Below are positions 1 to 64,000 of a DNA stretch of 64,000 bases, piece by piece (within the stretch, counting starts at the first letter, position 1; each line of letters begins with the position of its first letter). The notes under the pieces are model-generated. The model did not search any database and was not told the DNA's origin. It saw only the letters and a program-made list of their open reading frames with translations. Source of the stretch: Archaeoglobaceae archaeon (GTDB lineage: Archaea; Halobacteriota; Archaeoglobi; Archaeoglobales; Archaeoglobaceae); contig WAKM01000057.1 in NCBI GenBank assembly GCA_015523335.1, positions 1 through 64,000 on the forward strand, in the 5' to 3' direction. The position numbers were made by a program, and so were the translations under genes.

Positions 1-8
1 TGCAAAGG

Positions 9-17
9 CTTAATAAT
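9..17 (+). promoter_or_regulatory. TATA box of feoB
   Basis: The AT-rich element CTTAATAAT is centred about 27 bases before the feoB ATG, the spacing expected for an archaeal promoter whose transcript starts at or next to the start codon. No ribosome site precedes the ATG, which fits a leaderless mRNA. This is inference from spacing only. Confidence 0.45.
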
Positions 18-40
18 CTAAGACGTTTTCGCTATGCTAA

Positions 41-1744
41 ATGAAGATAGCGATGGTCGGAAATCCCAACGTGGGAAAAACAGCCCTACTGAACGTGCTA
101 ACTGGTGGTAACTTCGAGGTCGGAAATTTTCCCGGCACTACCGTGGAGAAAAAGGAGGGAAAAGCCAAAATCGACGGTAGAGAAGTAGTATTCGTGGATT
201 TACCCGGTATATACAGCTTGGAAGCATACTCTTTGGACGAAAAGGTCGCGAAGGATTTTTTAACCAACGAAAAGCCGGACTTGATTTTAAACGTCGTAAA
301 CGCTTCTAATTTGGAGAGGAACTTATACCTTACCCTTCAGCTTGTCGATTTTAAAATTCCGATGATTTTGGTTTTGAACATGGTCGATGAAGCCGAAAAA
401 AAGGGAATTAAAGTCGATGCGGATAAGCTATCTAAGATTTTGGGTGTTCCGGTTGTAAAAACCGTTGCCGTAAAGGGAATTGGAATTAAAGAGCTTAAAA
501 GGGAGATTTTGAAGGGCGGTAGCGTTCCGAAGATCGAGGTCGGTGGAGATCTAAGATCCAAGCTTGAAACGGCTGAGAAAATCGTAAAAGAAGTCGTCAA
601 GATTGAAAGAACGAGGGTTGATCTAACAGAGGTCTTCGATGAGGTTTTCATGGATAGACATTTGGGGATTCCGATTTTCATCGCTTTTATGTGGATGATG
701 TTCACATTCACATACACCGTAGCTACCCCCCTCACCAACTTAATCGCATCGGTTTTCTCGATTCTGTCCGAAAGTATATCGAGTATGAACGGTATTTTGT
801 TCAGTTTGATCGGTAAAGGAATAATTAAGGGAGTCGGAAGCGTCTTAGTTTTCCTTCCGAACATTGCATTTCTGTTCATCGCCCTCGCTCTGCTCGAATT
901 GAGCGGTTACATGTCCCGTGCGGTTTATCTCATGGACGGAATTATGACTGCTTTCGGCTTAACTGGTAGATCCGTAATTCCACTCATTATAGGATTCGGG
1001 TGCAACGTTCCGGCGGTGATGGCTACGAGAACGATCGAAGATGACAAGGTCAGAATCGCGACGATACTCGTCAATCCCTTCATCTCCTGCAGTGCGAGAC
1101 TGCCGATATACGTTCTATTCGCGGGAATATTCTTTCCGACCATTGGCTCTGCCGTTATAATGGGTCTCTACGCCTTCGGAGTTGTCGTTGCGCTGATTTC
1201 GGCTCTTATATTTAGAAAGGTATTGCTGAGGGGCGAGGCGGAGTATATAATCGAACTCCCTCCTTACAGAATTCCGAACTGGAAGGATGTGTGGATTTTG
1301 ACTTGGAATAGAACCAAACACTTCCTCCAGAAGGCTGGAACAGTGATTTTAGCTATGTCTGTTGTTATATGGTTCTTAACGAACTTTCCGAATCCGAGCA
1401 TAGATAAAAGCTATGCTGGAATGCTCGGCAGATTACTGCAACCGTTGTTCGCTCCGATGGGCTGGAACTGGCAGTTCGTTCTCGCAATTCTGATGGGATT
1501 CGTTGCCAAGGAAGTCGTCGTCGAAACGCTGGGGATTCTAAACACACCGATAGCAAAGATAATGACGATGCCGCAAGCCTTAGCATTTATGGTCTTCTCC
1601 CTGCTTTACATGCCGTGCTTGGCTACGCTTGCAACGATTAAGGCTGAGACCGGATGGAAGTGGACGATCTTCGCCGTAGTTTACAGCTTCGCCGTAGCTT
1701 ATGTTCTCGCCCTAACGGTGGGGGTGGTAGCACGATTGATTTAG
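41..1744 (+). CDS. feoB: Ferrous iron transport protein B (FeoB)
   Basis: This 567-residue protein is a membrane Fe(II) transporter with an N-terminal GTPase. The G motifs are in order: GNPNVGKT (G1, near residue 7), FPGTT (G2), DLPG (G3) and NMVD (G4, near residue 111). From about residue 210 the protein is hydrophobic, with two Gate-type permease repeats; the conserved stretches FGCNVPAVMATRT and NPFISCSARLPIY lie near residues 322-350. It is shorter than bacterial FeoB (about 770) but typical of archaeal forms. No feoA is seen; it could lie to the left of the window. The ATG is preceded by a TATA box and looks leaderless. The assignment is secure from the motifs; Fe(II) specificity is from the family. 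Confidence 0.96.
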   Translation: MKIAMVGNPNVGKTALLNVLTGGNFEVGNFPGTTVEKKEGKAKIDGREVVFVDLPGIYSLEAYSLDEKVAKDFLTNEKPDLILNVVNASNLERNLYLTLQLVDFKIPMILVLNMVDEAEKKGIKVDADKLSKILGVPVVKTVAVKGIGIKELKREILKGGSVPKIEVGGDLRSKLETAEKIVKEVVKIERTRVDLTEVFDEVFMDRHLGIPIFIAFMWMMFTFTYTVATPLTNLIASVFSILSESISSMNGILFSLIGKGIIKGVGSVLVFLPNIAFLFIALALLELSGYMSRAVYLMDGIMTAFGLTGRSVIPLIIGFGCNVPAVMATRTIEDDKVRIATILVNPFISCSARLPIYVLFAGIFFPTIGSAVIMGLYAFGVVVALISALIFRKVLLRGEAEYIIELPPYRIPNWKDVWILTWNRTKHFLQKAGTVILAMSVVIWFLTNFPNPSIDKSYAGMLGRLLQPLFAPMGWNWQFVLAILMGFVAKEVVVETLGILNTPIAKIMTMPQALAFMVFSLLYMPCLATLATIKAETGWKWTIFAVVYSFAVAYVLALTVGVVARLI

Positions 1745-1797
1745 TATATGCTATCATATTTTTAGTCCTCGCTTGGTTCGAAGCGAAGAAGTCGTTT

Positions 1798-2016
1798 ATG
1801 AACGCTTTCGTGCTTTTGGTTGTGGCGATGACATTTCTTAAGGGATTCATAGTTAAGAGGAAATCTTACAGCTTCGTAGCTTCAATGATTGCAATTGTAT
1901 TTGCAGTTCTGATGACCCTCGTTTTGTTGGCGGTCGGTTCGTTTAGCTACGGGATTCTCGGCTACTTAGCACTGCCGGCTTTCATTTGGTATAGGAGGAA
2001 TATAGAGCAAACTTAA
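1798..2016 (+). CDS. Small membrane protein downstream of feoB
   Basis: I do not recognise this 72-residue hydrophobic protein. It follows feoB directly and has two or three predicted membrane helices and a basic C-terminus. The start is uncertain: ATG 1798 is the only standard start codon in this frame after the end of feoB, yet the codons before it (from about 1735) encode another hydrophobic segment, LVYAIIFLVLAWFEAKKSF, that looks like a real helix. Translation could begin at the ATT codon at 1735 or far upstream at ATG 1654, overlapping feoB by 91 bases. An accessory role in iron transport is only guessed from position. Confidence 0.55.
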
Positions 2017-2053
2017 GCCGAAAACTCTTTTAGACCGGCGAAGATCTACGAAC

Positions 2054-3283
2054 ATGAGCGAGATAGAAAGGGGATACAGAAAGATCGAGTGGGCTGAAAG
2101 GCACATGAATGTTCTCGCAAAGATCAGAGAGGAGTTCAGAAGAGAGAAACCTTTGGAGGGTTTCAGAATCGGTATGGCTCTTCACGTGGAAGCTAAAACC
2201 GCTGTTCTCGTAAAAACGCTAATCGCTGGTGGAGCGGATGTTGCGATAACGGGTTGCAACCCTTTGAGCACTCAAGACGATGTAGCGGAAGCTCTGAGGG
2301 ATATGGGAATAAAGTGCTTTGCGAGGAGGGGGATGAGCAGGGAGGAATACTACGAAGCCCTCAACAAGGTCATAGACACAAAGCCGGATATAATCGTTGA
2401 CGACGGGGCGGATTTGATATTCCTCTTGCACGGTGAAAGGAGCGACTGGGCTGAGAAAGTTTTGGGGGCGAGCGAAGAAACTACGACAGGCGTAATAAGG
2501 CTTAGAGCCATGGAGAGGGAGGGTGTGCTAAAGTTCCCGGTTATAGCGGTGAACGATGCATACACCAAGTATCTCTTCGACAACCGATACGGAACGGGGC
2601 AATCCACTTGGGACGGCATTTTCAGGGCGACCAACGTATTAATAGCTGGCAAAAACGTCGTTGTAGCTGGCTACGGATGGTGCGGAAGAGGGATAGCGAT
2701 GAGAGCCAAGGGATTGGGGGCGAACGTTATAGTCACGGAAGTCGATGAGATCAGGGCGCTTGAAGCGGTTATGGACGGATTCAGAGTGATGCCGATGGAG
2801 GAGGCGGCGAAGATCGGAGACATATTCATCACTGCTACGGGCAACATAAACGTAATAAGGGAGGAGCATTTTAAAGTAATGAAAGACGGCGCTATCTTGG
2901 CAAACGCCGGACACTTCAACGTTGAGATATCGATTCCGGACTTGGAAAAACTCAGCAAGAGGGTTAGGCAGATCAGGGATTACGTAACGGAATACGATTT
3001 GGGCGATAAGAAACTCTATCTCGTTGCCGAGGGAAGGCTCGTAAATTTGGTTGTCGGCGACGGACATCCGATAGAGGTCATGGACATGAGCTTCTCCGAT
3101 CAGGCTTTAGCCGTTAAATACATAGCCGAAAATCACGAGAAGCTCGAAAGGAAGGTTTACATGTTGCCGGAAGAGTTGGACAGAAAGGTGGCGAGGCTGA
3201 AGCTTGAGACCATGGGCGTAAAGATAGACAAGCTCACGGAGGAGCAGATCAAATACCTCAGCGACTGGAGGCACGGAACTTAA
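2054..3283 (+). CDS. ahcY: S-adenosylhomocysteine hydrolase (adenosylhomocysteinase)
   Basis: The 409-residue cytosolic enzyme cleaves S-adenosylhomocysteine to homocysteine and adenosine, removing the inhibitory product of methyl transfer. The N-terminal substrate domain has [13 protein letters not shown] (residues 40-52) and [15 protein letters not shown]; the Rossmann NAD site is [14 protein letters not shown] near residue 203; NAGHFNVEI and the C-terminal dimer segment follow. Length matches archaeal members, which lack part of the eukaryotic C-terminal region. In some methanogens the homologue prefers S-inosylhomocysteine; that cannot be decided here. The ATG follows the membrane gene by 37 bases. 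Not obviously in an operon, as the next gene is on the other strand. Confidence 0.96.
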
Positions 3284-3292
3284 ATGAGGTAG

Positions 3293-4495
3293 TCATCGAA
3301 ACTGTTCGAGGATCATCTTTTCCCAATCGCTTAAAGACGGACAGATCGTGCAACCGAGACGGTAGAATCCTTCGTAGTATAGGGGATGCAACTTAAGCCC
3401 GTTCATGAGGATGTAAAGCTGAACCATGCATCCGCTCCAATACTTTATCGGAAAAATCTCCTTCGCAACCCTATACTCGATCTCACTTCTTTCCCTTCTG
3501 ACCTTGCTTTCCGCTTCCCTGTCTCCGACTATGAGCGTTTGGGTGGCTATCCTCTGCAGTCCTTCCATTTTAAGCTTCGTGCACCATCTATTGCCGTGAG
3601 TAGGCATTCCGAACTTTTCAACATCGAAACTCACTTCGGATTTAACGAGCTCGACGTCCAACTTCTCGCACACGTATTCTACGTATTCCTCCGTGTGGGG
3701 CATCTCATGGCTTACCTTAACGTAGAGTGCCTTTACGTCATCGAGTGCCTTTTTTGCCAATATCAGCGTTGCGGTGCTGTCCTTTCCACCGCTGAACGGA
3801 ACTCCAGCATCTTCATCTACGTTTCTTCGAATGAAGTCTACTGAGACTTCCTCCAGTTTTTCGAGCCAACTACGATTTTTTTCGATCATCTTGTATACGT
3901 TTATCCTCTTCGGTTGGACTTCTCTGATATGAAGCTTCACGCTCAGCGGCTCCCCTATCTTTTTACTTATCACTGCCTTAAGCTTGGGAGTGTAAATCCA
4001 CTCTTCGTTGAGAAGCTTTCTAACGATCAGATTACCCTCCTCAACATCCACTCCAAAGACCCTCCTCGTGTTTTTAACGAATCCCTCTCCGATCACGAAG
4101 TATGCGTCGTAGTCGGGATGTATCTCGACTCCGAGCTCGTTTTTGTTAGCGAAGAGAAAGACCTCCTCGTCAAATTTAAAGCTCAGTCTTAACTTGGCTT
4201 TAGCCATTTCGAAAGCTTCCCTTATCACCTCCATCCTCGTGTTTCTGACGGCTTTTTTGCTCAGAATTACTATTTGGTAGATCGGAGTTACCTTGCGGAT
4301 TTCGGCTTCAACTTCTGAAGCCAACTCGATCTCGTCTCTTCCGAAGAAGAATATCGGTATCTTTTTTGCAAAACTTGAAAAATCGGCATCTTCGATCCTT
4401 CTAACTCCTCCCAAGCTTACAACTTCACAATTTACGGCATGTCTCAAAGCTTTCGCATCCTTCTTAGCTCTCGCAACCGCTACGAGCATCGTCAT
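3293..4495 (-). CDS. PAPS reductase-family (PP-loop) protein
   Basis: This 400-residue protein has an archaeal N-terminal region of about 200 residues (possibly RNA- or nucleotide-binding) followed by an adenine-nucleotide alpha-hydrolase domain. The PP-loop is FSGGKDST near residue 234. Later the protein has GNRWCTKLKMEGLQ and a C-terminal GCTICPS segment, giving three cysteines that could bind a metal cluster, as in the PAPS reductase/DndC family. The real substrate is unknown: assimilatory sulfate reduction, tRNA thiolation or another adenylation are all possible, so the usual label phosphoadenosine phosphosulfate reductase should not be taken literally. Its ATG overlaps the stop of the PspC gene by four bases, so the two are probably co-transcribed. 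Confidence 0.82.
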   Translation of the reverse strand: MTMLVAVARAKKDAKALRHAVNCEVVSLGGVRRIEDADFSSFAKKIPIFFFGRDEIELASEVEAEIRKVTPIYQIVILSKKAVRNTRMEVIREAFEMAKAKLRLSFKFDEEVFLFANKNELGVEIHPDYDAYFVIGEGFVKNTRRVFGVDVEEGNLIVRKLLNEEWIYTPKLKAVISKKIGEPLSVKLHIREVQPKRINVYKMIEKNRSWLEKLEEVSVDFIRRNVDEDAGVPFSGGKDSTATLILAKKALDDVKALYVKVSHEMPHTEEYVEYVCEKLDVELVKSEVSFDVEKFGMPTHGNRWCTKLKMEGLQRIATQTLIVGDREAESKVRRERSEIEYRVAKEIFPIKYWSGCMVQLYILMNGLKLHPLYYEGFYRLGCTICPSLSDWEKMILEQFR

Positions 4496-4839
4496 CTTCT
4501 AAGGAGAATTAAACCCGCTATTATCAATATCAGACCCAGCAAACCGGACGTAAACAATATCGGAAGGATTCCCTTCAGTAGTATCAGCAATCCGAAACCG
4601 ATCAGACCGTAAGCTAAAACCTTCTTGATTTTCTTCTCGTCGTATCTGTATTCGCCGTTTTCCGGCATAATTATGGCTAAAATAAGGTAAATCAAGATGA
4701 TTCTCGGATCTATTACGAACGCGATTAAAAAGATCAGTCTAACTATCGTCGGATCGACATCCAAGTATTCGGCTAATCCACTACAAACGCCGAACAGTAT
4801 CCTGTCCTTCCCCTTCCTAAGCCTTCTTTGCATTGTCAT
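4492..4839 (-). CDS. PspC-domain membrane protein
   Basis: The N-terminal 60 residues match the PspC domain: RILFGVCSGLAEYLDVDPTI then a membrane helix ending in the typical LAIIMPE. Two further hydrophobic segments follow, giving about three membrane helices in 115 residues. In bacteria PspC senses envelope stress; the archaeal role is not known. The gene overlaps the aldolase gene by 23 bases at its 5' end (a second ATG at 4833 would shorten the overlap) and overlaps the PP-loop gene by four bases, so it sits inside a tightly packed minus-strand operon. Confidence 0.85.
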   Translation of the reverse strand: MTMQRRLRKGKDRILFGVCSGLAEYLDVDPTIVRLIFLIAFVIDPRIILIYLILAIIMPENGEYRYDEKKIKKVLAYGLIGFGLLILLKGILPILFTSGLLGLILIIAGLILLRR

Positions 4840-5380
4840 TCGATATTGCGCGATATCTATATATAATTTCGCAGGAGTGCTCTAAATAGCAAGCTCTGTT
4901 GATGGCTTCGTAGATGTTCGTGCCGGCTGAGTAAATTCCGTGCCCTTTGACGACGACCACTCCGTTTTTTGCAACCTCCCTTGCAATCTCATCGGCGAGC
5001 TCCTCGCTTTTGAACTCACCCTCCACAACCCTAACACTCCCCAAAAACATGTTTCCTTCCAAATCCATAGGAACTATTTCGTCGTAGATAAACGAAAGCA
5101 CGACGTTGTATATTCCGTGGCAGTGAAGAACCGCTTTGTAATCGGTTTTTCTGTATATAGCATTGTGAACGATCAGATCGCTCGAAGCGTCCTTCGATTC
5201 TTCGCCGAGCTTAAGCGTCACGAAGTCCTGAGGCGTAAGTTCGTCCAAAATCGATCCGGTTTTCGTTATTACGATGTAATCTTCGATTCTGCAACTCATG
5301 TTCCCGCTCGCACCGTCTATAAGCCTTAGCCGTCCCAATTTCTTACCTATCCTTATCATATCGGCTATAGCCGTCAGCAT
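4817..5380 (-). CDS. Class II aldolase, L-fuculose-phosphate aldolase type
   Basis: A 187-residue class II (zinc) aldolase/adducin-family protein. Zinc ligands appear as HCHG (residues 89-92) and a third histidine in VVKGHGIY; GASGNMSCR near residue 24 forms the phosphate-binding segment. In methanogens the homologue (MJ1418) makes lactaldehyde from fuculose 1-phosphate for coenzyme F420; a CofC gene elsewhere in this window shows that F420 is made here, so the same role is plausible. Methylthioribulose-phosphate or other sugar-phosphate aldolases are alternatives. ATG 5380 was chosen over the upstream TTG 5389 because a GGGGT motif stands 8 bases before it. It starts 12 bases after cobA. Confidence 0.82.
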   Translation of the reverse strand: MLTAIADMIRIGKKLGRLRLIDGASGNMSCRIEDYIVITKTGSILDELTPQDFVTLKLGEESKDASSDLIVHNAIYRKTDYKAVLHCHGIYNVVLSFIYDEIVPMDLEGNMFLGSVRVVEGEFKSEELADEIAREVAKNGVVVVKGHGIYSAGTNIYEAINRACYLEHSCEIIYRYRAISNDNAKKA

Positions 5381-5392
5381 CCCGAACAACCC

Positions 5393-6136
5393 CTAATCGA
5401 ATCTCAAAAACTTTGCGAGCTTCTCCCTCAATTTTACGACATCTCCGATAACGATCACAGCCGGAGCCTTAACTCCAACCCTTTCAGCAACGTCCGCTAT
5501 ATCCTTAAGCGGGGCAACCGTTACCCTCTGCTCTTCCGTGCAACCCTTTTCGATTATCGCTACCGGCGTATTCGGATCCTTCCCGTGCTTCAGCAATTTC
5601 TCTACGTTCCTCCGCAAATTCGAGACTCCCATCAGAATTACTATCGTGGCGTTCAGCTTTGCCAAAGCCTCCCAATTTAGCCTTTCCCTTGCTTCCCTTC
5701 CAGTAATGAAAACGACCGCCGGATCGAACGATCTATGGGTAATCGGAATTCCGGCGTAAGCTGGAACTGCTATTGCCGAAGTTACGCCGGGAACGATTTC
5801 GAACGGAATTCCGTGATTGGCTAAGAACTCAGCTTCTTCCCCGCCCCTCCCAAAAACGAACGGATCGCCGCCCTTAAGCCTTACGACCTTTTTACCCTGC
5901 TTAGCATATTCCACGAGCAGTCTGTTTATCTCCTCCTGCCTCTTCTTATGCCTTCCAGCCCTTTTGCCGACATCCACGAGCTCTGCCTTCGTTTTCTTCA
6001 AAAATTCCTTCAGGTCTTCCCCGATAAGTTCGTCGTATAGGATCACATCAGCTTCCTTCAGAACTCTTTCAGCCTTCTTCGTAATTAAATCCAATCCTCC
6101 CGGTCCCGCTCCGACTATGTAAACCTTCCCCGTCAC
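5393..6136 (-). CDS. cobA: Uroporphyrinogen-III C-methyltransferase
   Basis: The 247-residue SAM-dependent enzyme methylates uroporphyrinogen III at C2 and C7 to give precorrin-2, the branch point to siroheme, heme (by the archaeal Ahb route), cobalamin and F430. Signature stretches are VGAGPGGLDLIT at the N-terminus, the family motif VRLKGGDPFVFGRGGEEAEFL (residues 83-103), PGVTSAIAVPAYAGIPITHR and a late MGVSNL. It is a stand-alone CobA without the CysG dehydrogenase part. The start is GTG; AAGGTGA overlaps it. It lies 31 bases after hemC, consistent with one tetrapyrrole operon hemL-hemC-cobA. Confidence 0.95.
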   Translation of the reverse strand: MTGKVYIVGAGPGGLDLITKKAERVLKEADVILYDELIGEDLKEFLKKTKAELVDVGKRAGRHKKRQEEINRLLVEYAKQGKKVVRLKGGDPFVFGRGGEEAEFLANHGIPFEIVPGVTSAIAVPAYAGIPITHRSFDPAVVFITGREARERLNWEALAKLNATIVILMGVSNLRRNVEKLLKHGKDPNTPVAIIEKGCTEEQRVTVAPLKDIADVAERVGVKAPAVIVIGDVVKLREKLAKFLRFD

Positions 6137-6167
6137 CTTCTCAGCCCCGAATTTTTAGCTTTACTCG

Positions 6168-7067
6168 TTAAAACCTCAGAATGAGATGCCTTATCTCCTC
6201 CTTCAAATTTCTCGCGATCTCCTTTGCCTCTTCAACGGCAGTATTAGGATTAAGTTCCTCATCGATCTTGACCTCTTCCCTCCCGTCAACGGACAAAATT
6301 TGGCAGATCAGCCGAACCTTCCCTTCGTATCTGGCATAGATACCGGCTGGCACTGCACATCCTATGCCTAACTCTCTTATAACGGCCCTTTCAACCTCTG
6401 CTTCCAAAGCGGTCTTCTCGTCGTTCATGAAAGACACCAGATCTTCCTCCCCTCTTCTCGTTTCCACGGCGATTATACCCTGATTCGCAGGGGGAACGAA
6501 GATTTCTGGATTCAATCTCTGGTATCTTATCTTCTCCGCCAATCCTAGCCTTATTAATCCGGCTTCAGCCAAAACTATCGCATCGTATAAGCCTTCGTTG
6601 AGCTTTCTTAGCCTCGTATCAACGTTTCCTCTCAGATTCTCGAATCTCAAGTCTGGTCTATACCATTTTAACTGTGCTCTTCTCCTCAAGCTTGAAGTTC
6701 CGATTAACGCCCCCTCCTTTATATCTTCGAGCGTAGAACCATCCCTTGTAATGAAAACGTCGCATGGACTATCTCTTTCGAGCACAGCGGCTATCGACGT
6801 TCCCTCAATCCTTACGCTTGGAACGTCCTTGTAGCTGTGAACGGCAATATCGATCTCGCCGTCAATCAGTGCGAGTTCGAGAGTTCTGACGAAGGCTCCG
6901 GTTCCCTTGAACTCATATAGCGGCTTGTCTTTCATTATATCTCCGGCACTCTTGATTATTCTGATCTCCACCTCGTAACCGACTTCTTTGAGCTTCTTTA
7001 CGACTTTTTCCGTCTGAGCTAAGGCTAACTTACTTCCTCTAGTTCCGACTACGACCTTCTCAGACAT
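6168..7067 (-). CDS. hemC: Hydroxymethylbilane synthase (porphobilinogen deaminase)
   Basis: The 299-residue enzyme joins four porphobilinogens into hydroxymethylbilane. Motifs are [14 protein letters not shown] at the N-terminus, AVHSYKDVP (residues 76-84), [11 protein letters not shown], and the dipyrromethane-cofactor cysteine in [12 protein letters not shown] near residue 236. Length is typical. It overlaps the upstream hemL by 19 bases, which indicates translational coupling, and is followed by cobA. A hemD (uroporphyrinogen-III synthase) is not in this stretch. Confidence 0.97.
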
Positions 7068-8320
7068 GTTCCCACGGCTTCGATCGTCTTCTTGACATCC
7101 TCATCGCTATGCGCATAGCTCACGAAGCAACATTCGTATTGGGATGGAGGGAAGAAAACTCCTTCCTTAAGCAGTTCCCAGAAGAACCGAACGAACTTCT
7201 CCTTATCCAGCTTCAACGCGTCTGCGTAGTTCCTTGGAGTTTCGCCGAAGTATACGCAGAACATCGATGCTATACGCCCGATCGAGTAATTAAGGTTCGA
7301 ATCTTCTATCTGATCCGCAATTCCCTTGGCAATAGCTTCCGTCGTTTTGTTCACCTTTTCGAGCACTTTATTTTCGATTATGAATTTTACCGTCGTATAT
7401 CCGGCTGTTAAGCTCAGAGGATTCCCGCTGAATGTTCCAGCCTGATACACCGCTCCGGAAGGGGCAACGTGCTCCATGATCTCTCTTTTCCCGCCGAATA
7501 TTCCGATCGGCAATCCTCCTCCGGCGATCTTTCCCAGAGTTGTTATATCGGCTTCGACTCCGTAGTATTCCTGTGCCCCTCCCAACGCCAATCTGAAGCC
7601 CGTAATTACTTCGTCGAATATCAGAAGAACGTCATTCTCCTCTGTAATCTTTCTAACCTCCTTCAGATATCCCTCTTCGGGCAGAATAAGGCTGGAGTTG
7701 CCCATAACCGGCTCCATGATTACGCAGGCTAAGTCGTCCCTATTCTTTTCGACTACATCCGCCAACGCCTCTACATCGTTAAACGGAACCTGAAGAGTAT
7801 TTTTCACGAAATCGGGCGGGACACCGGCTGAATTTGGAATGCCGTGAGTAGTTGCACCGCTTCCGGCTTTAACGAGCACGGCATCATGCGCACCGTGAAA
7901 GCTTCCTTCTATCTTCACGATCTTGTTTCTTCCGGTAAATCCCCTCGCAAGTCTTAAAGCGGACATCGTAGCCTCACTGCCGGTATTGACGAATCTCACC
8001 ATCTCTATGCTCTTGTATAACTTCGTAATCAGCTTGGCGTATTCGATTTCAAGCTCTATCGGAGTTCCGTAGAGCCAACCCTTTTCAAGTTGCTCGGCAA
8101 TCGCTTGCTTCACTATGGGATTGGCATGACCCAGAATGAGAGGGCCGTAGGCTAAACAGTAGTCTATGTATTCGTTTCCGTCGACATCCACGATCTTCGA
8201 TCCCTTAGCGTAGGCTGTGTAGAACGGAAAAGGCTTTACAGCTCTAACCGGAGAGCTAACACCGCCGGGCATCAACTTGACAGCTTCCTCATACAACCGC
8301 TTTGATTTGTCGAGCTTCAT
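7049..8320 (-). CDS. hemL: Glutamate-1-semialdehyde 2,1-aminomutase
   Basis: The 423-residue PLP enzyme makes 5-aminolevulinate from glutamate-1-semialdehyde in the C5 pathway. The family N-terminus [17 protein letters not shown], the PLP phosphate-site [30 protein letters not shown], and the lysine segment [12 protein letters not shown] are all present. I chose ATG 8320 because it gives the normal family N-terminus; an in-frame start at 8380 would add 20 atypical residues and overlap the DUF401 gene. The enzyme is usually coupled to HemA (glutamyl-tRNA reductase), which is not in the window. Confidence 0.96.
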
Positions 8321-8358
8321 GGGTCTTGATTCAAGCTTCCGCAAATTAACGTTTTTGA

Positions 8359-9540
8359 TCAAATTAGGTAAGCTATCCATACGACGGACATAAGAACTAT
8401 TCCGGCTGGAATGAGGTATCTGTAGACCTTCCCCAAATCAGCCGAATAGTATTCGGACGTTAAGATTAGGCAGAGGTGTAGGGGGGACATCATAACTCCA
8501 AGAAGCCCCGCTCCGAAGACGAGCATGAGGTTTTTTGGAATGAAACCACTACCTACGCCGGTAAAGGCTGTAAGTAAAGGAAGGGCTATCGCCGAATAGC
8601 TTATTTCGATGCCAACAGCGAAGCCTACGACGAATGCAAGTAAGAACGATGCTATCGGGGTTGGAATGCTCAGTTCCGTAAGATGGTTGAAGAATATCTG
8701 AGCGGAATGAGTATATGCTATGAGATCCTTGTAGAACATCACGGCAAAGATCAAAAGGACTATCTTCGGATCCAAAGTCCTTCTCAGGATCTTCTTAACC
8801 TTCGCTATGCTCGGTCTTTTGTGGATGTATAGGAGAAGAACGGCTATGGGCAGAGTAATCGCCAAATCTACTCTCAGAATTATCGCGAGTATGACTACCA
8901 ATATCAAAGGGTAGAGGGCCGAAATTAAGTTCTTCAGAGTTTCAAACCTAAATTCGCCCAACTTGAGGGTGTAATTCCGCAAGAATATGATTCCGGCCAG
9001 TATCATTCCAATCGTAACAGGATAGCAAGCTTCGATGATCTTAAGGTAGCTGACCTCCACGACCATCGCACCGATTATAAAGCTTGGATAGAGGGGCCAT
9101 ACTGGAACCCAGAGGTGTCTGAACCAATAATTCACGAACGTTGCTTCCTCGGATTCCACTTTATACCTTTTTATGAGATCGGTAAGCATTATTGCGGAAA
9201 CCAGAGCTCCTCCGGGCATAGGCAAAAATCCGACTATTGCAGGCAATATCGCCAAGCTCAGCTTTCCGACGATGTCGGAAATCGCCGTGCTCAACCTTTT
9301 GAGTAAGCCCAACTCCTGCATCGAAAATCCCAAAGTAAAGGCTGAGATTACGATTACGAGCAACCTGATGGTTTGATAGTTCGTTACAACCAAGAGTAAC
9401 CTATCGAAGGTTTCGGATCCTATGGTAAGGATTCCCAAAACGAACGCTCCTACGAATATCGCAACACTCACGTTTACATTCAACCTGATTAGAATTAGAA
9501 TTAAAGAGATCGAGACTAATAAAGCTAAAGAAGGATCCAT
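8359..9540 (-). CDS. DUF401 family integral membrane protein
   Basis: The protein has 393 residues and about ten hydrophobic segments, with conserved [15 protein letters not shown] near residue 110 and [17 protein letters not shown] near 310. These belong to the DUF401/TIGR00529 family, which resembles gluconate/citrate-type permeases of the ion transporter superfamily. Substrate unknown. The ATG has a TATA-like ATTAAAATA about 26 bases upstream and no ribosome site, so the mRNA is probably leaderless. It lies 38 bases before hemL on the same strand and may head the tetrapyrrole operon. Confidence 0.85.
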
Positions 9541-9560
9541 GACAAGCGATTTACGTGGGG

Positions 9561-9612
9561 TTTATTTTAATTGTTTTTTGGCTGATCCTAACATCATCCA
9601 AACTTTTAAATC
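9561..9612. promoter_or_regulatory. Divergent promoter region, DUF401 gene / moeA
   Basis: Two TATA-like elements face away from each other in a 91-base gap: TTATTTTAAT (9561-9572, read on the minus strand) about 26 bases before the DUF401 start, and ACTTTTAAATCC (9601-9612, plus strand) about 24 bases before moeA. Both spacings predict leaderless transcripts. Evidence is spacing and composition only. Confidence 0.5.
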
Positions 9613-9631
9613 CATTGGAAATTTTACGGAT

Positions 9632-11596
9632 ATGAGAAAGATCTTCAGGGAGCTCGTATCTGTTGAGGAGGCCAAGAAGAGGATATTCAGCAAGATCGAA
9701 ATAAAACGGAAGGTTGAGGAAGTTCCGCTGATCGATGCTTACGGTAGGATTTTGGCTGAAGATTGCTATTCAAGCGTCGATGTTCCCCCTTTCGACAGAG
9801 CCACGATGGACGGCTACGCAGTTAAAGCTGAAGATACATTCGGTGCGGATGAGGACGATCCCGTTGCCTTAAAGGTCATCGGTAAGGTTGAAGCCGGAGA
9901 AGTTCCGAGCGTTGAGGTTAGGCGGGGATCTGCAGTTGAGATTTCCACCGGCGCGGTCATTCCGAAGGGGGCGAATGCTGTTGTTATGATAGAATACACG
10001 AGCAGGGAGAACGATGTCGTTTACATCTACAAGCCCGTTCCCCCCGGAGCGAACGTAATGTCTGCCGGCTCCGATATAATGACCGGAGAGCTTCTGGTTA
10101 GGAAGGGAACGAGGCTTACGGCAAGAGAAATAGGCGTTTTGGCTTCAGCCGGCTTTAAAAGCGTTAGGGTGATAAAGAAGCCGGTAGTGGCTGTGATATC
10201 AACCGGTAATGAATTAATTAGCCCGGGAGAGAAGCTTGACTTCGGCAAGATTTACGACGTCAACGCATACACAATAAGCTCGGGAATAATTGAGAACGGA
10301 GGAGTTCCGATTTTCTTGGGAATCGCAAGGGATAACGCCGAAGAAATTCGGAGCAAGATCGCCGAAGGACTTAAGATTGCGGATATGGTTATAATATCCG
10401 GCGGAACGTCTGCTGGCGTAGGAGATATGATTTACAAGATCGTAGAGGAGTTCGGTGAGGTTATAGTTCACGGAATTGCCGTAAAGCCGGGAAAACCGAC
10501 TGTCATAGCTGTGGCGGACGGAAAGCCCATATTCGGACTTCCGGGCTATCCCACGTCGGCTTTGATGATCTTCGAAATATTCGTCGCACCCTTGATAAGG
10601 CGAATGGCTGGAATTCCCGAAGGAAGCAGAAGGGTCGTTAAGGCTAAGGTTCCTATGAAAATCTTTTCGGCAATGGGGAGAAGGGAATTCCTGCCGGTTA
10701 ATTTGGTCGAAGGAAAAGAGGGATTGATAGCATATCCGTTCACCGAATACTCCGGAGCGATTTCAACCTTAGCCGAAGCGGACGGATTCATAGAGATTCC
10801 GGAGAATAAGGTTTTATTGGAAGAAGGAGAGATCGTTGAGATTAAGCTGTTCGGAGATATCAACCCGGCAGATCTGATGATCATAGGTAGCCACTGCGTC
10901 GGAATTGACGTTCTGCTCGAAATTCTGCAAAAAAGAAAACCCCTACTGGCTAAAGTTATCAACGTCGGTTCTACGGGCGGAATATTGGCCGTTAAGAGAG
11001 GTGAAGCCGACATAGCTGGAACACATCTGCTCGATGAGGAAACTGGAGAATACAACATCCCTTATCTAGTGAAGTATGGGTTGAGTGGCGAAGCTTTCTT
11101 GGTTAAAGGCTACATCAGAGAGCAGGGATTCATTGTAGCCAAAGGTAATCCGAAAGGCATAAAGGATTTTGAAGACCTGCTCAGAGATGATGTGACGTTT
11201 ATAAACAGAAATCCCGGTTCTGGAACGAGGATTCTTCTCGATATGAATCTTAGGAAGATCGCCGAAGAGAAGGGAATCAACTTTGAGGAGTTGAAGCGTA
11301 AAATTAAAGGTTACGATGTCGAGGCGAAATCCCATATAGCAGTGGCTGTTGCTGTTCTGATGGGCAAGGCTGATGTTGGGTTGGGGATAAGAACTGTGGC
11401 TGAAAGATACGGTTTGGACTTCATTCCGGTAAGGCCAGAGGAATACGACTTCGCAATAAGGAAGGACAGACTCGACAAAGAACCAGTCAAGCTGTTTTTG
11501 GAAGTTCTCAAATCTGAAGAATTTAGGAGAGAATTGGAGAAAAGGTTACCGGGGATAAGGGTGACGGAGAGGACGGGAGAAATAATCGAAATTTAG
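9632..11596 (+). CDS. moeA: MoeA (molybdopterin molybdenumtransferase) fused to a PBP-like domain
   Basis: This is a 654-residue two-part protein. Residues 1-400 are MoeA, which inserts molybdate or tungstate into molybdopterin: [13 protein letters not shown] (50-62), [20 protein letters not shown], and PGYPTSALM. Residues 420-654 are a periplasmic-binding-like domain (COG1910 type) with [12 protein letters not shown] and [13 protein letters not shown]; in archaea this fusion is common and may sense or hold the oxyanion. ATG 9632 follows a TATA box by 24 bases; the frame stays open further upstream, but that part overlaps the DUF401 gene and is not protein-like. Its stop overlaps the convergent thiC stop by four bases. 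Relevant here because the wtp tungstate transporter at 57.9-59.9 kb is broken. Confidence 0.94.
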
Positions 11597-12906
11597 TCGT
11601 CCTTTCCTTCGAAAGCTCTCTGAACCAATTTTATCGCACATAGATCTCCGCACATGCTACATGCTCCGCTCTTCGACTTCCTTCTTTCCCATATACTTCT
11701 CGCCTTCTCTGGATCTATCGCAAGCTTGAACTGTGTTTCCCAGTCGAACTTCTTCCTCGCCAAAGACATCATGTAGTCTATCTGCCTTGCCCTCTCTCTC
11801 TGCCCTTCCTTGATCAGATCAACGGCATGTGCGGCGATCTTCGCCGCTACGACCCCTTCCTTTACATCTTCAACCGTAGGCAAGGCGAGGTGTTCGGAAG
11901 GTGTGACGTAGCATATGAAGTCCGCTCCGGCCATTCCGGCAACGGCCGCTCCAATGGCTCCGGCGATGTGATCGTAGCCAGCGGCTATATCCGTAACGAG
12001 GGGTCCGAGCAGATACAGCGGAGCGTTCTTAGTTACGAACTTCATCGCCTTAACGGATGTCTCAATCTCATCCAAAGGCACGTGGCCTGGGCCTTCAACT
12101 ATAGCTTGAACTCCAGCCTCTCTGCACTTCTCAACTAACTCCCCGAGCACTATAAACTCCATAAATTTTGCCCTATCGCTCGCATCGTGCAAGCATCCCG
12201 GCCTAAAGGCATCTCCCAAGCTTATAGTAACGTCGTATTCCTTCAAAATTTCAAGCAGATAATCGAAGTTTGCGTAATACGGATTTTCCTTCTCGTTGTG
12301 CAGCATCCAGCCGATTATTATTGCACCTCCCCTACTGACAACCCCGAGCAATCGCCTGCTCTTCTTGAGCCTCTCGACGGTCGTCCAATTTACTCCGGCA
12401 TGTATCGTCATGAAATCCACTCCATCCTTAGCATGCTTTTCGACTGATTTGAAGAAGTGATCCTCATCCATATCCACAACGAGTTTCGCCATTCTCGCGG
12501 ACTGATAAATGGGAACCGTTCCGAACGGAACCTCGACGGCATCCATAATCCTCCTCCTTATGTAATCCAAATCTCCAGCTGTGGATAGATCCATGACAGC
12601 ATCTGCTCCATACTTCTGTGCGACTATAGCCTTCTCAACCTCCTCATCAACGTTAACGTAATCGATCGAAGTTCCGACGTTGGCGTTGACCTTAGTTTTC
12701 ATCAATCTGCCTATAGCCCTCGGCTTAAATCCGTCCTCCTTCCTAATGTTTCTCGGAACTACCACCTCACCCTTGGCGATGAGCTTGATAAGTAAATTCA
12801 ACTCGACTCCTTCGTATTCCGCAACATCTTCAAGCCATTCGGGAGCTTTACCCTTCTTAGCCATCTCCATTAGAGTTTCCATCGAAGGGATTTTGCTAAA
12901 ATTCAA
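11593..12906 (-). CDS. thiC: Phosphomethylpyrimidine synthase
   Basis: The 437-residue radical SAM enzyme rearranges aminoimidazole ribotide to hydroxymethylpyrimidine phosphate for thiamine. The [4Fe-4S] motif CSMCGDLC is near the C-terminus, as in all ThiC proteins. Other family stretches are [46 protein letters not shown] and [12 protein letters not shown]. It has the short archaeal length, without the bacterial N-terminal extension. The upstream 109 bases are AT-rich; no TPP riboswitch fold is evident to me. Confidence 0.96.
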
Positions 12907-13015
12907 TAAATAGTTTGCCGATCTTAGCCCTAATTAACAGTATTTTTCATGATAATTTTTGGTTTGAATAACTTTGCAAAAATGTCAAATATCTAAAAGT
13001 GGTAACGTTGCATGA

Positions 13016-13100
13016 GCGGGGGTTGCCGAGTCAGGACAAAGGCGCGGGATTCAGGGTCCCGTCCCGTAGGGGTTCGTGGGTTCAAATCCCACCCCCCGCA
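13016..13100 (+). tRNA. tRNA-Leu (anticodon CAG)
   Basis: A complete 85-base class II tRNA. The acceptor stem GCGGGGG pairs with CCCCCGC, with discriminator A. The anticodon arm CGGGA-TTCAGGG-TCCCG carries CAG, which reads CTG. A long variable arm (GTCCCGTAGGGG region) precedes the T arm GTGGG-TTCAAATC-CCAC, as expected for leucine. No intron and no encoded CCA. A TATA-like AATATCTA lies about 25 bases upstream (12988-12996). Confidence 0.95.
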
Positions 13101-13116
13101 CTCATTTTTGAATTAT

Positions 13117-13137
13117 TGAGGTAGAATCATCACCTCA
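13117..13137. repeat. Short inverted repeat after tRNA-Leu
   Basis: TGAGGT and ACCTCA form a perfect 6-base inverted repeat with a 9-base spacer, 17 bases after the tRNA. It could be a tRNA 3'-processing or termination structure, or an operator for the glycosyltransferase gene 100 bases downstream. No evidence separates these. Confidence 0.3.
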
Positions 13138-13236
13138 GGGTTACGCTATGATCTCATGGAATATCTCATTAAAATCTCCGCTCTCATAGTTTTTTCATGC
13201 ATAAGGTTTAATTGCAGACAGAATAAATAAATAATT

Positions 13237-14316
13237 ATGTATGGAATAGGAATTCTCTCGAGATGGAACGCTACATGTGGAATTTCCATGCATGCCGAAA
13301 TGATAGCTCACGAGTTCATCAAGATGGGTCATTACGTCAAGGTTTTCGCTCCTCACGTTGATTCAGCAAACAAGTGGTGGCATCACAAGATAATAAAGGA
13401 CAACGAAGAGAATTTCGTTATAAGATGCTACGACGAACTCGATCCGCAAACGATGAACGGCGGAAGGATTGAAATGGAAAAGATTCTCTCGGAGAATTTC
13501 GACTTCTTCATAGTCGAATCCTATGCAAGCATTCCATACAGCGACGTCGAAAAGCTCGTTAAGAAGCTTAAGGAGAGAGGGACGAAGGTATTCGTAGTTA
13601 TTCACGAAGGTTGCAGGGATCAAATCGGATATTCGGACATGAGTATATTCGATGCGATCGTTGTTTTCGATGAGAGGTTTATTAACGAGTTGCTTCCAGA
13701 ATACAGGGACATAGCGCACGTAATTCCTTATCCCTGCCATCCCATTGTTAGAGGTAATAGAAAGTTCGCCGAGAACGGATTGGTTTTCTTCAGCTTCGGA
13801 AGGCAACCGGTCAGTGAATATCTGGACTTCATAAAGGCTTTGGACTGGCTATCCAAGAGGTTCGATCTGACATACAGAGTTGTGAGATCCGATGGGCTTC
13901 TACCTTTCAACAAGCCTTGGCTAAGGCAGGAGAGAAAGAGGCTCAGCAACGAAGAGGTCTTCGAATACCTGCATTCTTCCGATGTCCACCTGATTCCGAA
14001 GGGTCAAACGAAGAACGTGGTCGTTTCTTCAACACTCTGCCAGTGTTTGGGAGCGTTGATTCCCACGGTTGTTCCGAACACGAGGCATTTCGAAACCCTA
14101 CCTGAATACGACGGAGTCAAGCCGGCTGTGGTTTACGATGACGTAGAGGATCTCAAGAACAAGCTTATCAGGATAATCGAAGATGAGGAGTTCAGAAAAA
14201 AGGTTGTCGAGTCAGCGGAGAGATTCGTCGAAGAAAATAGGAGTGACAAGATCGCAAAGAAGTTTATAAAGTTGTTTGAAAGTTCTCAGAGCTTGCTCTC
14301 TATTGCAGTTTCGTAA
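13237..14316 (+). CDS. Glycosyltransferase, family 4-like
   Basis: The 359-residue protein shows a GT-B layout. The N-terminal domain begins MYGIGILSRWNATCGISMHA, with the HAEMIAHEFIKMGHYVKVF helix-loop typical of GT4 acceptor domains. The C-terminal domain has FFSFGRQPVSEYLDF, then ALGALIPTVV-like and FETLPEYDG segments where donor-binding residues usually lie, and a regular C-terminal helix. The strict EX7E motif is not clear, so it is a divergent member. Nucleotide sugar and acceptor are unknown. It stands alone between a tRNA and the convergent cobT, overlapping the cobT end by 31 bases. Confidence 0.72.
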   Translation: MYGIGILSRWNATCGISMHAEMIAHEFIKMGHYVKVFAPHVDSANKWWHHKIIKDNEENFVIRCYDELDPQTMNGGRIEMEKILSENFDFFIVESYASIPYSDVEKLVKKLKERGTKVFVVIHEGCRDQIGYSDMSIFDAIVVFDERFINELLPEYRDIAHVIPYPCHPIVRGNRKFAENGLVFFSFGRQPVSEYLDFIKALDWLSKRFDLTYRVVRSDGLLPFNKPWLRQERKRLSNEEVFEYLHSSDVHLIPKGQTKNVVVSSTLCQCLGALIPTVVPNTRHFETLPEYDGVKPAVVYDDVEDLKNKLIRIIEDEEFRKKVVESAERFVEENRSDKIAKKFIKLFESSQSLLSIAVS

Positions 14317-15314
14317 CTCCTCTCTATCTCTTTTAAGAACTCCTCCTTACCGAATCCTCTCGCGTAAGCGAGCAGAGTCGCTCCTCCTGCTCCTACTCCC
14401 TCTTTAACGAATCCCTCAGCGTAAGCTCTTAGTCCGGGCTTTGCAGAATCGGACAATCCCGGATCGGCTATTATAACCGGACAAGGCGCTTGGCTTAACG
14501 CATCGCTGTCGTTTGCAACGTAAACCGTCGTAGCTATCGCTATATCCGCATCCTCGTCAATCCTCTTTATAAGATGCGACATGGCAACCATCTGAGTTCC
14601 TCCAGCCAATATCACCGGTTTTCCCGAGCCGACGGCGATTCCGCAAACACCTACCATAACCGGATCCCCGACCTTCGCTATCAACTCAAGAGGATCTTCA
14701 TTCCCATTTACCCTCTCCAAAGCCTTTGCAACGACCCTCTCCTTTATCTCAACGGGATTGAACGGCATACTCGATGAAACCATCGATCTTATCCCTAAAG
14801 CCCTCAGAATTGCTAAAGCGGTGGTTGTTCCGGCTGGGATACTTTCTCCGATCATCAAAACATCCGCAAGCTTCGATATTTGCTTTCCAAACTCAACAGC
14901 GTTTTTAAAAGCTCTTTCAACATCCTCAATGTTCATAGCTGGCTTGACTTCGATGTTTTCCCCAACGGGAGCATCTATGCTAACGTAAGGTGTGTTCGGC
15001 TTAATCATCAGTCCGCTGTCGATTACGAAGAAAGGAACGCCTGTTAGCCTTAAGGCTGTGTATGTTATTATAGCTGGTGTCGGCTTACCATCTGGAGTGG
15101 CTGGAGGAAAGGGGATAACCTTGCACTCGCCGTAGTATAGAAGCTCAACATCCGCCGGAGGCGTAAACTTTATGAGATCAGGATTCGCTCCAGCCACGGT
15201 TATGCCGGGTATTTCGGCTGTTTTTGTATTTCCTATTGCAAAGAGGAAAACAACATCCCCTTTAAGCAGTTCAAAGAATCTACCGCCTTCACCCTTCAAA
15301 CATCGCCAGTTCAT
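14286..15314 (-). CDS. cobT: Archaeal CobT (nicotinate-nucleotide-dependent phosphoribosyltransferase)
   Basis: The 342-residue protein belongs to the archaeal UPF0284/TIGR00303 family, which activates the lower-ligand base of cobamides to its alpha-ribotide. Motifs include IGNTKTAEIPGITVAGANPD (residues 27-46), GESIPAGTTTALAIL near 156, GIRSMVSSSMPFNP and AGGTQMVAMSHLI. Length is typical. Start ATG 15314 has a TATA box about 26 bases before it. It is separate from cobA but in the same cobamide pathway. The gene is convergent with, and overlaps the end of, the glycosyltransferase gene. Confidence 0.9.
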   Translation of the reverse strand: MNWRCLKGEGGRFFELLKGDVVFLFAIGNTKTAEIPGITVAGANPDLIKFTPPADVELLYYGECKVIPFPPATPDGKPTPAIITYTALRLTGVPFFVIDSGLMIKPNTPYVSIDAPVGENIEVKPAMNIEDVERAFKNAVEFGKQISKLADVLMIGESIPAGTTTALAILRALGIRSMVSSSMPFNPVEIKERVVAKALERVNGNEDPLELIAKVGDPVMVGVCGIAVGSGKPVILAGGTQMVAMSHLIKRIDEDADIAIATTVYVANDSDALSQAPCPVIIADPGLSDSAKPGLRAYAEGFVKEGVGAGGATLLAYARGFGKEEFLKEIERSYETAIESKL

Positions 15315-15337
15315 AGCAGAAATGATAGCAAAACGTT

Positions 15338-15348
15338 TATTATATTTT
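15338..15348. promoter_or_regulatory. Shared TATA-like element between cobT and isopentenyl phosphate kinase gene
   Basis: The single element TTATTATATTT lies about 26 bases from the cobT ATG on one side and about 24 bases from the ipk ATG on the other. Only 51 bases separate the two starts, so one near-symmetric TATA box may serve both directions, or two overlap. Both transcripts would be leaderless. Confidence 0.45.
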
Positions 15349-15365
15349 TACATAGTTTTTTGTCG

Positions 15366-16103
15366 ATGCTGATACTTAAAATCGGAGGAGCGGTCATAAC
15401 GGATAAGAGCGTTGGGGCTGTGAACAAGGCAAAGTTCGAGGAGATCGAAAGGATAGCGGAGGATATAGCTGAAAACGTAAGCGATAAACTCATCCTTATA
15501 CACGGCGTCGGCTCGTTCGGGCATCCGCACGTCGTGAAGTATAAGTTGCACGAGGTTAAGAACGTCGACGGGGTGGCTGTAACTCATCTATCGTGCGTAA
15601 GTCTAAACATGATCGTATGCGGATACATTCACCAATACGGTCTTAATCCAGTTCCCATTCATCCGCTCTCATCCTTCAAGATGGTCGATGGAAAGTTGGT
15701 ATTCGATGCGGACTTAATCGAAGGTTTGCTCGATGAAGGTTTCGTTCCGGTGATACACGGAGATATGGTTTACAATCCGAACGAAAAGAAGTTCGAGATA
15801 CTTTCGGGGGATAGGATAGTGGTTGAGCTTGCCAAAGTTTTCAAGCCGAAGAGGGTTGGGTTTGCAACGGATGTTGAGGGTGTGATTATCAACGGGAAAG
15901 TGTTAAATGAGCTCGACCGATCGGATATAGAAAATATTCTTAAGAATATCGGAACAGCAAAGGATAAGTCGGACGTTACCGGAGGCATGCTCGGAAAAAT
16001 CAAATCGATACTTGAAATCGAAACGGACGTTTACATCTTTCACGCGAAGGATTTGGATAAGTTTTTGAAGGGCGAGAAAGTTGGAACGCTGATAAGGGGT
16101 TGA
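15366..16103 (+). CDS. Isopentenyl phosphate kinase
   Basis: The 245-residue amino-acid-kinase-fold enzyme phosphorylates isopentenyl phosphate to IPP in the archaeal modified mevalonate pathway. It has LKIGGAVITDK at the N-terminus, ILIHGVGSFGHPHV with the catalytic histidine near residue 54, IHGDMVYN, LSGDRIVVELA, FATDVEGVI and DVTGGMLGKI. ATG 15366 is preferred over TTG 15360 because of its spacing to the TATA box. It opens an operon with fni and the prenyl synthase, four bases upstream of fni. Confidence 0.93.
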   Translation: MLILKIGGAVITDKSVGAVNKAKFEEIERIAEDIAENVSDKLILIHGVGSFGHPHVVKYKLHEVKNVDGVAVTHLSCVSLNMIVCGYIHQYGLNPVPIHPLSSFKMVDGKLVFDADLIEGLLDEGFVPVIHGDMVYNPNEKKFEILSGDRIVVELAKVFKPKRVGFATDVEGVIINGKVLNELDRSDIENILKNIGTAKDKSDVTGGMLGKIKSILEIETDVYIFHAKDLDKFLKGEKVGTLIRG

Positions 16104-16107
16104 TATC

Positions 16108-17184
16108 TTGAAGACCTCGAATCGAAAACTTGAGCACCTTAGGATATGCTTGGAGGAGGAGGTAGAATCGGAATACACGGGATTCGAGGACGTCATGCTA
16201 ATACATAAGGCTTTACCAGAGATCGATTTCAACGAGATAGATACCGAAGTCGAATTCTTCGGCAAAAAGCTATCGGCTCCGCTTTTGATAGCTTCAATGA
16301 CCGGCGGACATCCAGAAACTAAGGAGATAAACAAAAACCTTGCTATAGCGGTTGAAGAGATGGGCATAGGAATGGGGGTTGGTAGCCAAAGAGCGGCTAT
16401 AGAGGATGAAAGCGTTGCCGACAGCTTTACGGTTGTTAGGGAGTTCGCACCGAAAGCGTTCATTTACGCAAACGTAGGATTACCACAAGTTCTCAAGTAT
16501 GGCGTGGAGTTCGTTGAGAAGGCTGTTGAGATGATAGATGCTGATGCCGTCGCAATCCATCTGAACTTCCTGCAAGAGGTAATTCAGCCAGAAGGTGACC
16601 TGAACGCTAAGGGCGGGTTGGAAGTGATTGAAGAGGTCTGTTCGTCCATAAGAGTTCCGGTTATAGTCAAAGAAACCGGAGCCGGAATATCGAGGGAGAT
16701 AGCGATGAAGCTAAAGCTTGCCGGCGTTGATGCGATAGACGTTGGAGGAAAAGGAGGAACGAGCTGGAGCGGGGTTGAGGTTTACAGAACCAACGGCGTT
16801 GCAAGGGATGTCGGTTTGGATTTCTGGGACTGGGGGATTCCTACAGCTTTCTGCGTTGCGGAATGCTATGACGTTCTTCCAGTCATAGCCACCGGAGGCT
16901 TAAGAAGCGGTCTCGATTTAGCCAAAGCCCTATCTTTGGGAGCTAAATTGGGAAGCTCCGCTCTTCCGTTTTTGAAGACCGTGGTTGAAGAAGGTGCCGA
17001 AGGTGTTAAGGTTCTGATCGAATACTACGTAAGAGGCTTGAAAACTGCAATGTTTTTAACCGGATGTAGAAGGGTACATGAACTTACGAGGACGACGATA
17101 TTCGTAACCGGGATGTTTAAAGATTGGCTTGAGTTGAGGGGCTACGATTTAGCTAAGTTTTGCAGGAGCAGAGAGGTGGGATGA
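16108..17184 (+). CDS. fni: Type 2 isopentenyl-diphosphate delta-isomerase
   Basis: The 358-residue FMN-dependent enzyme interconverts IPP and DMAPP. Family segments are SNRKLEHLRICLEE at the N-terminus, LIASMTGGHPETKEIN (residues 72-87), GVGSQRAA, HLNFLQEVIQPEGD near 150, VKETGAGISREIA, and VGGKGGTSWSGVE. Translation begins with TTG at 16108, four bases after ipk; no ATG gives the conserved N-terminus. It sits between isopentenyl phosphate kinase and the polyprenyl synthase, an order often seen in euryarchaea, and its stop overlaps the next ATG. Confidence 0.95.
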   Translation: MKTSNRKLEHLRICLEEEVESEYTGFEDVMLIHKALPEIDFNEIDTEVEFFGKKLSAPLLIASMTGGHPETKEINKNLAIAVEEMGIGMGVGSQRAAIEDESVADSFTVVREFAPKAFIYANVGLPQVLKYGVEFVEKAVEMIDADAVAIHLNFLQEVIQPEGDLNAKGGLEVIEEVCSSIRVPVIVKETGAGISREIAMKLKLAGVDAIDVGGKGGTSWSGVEVYRTNGVARDVGLDFWDWGIPTAFCVAECYDVLPVIATGGLRSGLDLAKALSLGAKLGSSALPFLKTVVEEGAEGVKVLIEYYVRGLKTAMFLTGCRRVHELTRTTIFVTGMFKDWLELRGYDLAKFCRSREVG

Positions 17185-18146
17185 TGGACATAAAGAATGA
17201 AGTAGCTAAGAGGGCTGAAATAATCAACAGATCCATAGAAGAGTTTCTGCCAATTAGAGAGCCGGAAGGATTGTATAAAGCTTGCAGACACCTCATAAGG
17301 GCTGGTGGCAAGAGGCTGAGACCAGTCTTAAGCTTGATATCAGCCGAAGCTCTCGGTAAAGACTGGAGAAATATTTTGCCAGCTGCGATAGCAATCGAAA
17401 CGATTCACAACTTCACGCTCATTCACGACGACATAATGGATAGGGATGAGATGAGAAGGGGAGTTCCGACGGTTCACAAGCTCTTCGGTGAAGCCACCGC
17501 AATCTTAGCCGGAGACACACTTTTTGCTGAAGCGTTTAAGATCCTAACGAAATGTAACGTTAAGCCCGAGAATTTGGTTAAAGCCGTGGATATGCTTGCG
17601 GACGTTTGTATAAAGATTTGCGAAGGTCAATTTTTGGATATGAGCTTCGAGAGCAGAGATTTCGTTAGCGAAGAGGAATATATAGATATGGTTGAAAAGA
17701 AGACCGCAGTTCTTATAGCATGCTCTTGCTCGATGCCGGCGGTTTTGTTCGGGGAAAAGGAGGAAATAGTCGAAGCCCTCTGGAACTTCGGCTTGCTTAG
17801 CGGTATCGGTTTTCAGATTCACGACGACGTTTTGGATTTGATAGGGGGAGAAAAGATAGGAAAGGACTGGGGTAGCGATTTGGTTGAGGGGAAGAAGACG
17901 TTGGTGGTAATAAAAGCTATGGAGATGGGGGTTGAAATAGAGATATTCGGGAAGGGTAAGGCTACGAAGGAAGAGATCGCTAAAGCAGTTCAGAAGCTTA
18001 AGGATTGCGGAGCGATAGATTACGCATCTAAGAAGGCTAAGGAGTTCGTTGAGAAGGGAAAGGAACATCTCAAGATTCTGCCCGATTCCGAAGCGAAGAG
18101 GCTTTTGATTGCGATCGCGGATTATCTGGTTACGAGGGAATATTAG
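17181..18146 (+). CDS. idsA: Polyprenyl (geranylgeranyl/farnesyl) diphosphate synthase
   Basis: A 321-residue trans-isoprenyl diphosphate synthase. The two aspartate-rich motifs are HDDIMDRDEMRRG (first, near residue 82) and QIHDDVLDLIGGEK (second, near 215), with RAGGKRLRPVL at the N-terminus. Residues before the first DDxxD set chain length; they read AIETIHNFTLI, fitting a C15-C20 product, and GGPP is needed for archaeal ether lipids. ATG 17181 overlaps the fni stop (ATGATG arrangement) and has GAGGTGGG just before it; an upstream in-frame TTG at 17160 is less likely. Confidence 0.94.
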   Translation: MMDIKNEVAKRAEIINRSIEEFLPIREPEGLYKACRHLIRAGGKRLRPVLSLISAEALGKDWRNILPAAIAIETIHNFTLIHDDIMDRDEMRRGVPTVHKLFGEATAILAGDTLFAEAFKILTKCNVKPENLVKAVDMLADVCIKICEGQFLDMSFESRDFVSEEEYIDMVEKKTAVLIACSCSMPAVLFGEKEEIVEALWNFGLLSGIGFQIHDDVLDLIGGEKIGKDWGSDLVEGKKTLVVIKAMEMGVEIEIFGKGKATKEEIAKAVQKLKDCGAIDYASKKAKEFVEKGKEHLKILPDSEAKRLLIAIADYLVTREY

Positions 18147-18186
18147 GCACAAAAATTTTAAACAATAAAGCAGGTTTTTCGTTAAG

Positions 18187-19392
18187 ATGAAAGCTCGCAA
18201 GGTTACATATTCGCTTGCAAGCACGGCTTTATTTCTGCTCGGATTGGGAATTCTCACGACCTCATACGAGTTGGTTGCCGTCTCTATAATACCTCTGCTG
18301 TTTTTAGCCGTTCCTTATCACGTGTCCGCAAAGGTTGATTACGCAAAGTTGTCGGGCGGAAATCACATCGGTGAGGAGTTCGAAGCTGAAGTAAAGCTTG
18401 TTGCAACCGGATTCGGAATTTTAAAAGCCATGCACGAACTTCCGAATCACTTCGAGCTCGTGGAAGGTGCGAACGCCGTTGCAACTTTCGTTTTGGGGAG
18501 ATCGGACGTTATTATAAGATACAAAGCAAGACCGATGAGGAGGGGAAAGTATAGGTTGGATAGGATCGTTCTCGAGATTGAGCATCCCTTCTTAGCTTGG
18601 GAGAGATATAAAGAGCTGAAAGTCGATTTGGAATTGGAAGTAAAGCAGAGGCTCAGAAGGATCACGAAGGTTGAGACGATTAGAGGAGTTGCGAGATCCC
18701 CGATGCCAGATATAGATATTTCGAGAATTGGAGTTCCGGGAACTGATTTCAGAGAGATAAGAGATTACGTTGCCGGAGATCCAATGAAGTTCGTGAATTG
18801 GAAGGCTACGGCAAGAAGAAACAAGCTCATGGTTAACCAGTATGAGGTTGAGGGGAAGAAGGCTGTATGGATTTTCGTGGATTCAAATACTTACATGACG
18901 TTCGGAAAGACGATAAGAAACTACTTGGAATGTGCGATTGAAATAGCCAACGCCTTAGCTTACTATTTCACTTCGAGGGGGCACAAGGTTGGGTTATACG
19001 TCATCGGGCACGGAATCTGCTTGTATCCAGATGTTGGCAAAAGGCAGTTTAAGAGGATAAGCGAGGAATTGATGAGGATCGAAGCCGGCGAGGAAAGCGT
19101 CGATCAGGCTTTCGAAAACTGCAAAAAGCTTTTGTCGATATACAAACCCCTTATTATTCTTATAACCCGTCCGGAGTATTCCAAGCCGACGAGATTCGTT
19201 TCCGAAGCTATCAAGGCTAAAATTCCGATTCAGATCATCGCTTTGAAGGGTGCGGTTGAGGGGGATGAGTTCGCTCTAACCCTATTTGAAATCCTGAGAA
19301 GATCATCGCTGAAAAGCTTGAGAAGGGCTAACATGATCGAATGGGATATAGACAAGCCGATAAGACAGCTTATGGTGAGGGTGGTCGGATGA
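18187..19392 (+). CDS. DUF58 domain protein
   Basis: The 401-residue protein has two N-terminal membrane helices (residues 8-45), a beta-rich middle and a C-terminal von Willebrand A-like DUF58 domain. The DUF58 signature is IGVPGTDFREIRDYVAGDP followed by NWKATARRNKLMVNQYE near residues 175-220. Such proteins usually pair with a MoxR AAA ATPase and a transglutaminase; neither is adjacent here. The next gene, a membrane protein, overlaps its end by four bases and is probably co-expressed. Function unknown; metal-binding residues of a full MIDAS (DxSxS) are partly kept as VDSNTYM. Confidence 0.85.
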   Translation: MKARKVTYSLASTALFLLGLGILTTSYELVAVSIIPLLFLAVPYHVSAKVDYAKLSGGNHIGEEFEAEVKLVATGFGILKAMHELPNHFELVEGANAVATFVLGRSDVIIRYKARPMRRGKYRLDRIVLEIEHPFLAWERYKELKVDLELEVKQRLRRITKVETIRGVARSPMPDIDISRIGVPGTDFREIRDYVAGDPMKFVNWKATARRNKLMVNQYEVEGKKAVWIFVDSNTYMTFGKTIRNYLECAIEIANALAYYFTSRGHKVGLYVIGHGICLYPDVGKRQFKRISEELMRIEAGEESVDQAFENCKKLLSIYKPLIILITRPEYSKPTRFVSEAIKAKIPIQIIALKGAVEGDEFALTLFEILRRSSLKSLRRANMIEWDIDKPIRQLMVRVVG

Positions 19393-19964
19393 AGGTCAAA
19401 ATTTTGAACTTGATACTCGCTGAGATCGCCGTGTTTATAGTAGTGAGCATCGCAGGAGCATCCCCTCTATCTATATTCATTCCGATCAAATTTCTATACC
19501 TAATCGCGATCCTTCCTCCCGTCTTTTCATTGCTCGGAAGAAATCCCTTCGATTTCCCGCTGTTCGTAATCCTCATAGCAATCACATCCGTGAAAGTTCT
19601 GTCGAATTCGGAGTTATTCTACTCACTGCTCGATGCTCTATACTATTTGGGATTCAGAAGCTTTGCCGAGTATCTGAATTCGATATTCGTAGCATACAAG
19701 TCCAATCCGAACATTTCGGCACTTTCAGCCTTGGTGATTCTGTTCTCCGTATCTCAGATCTCTTGGACTATCGAAGACAAGTTCGAAGAGCTCAAGCTCG
19801 AAATTGGCTATCCATTGGCAATTTTGGGAATCGTTGCGCTTGTCATCTACCTCTTCTATCCTACGGTTTTATCCTTCCGAGCTTACGGATTTCCTCTGCT
19901 GTTCCTCGGCTTGATAGGCGTCGCTTTGATCGTCGTTGCGACATACCTGCTGGCTTCGACGTAA
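19389..19964 (+). CDS. Integral membrane protein, partner of DUF58 gene
   Basis: I do not recognise a family in this 191-residue protein. It has about five hydrophobic segments; two more polar stretches (residues 70-115 and 125-145) lie between them. ATG 19389 overlaps the DUF58 stop by four bases (ATGA) with a GAGGGTGGT ribosome site, so co-translation is likely; the in-frame ATG at 19341 would overlap the DUF58 gene by 52 bases. A membrane partner for the DUF58 protein is the simplest guess. Confidence 0.75.
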   Translation: MKVKILNLILAEIAVFIVVSIAGASPLSIFIPIKFLYLIAILPPVFSLLGRNPFDFPLFVILIAITSVKVLSNSELFYSLLDALYYLGFRSFAEYLNSIFVAYKSNPNISALSALVILFSVSQISWTIEDKFEELKLEIGYPLAILGIVALVIYLFYPTVLSFRAYGFPLLFLGLIGVALIVVATYLLAST

Positions 19965-19997
19965 CTGTTATATTTGTTGCGGTAGTTCCGTTTAGAA

Positions 19998-21560
19998 ATG
20001 GATATCCTCAGCATAGTTAAGGAGGGTGAGAGGGAGAATATCGAATTTAAAGAGTATCTTACGACATACCATTTAAAAGAGAGCAGGTTTCAAGAGCTTG
20101 CCTGTCAGATGAATCATAGGATCATTATGGGAAGGGGAAAGGCTCTATACGTCATAGGGGTTTCAGATTCCGGCGAGCTTAAGGGAATTAGTGATTATAG
20201 GTTTAACGAAACCGTTCGAATTTTGAAAAAGCTTGCGAAAGAAATCGGAGCTGAAGTAAGATCCGTCGAGAAGTATAAAGTCGGTTCAGGCTACGTCGGC
20301 TTGGTTGAGATAGTTAAGAGTAAGGCGAAGGAGCACGTAATGATCGGAACTGCTGGGCATGTTGATCACGGCAAGTCTACGCTCGTTGGATGCCTTATCA
20401 CGGGTAAGCCGGACGATGGAGACGGAGCTACGCGAATATACTTGGACGTTCTTAAGCACGAGATAGAGAGGGGGCTAAGTGCCGATTTAAGCTTCGCAGT
20501 GTTCGGCTTTAAGGATGGAAAGCCCATAAAGCTTAAGAACCCGTTGAGCAAGAACGAGAGGGCTTGGGTCGTTGAGAACTCAGATAAGCTGATTTCGTTC
20601 GTCGATACCGTGGGGCATGAACCGTGGCTCAGAACTACCATAAGGGGTTTGCTCGGGCAGAAGATCGATTACGGGCTTTTAGTCGTCGCCGCGAACGATG
20701 GAGTAATGAGGACTACGAAGGAACATTTGGGCATACTTCTGGCGATGGATCTTCCCGTTATAATCGTTGTCACGAAGATAGACATGGTTTCTGCGGAGAG
20801 GGTTGAAGAGGTGATCGGGCAAATCTCAAAGTTGCTTAAAACCGTTGGAAGAATTCCGTTCGTTGTTAAGGACATCGAGGACGTTAGGAAAGCTTCGAAA
20901 CTGATAAACAGGGGTTTGGTCGTTCCGATTCTGAAAACATCGGCGATAACGCTCGAAGGTTTCGATCTGCTTGAGGAACTGTTATACAGATTGCCGAAGA
21001 GGGGAAGCAAGGGAAACGATTTTTTGATGTATATCGACCGCATCTACAAGATCACGGGAGTCGGAACGGTTGTGAGCGGTAGCGTAAAGTCTGGGGAGAT
21101 CAGCGAGGGCGAAGAGGTTTACATCGGTCCCTTCCAAGACGGTAGCTTTAGACGTGTGAGGGTTCAGAGCATGGAGATGCACTATTACAGAGTTAGCAAA
21201 GCCGAAGCTGGAGATATCGTCGGAATAGCCTTAAAGGGAGTCAGATATGATGAGTTGCGGAGGGGCATGGTTCTGCTCAAGAAAGAGCCCCATGCAGTGT
21301 GGGAGTTCGAAGCCGACGTTTACGTCTTCAGCCATCCGACTCGAATCAAGAGGGGATACGAACCCGTTATCCACATAGAAACGATTTCGGAAGCTGTTGT
21401 GTTTGAAGATATGGATAGGGAATACATGAAAGCCGGAGACAGGGGGAGAGTCCGAATTCGATTCAAGTATCATCCGCAGTTCGTCTATGAGGGGCAGAAG
21501 TTCATATTCAGGGAGGGAAGGAGCAAGGGAATGGGAGAGATAGTAAGGATCTTCGTTTAA
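19998..21560 (+). CDS. GTPBP1-like translational GTPase
   Basis: A 520-residue GTPase of the archaeal GTPBP1/EF-Tu-like group. An N-terminal region of about 110 residues precedes the G domain. G1 is GTAGHVDHGKST near residue 115, G3 is DTVGHEPW, and G4 is TKIDM. An insertion between G1 and G3 holds a long switch segment (LSADLSFAVFGF). Domains II and III resemble EF-Tu (GTVVSGSVKSGEISEGEEV). Members are associated with mRNA surveillance or elongation; the archaeal role is unsettled. Promoter TATA-like TTATATTT lies about 25 bases upstream of the ATG. Confidence 0.85.
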   Translation: MDILSIVKEGERENIEFKEYLTTYHLKESRFQELACQMNHRIIMGRGKALYVIGVSDSGELKGISDYRFNETVRILKKLAKEIGAEVRSVEKYKVGSGYVGLVEIVKSKAKEHVMIGTAGHVDHGKSTLVGCLITGKPDDGDGATRIYLDVLKHEIERGLSADLSFAVFGFKDGKPIKLKNPLSKNERAWVVENSDKLISFVDTVGHEPWLRTTIRGLLGQKIDYGLLVVAANDGVMRTTKEHLGILLAMDLPVIIVVTKIDMVSAERVEEVIGQISKLLKTVGRIPFVVKDIEDVRKASKLINRGLVVPILKTSAITLEGFDLLEELLYRLPKRGSKGNDFLMYIDRIYKITGVGTVVSGSVKSGEISEGEEVYIGPFQDGSFRRVRVQSMEMHYYRVSKAEAGDIVGIALKGVRYDELRRGMVLLKKEPHAVWEFEADVYVFSHPTRIKRGYEPVIHIETISEAVVFEDMDREYMKAGDRGRVRIRFKYHPQFVYEGQKFIFREGRSKGMGEIVRIFV

Positions 21561-21604
21561 CGAATATCGACAATGTTATATAATATCGTCTCAACATTAG
21601 TTCG

Positions 21605-21925
21605 ATGGATGTAAGGGAGATTGTCCTCAGCGTTCTGATGATAATATCGGCGGTCATGCTCACATATCGATGGTTGTCCCTTGTCCATAATAACGTCGAT
21701 TTTGTCGTGGTCTTCTTCGCATTCCTACTGACGTTCTCCCTCGGCGCTCTGCTTCTGAGCATGATGTTGAGGATGAGGAGAACTGTTGAGGAGCTTGAGA
21801 GCACCAAAAGGATGATCGCAGCCAATGCTGATGATCTGGAAAGGAGATTCGAGGAAAAGCTGTTCGTGTATATAAGGGAGTTGGAGGAGAGGTTGGATGA
21901 GATCCAGAGAAGAATGTATAGGTGA
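21605..21925 (+). CDS. Small membrane protein with C-terminal coiled coil
   Basis: Unrecognised 106-residue protein. Two membrane helices (about residues 5-25 and 33-55) are followed by an acidic/basic heptad-rich tail from residue 60 that should form a coiled coil (RRTVEELESTKRMI, then ELEERLDEIQRR). The TATA-like TTATATAATATC lies about 25 bases before the ATG, suggesting a leaderless transcript and its own promoter. The next small gene overlaps its 3' end by 29 bases. Confidence 0.65.
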   Translation: MDVREIVLSVLMIISAVMLTYRWLSLVHNNVDFVVVFFAFLLTFSLGALLLSMMLRMRRTVEELESTKRMIAANADDLERRFEEKLFVYIRELEERLDEIQRRMYR

Positions 21926-22109
21926 TCTCAAGCTTACGATATCCCGAATCTACCTTCCAACCATAGCTCTAAGCACCTTCGTTTTGGGTTTCGTCGCAAG
22001 CTACTACGTCTGCTTCAATTTAGTCTATTCAGCCCTGTTTGGGCTAATACTGGCTGTAACCTTGCTGATTCTGGTTAAACCGAAGATAGAAAATCTTCTG
22101 ATGAAATGA
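21897..22109 (+). CDS. Small membrane protein
   Basis: A 70-residue protein of unknown family with two hydrophobic helices (about residues 19-36 and 42-60) and a short basic tail. The only usable ATG (21897) lies inside the preceding gene, giving a 29-base overlap, so it may be translated by coupling. It converges on pncA, whose 3' end it overlaps by 35 bases. The hydrophobic pattern supports a real gene; no function is suggested. Confidence 0.5.
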   Translation: MRSREECIGDLKLTISRIYLPTIALSTFVLGFVASYYVCFNLVYSALFGLILAVTLLILVKPKIENLLMK

Positions 22110-22617
22110 TTTCCACTCGAAACACGTTCTCCATGTGTTTCATTGCATACTCGTAATCGTAATTGCTCAAAGCGGTTGTGCAGTCCTTGAGCACGGCAAC
22201 TTCGTAACCTCTAAGCACTGCATCGCCGACAGTATGCAAAACGCAGATGTTCGTAACGACACCAGCAACGAACAGCCTCTTAACTCCGAGCTCCCTCAGC
22301 GTTAGGTCTAAGTCTGTTCCGAAGAATGCGGAATACCTCCTCTTCCTTACGCGGTAATCTTTGGGCTGAGGATTCAGTTCATCTATAATTTCCGCTCCCT
22401 CGCTTCCGGCTATGCAGTGTTTCGGCCAGATGTTGAATTCAGCATCATCCTCCCTATGCCAATCTTGGGTGAATATCACTGGAATGCCCTTCGATCTCGC
22501 ATGCTCTACAACCTTTCTAAGGGGTTCGAATATCGATTTGACGTGCTTTCCTATAAACAGCGCTCCGTTTTCGTAGCAGAAGTCCTTCTGCATATCAACA
22601 ACTACCAGAGCATCCAT
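22075..22617 (-). CDS. pncA: Nicotinamidase / isochorismatase-family hydrolase
   Basis: The 180-residue cysteine hydrolase probably deamidates nicotinamide to nicotinate for NAD salvage. The catalytic triad is visible: Asp in VVDMQKDF (residue 8), a lysine in VRKRRYSAF near 94, and Cys in GVVTNICVLHT near 130. Metal ligands are seen in TQDWH and PKHC. Length and motifs fit PncA better than isochorismatase. It is 49 bases from the end of rtcA on the same strand. Confidence 0.9.
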   Translation of the reverse strand: MDALVVVDMQKDFCYENGALFIGKHVKSIFEPLRKVVEHARSKGIPVIFTQDWHREDDAEFNIWPKHCIAGSEGAEIIDELNPQPKDYRVRKRRYSAFFGTDLDLTLRELGVKRLFVAGVVTNICVLHTVGDAVLRGYEVAVLKDCTTALSNYDYEYAMKHMENVFRVEIISSEDFLSSV

Positions 22618-22666
22618 GACGGAACATCGATGCGGATGTATATATCTTTATCGAACACGTGTTCGT

Positions 22667-23671
22667 TCAAAGTATGCCGACCCCCTTGATCCTAACCTTA
22701 TTACCGTCGAAGCTTACAACATCGCCCAAAAACGTGTTTATGACGTAAGCGTTGCTCTTCTGATGCAGAGTGACTTCAGAGGTTGTGTAGGATGTTTCAC
22801 CGCTCGCAACCGCTGAGAACGGCATTATCTGATCTGCCAAATGCCTATCGAATACGGCATCGGACTTCAGCTCGCTCAGAATTTCGTAAGCGCATTCTTC
22901 TCCAACCTTCTCTGCCCTCTTACCCTTTTCTCCCAGCGAGCATCCTCCCTTGTAACCGCACCACAGGGTTATTCCACTTCCGATCGAAGCACCCTTGCGA
23001 ATCTCTATGTCGATCTCAACTTTATAGCCTTCAAGCTCAAGTATCTTCTTTGCAGACCTTGCCTGCCTCTCCGCGACGTTTCTCGGCAGATTCTGGCAGT
23101 GACTTACACCCCTAACGACATCGCAATGACTTTCTTTAAACTCAACACCCCTAAGCTTCGAAGGATTTATTTTGACGACAACCTTGCCTCCGCCCTTCGG
23201 ATAGTAACCTCTCGCAACGAGATTTATCTCCACATCTGCCCCAAGCTCGCGTAAAGCTTTGAACGTAACGTTTTTGACGTAATCCACCGGCGGAGACCAT
23301 TTGACATCCGTTCCGCCTCTAATCTCCACTACGCTCTCCTTTTCGGAAGCTAAAAGCGGAAGGAGAATGGTTTGGAGTATAAGGGTAACGCTACCAGCAG
23401 TTCCGATATCTATCCTAAAATTACCACCCTTAAGACTTTTCGGCTTGAAAACTATTCTTGTAGAGCCTAACTTCAGTCCTTCGACCTCGGCTTCGGAGAT
23501 AAGCTTCGCCGCTTCGATTCCTTTTAGGTGTTGCATTGCCAAGCCCGGCTTGGGTCTGTTCGCTCTGATATTGTAAACTTCAACCTCCTTTCCGGTTATG
23601 CAAGCTAAAGCTACTGCCGTTCTTAAAATCTGACCTCCTCCTTCGCCGTAGCTTCCATCTATCCTTATCAT
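22667..23671 (-). CDS. rtcA: RNA 3'-terminal phosphate cyclase
   Basis: The 334-residue enzyme converts RNA 3'-phosphate to a 2',3'-cyclic phosphate with ATP. The family N-terminus IRIDGSYGEGGGQILRTAV begins right after the chosen ATG (23671); the frame extends 13 codons further but that part is not conserved. The catalytic histidine lies in DRHLADQIMPF near residue 296. GSVTLILQTILLPLL and GGTDVKWSPPVDYV are typical of archaeal RtcA. No rtcB is nearby. Confidence 0.95.
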   Translation of the reverse strand: MIRIDGSYGEGGGQILRTAVALACITGKEVEVYNIRANRPKPGLAMQHLKGIEAAKLISEAEVEGLKLGSTRIVFKPKSLKGGNFRIDIGTAGSVTLILQTILLPLLASEKESVVEIRGGTDVKWSPPVDYVKNVTFKALRELGADVEINLVARGYYPKGGGKVVVKINPSKLRGVEFKESHCDVVRGVSHCQNLPRNVAERQARSAKKILELEGYKVEIDIEIRKGASIGSGITLWCGYKGGCSLGEKGKRAEKVGEECAYEILSELKSDAVFDRHLADQIMPFSAVASGETSYTTSEVTLHQKSNAYVINTFLGDVVSFDGNKVRIKGVGIL

Positions 23672-23744
23672 TGTTCGTTCTGATGATGAGCGGCTATTAA
23701 CCTTTACCAAAAGTTTATTTACTTTGTAAGATTCATTTTATCCA

Positions 23745-24419
23745 ATGGTGCTTGACATCATACCGAAATTCGACGGAAGAAGAATCAGAATCGTTTACGA
23801 TCAGACTTATCCGGCAGTTAGCTTGGTTTTTTATCACATCCTGCCACAATTCAAATCCAAGAGGTTGGTCATCGGTGTCTATTCGGATACGATGTGCAGA
23901 AAACTGAAGGAACACTACAAGTTCATATCGAAGCACGCCCCGGAAATTGCGGATATTCTCGACAATGCTTACTTCATAAAGATCGGAAGGAGGGATACGA
24001 TCCCCTTCGGAAGGCTCTACGATTTCATTCCCGAAAACATCGTGAAGAAAGAGTTCGAGAGGATAGAGCTCGCTGTGAGTAAGCTTAGAGAAGACGACCT
24101 CGTTCTGATCTTTGGATTCTACCTCATGTATGCGATCCATGGTAGATGGATACTGAAAAACCTTATGAGGATCGTGGACACGTTGCCGGAAAAAATCACG
24201 TTGGTTTCCATCAGTCCCTACGGCTTATACGACTACACGACAACGAGGATCATAGAAAGGATATTCGACGTCGTAATAAGGATTGTGAAGGAGGAGGAGC
24301 CGTTGGATTTCGGAGAGGATATTTACATCATAGGGGTTGAGGAGAGCATCACGAGGGAGATAAAGCCCGGTTTTGAGAGGTTTAAGATACTGCCCGACGG
24401 AAGACTTTCCAAGCTATAA
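23745..24419 (+). CDS. Uncharacterised archaeal protein, possible RecA-like fold without P-loop
   Basis: I do not recognise this 224-residue protein. Its pattern alternates strands and helices: VLDIIPKFDGRRIRIVYD, RLVIGVYSD, DDLVLIFGFYLM, KITLVSISPYG. This recalls RecA/KaiC-like proteins that lost Walker A (for example the DUF257 group), but no GxxxxGK[ST] is present. It is soluble, with a net acidic middle and no Cys clusters. The gene is divergent from rtcA with a 73-base gap, and its stop overlaps the convergent Cys-rich gene by six bases. The fold suggestion is low confidence. Confidence 0.7.
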   Translation: MVLDIIPKFDGRRIRIVYDQTYPAVSLVFYHILPQFKSKRLVIGVYSDTMCRKLKEHYKFISKHAPEIADILDNAYFIKIGRRDTIPFGRLYDFIPENIVKKEFERIELAVSKLREDDLVLIFGFYLMYAIHGRWILKNLMRIVDTLPEKITLVSISPYGLYDYTTTRIIERIFDVVIRIVKEEEPLDFGEDIYIIGVEESITREIKPGFERFKILPDGRLSKL

Positions 24420-25001
24420 CTTGCACATAACCCTTCTCCCCTTTGCATCTATTCCGTAAATCTCCCTTCCCTCCTTAAGCGGTATTACGACCTCATCTTC
24501 AGCTTCATCTATCGATCTTATCCTTCTGACGTCCAATATCTCGAAGTCGAACACCTTAACGGCCAAAAATTCGACGCTGTCGACCTCTTCGCACTCCTTA
24601 TTTCTCAGAACCGCCGGCATCAAATTGTAGCAATTCTCAAGCTCCTCTCCGTAAACTTCACCGTAAAAAAGCTCCTGCAAGATCTTGTTAAAAAACCACC
24701 AACCCTCCTCTACGAGTCTCTGCTTGGGATATCTTCCGAGAACGAATATTACGTTTTCGACGTTCTCCTTCTCGTGAATCCACCTGCAACCCTTGCAACT
24801 CCAAACATATTCGCCGTGAGATGACAAAACGAGTTCGCCTCCCAAATCGTAGAGAAGGCATGGGTAGAAGGGGCAGTAGCAGAATGTGCAGTCCTGTCTG
24901 GAGAAGTGGCACGGATAGTATTTGCATTCGTAGTTAGCTCCGTAAATTCCGTCCAAAGCCTTGAAGAGGTCTATAAGAGTCCTTTCCCTAAGCTCGTTCA
25001 T
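24414..25001 (-). CDS. Protein with N-terminal cysteine-rich small domain
   Basis: The 195-residue protein begins with a dense cysteine domain (CKYYPCHFSRQDCTFCYCPF near residues 26-45, then CLLYD and CKGC). This fits the Cys-rich small domain (Pfam PF04071) often found beside or fused to cobamide and metal enzymes. The C-terminal 100 residues are acidic and unrecognised. Zinc or iron-sulfur binding is likely but unproven. ATG 25001 has AAGGTGAT six bases before it; the GTG at 25010 is less likely. It is last in a minus-strand operon after the DUF89 gene. Confidence 0.75.
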   Translation of the reverse strand: MNELRERTLIDLFKALDGIYGANYECKYYPCHFSRQDCTFCYCPFYPCLLYDLGGELVLSSHGEYVWSCKGCRWIHEKENVENVIFVLGRYPKQRLVEEGWWFFNKILQELFYGEVYGEELENCYNLMPAVLRNKECEEVDSVEFLAVKVFDFEILDVRRIRSIDEAEDEVVIPLKEGREIYGIDAKGRRVMCKL

Positions 25002-25006
25002 ATCGA

Positions 25007-25873
25007 TCACCTTACGAGCATGGCAACCATATCTCCGACTTTAACCCCTATATCTTCAGCTATCGGCTCGCATTTCGCAGTTAGCAGGAAAGCTATCGGC
25101 TTGAATCTGCTTTCCGAAAGGCTCTCGTAGTTAGCCATTCCCTTTGCTATTATAACATCCGAACTCTCAAGCCTCTCAAGCGTTTCAGCTGGCAGTTCCT
25201 CCTCTATTATCCCAACAGCACCGAGCCCGTTCGTCAGTATCTCGTCAGCGATCTTATCGACTCCGGCTTTAATCGCATCCTCAAGCGTGGCATCGCTTAT
25301 TATCGGTTTACCCCTTACCACCACAGTTAGCCTCTCGCATATCCCCTTTATTTCCTTCATGAACAGCGTATCTATCACTATTTCACCGCAGTTGTCTGTT
25401 AGATAAACGACTTTTCCTTTGCACAGATCTCTGATCTCATCCAGATGGTCTACGGCAAGTCCTTTGGCATACTGCTTCTTGAAGTATTCCATGAAATCGT
25501 CATCCGCAACTTTATGATCCATAACACCGTAATCAAATGTGTTCGCGATTATGGAGGCTATTGCGGAAGCTCTAAACCTGTCATCCTGCCTCTCAACGAA
25601 ATCCTTAACAATTGGCAAAAACCTCATCGTAACTTCGTTAGCCTTCTCCTTAAGCTTTTTATACGGATCTTCCACTCTCAAAACCTCGTAAACCCTTCTG
25701 TGCATGTAAGTGGCTATGTGTGCGTTTATCTCCCTCTTAGGATATCTCTCGGCTAAAATCCTGAGGGCTTCACCAACGGCTTTAAATATCGTTTCATAAT
25801 CATCAGTTACCATCTTGCACTCCATATACGCCCTATTTAATAAGCAAGCCGGGCATTTCGGCGATATTCTCAT
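25007..25873 (-). CDS. DUF89/ARMT1-like metal-dependent phosphatase
   Basis: The 288-residue protein is an archaeal DUF89 member, a family of damage-control phosphatases acting on harmful sugar or cofactor phosphates. It starts with CPACLLNRA (possible metal site), then VYLTDNCGEIVIDTLFMKEI near residue 155 with the catalytic DN pair, VVRGKPIISDATLEDA, and DVIIAKGMANYESL. The partner substrate in archaea is unknown; related subfamilies associate with pantothenate or coenzyme A pathways. ATG 25873 was chosen over the TTG six bases upstream. It follows RaSEA by 13 bases. Confidence 0.85.
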   Translation of the reverse strand: MRISPKCPACLLNRAYMECKMVTDDYETIFKAVGEALRILAERYPKREINAHIATYMHRRVYEVLRVEDPYKKLKEKANEVTMRFLPIVKDFVERQDDRFRASAIASIIANTFDYGVMDHKVADDDFMEYFKKQYAKGLAVDHLDEIRDLCKGKVVYLTDNCGEIVIDTLFMKEIKGICERLTVVVRGKPIISDATLEDAIKAGVDKIADEILTNGLGAVGIIEEELPAETLERLESSDVIIAKGMANYESLSESRFKPIAFLLTAKCEPIAEDIGVKVGDMVAMLVR

Positions 25874-25886
25874 GCTCAAATTTTGA

Positions 25887-26831
25887 TCAGACGTGTATTA
25901 AAGCTAACGGAATTCTCGAATAATCCTCCAACTCAACGACCCTTTCCCACAACTTGAAGCAAGAACAGTTCAATCCGTCGAACACCGATGCATCTTGGGT
26001 TAAGGAGTATTCCCTTATAGCCCTTGCAACATCCCTATCACATCTCCCGCAGTTGTGCGGACCCCTTGCTTTTCCATAAGCAACCGGATCGCATATCGCA
26101 TCTATCTCTGCGTTTCTAAGGACTTCAACGGCGCTCCAGAGCCAAGGCGGACGATACAAGCCCTTGAACCACAGCTTTTCCACGTAAGTTCCCGATTGAA
26201 CGTTCGTCGGATTTACGGATACTACATCGGCCAAACCCTTAACCGCTTTAATCGATCTAATAGCATCCCTTATGGCTTCCCCTTCCGACAGAAACGGAGG
26301 TTTGAGTAATATGTATGCCTTAACCTTAACGCAGTGGGATTTCAAGATCTTGGCGGATCTTTTGAAATCTTCGAAGCTGAAGCCCTTGTTTATGCAGTGC
26401 TCTCTTATGAAATCATCTGCGGTTTCAAGCCCTATACCAACTTCCGTTTCGAATTCAAGCGATGAAAGCTCTTCTGCAGTTTCCTCGTTTATAAATTCTG
26501 GACGACTCTCCACTATAAGCTTTCTAATCTTACCGGTTAAAGCATCGTAAACGAAGCTTCTGAACTCTTTCGGGATCTCCTTCGAATCGAAAAAGCTTCC
26601 CGACGTGAATATTTTAACGACATCCACGCCGCTCAATCTTTTTAAAGCGAAATTGAATTGATCGATCAGATCTTTCAGCGTTACGTCTTTAGATGTGTCC
26701 TTCTTGTATCCGCACATCAGGCATCGGTTCCAGTAGCAACCTCTCGAGCGGAGTATGATCGTCAGGCATCTGACTATATTTCCGTTCAACCTCTCCTTCT
26801 CAATCCAAACCGCAACGGGCTTCAATACCAT
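25887..26831 (-). CDS. Archaeosine biosynthesis radical SAM protein RaSEA
   Basis: The 314-residue protein has the atypical cluster motif CYWNRCLMCGY (C-X5-C-X2-C, residues 33-43) and ELP3-like downstream segments EVGIGLETADDFIREHC and VSVNPTNVQSGT. It matches the TIGR01210 family now known as RaSEA, which with ArcS converts preQ0-lysine-modified tRNA G15 to archaeosine. Other cysteines near the C-terminus (NCGRCDRD, LNCSCFKLW) are family features. The start overlaps the end of the rhomboid gene by 10 bases. ArcS/TGT partners are not in this window. Confidence 0.88.
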   Translation of the reverse strand: MVLKPVAVWIEKERLNGNIVRCLTIILRSRGCYWNRCLMCGYKKDTSKDVTLKDLIDQFNFALKRLSGVDVVKIFTSGSFFDSKEIPKEFRSFVYDALTGKIRKLIVESRPEFINEETAEELSSLEFETEVGIGLETADDFIREHCINKGFSFEDFKRSAKILKSHCVKVKAYILLKPPFLSEGEAIRDAIRSIKAVKGLADVVSVNPTNVQSGTYVEKLWFKGLYRPPWLWSAVEVLRNAEIDAICDPVAYGKARGPHNCGRCDRDVARAIREYSLTQDASVFDGLNCSCFKLWERVVELEDYSRIPLALIHV

Positions 26832-27628
26832 CTCCCCTTAATTCTAAGCATTTTGCCCAAGTATAACCCGACCATCAATCCGGCTAAATGCGACATGTGC
26901 GCAACACCGGTCTGCATCGAGAAAGGAAGGAGAACCAAGTCATACAGAGCAAACAGGAGTATAGCCCACCTTATGTTTAGCGGAATGGGTATGGGGAGAA
27001 ATATTACGACGTTCATGTATGGAGCAACCATGGCTAAAGCTCCCATAACACCGAATATAGCCGCTGAAGCTCCCAAAGCCGGAATGAACGGGTTGGTGTA
27101 GTATGCGTAAGCTATGTAGGCTAAGTTTCCGGCTATTCCGGATAGAAAGAAAACCTTCAGGTAGTTTTTCCCTCCGACTCTCCTCTCAAGTTCCGAGCCG
27201 AAGAATAGGAGGACGAACATGTTAACGAAGTAGTGCCAAAAGCCGGCATGGTCGAAGATTGCGGTGACGATCTGCCAAGGCATCTTAAGGATCAAAGCCG
27301 GAGTTAGGGCGAGGTAGTAGTCGACTATACTTCCGAACAACAGTTTTATGAAGAAAACGACCGTGCAGATTCCGATGATTACGTTGTTCCAGCCGTAAAC
27401 TCCGATCTTACGAACTGATTTCCTCACAGATTTAACAGGAACTTCGATTGGCTTTGCAATGCTGTTCCCCTTCTTAACCTTAACCGGAACGTTCCAATAT
27501 TCGTCCTTCTTTATTCCCGGACAGTTGTGCTTCTCCGGCAGTCTGTGCTCGGAACAAAACGTCCCGCCGCAGTATTTGCACTTATAAGGCAGATACTCCT
27601 CCTTCCCGCACACGTCGCATTTTGCCAC
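26822..27628 (-). CDS. Rhomboid-family intramembrane protease with N-terminal AN1-type zinc finger
   Basis: The 268-residue protein begins with an AN1-like zinc finger (CDVCGKEEYLPYKCKYCGG, then FCSEHRLPEKHNC, residues 4-41). A linker leads to six membrane helices carrying the rhomboid catalytic pair: Ser in GASAAIFGVMGA near residue 184 and His in AHMSHLAGL near 247. An intramembrane serine protease activity is expected. I chose GTG 27628 because a TATA box (CTATAAATATA) lies 26 bases before it, predicting a leaderless mRNA, and the zinc finger begins at once. The frame stays open to 28078 only because it runs antisense to the biotin carrier gene. It heads the operon rhomboid-RaSEA-DUF89-Cys-rich. 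Confidence 0.88.
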   Translation of the reverse strand: MAKCDVCGKEEYLPYKCKYCGGTFCSEHRLPEKHNCPGIKKDEYWNVPVKVKKGNSIAKPIEVPVKSVRKSVRKIGVYGWNNVIIGICTVVFFIKLLFGSIVDYYLALTPALILKMPWQIVTAIFDHAGFWHYFVNMFVLLFFGSELERRVGGKNYLKVFFLSGIAGNLAYIAYAYYTNPFIPALGASAAIFGVMGALAMVAPYMNVVIFLPIPIPLNIRWAILLFALYDLVLLPFSMQTGVAHMSHLAGLMVGLYLGKMLRIKGRWY

Positions 27629-27648
27629 TTTAAGAGATTCCGCTCGGA

Positions 27649-27659
27649 TATATTTATAG
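27649..27659 (-). promoter_or_regulatory. TATA box of the rhomboid operon
   Basis: On the minus strand the element reads CTATAAATATA, a near-consensus archaeal TATA box centred 26 bases before GTG 27628. This placement decides the start of the rhomboid gene. Confidence 0.6.
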
Positions 27660-27704
27660 ATTTTCATCAAAAGGTTTATTATCGATTGATCGTGCTGGAG
27701 GGGG

Positions 27705-28097
27705 ATGAGAAAGTTCACGATTGTGGTCAACGGAATGGAGTATAAAGTTGCCGTGAGGAGGGTTACGAGGACGCTATACAAGGTCAGATTAGGAGATAAG
27801 GTTACGGACGTTCTGGTTAGGGAGGACAAGGTAACCGTAGCTAAGCCGAAGGTTGAAGCTGAGAAGAAGCCAGAAGTTGTGGAAGGAGAGGCCGTAAAGG
27901 CGATGTTGCCGGGTGTCGTAACTAAGATACTCGTGAAGGAAGGTGACAGCGTTAAGGCAGGGGAGACTATAATGATCTTAGAGGCAATGAAGATGGAGAA
28001 CGAAGTTAAGAGTCCGAAGGACGGCGTCGTAAAGCAGATACTCGTTAAGGAAGGAGATAGGGTTGAGGCTGGAGACATCTTAGCTGTGATGGATTAA
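27705..28097 (+). CDS. Biotin carrier protein of an acyl-CoA/oxoacid carboxylase or decarboxylase
   Basis: The 130-residue protein has an N-terminal beta-rich linker (residues 1-50), a charged hinge and a C-terminal biotinyl domain with the biotinylation site EAMKMENEV (Lys near residue 98). It would carry carboxybiotin between biotin carboxylase and a carboxyltransferase (acetyl/propionyl-CoA or pyruvate carboxylase, or methylmalonyl-CoA decarboxylase). No such subunits are adjacent; a carboxyltransferase-like gene is at 46.2-47.5 kb with a stub resembling this N-terminus. GGAGGGGG precedes the ATG. Confidence 0.92.
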   Translation: MRKFTIVVNGMEYKVAVRRVTRTLYKVRLGDKVTDVLVREDKVTVAKPKVEAEKKPEVVEGEAVKAMLPGVVTKILVKEGDSVKAGETIMILEAMKMENEVKSPKDGVVKQILVKEGDRVEAGDILAVMD

Positions 28098-28126
28098 CTT
28101 AAATATCCCTCCAAAGACTGGATAAT

Positions 28127-29053
28127 GTGCTGAAGTGCGACCTCTGCGGAAGGAGGGCTGTAATTTATCAGAGATTCGCGAGCAGGCATCTCTGTAAAAG
28201 ACACTTCGTAGAGCACTTCGAGAGAAGGGTGAAGTATGCGATAAAGAAGTTTAATATGATAGAGAAGGGCGACAAGATAGCAATAGCGTTGAGCGGAGGA
28301 AAGGACAGCGTAACTCTGACTTACGTCCTTCACAAACTCTACGGGCACAGAAACGATTTGGAATTCGTTGCCATTACGATAGATGAGGGAATCGAAGGTT
28401 ACCGTCCGCCCACCGTTAAGATTGCGAAAAAAATTACGAAGGAGCTCGGAATAGAGCATCATGTGGTTTCATTCAAGGATAATTTTGGAATGACGCTCGA
28501 TGAGATGGTTAAAATTGGAGAAAAGAAGCCCTGCACGTATTGCGGAGTTTTTAGGAAATATTTGCTGAACAAGACTGCCAGAGAGTTGGGTTGCACAAAG
28601 CTTGCAACCGGACACAACTTAGATGATGAAGTTCAGACAATACTTCTAAACTTTCTGCAAGGAGACATCGCAAGGTTGGCAAGGCTTATACCACAAAGGG
28701 TTCAGAAGGGACTTGTGATGAGAATAAAACCCTTCAGAGAGGTTTACGAGAAGGAGGTCGTCGTTTATGGATTACTCCACGGCTTGCCGATGGATCTGAA
28801 TGAGTGTCCATACAGTCATTTCCCAGTCAGAGATGTCGTCAGAGATTTTATTTACAACTTCGAGGAAAAGTATCCAGGAAGGAAATTCTCGATAATGCGA
28901 AGCTTCGAAGCCTTAATTCCTTGCCTAAAGCAGATGTTTCCTCAGATCGAGCTTAATGAGTGCGAGAGGTGCGGTGAGCCAACGCCGAAGAGGATATGCC
29001 AAGCCTGTGTTCTTCTTGAGGAGCTTAGAAGTAAGTTAGATAAAACTTCTTAA
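28127..29053 (+). CDS. TtuA/Ncs6-family tRNA 2-thiolation protein (TIGR00269)
   Basis: The 308-residue PP-loop protein has an N-terminal zinc finger (KCDLCGRRA, then HLCKRHF), the ATP loop IALSGGKDSVT near residue 46, the central CTYCGVFRKYLL plus GHNLDDEVQT, and a C-terminal second zinc site (CERCGEPTPKRICQAC). This matches the TtuA group that thiolates U54 or wobble U34 using an iron-sulfur cluster held by the central cysteines. Which tRNA position is modified is not decided. Start is GTG 28127, 25 bases after TATA-like CTTAAATAT (28098-28106): a leaderless GTG start. Confidence 0.92.
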   Translation: MLKCDLCGRRAVIYQRFASRHLCKRHFVEHFERRVKYAIKKFNMIEKGDKIAIALSGGKDSVTLTYVLHKLYGHRNDLEFVAITIDEGIEGYRPPTVKIAKKITKELGIEHHVVSFKDNFGMTLDEMVKIGEKKPCTYCGVFRKYLLNKTARELGCTKLATGHNLDDEVQTILLNFLQGDIARLARLIPQRVQKGLVMRIKPFREVYEKEVVVYGLLHGLPMDLNECPYSHFPVRDVVRDFIYNFEEKYPGRKFSIMRSFEALIPCLKQMFPQIELNECERCGEPTPKRICQACVLLEELRSKLDKTS

Positions 29054-30088
29054 GAATCGCTCGATTGCAAGTTTCTTGATCTTGTATATCAGTCTCATCG
29101 GTCTGAAAACTGTTACGCCTTTGTAAACGAGTATAGCCCTGTTTTTAGCCAACATAATCATAGCGATCGGCTTATCGATGCTCGATCTAATTCGGTATCT
29201 TGCAAGCCTTTCTCCCTTCAGAAATCTTTTAATGTTTTCAGCAACGTGTTTAGCCTGCATCTCGGCTTCTAAAGCCGTTTTAGTTGCAATTTTTTCATCG
29301 ATCTTAACGAAGGCACAGTCTCCTATTGCGAATGCCCTTCCAGCCCTCAGAAATTCATCGACCTTGATCCAGCCTTTTTCCTTCGGAATGTCGAGGTATT
29401 CAACAAACTTTGAAGGTTTTAAACCCGCACACCAAATGACCATGTCTCCGAAAATCTTTCCTCTGTTCGTAACCACTCCATCCTTCTCAACCTTAAACAC
29501 TGCACTGGATGTCCTTACGTCGATCCCCTCTTTTTTCATGATATTATATACAAAATTTGAAACTTTTGGACTAAAAGTGGGGAGTATCCTATCCATGCAC
29601 TCAACCAAGCGAACGTTGAAACCCATCTCCGCAAGCTCAAGGGCAACCTCGACTCCCGTAATTCCGGATCCGACGACTATAACATCTTCAGCCTTATTCA
29701 AGGCTTTCTTGGTTTTTAAAGTTGCTTCGAGCGTATTTACGTTGTGCGTTCTTTCGGCACCTTCTATTCCGTAATAGTTGGTTTCGGCACCCACCGCCAG
29801 AACTACTAAATCATATTCTACCTGCTTTCCCTTTTCCGTTATTACTAACCCGTTCTCTATACATTTTGCCCGATCTCTCACGAATTCCACTCCCGTCTTG
29901 CAACAGAATTCCCCTATGTCCGCGCACAAAGAGTCCTCATCCACCTTACCGCTCAAAAGCTCGGGCAACAGCGCTTGGCAGACCATAACCGGCTTAGGCT
30001 CGATCAACGTGATTTCCACTGGTAACTTGTATGCGTGCCTTACGAATTCCATTCCCGCCATTCCGCCGCCTATCACCGCTACGTTCAT
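29036..30088 (-). CDS. FAD-dependent pyridine nucleotide oxidoreductase (NDH-2-like)
   Basis: The 350-residue protein has an N-terminal FAD dinucleotide fold (VAVIGGGMAGMEF), an internal NAD(P) fold (VIVVGSGITGVEVALEL near residue 139) and the second FAD contact AIGDCAFV near 256. It lacks the redox-active CxxxxC of disulfide reductases and resembles type II NADH dehydrogenase or sulfide:quinone reductase-like proteins. The C-terminal 40 residues are basic and hydrophobic and could touch the membrane. Electron acceptor not determined. It is convergent with the ttuA-like gene, with an 18-base overlap. Confidence 0.8.
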   Translation of the reverse strand: MNVAVIGGGMAGMEFVRHAYKLPVEITLIEPKPVMVCQALLPELLSGKVDEDSLCADIGEFCCKTGVEFVRDRAKCIENGLVITEKGKQVEYDLVVLAVGAETNYYGIEGAERTHNVNTLEATLKTKKALNKAEDVIVVGSGITGVEVALELAEMGFNVRLVECMDRILPTFSPKVSNFVYNIMKKEGIDVRTSSAVFKVEKDGVVTNRGKIFGDMVIWCAGLKPSKFVEYLDIPKEKGWIKVDEFLRAGRAFAIGDCAFVKIDEKIATKTALEAEMQAKHVAENIKRFLKGERLARYRIRSSIDKPIAMIMLAKNRAILVYKGVTVFRPMRLIYKIKKLAIERFLRSFI

Positions 30089-30195
30089 GCCAGCACCTTA
30101 TTGCTTATTTATCAAAATTTATGTTTGATAGGCAAAGTGTATGGATATTTAAGCTTATCGTAAGCTACTTCTACGTTCGTTGATAATCGAACTTG

Positions 30196-31080
30196 ATGAG
30201 GGTGCAGATAATGGGTGCCGGAGCTTTGGGATGCCTATTCGGATACTTTATCAAGAAAGCTGGTTATGATGTGATTTTTGTGGCGAGAGGGGAGCAATTC
30301 AAAGCTTTAAAGCGCGGTTTGAGGATTTCCGGAATTATCGAAGATGAAGTTGAAGTTAAAGCTAGCGATAAGCCCGAGGATGCCGACGTTACCTTCGTAA
30401 CCGTAAAGGCATACGATACGGAAGCAGTTGCTAAGAAACTCGCGAATGTGAACTGCGGAATAGTTTGCAGTCTTCAAAACGGGATAGGAAATGAGGAGAC
30501 ATTAGCGATGTATTTGGATAGGGTTTTGGGCGGTGTCACGACTTATGCCTCGAATTTAGTCGAATACGGGCATATAGAGTTCGCCGGCGAAGGAAAAACG
30601 TTTATAGGAGATCTAAGCGGTAAAATCACCGAGGACGTTTTGATGGTGGTCGAATTGCTTAAAAACTCGAAGATAAACGCTGAAGCTGTGACCGACATAA
30701 GGAAGAGGATATGGCTTAAAGCTGTCGTAAATTCCGCGATAAACCCGATTACCGCAGTGTGCAGGGTTAGAAACGGAAAGATAGTGGAAATTCCGGAATT
30801 CTGGAATGTTGCTAAGAGAATTGCGAGCGAAGGGGAGGAGATGATGCGAATGATGGGCTTCGACGTTGAGAACGTTGCCGAAATCGTAAGGGATGTGGCG
30901 GAGAGAACGAGAAACAACAGATCTTCGATGCTTCAGGATATAGAGAGGGGAAGGAGAACTGAGATAGATTTTATAAACGGAGCGATAGTTAAGACTGCGG
31001 AAGAGCTTGGAATAGATGTCCCATTCAACAGATTGATGTATTGGCTCGTTAAGGGAGTTGAGAGGCTTGAACTGGGTTGA
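30196..31080 (+). CDS. panE: 2-dehydropantoate 2-reductase
   Basis: The 294-residue protein reduces ketopantoate to pantoate in coenzyme A synthesis (ApbA/PanE family). It has the NADP site MGAGALGCLFGYF at the N-terminus, VTVKAYDTEAVA, SLQNGIGNEE near residue 98, the conserved lysine in IWLKAVVNSAINP near 178, and SSMLQDIERGRRTEID. ATG 30196 was preferred over the TTG three bases upstream. A TATA-like GATATTTAAG lies about 40 bases upstream. The next gene overlaps its 3' end. Confidence 0.93.
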   Translation: MRVQIMGAGALGCLFGYFIKKAGYDVIFVARGEQFKALKRGLRISGIIEDEVEVKASDKPEDADVTFVTVKAYDTEAVAKKLANVNCGIVCSLQNGIGNEETLAMYLDRVLGGVTTYASNLVEYGHIEFAGEGKTFIGDLSGKITEDVLMVVELLKNSKINAEAVTDIRKRIWLKAVVNSAINPITAVCRVRNGKIVEIPEFWNVAKRIASEGEEMMRMMGFDVENVAEIVRDVAERTRNNRSSMLQDIERGRRTEIDFINGAIVKTAEELGIDVPFNRLMYWLVKGVERLELG

Positions 31081-31522
31081 AGTGCTGTTGGTTTCAACCA
31101 TGCCCTTTTCGGAGCTCAGGGGTGGAATTCCGCTCGGAATATATCTGGGACTACCGCCTATAGAGGCTTTTCTGCTCGCAGTTATCGGAAATCTTCTGCC
31201 AATCCCGTTTCTGCTGTTATTTCTCGAAAGGGTGGAAAAGATCGCTTTAAGCAGGAAGAAGTTGGCGAGATTATACGTTAAGGCCGTTGAGAGGGTGGAG
31301 AAGAGGAAGGATGTAATCGAAAGATACGGCTATCTCGGCTTGCTGATGTTCGTAGCCATTCCACTGCCGATGACCGGTGCTTGGTCAGGAACGCTTTTAG
31401 CCTTTCTCCTCCGCCTGAATAAGGCTAAATCCTTCATTTTCATAGCCATGGGCGTTTTATTGGCCGGAATCTTAGTCCTTTCCGCAAGTTTGGGTCTTTT
31501 CAAATTTATGAGTATAGGTTAA
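31058..31522 (+). CDS. Small multidrug export-like membrane protein (COG2426)
   Basis: The 154-residue protein has four or five membrane helices with the family signature ELRGGIPLGIYLGLPP near residues 19-34 and GYLGLLMFVAIPLPMTGAW near 88. The family is often called putative small multidrug export protein, though the transport role is not proven. The start is uncertain: TTG 31058 or TTG 31067, both inside the panE 3' end. It is followed four bases later by the radical SAM gene. Confidence 0.85.
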   Translation: MRGLNWVEVLLVSTMPFSELRGGIPLGIYLGLPPIEAFLLAVIGNLLPIPFLLLFLERVEKIALSRKKLARLYVKAVERVEKRKDVIERYGYLGLLMFVAIPLPMTGAWSGTLLAFLLRLNKAKSFIFIAMGVLLAGILVLSASLGLFKFMSIG

Positions 31523-31525
31523 AAC

Positions 31526-32524
31526 ATGAGGGAAGCCAAGCTATATCGAAGGATTAAAGATGGCATAATCTGTCAGCTGTGCTGGAGGTTTTGCAAAATC
31601 GAGGAAGGAGAAACCGGATTCTGCAGAACCCGAATAAATCGGAACGGAAAGCTTTACACCTTAACTTACGGGAATCTAAGCGCTGTTGAGAGCAGGCCGA
31701 TGGAGATAAAGCCGTTCTTCCACTTCAAACCGGGCAAAACCACTTTAACGTTCTCGACGTATTCATGTAACTTGGACTGCCCGTGGTGTCAGAACTGGCA
31801 CATCTCGAAGGTAGAACCGCCCAAGGTCTTCAGCTACGTGAGTCCGGAGGAGTTGGTTGAAAAAGCCCTGCTTTTTGGAGATATAGGACTTTGCGCAAGC
31901 TTCAACGAGCCGACATTGTTGTTCGAATACCTCTTAGATGCCTTCAAGCTCGCAAAGTCGAAAGGACTTGTGAACACCATGGTTTCGAACGGCTTCATGA
32001 ACCTGATGGCTTTAAAGATGCTGAGAGATGCCGGACTGGATGCGATGAACATCGACATCAAGGGCGATGATGGTGTTTACAAGCGCTACTGCGGTGGAAA
32101 GGCTAAATTCGTCTGGAAGATAGCTAAGAAGGCTGTTGAGCTGGGGATTCACGTTGAGATGGTAAATCTGATAGTAACTGACATTAACGACACCGAGGAT
32201 GTCATCGCCGAGGTAATTCAGAACCATCTCAGGCATGTCGGAAGTAGTGTTCCTCTTCACTTTACGAGATACTTTCCGGCGTATCTATTCAAGAACCCTC
32301 CGACACCAATTTCCAAGCTTGAGAAAGCTATAGAGATGGCTAAGAAGGAAGGAGTGGAGTTCGTTTACATCGGAAACGTTCCCGGGCATAAGTATGAGAA
32401 CACGTTTTGCCCGAACTGCGGTGAGTTGCTGATAAAGAGATACTCCTACAGAGTTATCGAAAATAAAATTAGGGATGGAAAATGTCCGAGTTGCGGATAT
32501 GAAATATATGGGGTTTGGGATTAA
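31526..32524 (+). CDS. AmmeMemoRadiSam system radical SAM enzyme (AmrS-like)
   Basis: The 332-residue radical SAM protein has CNLDCPWCQNW (C-X3-C-X2-C, near residue 84), an N-terminal CQLCWRFCKIEEGETGFC cysteine segment typical of AmrS, and a C-terminal zinc-ribbon-like pair (FCPNCGELL and KCPSCGYEI). The family is related to pyruvate-formate-lyase activating enzymes and is often found with AmmeMemoRadiSam proteins A and B; those partners are not adjacent here. Product unknown. Confidence 0.88.
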   Translation: MREAKLYRRIKDGIICQLCWRFCKIEEGETGFCRTRINRNGKLYTLTYGNLSAVESRPMEIKPFFHFKPGKTTLTFSTYSCNLDCPWCQNWHISKVEPPKVFSYVSPEELVEKALLFGDIGLCASFNEPTLLFEYLLDAFKLAKSKGLVNTMVSNGFMNLMALKMLRDAGLDAMNIDIKGDDGVYKRYCGGKAKFVWKIAKKAVELGIHVEMVNLIVTDINDTEDVIAEVIQNHLRHVGSSVPLHFTRYFPAYLFKNPPTPISKLEKAIEMAKKEGVEFVYIGNVPGHKYENTFCPNCGELLIKRYSYRVIENKIRDGKCPSCGYEIYGVWD

Positions 32525-32529
32525 AAAAT

Positions 32530-34164
32530 CTAAGCCAATTGCTTCTTTACAGCCGTCGGAGTTATCTTCTTAAGTTCGCCCCTTCTTATCAGATCCTTTA
32601 GGATCTCAACGAGCTTATACTTCTGTACCTTACCCCTTCCGCTAACGGGAAGGGAATCGGTAACGTAAACGTATCTCGGAACTTTCGCACTTGCTATTTT
32701 ACCGTAGCAGAAGTCAACTATCTCCTGCGGATCCAGTTCAACGCCGTCCTTCGGTATTACGGCACATGCCACTACTTCTCCGAGATCTTCATCCGGAACT
32801 CCAACAACTGCAACCTCGTGAACCTTGTCGAACTGTCTGATGAAGCTTTCTATTTCTATCGGATAAACGTTGTATCCTCCGACGATCACGAGCTCCTTCT
32901 TTCTACCCTTGAACGTTATGTATCCCCTTTCATCCATAACTCCGAGATCTCCCGTGTATAGCCATCCGTTCTTTATCGTTTTTGCTGTGAGTTCCGGAGC
33001 CTTGTAGTAACCCTTCATCACGTTGTATCCCCTACATATTATCTCCCCAACCTTTCCGGGCGGTAGTTCCCTTCCGTTGTCGTCGACTATCTTCACCTCT
33101 ATATCCGGCAAGGGTTTACCTACCGTTTTAACCCTGTCCTCTATGCTGTCTTCAAGACTCGTCATAGTAATTCCCGGCGAAGCTTCTGTTAATCCGTAGG
33201 TAATACATAGATTTGCGCCCATCTCCTCCATCACAGCCCTCATCAGATCTTCAGGACACGGTGCTCCAGCCATTATTCCCGTTCTGAGGGTTGAAGTATC
33301 GTAGCGACTCTTCCTGTATAGCTTGATCTCCCTGTTGAACATCGTCGGCGTTCCGTGTATCATCGTGCAACCGTATCTCTCTATCGTTTCGAGGGCATCC
33401 TTCTCGTTAAACACGAGAAGCGGTGCTATAGCACCTCCGAAACATGCCATCAGAGTTATCGACATAACGCATCCGAAGCAGTGGCTGAAGGGAACCGGAA
33501 CTACCAACTTATCTTCGCTTGTAACCCTCATGTTTTCGCCTTGGTCGTATGCGTTCTTTATTATCTGATACTGGGACAGCATAACACCCTTCGGGACTCC
33601 AGTAGTTCCGGAAGTATACAGTATTAAGCAGACGTCATCCGGATTAACGCTCCTTACGTATTCCAGATATTCTCCATCTTTCCTCCAACCTTTGCCCATC
33701 TCAAGAATTTCTTCGAACTCCAATCCGCCTATCCTTTCCGAGTCTCCCACGGATATTACCGTTTCGAGCTTCGGTAGTTCGCTTTTGATCTTCTTAAGTA
33801 TAGATATGAAATCCCACTTTCCGAACGAGCGATAAGTTACAACGATTCTCGAATCGGAGTGTCCTATTATGTGCTTGGCTTCTATCTCCTTATACCAGTG
33901 GTCGACGGGGACTATTACCGCACCGATCATCGGAACTGCCCACCAAGTTACAACCCACTCCGGCGTGTTCTGCATCCACAGACTTACCTTGTCACCTCTT
34001 CTTATTCCAAGTTTGAACAGGGCGTATGCCAATCTGTTAGCCATATCGAAAAGCTCCTTATAGCTGATTTCCCTACCGTTGAAGAGTATTGCTGGATTGT
34101 CGGGGTGTTCCGAGGTTATTCTGTTTAACAAATCCCAAAACGTCTCGAACTTCCTATACGGCAT
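32530..34164 (-). CDS. AMP-forming acyl-CoA synthetase (fatty acid--CoA ligase type)
   Basis: The 544-residue ANL-superfamily enzyme adenylates a carboxylic acid and transfers it to CoA. The P-loop-like motif LYTSGTTGVPKGV is near residue 185; ITYGLTEASPGIT (A5), GWLYTGDLG (A7), KELVIVGGYNVYP and the C-terminal lysine in GRGKVQKYKL (A10) are present. Length suits medium- or long-chain or aryl-CoA ligases; substrate unknown. ATG 34164 has GAGGTGAT seven bases upstream; ATG 34170, which overlaps the previous stop, is an alternative. It forms an operon with the upstream ligase. Confidence 0.93.
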   Translation of the reverse strand: MPYRKFETFWDLLNRITSEHPDNPAILFNGREISYKELFDMANRLAYALFKLGIRRGDKVSLWMQNTPEWVVTWWAVPMIGAVIVPVDHWYKEIEAKHIIGHSDSRIVVTYRSFGKWDFISILKKIKSELPKLETVISVGDSERIGGLEFEEILEMGKGWRKDGEYLEYVRSVNPDDVCLILYTSGTTGVPKGVMLSQYQIIKNAYDQGENMRVTSEDKLVVPVPFSHCFGCVMSITLMACFGGAIAPLLVFNEKDALETIERYGCTMIHGTPTMFNREIKLYRKSRYDTSTLRTGIMAGAPCPEDLMRAVMEEMGANLCITYGLTEASPGITMTSLEDSIEDRVKTVGKPLPDIEVKIVDDNGRELPPGKVGEIICRGYNVMKGYYKAPELTAKTIKNGWLYTGDLGVMDERGYITFKGRKKELVIVGGYNVYPIEIESFIRQFDKVHEVAVVGVPDEDLGEVVACAVIPKDGVELDPQEIVDFCYGKIASAKVPRYVYVTDSLPVSGRGKVQKYKLVEILKDLIRRGELKKITPTAVKKQLA

Positions 34165-34169
34165 AACCA

Positions 34170-35897
34170 TCACCTCAACTCGGGAAAGTCCTTGTAGAAG
34201 TATTCGTGCTCCCCAATCTCTCCTCTCTTCTTCCTTTCTTCTTCCATCATTCTAAGCTCCTTTCTCTTTATCTTTCCGCTAATCGTCTTCGGAAGGGAAT
34301 CTACGAACTCGATTATTCTTGGAATCTTAAACTTCGCTAAGACGGATTTACAGTGTCTGAAAATATCCAATGCGAGCTCTCTGGACGGTTTGTATTCGGG
34401 CTTTAAAACTACGAACGCCTTTACCACCTGCCACCTTATCGGATCCGGACTACCCACAACGGCAACCTCGGCAACTGCCGGATGTTCGAGTAGGACGCTT
34501 TCAACTTCAAACGGTCCAACTCTGTAGTCTGAAGTTTTTATGACATCATCAGCCCTCGCCACGAACCACCAGTATCCGTCCTCATCGAAGTATGCCTTGT
34601 CTCCCGTCAAGTAGTAATCGTCAACGAATGCGTCTTCTCTCGCGTTTCCGAAGTATCCCTTGAACAGACCTATCGGTCTCCATCTACTCAACCTTACGGC
34701 TATGTGCCCAACGACCTTCGGTTCCTTAATTTCGTTCATGTTATCGTCGAGCAGAACGATGTCATACATGAACGTCGGCATTCCAAACGACCCCAGCTTT
34801 ATTTTCTCCTTGAACCACGGCGGATTTCCGATCATCGCTGTGCTTTCGGTTTGCCCGTAGAAGTCTCTTATAACCACACCCGTCCACTCCTTCCACTTCG
34901 TTATTATTTCTGGATTCAGCGGTTCACCGGCACTCACAGCTTCTCTTAGATTCTCGAACCTCAGATCCTTTACATCCACGAGCATGAACATTCGCCAAGC
35001 CGTCGGTGGGGCGCAGAAGGTATTAACGCCGTAACCGTCCACGGCTTCGAGATACCTCTTTGGATCGAACCTTCCGAAGTGTATTCCCAGCACCGTAGCT
35101 CCGACTATGAAAGGAGCGAAGAAGGAGCTCCACGCGAACTTCGCCCAGCCAGCAGCACTTAAGTTGTTGTGGATATCGTCGGGTTTTACGTTGATCAAGC
35201 TCGCGGTTGAGAGATGTCCGACCGGATACGACGTTGCGGTGTGTAGCACTCCTTTTGGCAACCCCGTCGTTCCGGATGTGAAGAAGCAGAATATCGGATC
35301 GTCCGAGTTTGTTTTTGCTCCATCGCAATTCTTTGCCTCTATCGAGTCTACGGGCTCCCAGCCGTTTCTGTCTCCAACTATTATCTTCACCTTAGGCTCA
35401 ACTTTTGCCATCTCCAAAGCGTTGTCTATTATTTTCGCCGATTCCTCGTCAGCCACAACTACGGACGGTTTCGCGACTTCAAATCTGTATTTGAGATCGA
35501 GCTCCCTAAGAACGTTTGCGTTCGGCACTCCGATGAATCCTCCCTTAACAGCCACGTAATGGCAGAACCACACTTCCGGAATTAGAGGCAACATGAAGTG
35601 GAAGAATTCACCCTTCTCAACCCCCGAATCTCTAAGAAATCTTACGATACCGTTGGAAATTCTTGCAAATTTTTCGTATGTGAATTCCTTCTCTTCACCG
35701 CTCTCTAAGTCGATCCACTTTAACGCGACCTTACTTCCGTTTTCCTTCACGTGTATTCCTTCAAAAACTTCGTCCGCCCAGTTAAACGTCCCAAATTTGA
35801 TTTTGTTCAGTTTTTCGAAGAACTCCCTCAGCCTACCTTCCTTCTCGTTATCATCAAGCTTTGAGATCTCTATGAACTCCTCGAACACCTCTTTCAA
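34170..35897 (-). CDS. AMP-forming acyl-CoA synthetase (acetyl/medium-chain type)
   Basis: About 575 residues, ANL superfamily, closer to acetyl-CoA/medium-chain acyl-CoA synthetases than its neighbour. Motifs: CFFTSGTTGLPKGVL, DFYGQTESTAM, YYLTGDKAYFDEDGY, DDVIKTSDYRVGPFEVE and SGKIKRKEL near the C-terminus. The start is unsettled: TTG 35897 with GGGGGTGG before it, ATG 35924 without a ribosome site, or GTG 35984, which lies 26 bases after a TTTAAATT box and could be leaderless. Paired with a second ligase on one transcript, it suggests growth on fatty or aromatic acids. It is divergent from the HSR1 operon. Confidence 0.92.
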   Translation of the reverse strand: MKEVFEEFIEISKLDDNEKEGRLREFFEKLNKIKFGTFNWADEVFEGIHVKENGSKVALKWIDLESGEEKEFTYEKFARISNGIVRFLRDSGVEKGEFFHFMLPLIPEVWFCHYVAVKGGFIGVPNANVLRELDLKYRFEVAKPSVVVADEESAKIIDNALEMAKVEPKVKIIVGDRNGWEPVDSIEAKNCDGAKTNSDDPIFCFFTSGTTGLPKGVLHTATSYPVGHLSTASLINVKPDDIHNNLSAAGWAKFAWSSFFAPFIVGATVLGIHFGRFDPKRYLEAVDGYGVNTFCAPPTAWRMFMLVDVKDLRFENLREAVSAGEPLNPEIITKWKEWTGVVIRDFYGQTESTAMIGNPPWFKEKIKLGSFGMPTFMYDIVLLDDNMNEIKEPKVVGHIAVRLSRWRPIGLFKGYFGNAREDAFVDDYYLTGDKAYFDEDGYWWFVARADDVIKTSDYRVGPFEVESVLLEHPAVAEVAVVGSPDPIRWQVVKAFVVLKPEYKPSRELALDIFRHCKSVLAKFKIPRIIEFVDSLPKTISGKIKRKELRMMEEERKKRGEIGEHEYFYKDFPELR

Positions 35898-36053
35898 TAA
35901 ACCACCCCCGATGGCATCCATCATTATTAAATGTTCATATATGTTACGATAGATGCCTAACTTCACCATCTTGAATATCCACAAAAGATTCGTTTAAGGA
36001 AAAAGCGAATTTAAACACTTGAAACGAGTTGGGGGATTCAGATGTTAACCGCC

Positions 36054-36064
36054 ACCGTGACGGT
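36054..36064. promoter_or_regulatory. Palindrome upstream of the acyl-CoA ligase operon
   Basis: ACCGT-G-ACGGT is a perfect 11-base palindrome about 40 bases upstream of the putative TATA of the ligase operon and about 50 bases upstream of the hsr1 TATA. GC-rich in an AT-rich gap, it could be an operator for either gene. No regulator can be named. Confidence 0.35.
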
Positions 36065-36111
36065 ATTTTAATGAAAGTAAATTTGCGAAATCCCTCCGAT
36101 TTAGCGAAATT

Positions 36112-36119
36112 TTTATATA
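36112..36119 (+). promoter_or_regulatory. TATA box of the heat-shock operon
   Basis: TTTATATA is a near-consensus TATA box; transcription is expected near 36138-36145, within the HSR1 operator just downstream, and about 30 bases before the hsr1 ATG. Confidence 0.6.
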
Positions 36120-36126
36120 GTCTTCC

Positions 36127-36143
36127 ACTAACCAAATGTTAGT
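36127..36143. promoter_or_regulatory. HSR1 operator, CTAAC-N5-GTTAG palindrome
   Basis: The sequence ACTAAC-CAAAT-GTTAGT is a perfect 6+5+6 inverted repeat eight bases after the TATA box. It matches the CTAAC-N5-GTTAG site that A. fulgidus HSR1 binds in its own promoter (recalled from the published heat-shock work). Its position over the expected transcription start suits repression by blocking polymerase. The site is seen directly; binding is inferred. Confidence 0.82.
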
Positions 36144-36173
36144 AACTTTCCAATGATAATCAAAGGTGATCGT

Positions 36174-36836
36174 ATGAACATCGACACGATCTTGGAAGTG
36201 CTGGGAAACGAGAGCAGAAGGAGGATACTGTCGCTGTTAGCTAAGAAACCCTGCTACGTTAGTGAAATCTCATACTCTCTAAAGATGGCACCGAAAGCCG
36301 TGCTTGAGCATTTAGAAAAACTTGAAAGGGCTGGACTCATCAAAAGCTTCGAGGAGGGTAGGAGAAGATACTACTATATCGACAAGAACGTCAGACTTGA
36401 AATTTCGATTACACCGCACAGATTCTACGCTGACGTAACGACGGAAAACGGAGTAGAATTCGATACAGCCTTTGAGAAAATCTTAGAGATCGTTAAGAGC
36501 TTCGATTTCAGAGTTAGTAGTCTTTCGGACGTAAGCAGGATGCTCAGCAGAATTGAGGAGTTACAGAGAACATTTTCGAGACTTCAGAGTGCCATCAATT
36601 CCAAGATTAATGAACTGTTCGAAACCATTATCGACGAGATCGAAAGGGTATCCGATGACAGCTTTGAGAGGTTGATCTTGCTCGGACTTGCTAAGGGACT
36701 AAATAAGGTTCCGCAACTCGTCGACGAGCTCGGATTACCTTACGTTGAAGTGGAGAGAACGCTTGAGAAGTTGGAGAAGAGGGGATTGGTTGAGAAGGTC
36801 GTTGTTGAGGGTGAGGTTATCTGGAGGATTAGGTAG
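36174..36836 (+). CDS. hsr1: Heat-shock transcriptional regulator HSR1 (ArsR-like winged helix)
   Basis: The 220-residue protein starts with an ArsR-type winged helix-turn-helix (ILEVLGNESRRRILSLL, then CYVSEISYSLKMAPKAVLEHL and the wing RRRYYYIDKN). The remaining 130 residues hold a helical dimer region and a second helix-turn-helix-like segment near the C-terminus (LPYVEVERTLEKLEKRGLV). Gene order hsr1-cdc48-hsp20 equals AF1298-AF1297-AF1296 of A. fulgidus, where the regulator represses its own operon until heat shock. ATG 36174 has AAAGGTGAT just upstream; an in-frame ATG at 36153 precedes the ribosome site and is less likely. Confidence 0.9.
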   Translation: MNIDTILEVLGNESRRRILSLLAKKPCYVSEISYSLKMAPKAVLEHLEKLERAGLIKSFEEGRRRYYYIDKNVRLEISITPHRFYADVTTENGVEFDTAFEKILEIVKSFDFRVSSLSDVSRMLSRIEELQRTFSRLQSAINSKINELFETIIDEIERVSDDSFERLILLGLAKGLNKVPQLVDELGLPYVEVERTLEKLEKRGLVEKVVVEGEVIWRIR

Positions 36837-36837
36837 C

Positions 36838-36845
36838 TATATATA
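36838..36845 (+). promoter_or_regulatory. Possible internal promoter of cdc48
   Basis: TATATATA follows the hsr1 stop by one base and lies about 45 bases before the cdc48 ATG, with GGTGAGGTGA as ribosome site. It could give heat-independent expression of cdc48 besides read-through from the hsr1 promoter. No CTAAC-N5-GTTAG site is present here. Confidence 0.4.
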
Positions 36846-36880
36846 TCATGTGCGTTATTATGATAATTGTGGTGAGGTGA

Positions 36881-39244
<2,364 letters not shown>

Positions 39245-39280
39245 TTTAACTTTTTGTTGTGCTGAACGGGGGTGATAAGA

Positions 39281-39808
39281 ATGGTTTGGTGGAGAAGGAG
39301 GAAGGAGAGAGATTGGGACGACATATTTGAGGAGTTCTTCGGAAGGGAGTTCGAGATATTCGACGAGATATTCGAAAGGATGATGAGGGATCTCGACGAG
39401 TTCTTCAGAGCGGCATCGAGCGGAGAGGTAAGACCCTTCGTTAAGGGGTTCTCGATAAGGATTGGGCCCGATGGTAAGCCTGAAATAAAGGAGTTCGGAA
39501 CGAAGCCGACGGTCGGTGAGGGCATCGAGGAGAGGAAACCGTTAATCGATGTAATCGAAACTGACGACGAAGTTCAGGTGATAGCTGAGATGCCGGGTGT
39601 CAAGAAGGAGGACATAGATCTAAACGCTACCGAGAAGACTCTCGAAATCAAAGCTGAGGGAGAGAACAGGAGATACCACGAAATCGTCGAGTTACCTTGC
39701 GAGGTTGTTCCGGAATCTGCCAAAGCAAGATACAACAACGGAGTTCTTGAGGTAGTCTTCAAGAAGAAGTATCCGGAAAAGAAGGGCAAAAAGATAAAGG
39801 TCGAGTGA
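39281..39808 (+). CDS. Hsp20/alpha-crystallin small heat-shock protein
   Basis: A 175-residue small heat-shock protein. The N-terminal region (residues 1-85) is rich in Trp, Arg and Phe. The alpha-crystallin domain follows, with AEMPGVKKEDIDL and the signature A-x-x-x-N-G-V-L as ARYNNGVLEVVFKK near residue 153. The C-terminal IxI/V motif is replaced by KKIKVE. ATG 39281 has GGGGGTGAT seven bases before it; the GTG at 39272 overlaps that site. It lies 36 bases after cdc48 and should be in the HSR1 operon. Confidence 0.93.
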   Translation: MVWWRRRKERDWDDIFEEFFGREFEIFDEIFERMMRDLDEFFRAASSGEVRPFVKGFSIRIGPDGKPEIKEFGTKPTVGEGIEERKPLIDVIETDDEVQVIAEMPGVKKEDIDLNATEKTLEIKAEGENRRYHEIVELPCEVVPESAKARYNNGVLEVVFKKKYPEKKGKKIKVE

Positions 39809-40000
39809 TCAGCGGGGCGCTGAAAACATCAGTATGAACAGCAGTCCCAAGAACATCAAGAACATGAATATCGTAAAATTTCTCTGTCTTTTTCTTTCCT
39901 TATCCCAAGCCTTTTTGCATTCTTCACTGCAAAAAGTCTGATCGGGCTCGATAGCCTTTCCGCAAACGATACAGTGTCTGTGTGGAACGATACCGGGCAT
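39809..40000 (-). CDS. DUF2116 zinc-ribbon membrane protein
   Basis: The 63-residue protein begins with a zinc ribbon (HCIVCGKAIEPDQTFCSEEC, residues 9-28), then a basic helix (KERKRQR) and one C-terminal membrane helix. This is the DUF2116 family of small archaeal proteins. Its topology suggests a membrane-anchored cytoplasmic zinc domain; function unknown. Its stop touches the hsp20 stop on the other strand without overlap. Confidence 0.85.
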   Translation of the reverse strand: MPGIVPHRHCIVCGKAIEPDQTFCSEECKKAWDKERKRQRNFTIFMFLMFLGLLFILMFSAPR

Positions 40001-40059
40001 AAGCGAAGTATGAGCAACGCAAATTTAAGCTTTCTTATTTGATCAAAAATATTTAAAAA

Positions 40060-40713
40060 TTATTTGGCAAACTTCTGCAAAATAGCATCGATCTGTTGCC
40101 AAACTTCATCGATGCTCTTGGTTCCATCCACCCTGTATAGTATTCCCTTCTTTTCGTAGTATTCAATCAGCGGAGCCGTATTCTCCATGTAAACCTTGAA
40201 CCTCTGCCTTACCGTCTCTTCTTTGTCATCGTCTCTCTGATAAAGCTCGCCTCCGCACTTGTCGCACTTGTTCGGCTCCTTCGGAGGAGCGTAGATTAGG
40301 TGGTAAACGGCTCCGCAGTTTCTGCAAGTTCTTCTGTTTACGATCCTCTTCACGACCTCCTCTTCCGGAACGTCGATGTAAATTACAGCATCCAAGCTTT
40401 TACCCAACTCCTTGAGCATCTCATCGAGCGCTTCAGCCTGCTTTATCGTTCTCGGAAAACCGTCCAAAAGGAATCCCTTCTCACAGTCCGGCTGTTGCAA
40501 CCTTTCCTTAACGATTCCGATTACGATCTCATCCGGCACGAGTTCTCCTCTGTCCATATACTCCTTGGCTTTCTTTCCGAGTTCAGTTCCTTTCGCAACT
40601 GCCTCTCTCAAAATGTCTCCGGTTGCGATGTGCGGAATACCGTATTTTTCAACTATCCTCTTCGCCTGCGTTCCCTTACCCGCTCCGGGAGGACCCAATA
40701 AAATTATGTTCAT
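40060..40713 (-). CDS. adk: Adenylate kinase
   Basis: The 217-residue enzyme converts AMP + ATP to 2 ADP. The P-loop is [14 protein letters not shown] at residues 5-18; [23 protein letters not shown] and a long LID are present. The LID has four cysteines (CRNCGAVYH and CDKCGGEL), so it binds zinc, as in many bacterial-type kinases and those of Archaeoglobales. ATG 40713 gives the family N-terminus; the frame extends 17 codons upstream into an AT-rich, non-conserved part. Confidence 0.96.
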
Positions 40714-40766
40714 GTATCCGAAATTATCTAAAAAAGTTTTAAATCTTTTGATTTTAATCTCCAAAA

Positions 40767-41675
40767 ATGGAAAGGAATCCGGCTTTTTACATCGAAATCG
40801 AAAGGATTAAAGCCAATCTTACGGATTGCGTTATGCCAGTTCACCCTTTCAGAGAAATAGCCAAATTTAGATCGCTCGTTCTCGAAAATCCTAAGCATGC
40901 TAAGAGATTTGCCGAATCCGAAATAGAGAAGAGCGAGGACTACGTCAAGCTGGCGGAAATGGGGTTAGATGTGATCGTAGCACCGTCCATCCTAAGCAGA
41001 GTCTTGGCTTTCGAAATTGCACCCGATCTGATAGTTTACGTTTGCAGGTCGAAGAAAAGGAAGGTCATCGAAAGGAAGCTTGAGAGGATTATGTCATTCG
41101 AATTTAAGGCGATAAGGGAGAGATCGATCAAGGATAGGCTTAGGATAAGCAAGATCGAGGGGGAAATTCTGGGCTATCCAGAGTGTTGCGTATCAAAGTT
41201 TGTAGAGTTCAAGAAAAACAGCATCTTAGGAAAATCTAGCCCTCCCGAAACCGTCACGATTTTGGAGTGTTTGGAATCCGGCATCTTCAACGACACTCTA
41301 AGCTACTTCTCCAACCCTCCGAAAGAGTTGCCTCAGGAATACTTCGCATTTTTCACGTCCAACTTCTATCCGTGCACCGTAGACTGTTCGAAGGCTATTT
41401 CCATCGGTATGAAAACTTACGAACGATTGGATTTCGGAAAGAAAAAAATTTATCGACGTAAGCTCATTCTGAACGTTCTGAACTTGCTCGTTTCGGCTTA
41501 CAACACCTACAAGTTCGTTAAAGAGAGAGGAACCAAGACGGAGTTCGGTGAAGCTATAAAGGATTTCTTCGACAAATTTTCCGCCGATGATTTGAGCAGA
41601 CTGGAAAATATTTCGAGATTGATCGCATTAGATCAGCTTGATTTCGAAAACAGATATCTAATGCATTTTGACTAA
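40767..41675 (+). CDS. DUF483 domain protein
   Basis: The 302-residue protein carries the DUF483 signature [17 protein letters not shown] near residue 138 and [19 protein letters not shown] near 198. The paired cysteines in CC and CTVDC suggest a metal or iron-sulfur site. DUF483 occurs in Archaeoglobales and methanogens; no function is established to my knowledge. It is divergent from adk with a 53-base gap and overlaps the convergent agl23 gene by 18 bases. Confidence 0.82.
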
Positions 41676-43085
41676 TATCATGTAGTAGAAGGGTCTTATC
41701 TCGTATCTTCCCAAAACCTGTCCTTTCACCACTCCGATCTCCCTTTCGGAAGTTACGACGTATTCGAAGCTTCTGAAGTTTCCGTGACTCATAAACGGAA
41801 TCGGATAGTGCCTAAGATACCACGGAAGAGGCCAGTAGTCGTTCGTCGGCTCGTAAACGACTACGGAATGGTTGTGCTTGTAGAGGTAGATTATCTCCTT
41901 CGCCAGCTTAACCGCCGAAGGCTGAACTTGGATGTATATAAGGGGCTGATTGACGGCATCGTTGTAGTCGACGTATGTGACGTAGAACGATGTGTAGAGG
42001 GTCGCAATCATGAGTCCAGCCAATATTACTCTGAACACCCTAAAGTTTCGAAACACTATTTTCCTGTCGAGCTCTTCAATGTAGAGACTGCCGAACAACG
42101 CCATCGGAGTTACGATGTGAACTAAAAGCCAAGGAACCTTATGAGAAAGAACGTGATAGGCTATTAAAGTCATCACCATCCAATACAGCGCAAACAGTTC
42201 GAACTTGCTCAGTTTCTTCGCCTTAAAGCGTTCGATAAATTCTGGAATGGAAATCAACGCCAAAATTAAGGGCATGAATCCATACAACAACAGCAGAACA
42301 GAGTAATAATATATCGGTTTCCAGTGATCCCTCATTTCGTGCATCTTTAGCCAGTATTCAACCGCTCCGACGGTTGCTCTCTCCAAGCCAGCCCAGTCCG
42401 TGAATCCAGCTGAGTATAGAGGTATGAATACGGACAAAAATATCGCCAAAGATATTACGAACATTCTAACCTTTTTAGCATCCCAGCTGAGAAGCTTGGA
42501 CTTCAGATAGCCAAATCCTTGAGAATAAAGCCCGTGCAAAAGCAGAAAGCTGACGAAGATGAAGAGGTATATGTATGCGTTTTCCTTCGCGCACACCATT
42601 ATGCTGAAGAATAAAACGGCTAAATACACGAATCTCTCTTTATTGCTTTCCAAATATCTGAAGTAGCAGTAAACGACGGCTAAGAACGAGCCGACTAATA
42701 TCATGTCGTTTCTGAGGTATCTCGAATAGTAAAGAATCGAAGGAGAGAAGAGCATTAGGAACGTGAAAACGTAAGCTCCCTTTCCTATCCATCTCCTAAA
42801 CTTAAAAGCAACGACAACAGCGATAAGGCTGAATATAACGGGGGTTAACCTCGCGACGAATTCCGAATCGCCGAAAAGCCAAAACAGTCCGGCGGTGGCG
42901 AAGTATAGGAATGGCCCATGAAAGGCGGGATCGTATCTATATGCGTGATCCTTAAGCAAAACGTAGCTCAGGTATGCATGGATGCTCTCATCGTGATCCA
43001 TAGGTCTCGCGGTCAGCATGAAAAGTCTTGTTGCAATGGCTACGGCTAAGATCATCATCAACGCATACCTATCCCTGAATCGCAT
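41658..43085 (-). CDS. Flippase activity-associated protein Agl23-like (TIGR03663) membrane protein
   Basis: The 475-residue polytopic membrane protein has the GT-C-like N-terminus: ATRLFMLTARPMDHDESIHA near residues 18-37, with the first-loop acidic DHDE, then AYRYDPAFHGPFLY. About ten hydrophobic helices follow and a soluble C-terminal 100 residues. This matches TIGR03663/Agl23, linked to dolichol-linked glycan flipping in archaeal N-glycosylation; a mannosyltransferase-like role is also possible. No other glycosylation genes are adjacent. Confidence 0.82.
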   Translation of the reverse strand: MRFRDRYALMMILAVAIATRLFMLTARPMDHDESIHAYLSYVLLKDHAYRYDPAFHGPFLYFATAGLFWLFGDSEFVARLTPVIFSLIAVVVAFKFRRWIGKGAYVFTFLMLFSPSILYYSRYLRNDMILVGSFLAVVYCYFRYLESNKERFVYLAVLFFSIMVCAKENAYIYLFIFVSFLLLHGLYSQGFGYLKSKLLSWDAKKVRMFVISLAIFLSVFIPLYSAGFTDWAGLERATVGAVEYWLKMHEMRDHWKPIYYYSVLLLLYGFMPLILALISIPEFIERFKAKKLSKFELFALYWMVMTLIAYHVLSHKVPWLLVHIVTPMALFGSLYIEELDRKIVFRNFRVFRVILAGLMIATLYTSFYVTYVDYNDAVNQPLIYIQVQPSAVKLAKEIIYLYKHNHSVVVYEPTNDYWPLPWYLRHYPIPFMSHGNFRSFEYVVTSEREIGVVKGQVLGRYEIRPFYYMILVKMH

Positions 43086-43164
43086 CGAAATTTCGTGAGT
43101 GTTTTTGATTTATGATTCTTTTGCAACGCAAAAATTAATGGATCCGCAGTCTAATATGAGATGC

Positions 43165-43220
43165 CGATGAAGATACCCTTGCCCACTGAAAAAATGATGA
43201 GATCGGAGCGCAGAGGCTAA
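43165..43220 (+). ncRNA. Candidate C/D box sRNA
   Basis: The gap between porB and agl23 contains, on the plus strand, CGATGA (C-like, 43165-43170), a 15-base guide, CTGA (D', 43186-43189), a 4-base spacer, ATGATGA (C', 43194-43200), a 16-base second guide and CTAA (43217-43220) where a CTGA D box is expected. Spacing is almost symmetric as in archaeal C/D sRNAs. The weak D box and overlap with the porB stop lower confidence. An AT-rich box at about 43131-43139 could be its promoter. Confidence 0.33.
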
Positions 43221-44101
43221 AACACATCCTCAAGTGCTAAAACAACCCTCCACTGTTCGTCGATTCTCCTTTCGATTTCTGCGATGTCTTCATCGCTGAG
43301 ATGCCTGAACCTCCTCTGCTTTTTCAAGTATTCAGTCAAAGGTGCTCTCTTCGATTTATCCGCATAAGGTTTGCTCATAGGCGATATCCTGAACTTTCCG
43401 TCGAACTCCCAGAGAATCCAAGCCCCGCATTTCACGGCTAATCTCGCCATTTCTACGGTTTCACTGCTGTCAAACCCCCAACCCGGTGGGCACGGGCTGT
43501 GCAGGTGTATGAATCTGAATCCGTCAATTTCGCTCGCTTTCCTTAGTTTCCCAATGAAGTCCTGAAGATAGCCGACGCTCGCAGTGGCAACATAATCCGC
43601 TTTGTGCATGAGCATTATCAAAGCCAAGTCCTTCTTCTCCTCTCTTTTGCCCGTTGGGGAGGTCGTAGTTCTCGCCTTCCAGAACGTAGTTCCGCTCGTC
43701 TGTATTCCGGTGTTCATGTATGCTTCGTTATCGCTTACGATCACGATCATGTCGTCCTTCCTAACGCAAGCTCCGCTAAGGGTTGCGAAACCTATGTCGG
43801 ATCCGCCGTCGCCCATCCAAACTACAGGAATCCCTTTTTTCCCCAATCGTCTGAAAGCCGAACCCAAGCCCGTTGCCACAGCTGGAGCGGAAGCGAACGG
43901 AACGTGAAGGCACGGGAATTTGAACGACGATTTATCTTTGCTTCCCGCAATTATCGTAGTGCAACCGGCCGGAACGACCAAAACGACATCATCGCCCAAA
44001 GCCATCCCCAAAGACTTCAAGCCGAGTGCATGGGGACATCCTTGGCATGATGTGTTTCCGGGCAACAAAAACTTCTCCTTAGGCAGATCTTTGATCTTCA
44101 C
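43217..44101 (-). CDS. porB: Pyruvate:ferredoxin oxidoreductase beta subunit
   Basis: The 294-residue subunit binds thiamine diphosphate: GDGGSDIGFATLSGA near residue 90 and DNEAYMNTGIQTSGTT near 121. Cysteines in GNTSCQGCPHALG and a later CGAW are probable ligands of a [4Fe-4S] cluster. With PorA, PorD and PorG it oxidises pyruvate to acetyl-CoA and CO2, or runs in reverse for carbon fixation. GTG 44101 overlaps the porA stop by four bases (GTGA), favoured over GTG 44110. It is last in the porG-D-A-B order usual in archaea. Confidence 0.94.
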   Translation of the reverse strand: MKIKDLPKEKFLLPGNTSCQGCPHALGLKSLGMALGDDVVLVVPAGCTTIIAGSKDKSSFKFPCLHVPFASAPAVATGLGSAFRRLGKKGIPVVWMGDGGSDIGFATLSGACVRKDDMIVIVSDNEAYMNTGIQTSGTTFWKARTTTSPTGKREEKKDLALIMLMHKADYVATASVGYLQDFIGKLRKASEIDGFRFIHLHSPCPPGWGFDSSETVEMARLAVKCGAWILWEFDGKFRISPMSKPYADKSKRAPLTEYLKKQRRFRHLSDEDIAEIERRIDEQWRVVLALEDVF

Positions 44102-45198
44102 AACCACCACTCCCCCAGTTCACCTTTAACAAATCTCCTGAACATCGAAACGAAATCGTCAACTCCGACATCAACTCCGCCGAGTCCAGCCATGACGCTT
44201 TGAACCGGAGAATTTGCCACGGATTTAACTTCGGTTGCAATTATTCCGCCCTTTCCTACTGAGCAGTCCCTTTCCACGACCAAGATCTTTTTGCAATCCA
44301 GTTTGGCGATCTCCTCAGCCGGAAACGGTCTGACGAATCTAAGCCTGAGCATCCCGATCTGAACTCCTTCGTCCCTAAGCACATCTATCGCATCCTTCGC
44401 ATCTCCGCACCAAGCACCCATCATTATAACAACGTATTCGGCGTCATCTAACCTGTATCTCTCGACCAAGTCGTAATCTCTAACGTAGCCGGCATTTTTG
44501 ACCAGATCGCCCACCTTCTCCATATCCCTATTCATTTCGCGCCTCAGAATCATGGTGCATTCGTTCGTAGTCAGCCCACCAACTGTGATCGGATTTCTTG
44601 GTTCAATAACGAAAGGCTTATTTCTCCTCCTTTCGGGCAAGAATTCGTCTACCTCGCTTTGCTCCGGAACGTCAACGACCTCAGCGGTGTGACTTACCTG
44701 AAAACCGTCCAACCCAACTGCGAAAGGCAGATCGATTTGCTCGGCAACTTTAAATCCGATTAAGGTCAGATCGAAAGCCTCCTGCGCGTTTTCGGACATC
44801 GCCAAAATCCAGCCCGAATCTCTAAGCGTAAGCAGATCGGTGTGATCCGTGTGAATGTTCCACGGAGGCCCGATCGTTCTGGTTACCAAAGCCATAACAA
44901 CTGGTAACCTCGAATTGGCAACCCACCAGCACATCTCATACATGTAAAGCAATCCGTGGCTCGAAGTGGCCGTGAAAGCCCTTAAACCGCCCGCAGAAGC
45001 ACCGTAAACTGCGGCCAAAGCCGAATGCTCCGACTCAACCCTTACGAAGTCCGCATTTAGCTCTCCTTTCTCAACCATCTCCGCAAGCCTTTCTACTATC
45101 GTCGTTTGAGGTGTGATCGGGTAAGCGGCAATAAATTCCGTTCTTGCCATCTTTACGGCTTCGGCAACCGCATAGTTTCCCGTAAGAACCTTCTTCAT
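44098..45198 (-). CDS. porA: Pyruvate:ferredoxin oxidoreductase alpha subunit
   Basis: The 366-residue PorA starts with LTGNYAVAEAVKMARTEFIAAYPITPQTTI, the classic alpha-subunit N-terminus with the pyrimidine-binding PITP and nearby ESEHSAL. RTIGPPWNIHTDHTDLLTLRDSG near residue 107 and GAWCGDAKDAIDVL in the transketolase-C-like domain follow. The pattern favours pyruvate over 2-oxoglutarate or indolepyruvate. It overlaps porD upstream and porB downstream by four bases each. Confidence 0.94.
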   Translation of the reverse strand: MKKVLTGNYAVAEAVKMARTEFIAAYPITPQTTIVERLAEMVEKGELNADFVRVESEHSALAAVYGASAGGLRAFTATSSHGLLYMYEMCWWVANSRLPVVMALVTRTIGPPWNIHTDHTDLLTLRDSGWILAMSENAQEAFDLTLIGFKVAEQIDLPFAVGLDGFQVSHTAEVVDVPEQSEVDEFLPERRRNKPFVIEPRNPITVGGLTTNECTMILRREMNRDMEKVGDLVKNAGYVRDYDLVERYRLDDAEYVVIMMGAWCGDAKDAIDVLRDEGVQIGMLRLRFVRPFPAEEIAKLDCKKILVVERDCSVGKGGIIATEVKSVANSPVQSVMAGLGGVDVGVDDFVSMFRRFVKGELGEWWL

Positions 45199-45437
45199 AA
45201 CTCATCCTCCCTAACCATTTCTATAGCTTTCTTAGCGCAGATCTTAGCACATACACCGCAACCCTTACAGTAGTCGTAGTCTATCGAGATTTTGCCATCT
45301 ACAACGTCTATCGCATTTTCGGGACAATAGAGCCAGCACAGAAGACAGTTGTTGCATTTATTTTCATCGTAAATAGGCTTGAATGTTCTCCAGAGTCCCG
45401 TTTTTCCAGCAGAACCCTTCGACGGTCTTGCAATCAT
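45195..45437 (-). CDS. porD: Pyruvate:ferredoxin oxidoreductase delta subunit (ferredoxin)
   Basis: The 80-residue ferredoxin-like subunit has two [4Fe-4S] motifs: CNNCLLCWLYCPEN near residue 30 and CKGCGVCAKICAKKA near 56. The N-terminal 27 residues (GKTGLWRTFKPIYDENK) are typical of PorD. ATG 45437 overlaps the porG stop by four bases; the GTG at 45446 is less likely. It carries electrons from the TPP site to ferredoxin. Confidence 0.94.
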   Translation of the reverse strand: MIARPSKGSAGKTGLWRTFKPIYDENKCNNCLLCWLYCPENAIDVVDGKISIDYDYCKGCGVCAKICAKKAIEMVREDEL

Positions 45438-45961
45438 GCACTCCACTCTTTCACCTCCTCGTATGCTTTCTTAGCCGCTTGAACGTTTAGCTCTGCTAAC
45501 TTACTGGAAAAAGTCTGCTCTATTGCATCCTTAAGCGACTCGAAGGAAAATCCGAAAACCTTAGCCATCGCTCCGGCCATAGCCGTGTTCACGATTGGCC
45601 AACCGGCTGAGATTAGATTAAGCTCCAAAGCTATTGAGGACGCGTCGACGTAGTATACCCTGCCGTTTTCAAGTTTGGGTTGCTTCGAATTAATTACGAC
45701 CGTATTAGCCTTAACATCGACTATTTTTAGAATTTTTTCGGAGAATACGGCGATAACCTCAGGATTTTTAACGGACGAGTGCCTTCTTATCGGTCTGTCG
45801 GATATTCTGATAAAAGATCTGACCAACGCTCCTCTCCTCTCCGCTCCGAACTGAGGAATTGCCTGAGCGTATTTACCTTCATTTAGTGCGGCTATTGAAA
45901 GCAATCTTGCCGCCGTAACACCACCTTGCCCACCGAAGCTGAGAATCATAACTTCCAGCAA
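45434..45961 (-). CDS. porG: Pyruvate:ferredoxin oxidoreductase gamma subunit
   Basis: The 175-residue PorG has FGGQGGVTAARLL at residues 9-21, FGAERRGALVRSFIRISD near 39 and GWPIVNTAMAGAM near 118. TTG 45961 is preferred: GGGTGAT stands four bases before it and the first residues (MLEVM) resemble the usual MLE start; ATG 45949 is 12 bases downstream. It begins six bases after the micro-ORF at 45967-46104, linking the POR genes to the carboxyltransferase locus on one transcript. Confidence 0.92.
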   Translation of the reverse strand: MLEVMILSFGGQGGVTAARLLSIAALNEGKYAQAIPQFGAERRGALVRSFIRISDRPIRRHSSVKNPEVIAVFSEKILKIVDVKANTVVINSKQPKLENGRVYYVDASSIALELNLISAGWPIVNTAMAGAMAKVFGFSFESLKDAIEQTFSSKLAELNVQAAKKAYEEVKEWSA

Positions 45962-45966
45962 CTACA

Positions 45967-46104
45967 TCACCCACTCCGATCTTTTAATTTTTCAAATTTA
46001 ATAATTGCTTTTTTATTATTAATAACCACTTCAAAAACACCCTTGTCGACTTCCTCAACCTCCACCTCATACTCCTTACCAAAAACCTTTACAACGTATC
46101 TCAT
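45967..46104 (-). CDS. Micro-ORF resembling a biotin carrier N-terminus without the biotinyl domain
   Basis: This 45-residue reading frame begins MRYVVKVFGKEYEVEVEEVD and ends with KLKDRSG. Its beta-rich pattern parallels the N-terminal 40 residues of the biotin carrier at 27.7 kb (MRKFTIVVNGMEYKVAVRRV), but no AMKM biotin site follows. The ATG overlaps the stop of the preceding micro-ORF (ATGA), and its own stop is six bases before porG. Retained frame, coupling and ribosome sites argue for a translated gene; it may be a relict or a stand-alone assembly domain. Confidence 0.65.
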   Translation of the reverse strand: MRYVVKVFGKEYEVEVEEVDKGVFEVVINNKKAIIKFEKLKDRSG

Positions 46105-46235
46105 GACAATCCCCTAATTCTCGCGACCGCCTTCCAATAACTGACACCTCTAACGACTTCGTTCGGCATCTCCTTCTTGTCCTTTAGGTATTTATGAACG
46201 GCAACAAGCGCCGCCAAAAACTCCTCGGGCGACAT
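46101..46235 (-). CDS. Micro-ORF, carboxylase epsilon/acc-operon-like small protein
   Basis: A 44-residue protein: MSPEEFLAALVAVHKYL at the N-terminus and VSYWKAVARIRGLS at the C-terminus. The closing W-x-x-x-x-R-x-x-G-L pattern is like the small acc-operon or epsilon subunits of actinobacterial and haloarchaeal acyl-CoA carboxylases (WxxAGRxxGL), which bind the carboxyltransferase. GAGGTGGTGAC lies just before ATG 46235, and it starts nine bases after the carboxyltransferase stop. Similarity is by eye and short. Confidence 0.65.
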   Translation of the reverse strand: MSPEEFLAALVAVHKYLKDKKEMPNEVVRGVSYWKAVARIRGLS

Positions 46236-46244
46236 GTCACCACC

Positions 46245-47534
46245 TCAGGTATCGTGCTTCTTCGGAGGTAGCTTCTTCCTCTTAGTTTCGAGCATTCTCA
46301 AAGCGTTGATGATCTTGCTTCTCGTCCACTGCGGATCGATTACGGCATCAATGTGTTTTCTCTCCAAGGCTCTGTTTGCGTTTGCTTCCCACCTTCTGTA
46401 TTCCTCAAGTTTCTTCTTTCTCTCCTCCTCACTGAGATCACCGTATAAAAACCTGACGTCCGTGTCTATGTCGGTTACGGCAAACTCAGCGTTCGGATAT
46501 GCGTAGACGATGTCCGCTCCGACGAACTTGCTACCCATCGCAACATACGCTGAACCGTAAGCCCTCCTAAGGATCACCGTAACCAGAGGAACCGTAGCCT
46601 CAGCGTAAGCCTGCATGAGCTTCGTTGCGTAGTATGGCAGTCCGGAAAGTTCCTGCTGGTTATCCGGCATATAGCCGGGAGTATCGACGAGCGTTACTAT
46701 AGGAATGTTGAACGCATCGCAGAATCGGACGAACCTCGAAATCTTCTTTACGGCGTTTAGATCCAAACAACCGGCGTAAAACATGGGATTGTTTGCAACC
46801 ACTCCAACGGTAACGCCGTCCATCCTTCCGAAGCCCACAACTGCATTCTGAGCGAAGTCGGGCTGAACTTCGAAGAAGTCTCCATCGTCGACTATATCGG
46901 TGATAACATCCTTAACGTTGTAGAACGAGTGGGTATCCTGCGGAATTACGCTTGCAATCTGCTCGGTCTTTCTCGAAGGTTCATCGCTCGTTTCTGCAAT
47001 CGGCGGATCCTCCATGTTGTTCAACGGTAGATAGCTGAGAAGTTTCTTCGCGAGCATCATAGCCTTCTCATCGCTTTCGGCAATGAAGTGAACGTTCTCC
47101 GTATTTGCATGCTTGATTCCTTCTACCTCGGCGTCCTTTCCCGTGACCAGCCTTATGATGTCCGGCATAACTACGCTGATCTTGCAATCCTTCGTGGCTA
47201 TTACGAAATCCGCTTCGGCGTAGCAGAACATCCCGTGACAGCTACCGAGTATTATCGATATTCTCGGAATTACACCGCTCGCAACTGAGATCTTAGAAAA
47301 CAACTTGGCTAAATCGGCGAGAGTGCTGTGGGATACTTTCATACCCTCGCAGTCCAATATCGTGACCAGCGGCGTTCCGGTCTTCAAAGCCAACTCGACT
47401 ACCTCAGTGGAACATTCTTCGAACGTTCCTTTGAGGTAATAAACGCAAACCGGTCGACCGTCAACGGTGCCGAAGCCGGCGTTACGTCCTATTTCTGAAA
47501 AGCTACCCTCATCGAGAAGAACGTCTAACGTCAT
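46245..47534 (-). CDS. Divergent carboxyltransferase (propionyl-CoA carboxylase beta/methylmalonyl-CoA decarboxylase alpha-like)
   Basis: The 429-residue protein is a crotonase-fold carboxyltransferase but is about 85 residues shorter than usual (about 515). The C-terminal half is well kept: PIVTLVDTPGYMPDNQQE, AYAEATVPLVTVILRRAYGSAYVAMGSK and YAYPNAEFAV. The N-terminal half is reduced: the family start is missing and the acyl-CoA oxyanion region, normally NDSGGARIQEG, reads LDCEGMKVSHS. It could be a non-catalytic or altered-substrate form. It heads the locus with two micro-ORFs and porGDAB. Confidence 0.85.
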   Translation of the reverse strand: MTLDVLLDEGSFSEIGRNAGFGTVDGRPVCVYYLKGTFEECSTEVVELALKTGTPLVTILDCEGMKVSHSTLADLAKLFSKISVASGVIPRISIILGSCHGMFCYAEADFVIATKDCKISVVMPDIIRLVTGKDAEVEGIKHANTENVHFIAESDEKAMMLAKKLLSYLPLNNMEDPPIAETSDEPSRKTEQIASVIPQDTHSFYNVKDVITDIVDDGDFFEVQPDFAQNAVVGFGRMDGVTVGVVANNPMFYAGCLDLNAVKKISRFVRFCDAFNIPIVTLVDTPGYMPDNQQELSGLPYYATKLMQAYAEATVPLVTVILRRAYGSAYVAMGSKFVGADIVYAYPNAEFAVTDIDTDVRFLYGDLSEEERKKKLEEYRRWEANANRALERKHIDAVIDPQWTRSKIINALRMLETKRKKLPPKKHDT

Positions 47535-47563
47535 GATTAACCCCTAAAAACCGCCACAAAACC

Positions 47564-47572
47564 TTATAAATA
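47564..47572 (+). promoter_or_regulatory. TATA box of tRNA-Arg
   Basis: TTATAAATA is centred about 26 bases before the first base of the tRNA, a near-consensus archaeal promoter. Confidence 0.65.
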
Positions 47573-47593
47573 CCTTTCGAATAATGACTGTTG

Positions 47594-47667
47594 GGACCCG
47601 TGGGGTAGCCTGGACATCCTAAGGGGCTTCGGACCCCTTGACCCGGGTTCAAATCCCGGCGGGTCCG
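47594..47667 (+). tRNA. tRNA-Arg (anticodon TCG)
   Basis: Complete 74-base tRNA. Acceptor stem GGACCCG pairs with CGGGTCC, discriminator G. The anticodon arm AGGGG-CTTCGGA-CCCCT carries TCG, reading CGA (and CGN by wobble). The T arm CCGGG-TTCAAAT-CCCGG is canonical. No intron and no encoded CCA. Confidence 0.95.
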
Positions 47668-47729
47668 TTATGTATCTGCATATGTATATACACTCAAAGC
47701 TTATATTTTTGAAAAATTAGGACGTAGTT

Positions 47730-49220
47730 ATGAGGAAACTGCTACTGCTCACGATCATTTTTCTCGTGGTAATTCCCGTAAATGCCGTAATGATCAACGA
47801 GCCGAGCTTTAAGTTTAGGACGAACTTCTGGCTTAAAGATCTGAAGATGTCGAAAAACGGAACTTTTGCAGTTTGTTGCGACGCGCACAGTCTATACGTT
47901 TTTAACTCCACGGAGATCCTCTGGAAGAAGGATATAAAGGCGGTTTGTGTAGATATCAACGGTAAATACTTAGCTATCGGAGATATAAAGGGCAACGTCT
48001 ACCTCTTCGAGGATAACGGCAAACTCGTATGGAAAAGACGCATAGGTTCGGGGGTTTCGTCCGTCGCCGTGTCTTCAAACGGATACATAATCGCATGCGG
48101 AGACAAAGAGATACACTACTTCGATGAAAAGGGCAATGAGTTGTGGAGATACGGAACATCGGGTTGCGTTGCGGAGGTTGCCGTGAGCAACAACGGTTGT
48201 ATAGCCGTAGCTGAAGACATGCTCGGTAACCTATACTTCTTCGTAAAATGCAACAGGAATATATGCGGATCGAGCTTCTGTCAGAAGGACTGGGTGTGGG
48301 AATACAGAAACGGATGGTATGTCGGAAGGTTTACTGAGCTGAGTCTGGCTTATCCGTTCATCGTCCACATTTCGGACGACGGTAACTACATCATCGTCAA
48401 CGACGGAGAGATGAGAACGATATACGTATTCGACAAGTTCGGATATCTGCTGATGAAGAAGGTAATCGACGGAATACCGATTTCGGTATCCACGACCTCG
48501 AACACGGATACGATAGCGGTCGGATGCGACAACGGCAAGGTTTACGTATTTGATAGGAACGGTGACACTCTGTGGAAGGTCTACTTGACGTTCGGTCCGG
48601 CTTTGGTTGGTATATCTCCAAACGGAAAATTCGTCGTTGCGAGCAGTGGCAAAAAACTGTTTCTGTTCGATAGGAACGGGAAACTACTTTGGATATACGA
48701 CAACTTTGACGACAAAATAGACTTCATATCTGTTTCGAACAACGGAAGGGTAGTAGCAGGAAGTTCGAGCGGTTTCGTTTACTTCTTCAGATCTACGGTC
48801 AAGCCGTTAGCTGACTTCGATCACACCCCCAAGAATCCGAAAGTCGGAGAGAAGATCACGTTCAAAGCTGAGGGGTTGGCATCGCAATACATCTGGGATT
48901 TCGGAGACGGCAACGTAGTTAAAACGGACAAACCGATCGTCACTCATACTTACTCGAAACCGGGGAATTACGTCGTAAAGCTAACAGCCGTAAGTGAGGA
49001 CGGTTTAACGAATTCGACGAGCAAGGTAATCTTCGTAAAATCGATCAACAAACCGAAGAAGAACAATCCGGCCCCAATACGAACACCGAAGCCAACGCCA
49101 ACTCCGACACCCAAGAAAGGATGGTTGCCGATATCTCTACCGAAGATACCGGGTTTTGAGTCCGTGATCGGAATAATCGCAATGGTGATCGGCGGATGCA
49201 TTGCCGGTCGAAAGCGTTAA
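47730..49220 (+). CDS. Secreted beta-propeller/PKD protein with C-terminal membrane anchor (PGF-CTERM-like)
   Basis: The 496-residue protein has a signal peptide (MRKLLLLTIIFLVVIPVNA), then about seven PQQ/WD-like blade repeats, each with a D-x-x-G/N-G turn (VYVFDRNGDTLWKVYL, LFLFDRNGKLLWIY), to about residue 355. A PKD domain follows (WDFGDGNVVKTDKP, VTHTYSKPGNYVVKLTAVS), then a Pro/Thr-rich linker (TPKPTPTPTPKK) and a C-terminal PGF, one membrane helix and GRKR. That ending resembles archaeosortase-processed PGF-CTERM tails. It is likely a surface protein with unknown ligand. Confidence 0.85.
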   Translation: MRKLLLLTIIFLVVIPVNAVMINEPSFKFRTNFWLKDLKMSKNGTFAVCCDAHSLYVFNSTEILWKKDIKAVCVDINGKYLAIGDIKGNVYLFEDNGKLVWKRRIGSGVSSVAVSSNGYIIACGDKEIHYFDEKGNELWRYGTSGCVAEVAVSNNGCIAVAEDMLGNLYFFVKCNRNICGSSFCQKDWVWEYRNGWYVGRFTELSLAYPFIVHISDDGNYIIVNDGEMRTIYVFDKFGYLLMKKVIDGIPISVSTTSNTDTIAVGCDNGKVYVFDRNGDTLWKVYLTFGPALVGISPNGKFVVASSGKKLFLFDRNGKLLWIYDNFDDKIDFISVSNNGRVVAGSSSGFVYFFRSTVKPLADFDHTPKNPKVGEKITFKAEGLASQYIWDFGDGNVVKTDKPIVTHTYSKPGNYVVKLTAVSEDGLTNSTSKVIFVKSINKPKKNNPAPIRTPKPTPTPTPKKGWLPISLPKIPGFESVIGIIAMVIGGCIAGRKR

Positions 49221-49244
49221 CTTCTTAACGATCATGCTTCTTTC

Positions 49245-49775
49245 ATGCAGGAGATAGTCGACTTCCTATTTGAGGCGGGAATACTCAAGCTCATTCCGCG
49301 TTCGGGCTGGTTCAAGATCGGGATCAAAAATCCGGAAAGCGTAGCGGAACACAGCTTTAGGACTGCTCTAATTGCGTTCATTATTGCCTATCTGGAAACC
49401 AAAGACTTCGTCAAAGCCTGCAAAACTTGTCTTTTGGGATTAATTCACGATCTGAACGAGGCGAGGACTCTGGATTTACACAAGCTTTCGAGGAGATACG
49501 TTGAAGTGGACTTCGACGAGGTCTTGAAAGAACAGCTCAAGATGTTACCCGAAGAGCTTACGGAGAAAATCGATGATCTCAAGGAGCTAAAGGATTTCGT
49601 GAAGGATGCCGACAAACTCGAACTGCTGTTGCAGGCTAAGGAGTATTCGGAAGTCTATCCTTCTGCTATGGAATACACGAAGAAACTTGAATTCAAGACC
49701 GAAACTGCCAAGAAGTTAGCCGAAATTATAAAACAATCCGATCACAGGTGGTGGCTCAAGCTTGAGCGAGCTTAA
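49245..49775 (+). CDS. HD-domain hydrolase, YfbR/HDDC2-like 5'-deoxynucleotidase
   Basis: The 176-residue metal-dependent phosphohydrolase has the HD signature: SVAEHSFRTALIAF (His near residue 37), LLGLIHDLNEARTLDLHK (HD pair near 69) and KDADKLELLLQAKEYSE (distal Asp near 124). The family dephosphorylates deoxynucleoside monophosphates. ATG 49245 is the first codon in frame. The next gene starts inside its last codons, an operon arrangement. Confidence 0.87.
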   Translation: MQEIVDFLFEAGILKLIPRSGWFKIGIKNPESVAEHSFRTALIAFIIAYLETKDFVKACKTCLLGLIHDLNEARTLDLHKLSRRYVEVDFDEVLKEQLKMLPEELTEKIDDLKELKDFVKDADKLELLLQAKEYSEVYPSAMEYTKKLEFKTETAKKLAEIIKQSDHRWWLKLERA

Positions 49776-50289
49776 GTTTATATGCGATCGAATGCTCAAG
49801 AAATTGGCGACATGGCTTAGGATTGCCGGTTACGATACGCTATACATTGCGGATTTGGAATTTAACGGAGATGAAGATACGTTCATGGTTTACAACCACA
49901 GGGATCGGATTCTACTTACGAAAGACAAGGAACTCTTCAAGAGAAGCAAAGCCGCTGGCAGACCGGTGTTTTTGATAAGATCGGACGATGTAGCCGAACA
50001 GATGAGAGAGGTTACGAAGCTGGGAGTAAAGTTCGAGCTTAAGATGGACAGGTGTAGCGTCTGCAACGCACCTTTGAGGAAGCCGAGCGATGAGGAAGCT
50101 TTGGAAGTTATGAGGAGGGAGGGAATTAAGGAGGATCTAAGGCAGAGATACGAATTGTGGTATTGCGAGAGGTGTAAGAAATTGTATTGGATGGGAAGCC
50201 ACTGGAGAAACATGGTCAAGTTCCTTGAGAGGGTTGAACGTTCGTCGAACGATTGCAAGAATGAAAGCTCCGAAGCTCCGAATCTGTAA
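49762..50289 (+). CDS. Mut7-C RNase domain protein (PIN-like, DUF82)
   Basis: The 175-residue protein has KFICDRMLKKLATWLRIAGYDT at the N-terminus (written here as the Mut7-C signature), DRILLTKDKELF near residue 47, and a C-terminal zinc ribbon with CSVCNAPLRKPSDEEAL and YCERCKKLYWMGSHW. Such proteins are predicted RNases of the PIN fold. The start is TTG 49762, overlapping the HD gene by 14 bases. Confidence 0.88.
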   Translation: MSELKFICDRMLKKLATWLRIAGYDTLYIADLEFNGDEDTFMVYNHRDRILLTKDKELFKRSKAAGRPVFLIRSDDVAEQMREVTKLGVKFELKMDRCSVCNAPLRKPSDEEALEVMRREGIKEDLRQRYELWYCERCKKLYWMGSHWRNMVKFLERVERSSNDCKNESSEAPNL

Positions 50290-50336
50290 GTATTTATCGT
50301 GGAAAATTTTAAGTTGATGATGCGAACGTTTAGGGC

Positions 50337-50522
50337 ATGGAGAAGTTAAAACATCTTTTGGAGCATTGGATCGAACACAGCAGGGAGCATGACGCCAAGT
50401 ATTTGGAGTGGGCCGAGAAAATTAAGAATGAAAGACCCGACGTCGCGGAGTTGATTATTAAAGCTGTGGAGAAGTTCAAAGAAGGAGAGAAACTGCTTGA
50501 AGAGGCATACAATAAACTCTAA
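50337..50522 (+). CDS. Small conserved helical protein (DUF8180-like)
   Basis: A 61-residue, fully alpha-helical, charged protein with HLLEHWIEHSREHDAKYLEW near the N-terminus and KFKEGEKLLEEAY at the end. Similar small His-rich helical proteins occur widely in archaea and anaerobic bacteria; the histidines could bind a metal. TATA-like AAATTTTAAG lies about 28 bases upstream. Function unknown. Its stop overlaps the convergent cofC by four bases. Confidence 0.7.
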   Translation: MEKLKHLLEHWIEHSREHDAKYLEWAEKIKNERPDVAELIIKAVEKFKEGEKLLEEAYNKL

Positions 50523-51139
50523 CCTTTTTTTGATCTGATGAGTTCGGGATCCTTTTTCGAGAAATCCACCCCAAAACCTATGGCCTTCAGATACTCGTGC
50601 GATCTCTTTCCATCTCCGTGCATCAGCAGTTCGAGAAGATCGCTCTCATCGTCCACATCTATACTCGCATAGAACGAATCGAAGATCTCAACTTTCAGTC
50701 CCAATTCCTTAGCGATTGAAACGTGTTTGAAGAAGCTTCCGTAGTGGTAGGAAACTCTGAACCTTTCGTCCCTAGTTAGAAGCATGTTCGTTCCGCCTTT
50801 CCTTCCCGGAGCTATAACCAGATCCGCATCGCTATTGAAAAATCTCTCCAAAACTTTTTCGTTCAGCAAAGGCAGGTCAGCCATGATTACCGCCGTATCC
50901 CTTTCTATCCTTGCATTTATTGCGGAATCTAAGTCCCTCGGATCTTCTTCGATTCTAAATTCGAGATCGAGTTCCGCGTTCGGAGGCGTCAGGATCAGTA
51001 TATCGTCGGTAAATTTAGATACGACTTCGACCACGTCGAGAAGCATCAGCTTTGCGAGTTCTATCCGCTCATCCAGACTCAGGATGGACGCCAACCTCGA
51101 CTTCGGATTCTTCAGCTTGAAGGGAATTATAACTTTCAT
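50519..51139 (-). CDS. cofC: 2-phospho-L-lactate guanylyltransferase (coenzyme F420 biosynthesis)
   Basis: The 206-residue nucleotidyltransferase matches CofC: VIIPFKLKNPKSRLASILS at the N-terminus, DLEFRIEEDPRDLDSAINA, AVIMADLPLL near residue 87 and PGRKGGTNMLLTR near 109, then a conserved FGSxxxH-like HYGSFFKH. It makes lactyl-2-diphospho-5'-guanosine or the phosphoenolpyruvate analogue for F420. ATG 51139 fits; the open frame extends 43 codons upstream over the ham1 start and is spurious. The cofD gene is not nearby. Confidence 0.92.
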   Translation of the reverse strand: MKVIIPFKLKNPKSRLASILSLDERIELAKLMLLDVVEVVSKFTDDILILTPPNAELDLEFRIEEDPRDLDSAINARIERDTAVIMADLPLLNEKVLERFFNSDADLVIAPGRKGGTNMLLTRDERFRVSYHYGSFFKHVSIAKELGLKVEIFDSFYASIDVDDESDLLELLMHGDGKRSHEYLKAIGFGVDFSKKDPELIRSKKG

Positions 51140-51218
51140 CGAATAAGACTGCGAATCCGCGGAATTTTTACGGTTTTTGATCGAATACTCTAAATAGCAT
51201 CCGTGCGTTGCTACATCC

Positions 51219-51767
51219 ATGAAGGTAACATTCGTCACATCCAATGAGGGAAAATACAGAGAGGCCAAGTATATAGGCGAGAGATACGGGATCGAGGTTG
51301 AATGGCTTAGGAAGGAATATTTAGAACCTCAAGGGAACGACTTAAAGGAGATAGCCAAAAAGAGCGCGGAAATTTTAGCCGAGAAGATCAAGAAACCCTT
51401 CTTCATCGAGGACAGCGGTCTGTTCATTCCCGCCCTCAGGGGATTTCCCGGACCTTATTCGTCTTTCGTTTTCAAAACTATTGGTAACGAGGGTATTTTG
51501 AAGTTAATGGACGGTATTGAGGACAGAAGAGCTTACTTCTTAGCCGTGATAGCGTTTTTCGATGGGAAGAACGTTCTGACGTTTGAAGGAAGGGTTGACG
51601 GAAAGATAGCAACGGAGATCAGAGGGGACAAGGGATTCGGATTCGATCCCATATTCGAATACGATGGAAAAACTTTTGCAGAGATGGGAGACAAGAAAAA
51701 CGAAGTCTCGCATAGGCGTAGAGCGCTTGAAGCTTTGTTCAGTTATCTCAATAAATTAAAAATATAA
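51219..51767 (+). CDS. XTP/dITP pyrophosphatase (RdgB/HAM1 family)
   Basis: The 182-residue enzyme hydrolyses non-canonical purine nucleoside triphosphates. It begins [17 protein letters not shown], then [34 protein letters not shown] near residues 62-95 (written in family order) and [18 protein letters not shown], with [11 protein letters not shown] near the end. Length is typical. It is divergent from cofC with 79 bases between the starts. Confidence 0.95.
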
Positions 51768-51774
51768 CAAATTT

Positions 51775-52380
51775 TTATTCTTCTAAGTGAATCTTTATCT
51801 TGTGCAACAGATCCGCTGGGTTCTTTATGGGATACTCAAGCTTTTCGAGTATCTCCTCAGCTTTCTTACCCTTTATGACCAAACCCTTTAACCTCTCCAT
51901 TAGCTGATCCTTCTCAACCGGGAAGTCCAAGCCCTTGATCCTCGTAAGCACGTGAACCGCCCAGTCTATTCCGAGCACCTCTATTTCGTCGTGCTTGATC
52001 TCCACCTCGTCTTCGTCAAGCTTCCCTTCTTCTTTGAGCTTCTTGTAAGCCAACTTTGCTATTCCACCAGCTATGTGCTCTCTCGGTCTCTCTTCGAGTT
52101 CTCCTTCGATATACTTCTTAACTTCCTCCTCATCAGCGGTTGCGATGTTCTTTGCAGTCTGCTCCGTAATTCCGAGTTCCTCTGCTATTTCTTTGTATGT
52201 CTTGAATGCTTCGTTCTTTAAAACGATCACATATGCCGCCTCAGCCAAGCTTGGAAGCCACGTTAGGTTTCTGTATTCCACTAACTTCTTAAGCCCGCCC
52301 AAAAGCTTTATGCTCTCCAAGAATACCTTTTCAGCCATCTTATCGATATTTCCTCCCTTCGGTCTCGCGATAACCTCCAT
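51775..52380 (-). CDS. Candidate regulator of the KaiC-like ATPase
   Basis: The 201-residue protein has an HTH-like segment (TYKEIAEELGITEQTAKNI, residues 61-79) and a Lys/Glu-rich helical C-terminal half. It resembles the archaeal KaiC-associated regulatory family placed beside KaiC-like genes. It starts 13 bases after the ATPase gene and is almost surely co-transcribed with it. Whether it binds DNA or the ATPase is not known. Confidence 0.72.
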   Translation of the reverse strand: MEVIARPKGGNIDKMAEKVFLESIKLLGGLKKLVEYRNLTWLPSLAEAAYVIVLKNEAFKTYKEIAEELGITEQTAKNIATADEEEVKKYIEGELEERPREHIAGGIAKLAYKKLKEEGKLDEDEVEIKHDEIEVLGIDWAVHVLTRIKGLDFPVEKDQLMERLKGLVIKGKKAEEILEKLEYPIKNPADLLHKIKIHLEE

Positions 52381-52393
52381 ACGTCACCACCCC

Positions 52394-53254
52394 CTACTCC
52401 TCTTCGATCCTTCCTCTTCTCTTAATAAACTCGCTAAGCGGACAGATTATGTTGATCGTTCCGAATTCGGTGATTTCGAATACCCAAGTACTCGAATCGT
52501 GTCCGCACAGCCTGCAACCGTCTATCCTGATCGTTCTGATCACACTGCCCAAAGGTAAGCCGTATAGGTTGACGTCCCATCTCGTTTCTATCAGCTTCTT
52601 ATCCAGAACTATCGTTCCGTCAACTATGTGCGCAACTGCCAAACCTCCTGCGGCTTCGGCACTCTCACTCGCCTGAGCGGATCTCTTCTGAGATACCAAT
52701 ATAGCCGTCTGCCTGAACTTCTTCAGGAAGTTGAAGAACTGCCTGACAATCTGCCTCGCCATTACCTCCTTGTGCTCGTATAAGCCGGTTATGCTGTCTA
52801 TAATCGTGTTCGTGACCTTCTTCTCCTTTATCGCGTAAGCCATGGTATCGATCAGCGCTTTCGGATTTTCTCTAAGCTCGTCGTTCTCCGAAGCGTCAAT
52901 AACCACAACGTTCTTCTCTACCTTTTCAAAATCCGCTCCCAACGCCTGAGCCTTGTGCTTTAAAGCGGTATAGAGGAAGTTAGCGGGACTCTCGACGGTG
53001 ACGAACAAAACCTTGTATCCGAGGTTAGCCTGAGTAACGGCAAACTGCTCAGCCAGAACGCTCTTACCGGTGTCGGGAACACCAGTTATATTGAGAACGG
53101 CTAAATAAGGAATCCCGCCTAACGGTTTCTTAACGTATTTACCGTCCTCTACCTCTATCTTATAGAACATTTCGTCCAACTTCGTTCCGGTTGGAATTCC
53201 GAACAGTTTCGGAGCCTTACTTTCAAGTTCGCTTAGTTCGTAATACTTTGCCAT
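52394..53254 (-). CDS. KaiC/RadA-like RecA-family ATPase
   Basis: The 286-residue single-domain ATPase has Walker A GVPDTGKSV near residue 58, VLFVTVESPANFLY, Walker B-like NTIIDSITGLYE near 150 and LVSQKRS near 188. A late cysteine pair CRLCGHDSS is unusual for KaiC. It lacks the second domain and phosphosites of cyanobacterial KaiC and is typical of archaeal KaiC-like signalling ATPases. A TATA-like TTTATAAATTT lies about 45 bases upstream, giving it its own promoter. Confidence 0.88.
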   Translation of the reverse strand: MAKYYELSELESKAPKLFGIPTGTKLDEMFYKIEVEDGKYVKKPLGGIPYLAVLNITGVPDTGKSVLAEQFAVTQANLGYKVLFVTVESPANFLYTALKHKAQALGADFEKVEKNVVVIDASENDELRENPKALIDTMAYAIKEKKVTNTIIDSITGLYEHKEVMARQIVRQFFNFLKKFRQTAILVSQKRSAQASESAEAAGGLAVAHIVDGTIVLDKKLIETRWDVNLYGLPLGSVIRTIRIDGCRLCGHDSSTWVFEITEFGTINIICPLSEFIKRRGRIEEE

Positions 53255-53339
53255 GTTATAACTTTAATTTTTGAAGAATATAAACTTTAGCCCAAAAATT
53301 TATAAACAGTTTCATTATAATGATTATGTCCTCGTCGGC

Positions 53340-53507
53340 TCACTTGAAAAACAGTCCCTGCTTCTTCACGAGCCTTCTGCTTCCGCAGAAAGGACAGTAA
53401 AGGTTGGGTATGTGCATAGGTCCGGAGTAACCCGTTACCCTTCTGACGATGATATCGAACTCCGAACCGCATCTCGTGCAATAAAGGTTCTCGATCTTGG
53501 TTTCCAT
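53340..53507 (-). CDS. Zinc-ribbon microprotein
   Basis: A 55-residue protein with two CxxC knuckles: YCTRCGSEFDI (near residue 9) and YCPFCGSRRL (near 38), ending KKQGLFFK. The spacing of 25 residues between knuckles fits a classical zinc ribbon. It was below common length cut-offs and overlaps only spurious frames on other strands. It lies 34 bases after the UPF0216 gene and 85 bases before the KaiC-like gene on the same strand. Confidence 0.8.
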   Translation of the reverse strand: METKIENLYCTRCGSEFDIIVRRVTGYSGPMHIPNLYCPFCGSRRLVKKQGLFFK

Positions 53508-53541
53508 GTTTTTAAAATCGGAGTATCCTATTTAACGGTTT

Positions 53542-53952
53542 CTAATACATCACCTTAAAAAGAACTTGGCTCGCCGTTCTCAGCTTTCTTCTGATCGGCT
53601 GAATCTCATACATGTGCAAAACTAAAACGTCGTCAACGAATCTGTCGTAGCCGAACGCCTTTTGGATGAACTCCGCATGAAGCTTGTCTCTGACGTAAAC
53701 TAAGGTTTCCCCTCCGACGTCGCACATCTCGAGAATTATCGGAATCTTGAACTTGTTCCAGTCCAACTCATCGACGTATTGAGCGATGAACTCCAATTCT
53801 TTCCTTTCAATCAGATATTCGTTTCCGTCCCTCGCCCTTATCGTAGGATACCTCTCCTTAAGCATCTCAGCCAAAGTTCTGCTTCTCTGCGGGAGATGTT
53901 TGTTTACGGCTTCGATCATCTTCGCCAAAGCCCTTTCGGATATATCCATCAT
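53542..53952 (-). CDS. UPF0216 family protein
   Basis: The 136-residue protein has EAVNKHLPQRSRTLAEMLK near the N-terminus, RARDGNEYLIERKELEFI (residues 38-55) and IPIILEMCDVGGETLVYVRD near 70. These match UPF0216, an uncharacterised archaeal family with no assigned function. Start ATG overlaps the SAM hydrolase stop by four bases, so they are co-transcribed. Confidence 0.82.
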   Translation of the reverse strand: MMDISERALAKMIEAVNKHLPQRSRTLAEMLKERYPTIRARDGNEYLIERKELEFIAQYVDELDWNKFKIPIILEMCDVGGETLVYVRDKLHAEFIQKAFGYDRFVDDVLVLHMYEIQPIRRKLRTASQVLFKVMY

Positions 53953-54713
53953 ACTACCACCCTCATTCTGAATATGCCTGATCTAACATTAAACTCTTCC
54001 GCAAAACTTCCGTTTCTAACGCTCAACTCCAATGTTCCGAAGCTTCCGATCAGCGCTAAGGGTTCGCCGACAACCACGTCGGAGTATGTTTTCACCATCG
54101 GAACGTATGTTCCATTAACGTAAAAACCTTTTGCATCATCCAAATCTTCCGCTTTAACGTTCGTTACGGCGTTTCCAAATCTGTCGATGAATATCACCCT
54201 GCACTCGATCGTTTCGCCTTCAATCTTGTAATCGAAAAGATCGATGCTTTGAATTTCTCCTTCGTAAGGCTTCGCAACCTCTTCGATTTTACCCAAAACA
54301 GCGTAAGCTGAAGCCGGAGCGAAAACGTCCCTTCCGTGGAAAGTTGCCGAAAGCTCGCCGGTGATCCTTGATGTCCTTTCCTCATCTATTATCCAGATCC
54401 TTTTTATTCCGTCTTCTACAGCCGATGGATAAAGGATTCCGTTGTCGGGGCCTATAAAAATGTGGTTCTTGCATTCGATTACTAAGGCTTTTCTTTCACT
54501 TCCTACGCCAGGATCAACGACAGCAACGTGAACTGCATTTGGAAAGAATCGGTAGGAGTGGTATAGCAAAAACGCACCCTGATAAACGTTTTGAGGCTCC
54601 ACGGAATGGGATATATCGACTATTTTTGCATTTGGGCATATTCTCAGTATAACGCCCTTCATAACGCCCGGATAGAAGTCCCCGAAATCCGTGAGCAAGG
54701 TGATAACGTTCAT
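53949..54713 (-). CDS. S-adenosyl-L-methionine hydrolase (DUF62 family)
   Basis: The 254-residue protein belongs to the SAM hydroxide adenosyltransferase family that cleaves SAM to adenosine and methionine. It has [17 protein letters not shown] at the start, [27 protein letters not shown] near residue 64 and [11 protein letters not shown], then [11 protein letters not shown] in the C-terminal domain. ATG 54713 is 24 bases after a TATA box; an in-frame ATG at 54761 is upstream of that box and is rejected. Confidence 0.92.
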
Positions 54714-54731
54714 ATCCAGTATTCCGCAAAA

Positions 54732-54744
54732 CGTTAAATAATTC
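54732..54744. promoter_or_regulatory. Shared TATA-like element between SAM hydrolase and HARP genes
   Basis: CGTTAAATAATTC lies 24 bases from the SAM hydrolase ATG on the minus strand and about 30 bases from the HARP ATG on the plus strand. It is nearly symmetric, so one element may drive both genes, which start only 54 bases apart. Confidence 0.45.
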
Positions 54745-54766
54745 TTACACAACAAATTCAAATTGG

Positions 54767-55456
54767 ATGAGACAACGGTTCGTTCTCGATACGACAGCCA
54801 TAACCGATGCCGGCTTGAGAGCTAAGGAGGGTTACGAATCCATATGTGAATCCGCTCAGGAAATTTTGGATCTCATTGCTAAAGCAAGACTAAAGCTGAA
54901 CATAAGCTGTTACATACCCTATCCGACCGTTTACACGGAGCTCGTAAGTTTTTTGAAGAGGCACAAGTGCGATGAGGAGGTTTTCATCAAATTGGACACT
55001 TGGCTGGTTAAAAAAACTCCGAACAGATACGAGGTGAAGATTCCGTCGGCGATCTTCTACGAATACGTATCGACGATGAGGCAGAAGATAAACAAGGGCA
55101 GAAAGATCGCGGAGGAGTTCATCTGGGAATGCTCAGCTATTGCCGTGAAGTTTGCCGATAATAGGGAAGAGCTCGAAAGGGAAATCGGTAACCTGATAAG
55201 CAAGTTTAGGGACAAATACAGAACAGCCCTAAGACAGGGGATCTTGGACAGCGCCCCGGATCTGGACGTCCTTCTTCTCGCGAAGGAGCTTGAGGCTGGA
55301 GTCGTTAGCAGTGATGCGGGAATAAGGAAGTGGAGCGAAAGGCTCGGTTTGAGATTCGTCGAAGCTTCGAAGTTTCCGAGAATGCTCAAGGAGTATTTAG
55401 CCCTGATAGGGGAGAGCAAAACCGAAAGCAAAGAGAATGAAGAGTTATTAGTTTAG
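54767..55456 (+). CDS. Protein-only RNase P (HARP; RNA ligase partner/UPF0278 family)
   Basis: The 229-residue PIN-domain protein has [15 protein letters not shown] at the start (first acidic residue Asp), a helical insertion (residues 90-150) and [27 protein letters not shown] near 183-208, with the remaining acidic residues. It matches the RNA ligase partner family (UPF0278/TIGR03875), members of which (Aquifex RNase P homologues, HARP) process tRNA 5' ends without RNA. It would be redundant with archaeal RNA-based RNase P. No RNA ligase is adjacent. Confidence 0.9.
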
Positions 55457-55900
55457 CAACTCCCTTTCGACTTCGTCTATATATTCGGATACGTCGATTC
55501 CCAACTCCTTGGCGATTATAAGAGCTACGACCTCAACGCTCAGAAGGTTGCCGAGTTCCTCCTGCTTCTTGTTTATCATCGCTATAACCTCCCCCACGCT
55601 CTTTCCGGATTTTTCGGCTATCTCCCGAACTATCCTATCAAAAACCGGCTGATCTGAAAAGATCTTTGTTGGATCCGGCTTGAAATCGATCGGAATTTCA
55701 ACATCGTCCAAGTTGAAAGTAAGATGGAGCTCTTCGTTCCCGATCAGCAAACCCTTCTCCAACGCAAGCTCGACAACCTTCTTCGCCTCTTCGTGCGAAA
55801 ACCAGCCCAAGTCGAGGGATAATGTCCAGATAAGTTCGGATTTCTTCATCGAAGACTTTCCCTTGCTCCTAAACGCTGATGCTATCGTTTCTTTGAGCAT
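55448..55900 (-). CDS. DUF2240 family protein
   Basis: The 150-residue protein has a winged-helix-like N-terminal half ([20 protein letters not shown], residues 20-39) and a C-terminal helical part ([19 protein letters not shown]). It fits DUF2240, an archaeal family thought to be nucleic-acid related. It is convergent with, and overlaps, the HARP gene by nine bases, and precedes no other gene closely. Function unknown. Confidence 0.78.
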
Positions 55901-55924
55901 GCCTGAAGTAGGCCATTTATGTTT

Positions 55925-56992
55925 CTAAAACTTTTGAATTCCGAAGCGAGCCCAGATGTTGCAAGTCCCCTCGAAACTTACCATACAAGGTCCGATTGGT
56001 GTTTTCGGGGTGCAAGCCTTCATGAAAAGCGGACAGTCGGTCGGATCGATCAAACCCCTCAGCAGTTCTCCACACCTACACGCTCTCTTCTTCGCATCCT
56101 CCTTAGGAACGAAATCTTCGAAGACGTCTTCGAAAACCTTCGTAGCATCGGAATCTTCGAACTTCTTATTTATAGCCCCTCCGGAGTTCGGAACGACTCC
56201 CAATCCCCTCCATTCCCAGTCTTCTCTCGCAAAGACTTCGTTCATGACTTTCTGGGCTTTAATGTTGCCCTCGTAGCGAACTGCCCTTACGTATTCGTTC
56301 TTAACTCCGACCTCCCCGTTCTTTATCATCTTCACGAGCATCAGTAAGGCGAGCATGACGTCCTCCGGCTCGAAACCGGCTATAACCTGCGGGAATCTTA
56401 TGTGTTCGTATGCTTTCACACCTACGATCGTCGAAACGTGCCCGGGATTGATAAAACCGTCTATTCTTACATCTCCCAAAGATAGAAGGTGTTCCATTGC
56501 CGGAACGAAGAATCTATGCGCTGAGAAGACGTAGAAGTTTTCCACACCGTCCAAAATTGCTAAAGCAGTTGAGGGCATCGTGGTTTCGAATCCTATGGCG
56601 AAGTGAACAACCGGCTTACCGTTGCTCTTCGCGATTTCGAGAGCGTCGAAGACGCTGTAAACGATTCTTACATCGTAACCTTTGGATTTGTAGTAGAACA
56701 GGGATCTCCCCTCAAACGGAACTCTCGCCATGTCGCCGAACGTTGTCAGTATCACATTCTTACGCTCGAGTAGGAAGAATATCTTCTGAAGATCTATATC
56801 CGGCGTTATGCAAACCGGGCATCCCGGTCCGCTTATCAGCTTCAGGTTTTCGGGCAGAAGGCTTCGTAGGTTGTAGCGGGTTACCGTATCCTCATGAGTT
56901 CCGCAGAGGTGCATTATTTTGAGGGGTCTGAAATCTTTCATCTCCTCCGCTATCTTCTTCGCAAGATCCGAGATTATCCGCCTTCTCTCCAT
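55925..56992 (-). CDS. hypD: Hydrogenase maturation protein HypD
   Basis: The 355-residue HypD builds the Fe(CN)2CO centre of [NiFe] hydrogenases with HypC. Family motifs: MHLCGTHEDTV near residue 27, ISGPGCPVCITP (Cys pair near 57), VHFAIGFETTMPSTALAIL, GFINPGHVSTIVG and the C-terminal iron-sulfur cysteines CRCGELLRG, CPLFMKACTPKTPIGPCMVSF (separated here). No other hyp or hydrogenase genes are nearby, so this gene is isolated. Confidence 0.95.
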   Translation of the reverse strand: MERRRIISDLAKKIAEEMKDFRPLKIMHLCGTHEDTVTRYNLRSLLPENLKLISGPGCPVCITPDIDLQKIFFLLERKNVILTTFGDMARVPFEGRSLFYYKSKGYDVRIVYSVFDALEIAKSNGKPVVHFAIGFETTMPSTALAILDGVENFYVFSAHRFFVPAMEHLLSLGDVRIDGFINPGHVSTIVGVKAYEHIRFPQVIAGFEPEDVMLALLMLVKMIKNGEVGVKNEYVRAVRYEGNIKAQKVMNEVFAREDWEWRGLGVVPNSGGAINKKFEDSDATKVFEDVFEDFVPKEDAKKRACRCGELLRGLIDPTDCPLFMKACTPKTPIGPCMVSFEGTCNIWARFGIQKF

Positions 56993-57057
56993 CGCTTCAG
57001 ACTTCAGCCCATGTTATAAAACGGTAACGTTAAGACTTCGAAAGTGGACGATCAAAT

Positions 57058-57627
57058 ATGGAAAGAAAAATTGTCTATTTTGAGGAGAAGGGCGAGAAGA
57101 ACACGGACGAAACTCTAAGACTTGCGAAGGAGAGGGCTTTGGAGTTGGATATCAAGCACGTTGTGGTTGCGAGCACATCCGGTAAGACGGGAAAGAAAGC
57201 TATAGATGTTTTTGAAGGAACCGGAGTAAACGTTGTGGTGGTTTCGCATCAGTTCGGTTACAAGAAACCCAACAAGCTTGAGATGGACGAAGATCTTAGG
57301 AAATTCATAGAGAGTAAGGCAAAGCTTGTCGTTGGTTCAGATCTGTTTACGACCGTTCCGAAGTTAACGCAGAAATGCGGAGGTTGGAATCCTTTCAATA
57401 TCGTTGCCGACACCCTTAGACTCTTCTGCGAGGGTATGAAGGTCTGCATTGAGATTGCGGTCATGGCTTCCGATGCCGGAGCTATTCCCACTGACGAAGA
57501 AGTTATAGCGGTAGCCGGAACAACAAGAGGTGCGGATACTGCGATAGTTTTAAAGCCGGCTAACGTCCACAGATTCTTCGAAATAGACGTCAGAGAGATA
57601 ATATGCATGCCGAGGGTTAATCGTTGA
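57058..57627 (+). CDS. Pyruvate kinase C-terminal-domain-like protein (COG1751)
   Basis: The 189-residue protein is a stand-alone version of the pyruvate kinase alpha/beta domain: HVVVASTSGKTGKKAID near residues 35-51, VVVVSHQFGYKKPN and VIAVAGTTRGADTAIVLKPA near the C-terminus. It lacks the catalytic barrel and cannot be a pyruvate kinase itself. It may bind a small effector. Start ATG follows HypD divergently. Confidence 0.85.
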   Translation: MERKIVYFEEKGEKNTDETLRLAKERALELDIKHVVVASTSGKTGKKAIDVFEGTGVNVVVVSHQFGYKKPNKLEMDEDLRKFIESKAKLVVGSDLFTTVPKLTQKCGGWNPFNIVADTLRLFCEGMKVCIEIAVMASDAGAIPTDEEVIAVAGTTRGADTAIVLKPANVHRFFEIDVREIICMPRVNR

Positions 57628-57912
57628 ACCAGAAGGCGGGAGTAGGCACATATTAAGAACTTTTAAGCAAAAATACGTAAACTTGACGGTGATGTTGCAA
57701 CACTGTTGATACCGTATTTAAATGGTGCACAATGCAAAATCACGACCAAAATTTAATTAAATTAATAATTATTTGTTTTTATCACTATGTTTATTTAAAG
57801 AATGATTGCTACTTTGATGTTGTAAATTTTTATGATGTTTTGTTAAATTTATTTTTTACATTCGTAAAATAATTTATATATCCATAATATTTAGATCTGC
57901 AGATGTGTTCGA
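57628..57912. other. AT-rich gap before wtpA remnant
   Basis: A 285-base intergenic stretch, very AT-rich from about 57700, with no reading frame I can support. TTTATATATCC at about 57872-57882 is a likely TATA box for the former wtp operon, about 35 bases before its ATG. No clear palindromic tungstate-sensor site was seen. Confidence 0.5.
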
Positions 57913-58146
57913 ATGAGGTCGTTTGCCGTAGCTGTGATCGTTGTATTAATTATCATGCTCTTAGGATGCGTCCAACAAACTGAGGAAGTCGGAAAGAAGG
58001 TTATACACGTCTATTGTGGAGCGGGAATGCGAAAGCCGATGGATGAAATTGCAAAGGAATTCGAGAAGGAGTATGGGGTCAAGGTTCTATGCGATTACGC
58101 GGGAAGCGGATATCTACTTGCTAAGATCGAAGCTACGAAGATTTGA
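57913..58146 (+). pseudogene. wtpA: Truncated tungstate/molybdate-binding lipoprotein WtpA
   Basis: Only the first 77 residues of a substrate-binding protein remain: a lipoprotein signal (VLIIMLLGC lipobox), then VIHVYCGAGMRKPMDEIAKEF and the binding-site stretch YAGSGYLLAKIEATK. A full WtpA has about 340 residues. The frame stops at TGA exactly where the wtpB coding sequence begins, so an internal deletion of roughly 800 bases removed the rest of wtpA. No oxyanion could be bound by this fragment. Confidence 0.85.
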
Positions 58147-58929
58147 AAAGCACAGATTCGTAGTCCTATGAGGGGCGATCACATTTTTAGCCCTAACGTT
58201 TTTTATATTGATCGTTCTTTCGGTAGTTTTATCGATAACCGGAAAGATTACCCCTCAAACTCTTCAAAACGCTCTCAGCTCGGAGGAAGTTCAGTTTGCC
58301 ATATCCTTAAGTCTTAGATCAGCCTTCGTAGCTACACTTTTTGCCCTACTCATGGGAATTCCATCGGCTTACGCCTTGGCGAGGTATCACTTCAGGGGTA
58401 AGGAAGTTCTGGACAGCTTGATCGACTTGCCAGTTGTTCTGTCTCCGCTCATCTCTGGTTTTGGACTGCTAATTTTCTTCGGAGAAACGGGAATAGATAG
58501 GTTCATAACCGAGCACATCGTTAGAGTCGTTTTTACACCGGAATAATCGTAGCCCAGTTCTTCGTTGCAACTCCATTCGTGATCCGAACTGCAAGGGCAG
58601 TTTTCGAAAGCATAGATTCGAAGTATGAATTGGTTGCTCAGAGCCTTGGTTCAAGCAGGTTTGAGAGCTTTTTGAGAGTTACGCTTCCAATGGCAAAGAA
58701 GGGGATCTTAGCGGGAACTATCTTGGCTTGGGCTCGATGCATCGGTGAATTTGGAGCTACTTTAATGTTAGCCAGAACCACGAAGATGAGAACTGAAACT
58801 CTGCCGATCGCAGTATTTCTTAACATTTCAGTCGAAAACATAGAGCTCGATTTGGCTATAGCGTTTATAATGCTCGTAATAGCGATTTTGACGATAATTT
58901 CGATTAAACTCGTTGCAAGTTCGAGGTGA
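58139..58929 (+). pseudogene. wtpB: Broken tungstate ABC transporter permease WtpB
   Basis: The reading resembles a complete 263-residue WtpB/ModB permease but has two lesions. The N-terminus RFEKHRFVVL is followed by TGA (58169-58171) where TGG is likely, then the frame runs on (GAITFLALTFFILIVL). Near 58540-58546 the frame shifts by one base: FTPE-stop becomes GIIVAQFFVATPFVI in the next frame, which continues to 58929 with the EAA-type loop SLGSSRFESFLRVTLPMA and GEFGATLML. No functional start remains for the first part. Confidence 0.85.
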
Positions 58930-58934
58930 TTTTT

Positions 58935-59926
58935 ATGCTGACAATTGAAAATTTGAGGAAGAGGCTCGAACAATTCACGCTTGAAATTGACAGGCTTGAT
59001 ATTGAAGACCTTCGTTTTCTTAGGTTTAAGTGGAGCCGAAAAGACAACGTTGCTTGAAATAATTGCCGGCTTTAGAAAGCCCGATTTCGGAAGGATTATA
59101 CTCGATGGCAAGGATATAACGGATAAGCCTACAAACGAACGCAAGATCGTGATGTGTCACGGAAGATACCTCTTTCCACATTTAAGCGTTGAAGAAAACA
59201 TAGGCTACGGAATCAAGGATAAGAGAAAGAAGGAGAGGGTTAAGGAAGTTGCGGAGATGCTTGGAATTGAACATCTGCTTAAGAGAAAGCCCGATACCCT
59301 GAGCATGGGCGAACAGCAACGAGTTGCTTTGGCAAGAGCTTTGGCAATTGAACCTAAGGTCATCTTGCTGGATGAACCTCTAAAACTCTCTGGACAGACT
59401 CACTCATGAGAATCTATTACTTGAGCTTAAGAGGATTCACGAGAGCACCGGAACAACTTTTATTCATGTAACGCACGATTTTATAGAGGCTATCTCTCTC
59501 GCAAACAGAATTGCGGTTCTAAAGGATGGAAAGATCGAGCAGTGTGGAAGTGTTGAGGATATTCTAAGAAATCCCAGAAATGTGTTCGTTGCAAAGTTCG
59601 TTGGAGTTAAGAATCTGCTTGAGGGGAAGATCGTTGGAGAGAATGGACACTACGTGTTCGAAGGGGGAATAAGGATCAAACTCAACGGAAATTACGAATG
59701 CGGTAACATTGTGCTCGGAATTCGTCCCGAAGATATCTTGATAATAAGCAGTAGCAACTGCAGATTCAGAGGTGAAAACGTATTCGTTGCAAGAGTTTTG
59801 GACATCTATCCTCTAACACTTTCAACTGTTAGGGTTCTTTTGAATGTGAACGGAACTAAACTCGTTGTGAAAACGATAAAGTCCAAGGCTATCAGGATGG
59901 GTCTAAGGAGGGGTAGCGAAATCTAG
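58935..59926 (+). pseudogene. wtpC: Broken tungstate ABC transporter ATP-binding protein WtpC
   Basis: Three frames together spell a full ATP-binding subunit. Frame one gives [18 protein letters not shown]; after about 59005 a shift leads to [17 protein letters not shown], and after about 59380-59390 a second shift leads to [19 protein letters not shown] and HVTHDFIEAISLANRIAVL, ending at 59926 with a TOBE-like region. Walker A has Glu where the second-last Gly should be (GAEKT for GAGKT), the Q-loop glutamine is lost ([11 protein letters not shown]), and the signature reads [15 protein letters not shown]. It cannot be a working ATPase. Confidence 0.88.
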
Positions 59927-60204
59927 ATATGCGTGATGTCTGCAATTCCAATTCGACAAGCTTGAAGATTTGGGTTATTTAAAGGTAAACTGACATTTTC
60001 AACAATACTTGCAATCATCCTTAGATTTCCCCTAACGTTAGCTACTTATCATTGATTTACCTTTCACAGCTTTTCCTTCAGCAACACAGCAAAAAAGGGT
60101 TGCATTTTCTCTGACAGCCAATTTAGAATGAACTTCTAATAGTTTTTTAGTGACCTCAGATCATTGGGAAATTGCTAAATAAGTTCTCGATCGTTTAATT
60201 CGAT
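59927..60204. other. Gap with possible gene remnant
   Basis: This 278-base stretch follows wtpC. On the minus strand 60038-60160 is open for 40 codons and reads like protein (HSKLAVRENATLFCCVAEGK) but lacks a start codon, so it may be a decayed gene end. CTAACGTTAG at 60032-60041 is a 10-base palindrome. TATA-like GCTAAATAAG (60173-60182) fits a leaderless start for the next gene. Confidence 0.4.
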
Positions 60205-60921
60205 GTGAAGATAACTGTATGCGAGACGTCAGATGATAATTTCTGGAACGATTGGCTGAAAATAGCCAAGAATTCAGGTAATATCGTTCTTTTACCAGAA
60301 CTACCAGCTTATCCTTGGTTTGCAAAGTATTCGAAGTTTGATAGGAGAATCTGGAGTGAGGCTTTGGAGACTCATGACAGGCTTATAGCAAAGCTTGAAG
60401 AGATCGACTTTGCAGTTGTTTCAACTCGTCCCGTCCAAACAACCAGAAGGTTGAATCAGGCCTTTCTGTGGGACGGTGAATACATCCCGATCCGATCCAA
60501 ATATTACATGCCAAATGAGAAGGGATTCTACGAGAGGAGATGGTTCGACAAGGGTAACAGTAAAATTGAAGTTATAGAATGGAACGGAATTAGGCTGGGA
60601 GTTCTAATATGTAGCGAAGTTTTCTTTCAAGAGCTTGCAAGAGAATACGCAAAATTGGGAGTCCATGTGATCTTCGTTCCTCGTGCGACTCAGGATATAG
60701 AAAGGTGGTTGACAGCTTTGAAGATGACCGCTATCGTTTCTGGAGCGTTCGTAGCATCTTCAAACCGATATGGCAACGGCTTTAGCGGGAGAGGATGGAT
60801 AATTTCCCCTGAGGGAGATGTCCTCGCATCGACGTCGCAAAAGAGGAAATTCGTAAGTGTAGACGTTGATATAGAAGAAGCCGAAAAAGCAAAATCAACA
60901 TATCCAAGAACCCTTTATTAA
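60205..60921 (+). CDS. Carbon-nitrogen hydrolase (nitrilase superfamily)
   Basis: The 238-residue protein shows the nitrilase-fold catalytic set: Glu in LLPELPAYPWF near residue 33, Lys in RSKYYMPNEKGFYERRWF near 103 and Cys in LGVLICSEVFFQEL near 136. GRGWIISPEGDVLAS closes the fold. The N-terminus is shorter than usual for amidases, and the substrate is not known. GTG 60205 lies about 26 bases after a TATA-like GCTAAATAAG, so it is probably leaderless. It looks intact despite its decayed neighbours. Confidence 0.85.
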   Translation: MKITVCETSDDNFWNDWLKIAKNSGNIVLLPELPAYPWFAKYSKFDRRIWSEALETHDRLIAKLEEIDFAVVSTRPVQTTRRLNQAFLWDGEYIPIRSKYYMPNEKGFYERRWFDKGNSKIEVIEWNGIRLGVLICSEVFFQELAREYAKLGVHVIFVPRATQDIERWLTALKMTAIVSGAFVASSNRYGNGFSGRGWIISPEGDVLASTSQKRKFVSVDVDIEEAEKAKSTYPRTLY

Positions 60922-60975
60922 CCTTTAAGCTGGTTTCTTAAAAAAAGATATTAATCGAGCTTTCGAGCAAGTTTC

Positions 60976-61650
60976 ATGAAGGTTATTGCGATTCAGCACG
61001 TTTCGCATGAGCCGATGGGCTACATCGAAGATCTGCTGAAAGAGAAAGGCATAGAATACGAATACATCTATGTTTACGAAGGGGAGAAGCCAGAAATCAG
61101 AGATGCAACGCATATAGTGATTATGGGCGGTCCGATGGGTGTTTATGAGGAAGATAAATATCCGTTTTTAGCTCAGGAAAAGGAGATGATAAGGCAGGCT
61201 TTCAAGCGGAACATACCGATTTTGGGAATTTGTTTGGGAGCACAGCTAATTGCAAATGCGTTGGGAAAGAGGGTTTATCCGTATAAAAAGGAATTAGGAT
61301 GGTCCGAGGTTAAGAAGTTTGAAGATGACTTTGTAACCAAAGATCTGCCAGAAATCTTGACGGTCTTCCAGTGGCACGGTGACACGTTTGATCTTCCTGA
61401 GGGTGCAAAATTGCTCTATGCTGGAGATTTGGTTAGAAATCAGGCATTCCGAGTTGGAAATGCCATAGGATTGCAATTCCACTTAGAGGTAACTCCCGAA
61501 ATCGTGAGGGATTGGGTTGAGAAAGAAGATAGCTTAAGCGATGAGGATAAGAAGAGGATAATCGCGGAAACCGATGAGCATATAGATGAACTGCTCGATA
61601 ATTGTAGAAAGTTCGTTGATGCGTTTTTAAGCCTTGATTTTAATCCTTAA
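60976..61650 (+). CDS. Class I glutamine amidotransferase (GMP synthase-like)
   Basis: The 224-residue protein has the amidotransferase nucleophile site ILGICLGAQLIANALG (Cys near residue 81), GGPMGVYEEDKYPFL, and the His/Glu pair in LQFHLEVTPEIV near residue 166. It is a stand-alone type 1 glutaminase domain (COG0518), not linked to a synthetase gene. TATA-like GATATTAATC lies 25 bases upstream of the ATG. It overlaps the end of the convergent regulator pseudogene by 24 bases. Confidence 0.88.
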   Translation: MKVIAIQHVSHEPMGYIEDLLKEKGIEYEYIYVYEGEKPEIRDATHIVIMGGPMGVYEEDKYPFLAQEKEMIRQAFKRNIPILGICLGAQLIANALGKRVYPYKKELGWSEVKKFEDDFVTKDLPEILTVFQWHGDTFDLPEGAKLLYAGDLVRNQAFRVGNAIGLQFHLEVTPEIVRDWVEKEDSLSDEDKKRIIAETDEHIDELLDNCRKFVDAFLSLDFNP

Positions 61651-62161
61651 CTTTGTCAGATCTTCTTTGATCTCAGCGTTTATTCCGACTCCGCTGAAGA
61701 CCTCCTCAAGGAATATCTTGATAAAGCTCTTCGTTATCTCGTTGCCCAATATGAGCGTCCACTCGTTTTCTGCAACCTTATTGACTCTAAAGAAGTTGCA
61801 AGCTTCGAGTCTCTCCAATATGTATTCAGCAGACTTTCCCATGAACTGTTCAGCATGAGCCTTCGCGATTTCTCTGTGTATCTCCCAGAACTTCTCACTT
61901 TCCGGATGAGTTTCTATGAATCTCAGAAATGTAACCCAATGATCTATGTCGAGAATTATGTGCTCCCCCTTCTGCAAGCATCTCAGCGTAGATCATTATC
62001 CTATCGCTCTCATACCTTTCAAAATCCCTGTAGATTGAATAGAACTTGAAAACCCTTCTGATCAATTCGCTCTGCGAAACTCGTATTTCATCCTTAAGAC
62101 GATTGAATATTTCGTAACTCTCTTCGTCGAGAGCTACCGTAACTCTAATCGGCTTCTTCAT
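61627..62161 (-). pseudogene. Ribbon-helix-helix (CopG-like) regulator split by a one-base frameshift
   Basis: Two overlapping frames form one gene. The first, 62161-61895, begins KKPIRVTVALDEESYEIFNRL and SQSELIRRVFKFYSIY, a clear RHH DNA-binding domain, then MIYAEMLAEG. Removing one G from the GGGGG run (CCCCC at 61965-61969 on plus) continues it as EHIILDIDHWVTFLRFIETH, the conserved C-terminal sensor-like domain, to 61627. Without that change the first frame ends in nonsense and the second (61977-61627) lacks a DNA-binding part. It may be a true lesion, a sequencing error in the homopolymer, or a programmed shift. Confidence 0.72.
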
Positions 62162-62184
62162 GCTTTACGATCCCCTTTAAGTTT

Positions 62185-62885
62185 TTATTCAAACATACTT
62201 GCGAGGTTTTCAGCCTCTGGGAACTTCCTCATTGCATTCTCAATAGTTCTCTCTATATCCTCTTCAACGCTCCTCGATGTCCTGCCATGACCGGGTAAAA
62301 GCAGATCTATCTTCATGGTCTTTAACCTTCGCAGGGAGTTGAAGTATTCGGCTAAACTTCCAGATTTGAAGATCGTCGATAGCGTCCCGCTCGCGAAGAG
62401 AGCATCCCCAGAAAACAGAATTCTTTTCCTCGGTTCGTAAAGGCAGATGCAACCGGAAGTATGACCGGGAGTGTATAGAACCTTCAGAAACCAACTACCC
62501 AAGTCGATGACGTCAGTATTGTTCAGCCAAATATGAACCTTGTAACCGATGGGCTTCTGCCCATGAGCTCTGCACATCGTAACCTCGTCATCGCCATATA
62601 TTATCTTAACAGCCGCAAACCTATGTGCGGCTATCATCGAATGCTTCTGTAGAAACAGATTTCCGCCTATGTGATCGAAATGCTCATGCGTGTTGATAAC
62701 GATGTCCACATCTTTCGGCTTCAATCCTATATCATTCAGCTCCTTTTCAAGAGTTGGGAAGTCCTTAGCCGTTCCGGAATCCACTAAAGCTATTCTGTCC
62801 GCTGTGATCAGGTAGCAATGACTCGAAAGTCTTCCCGGCTTTATCTGGTAGAGATCCTCGAATATCCTGCGATACGTATGATCAC
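62185..62885 (-). pseudogene. Metallo-beta-lactamase-fold hydrolase with damaged N-terminus
   Basis: From GTG 62784 down to 62185 a frame of 199 residues holds the metal ligands NTHEHFDHIGGN (HxHxDH), GHTSG, FSGDALF and LPGHGRTS: a glyoxalase II/flavoprotein-like fold. Its true N-terminus lies upstream in the same frame (ARGRLSSHCYLITADRIALVDSG-like, visible as LYQIKPGRLSSHCYLITADR) but has no start codon. A GGAGGTGATC ribosome site at about 62880-62889 is followed by ATA instead of ATG, then RIAGYS in another frame, so a one-base deletion near 62858 seems also present. It may still be translated from GTG 62784, without strand one. Confidence 0.6.
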
Positions 62886-62907
62886 CTCCGAAAAGAAAAT
62901 AAAAAAG

Positions 62908-64000
<1,093 letters not shown>

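Follow-up and report, generated by a model that had tools for sequence, protein, structure and literature searches.

A probable HSR1 auto-operator in front of the hsr1-cdc48-hsp20 operon of an Archaeoglobaceae archaeon, and a possible 14-bp lattice of half-sites around it

The locus described here raises the question whether a palindrome in front of the genes for a regulator, a p97-like unfoldase and a small heat-shock protein is the site through which this regulator controls its own operon, and whether the neighboring bases belong to the site as well. For Archaeoglobus fulgidus, a footprint of HSR1 (AF1298) on the motif CTAAC-N5-GTTAG and autoregulation of HSR1 were reported (PMC9133787). The window, i.e., the whole stretch of 64,000 nucleotides that was analyzed, contains the corresponding genes:

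36174..36836, plus strand: hsr1, ArsR-type regulator with predicted winged helices at residues 1-70 and 163-219 (profile matches; predicted model)
36887..39244, plus strand: cdc48, p97-like AAA ATPase (TIGR01243, 1175 bits)
39272..39808, plus strand: hsp20, archaeal Hsp20 (NF041800, 184.8 bits, above the cut-off)

These profile matches bear out the gene names given by the first-pass annotation of this DNA. The regulator heads the operon hsr1-cdc48-hsp20 (36174-39808), which lies on one strand with gaps of 50 and 27 bases; a terminator scan downstream of hsp20 found nothing. The hsr1 product has 220 residues; its ArsR-type HTH domain matches HTH_5 with 69.5 bits, and its C-terminus gave another HTH match. 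The same gene order is present in 40 of the 44 loci on named contigs that have an HSR1 relative; three of the four exceptions end at a contig edge and in the fourth (L218) no hsp20 match follows cdc48 in the next 1.6 kb. The region in front of hsr1 has the following elements:

36104..36109, plus strand: GCGAAA, BRE-like element (sequence)
36112..36119, plus strand: TATA box TTTATATA (sequence)
36127..36143, no strand assigned: palindrome ACTAAC-CAAAT-GTTAGT, putative HSR1 operator (sequence; conservation)
36129..36132: operator half-site L1, TAAC
36138..36141: operator half-site R1, GTTA
36143..36146, plus strand: candidate third half-site L2, TAAC, which completes GTTAGTAAC at 36138-36146 (offset kept in hsr1 promoters; 14-bp lattice)
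36152..36155, plus strand: place of a fourth half-site R2, here AATG and unfilled (sequence)
36165..36170, plus strand: GGTGAT, ribosome-binding-site-like (sequence)

The first-pass annotation had described a perfect palindrome just after the TATA box, and this is exactly what is found: the left arm ACTAAC (36127-36132) and the right arm GTTAGT (36138-36143) are perfect inverted repeats around the spacer CAAAT (36133-36137), 8 bases downstream of TTTATATA, with the ATG of the operon following after about 30 bases. The palindrome includes an exact CTAAC-N5-GTTAG at 36128-36142, upstream of the regulator's own gene as in an auto-operator, and the match claimed with the A. fulgidus motif (PMC9133787) holds: the window has that motif downstream of the TATA box, in front of the equivalent operon. 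The block GAAA-TTTATATA is common to most promoters of hsr1 orthologues. The position of GGTGAT favors the ATG at 36174 over the ATG at 36153 as start codon. Given the usual archaeal spacing between TATA box and transcription start, transcription would be expected to start at about 36142-36146.

The mere number of motif copies says little about this site. In the window exact CTAACN5GTTAG occurs once, and the matches with up to two mismatches (22 against 20.95 expected) carry no meaning. A scan of the whole genome (1,396,269 bases in 60 contigs), as proposed by the first-pass annotation, returned one exact copy, at the hsr1 promoter. However, the backwards control pattern also has one copy genome-wide, which counts against the HSR1 reading and makes the genome-wide count no evidence. 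The real evidence is the place of the motif, behind the TATA box and before the regulator gene, together with its conservation. With up to three mismatches 17 matches were found in the genome against 8 and 7 for the controls, and the loose matches inspected (an AbrB-like gene and an unrelated gene) gave no sign of further HSR1 targets. One of these loci (L161, 1100-1170) has two near-palindromes TACTAA...TTAGTA before a small gene, which we take to be of the AbrB-like family. In related genomes of genus g2 (L104, L105, L107, L129-L132), a membrane-protein gene, presumably DUF2178-like, has TCTAAC-N5-GTTAGA with outer half-sites in a different, symmetric layout; it was not counted as an HSR1 target. 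Furthermore, L064 and L065 contain CTAACCTGCGGTTAG in a GC-rich context common to G010 and G011; it seems to belong to a structural RNA helix and not to an operator.

Within the order, an HSR1 orthologue was found in 53 of 57 genomes. In three of the others (G019, G022 and G033) the cdc48 matches end at contig edges, so that the absence of hsr1 is no evidence and a loss of the gene was rejected; the closed genome G023 alone seems to lack hsr1. The promoter set comprised 52 of the 53 genomes. G045 was omitted since no single contig carries its whole gene; an exact site lies 17 bases from the 5' fragment of this gene (G045:C32:1-132). Within 120 bases upstream of hsr1, 45 of 52 promoters carry the exact motif, where 0.01 would be expected from dinucleotide shuffles; four more have it with one mismatch and three with two. 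In 51/52 the TATA box matches in at least 7 of its 8 letters. Core column conservation is 0.86-1.00 (genus-weighted), and the right arm is kept better, with GTTA in 52/52, then TAA in 50/52 and TAAC in 39/52. Moreover, the recognition helix of HSR1, PKAV(I/L)xHL, is nearly invariant in the order and widely kept beyond it. The HSR1 operator reading of the first-pass annotation is thus supported by a motif and an operon kept through the order and by a nearly invariant recognition helix. Judged from its sequence, 36127-36143 is very probably the HSR1 auto-operator, a proposed repressor site of the A. fulgidus type.

Summed by hand, the order has 107 exact sites in total and the control 70, and many of the sites other than those of hsr1 stand before a second hsp20 gene (hsp20-2). 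This promoter set comprised 49 genomes with one promoter each, one of the two copies of G005 being used; the site is exact in 42 and has one mismatch in seven, among them the sister genomes G037 and G038. Left out were seven genomes without a usable hsp20-2 and G046, whose second hsp20 (L183) has no site within 130 bases (best match 4 mismatches), which counts against the HSR1 reading. In G001 exact sites are present at both hsr1 and the second hsp20. The motif at the hsp20-2 promoters fits a regulator common to both promoters, and the second target in A. fulgidus is presumably AF1971, already studied with HSR1. Exact sites outside the hsr1 and hsp20-2 promoters also exist in the order; some were inspected and left aside. 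In the genome of the window (G000) only one HSP20 gene was seen. The stretch that matches G037 (L179) is divided between C26 and the leftmost part of the window's contig (C57:1-3892), and hsp20-2 falls within the missing 1.3 kb. Synteny with G037 points to an assembly gap, and a loss of hsp20-2 in this organism was therefore rejected. Within this gap, some 1 kb left of window position 1, hsp20-2 is to be expected, and an HSR1-type site of its own would probably accompany it.

The comparison of both promoter types suggests that the palindrome may be embedded in a larger arrangement, in which units of TAAC-N5-GTTA, joined by one C or G, follow each other at a pitch of 14 bp. Downstream of the hsp20-2 palindrome, 29 of 49 promoters (nine genera) have GTTA at +14, and 14 of 40 have it at +28; the offsets +4, +5 and +33 have 5, 1 and 1 occurrences, respectively, and all other offsets from +1 to +39 are empty. 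In 1000 mononucleotide shuffles the fullest offset averages 1.8 with a maximum of 4. With one letter relaxed, GTNA stands at +14 in 41/49 of these promoters. When the whole 15-bp motif was scanned with weighting by genus, +14 came out as the top secondary shift in both promoter sets (z 3.3 and 2.7), followed by -4 and +4. The positions filled differ: L2 (TAAC) is filled in 39/52 hsr1 promoters and in only 1/49 hsp20-2 promoters, R2 (GTTA) in 6/52 and 29/49, respectively. We infer that both promoter types share one lattice of which they use different positions, and that the extra half-sites might take up additional dimers side by side or be used by the C-terminal winged helix. Three of the four positions are filled at the window's site.

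Beyond the order, relatives of HSR1 (E 1e-15) were found in 173 of 246 sampled genomes of the phylum. Forty promoters of genomes outside the order (one to four from each family) were examined within 120 bases of hsr1: 13 have the exact motif, four have one mismatch and 23 have more, and 0.06 would be expected with up to one mismatch. The GC-rich homologues of the haloarchaeal type keep the helix and mostly stand without a recognizable site, which counts against the HSR1 reading. The double unit TAACN5GTTASTAACN5GTTA at 14-bp pitch occurs in 15 of the 246 genomes, each time directly upstream of an hsr1 homologue (15/15; control 0). In 392 genomes of the phylum, pairs with a spacing of 0-30 gave 68 matches (tallied by hand), 21 of them at 14-bp pitch, from 18 genomes in five families; another 30 have a pitch of 18 bp and 17 have other spacings. 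In all 18 genomes with an exact 14-bp pair, the pair lies directly upstream of hsr1, as judged from coordinates in 15 and from inspected loci in G095, G341 and G365; the extra match in G095 is the same stretch repeated beside a run of N, and G365 has four lattice units in a row. The pairs at 18-bp pitch were rejected as HSR1 sites, as five of the seven such loci that were inspected have TetR-like or flavodoxin-like neighbors (judged by eye) and none of the seven has an HSR1 match. This class seems to belong to another regulator. At the loci L318-L322 of methanogen-type genomes, TAACN5GTTA palindromes near such genes follow at 18-bp pitch with up to five in a row (L318).

Alternatively, HSR1 might bind the single palindrome only, the half-sites at 14 and 28 bp being leftovers or serving in initiation or translation. 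The motif as given in the published account is one palindrome (PMC9133787), the third and fourth half-sites often lie near the ribosome-binding site, and the four half-sites occur together in none of the Archaeoglobales hsr1 and hsp20-2 promoters examined. However, GTTA follows the hsp20-2 palindromes at +14 and +28 and at most other offsets never, the filler between is varied, and in distant families two to four complete units follow each other at precisely the 14-bp pitch, so that we regard this explanation as rather unlikely. The literature searches returned no description of the lattice; the original account of the A. fulgidus footprint may go beyond what the review says, and part of the present findings may already be known.

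Another regulator could own the site, the adjacency to hsr1 being a coincidence of operon structure. In this respect G023 counts against the HSR1 reading: this closed genome, in which an HSR1 orthologue was not found and cdc48 is represented only by a diverged paralogue, retains a perfect palindrome at its only hsp20 (L138, around 2545), and there another protein might use the hsp20 site. Further ArsR-type proteins are present as well, e.g., a relative of 99 residues with 42% identity in the window's own genome (C3:43417-43659). Nevertheless, the exact lattice pair is directly upstream of hsr1 in 18/18 genomes and the footprint reported in A. fulgidus is that of HSR1 itself (PMC9133787), leaving this alternative a slim chance. 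That the palindrome acts as an RNA hairpin in the 5' leader (6-bp stem, 5-base loop), for which the perfectly complementary arms and the closeness to the expected transcript start speak, has the slimmest chance of all, since the letters themselves are kept without covariation, the altered left arm in family f2 (L047, L051: CTACA...GTTAG) is uncompensated in the right arm, and the TATA spacing would place most of the site ahead of the transcription start.

Returning to the operator reading, it was suggested for A. fulgidus that a protein bound near the promoter represses and that heat relieves this repression (PMC9133787), a model that fits the promoter anatomy found here. A dimer of the 36174-36836 product would bind TAAC-N5-GTTA via its N-terminal winged helices and sit just behind the TATA box, over the expected transcription start, where it might block RNA polymerase from starting the hsr1-cdc48-hsp20 transcript. 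Upon heat shock the repressor would release the operator, and the derepressed operon would supply the unfoldase, the small heat-shock protein and fresh repressor, by which the switch would be reset. The TAAC at 36143-36146 would be part of a second site on the same 14-bp lattice, with one base joining the two, and would probably aid binding of a second dimer or of the C-terminal winged helix. Motif, place, conservation, operon, predicted fold and lattice come from the present analysis, and HSR1 binding and the repression model from the A. fulgidus literature; binding by HSR1 in the window's organism, its release by heat, the role of the extra half-sites and a retained autoregulation of the A. 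fulgidus type are what we would infer.

As a summary, the operator in the window is of a known type, that of A. fulgidus HSR1, which it resembles in core letters, spacing, operon and position behind the TATA box and from which it differs in the spacer (CAAAT here, ATAAA there). What the comparison adds is the conserved second target, the deep conservation and the lattice. By this, a footprint from a single species is extended to an operator kept across the order, and more thinly across the phylum, in front of the p97-like unfoldase of archaea. Should the lattice hold true, the pitch of 14 bp and the filled positions would give a testable rule for the tightness with which each heat-shock promoter is repressed.

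Among the other known regulators, Phr of Pyrococcus furiosus shares the ArsR-type N-terminal domain. The AF2 model of HSR1 (mean pLDDT 89.5, pTM 0.68) predicts winged helices at about residues 1-70 and 163-219 with a long helix between them, and VIA-align aligned 89 of its N-terminal residues with Phr (2p4w_B; Z 14.1, 1.9 A, 53% identity); Z 11-14 is reached by many ArsR proteins over this domain as well. Heat-shock targets of Phr include Hsp20 and an AAA ATPase (PMC10653856, PMC5852551), a further likeness to HSR1. In contrast, the C-terminal part of Phr is described as BAG-like (PMC6316755), where HSR1 has a predicted second winged helix. The Phr operator consists of TTTA / TGGTAA / AAAA around the start site (PMC6316755); no TGGTAA was found in 36120-36160, with TAGTAA at 36140-36145 being one letter off. 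By the NCBIfam cut-offs HSR1 is neither Phr (Phr_regulator, 96.2 bits, cut-off 320) nor SurR (54.6 bits, cut-off 250).

SurR (PF0095) of the Thermococcales matches the predicted fold over the full length (VIA-align with 2quf_A: Z 16.0, 208 aligned residues over 1..220, 3.4 A, 23% identity): its wHTH domains are reported at 1-75 and 166-219 and its CxxC at 24 and 27 (PMC12162507), and HSR1 likewise is predicted to have two winged-helix domains with a helical link. However, the target of HSR1 is a heat-shock operon, and of the two cysteines of this redox switch the first is missing in HSR1 (K24). It keeps C27 (codon 36252-36254), which is invariant in 35/35 aligned HSR1 sequences and not present in all phylum homologues; at this position it would be a first candidate place for stress sensing by HSR1. 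For SurR the motifs GTTn3AAC and GTTn3AACn5GTT are reported (PMC8595942), and the longer one equals R1-L2-R2 of the HSR1 lattice (GTTA-S-TAAC-N5-GTTA) in letters and spacing, with the difference that HSR1 always has AAC-n5-GTT and GTT-n3-AAC is optional. We therefore propose, tentatively and with slightly more doubt than conviction, that HSR1 reads a 14-bp lattice (TAAC-N5-GTTA-S-TAAC-N5-GTTA...) whose filling sets promoter strength, and that, its grammar being that of SurR, the heat-shock regulators (HSR1, perhaps Phr) and the sulfur regulator (SurR) of Euryarchaeota go back to a single ancestral regulator and retained its DNA code, with changes in signal and targets. If so, the little-studied heat regulator HSR1 would be tied to the better-studied redox regulator SurR.
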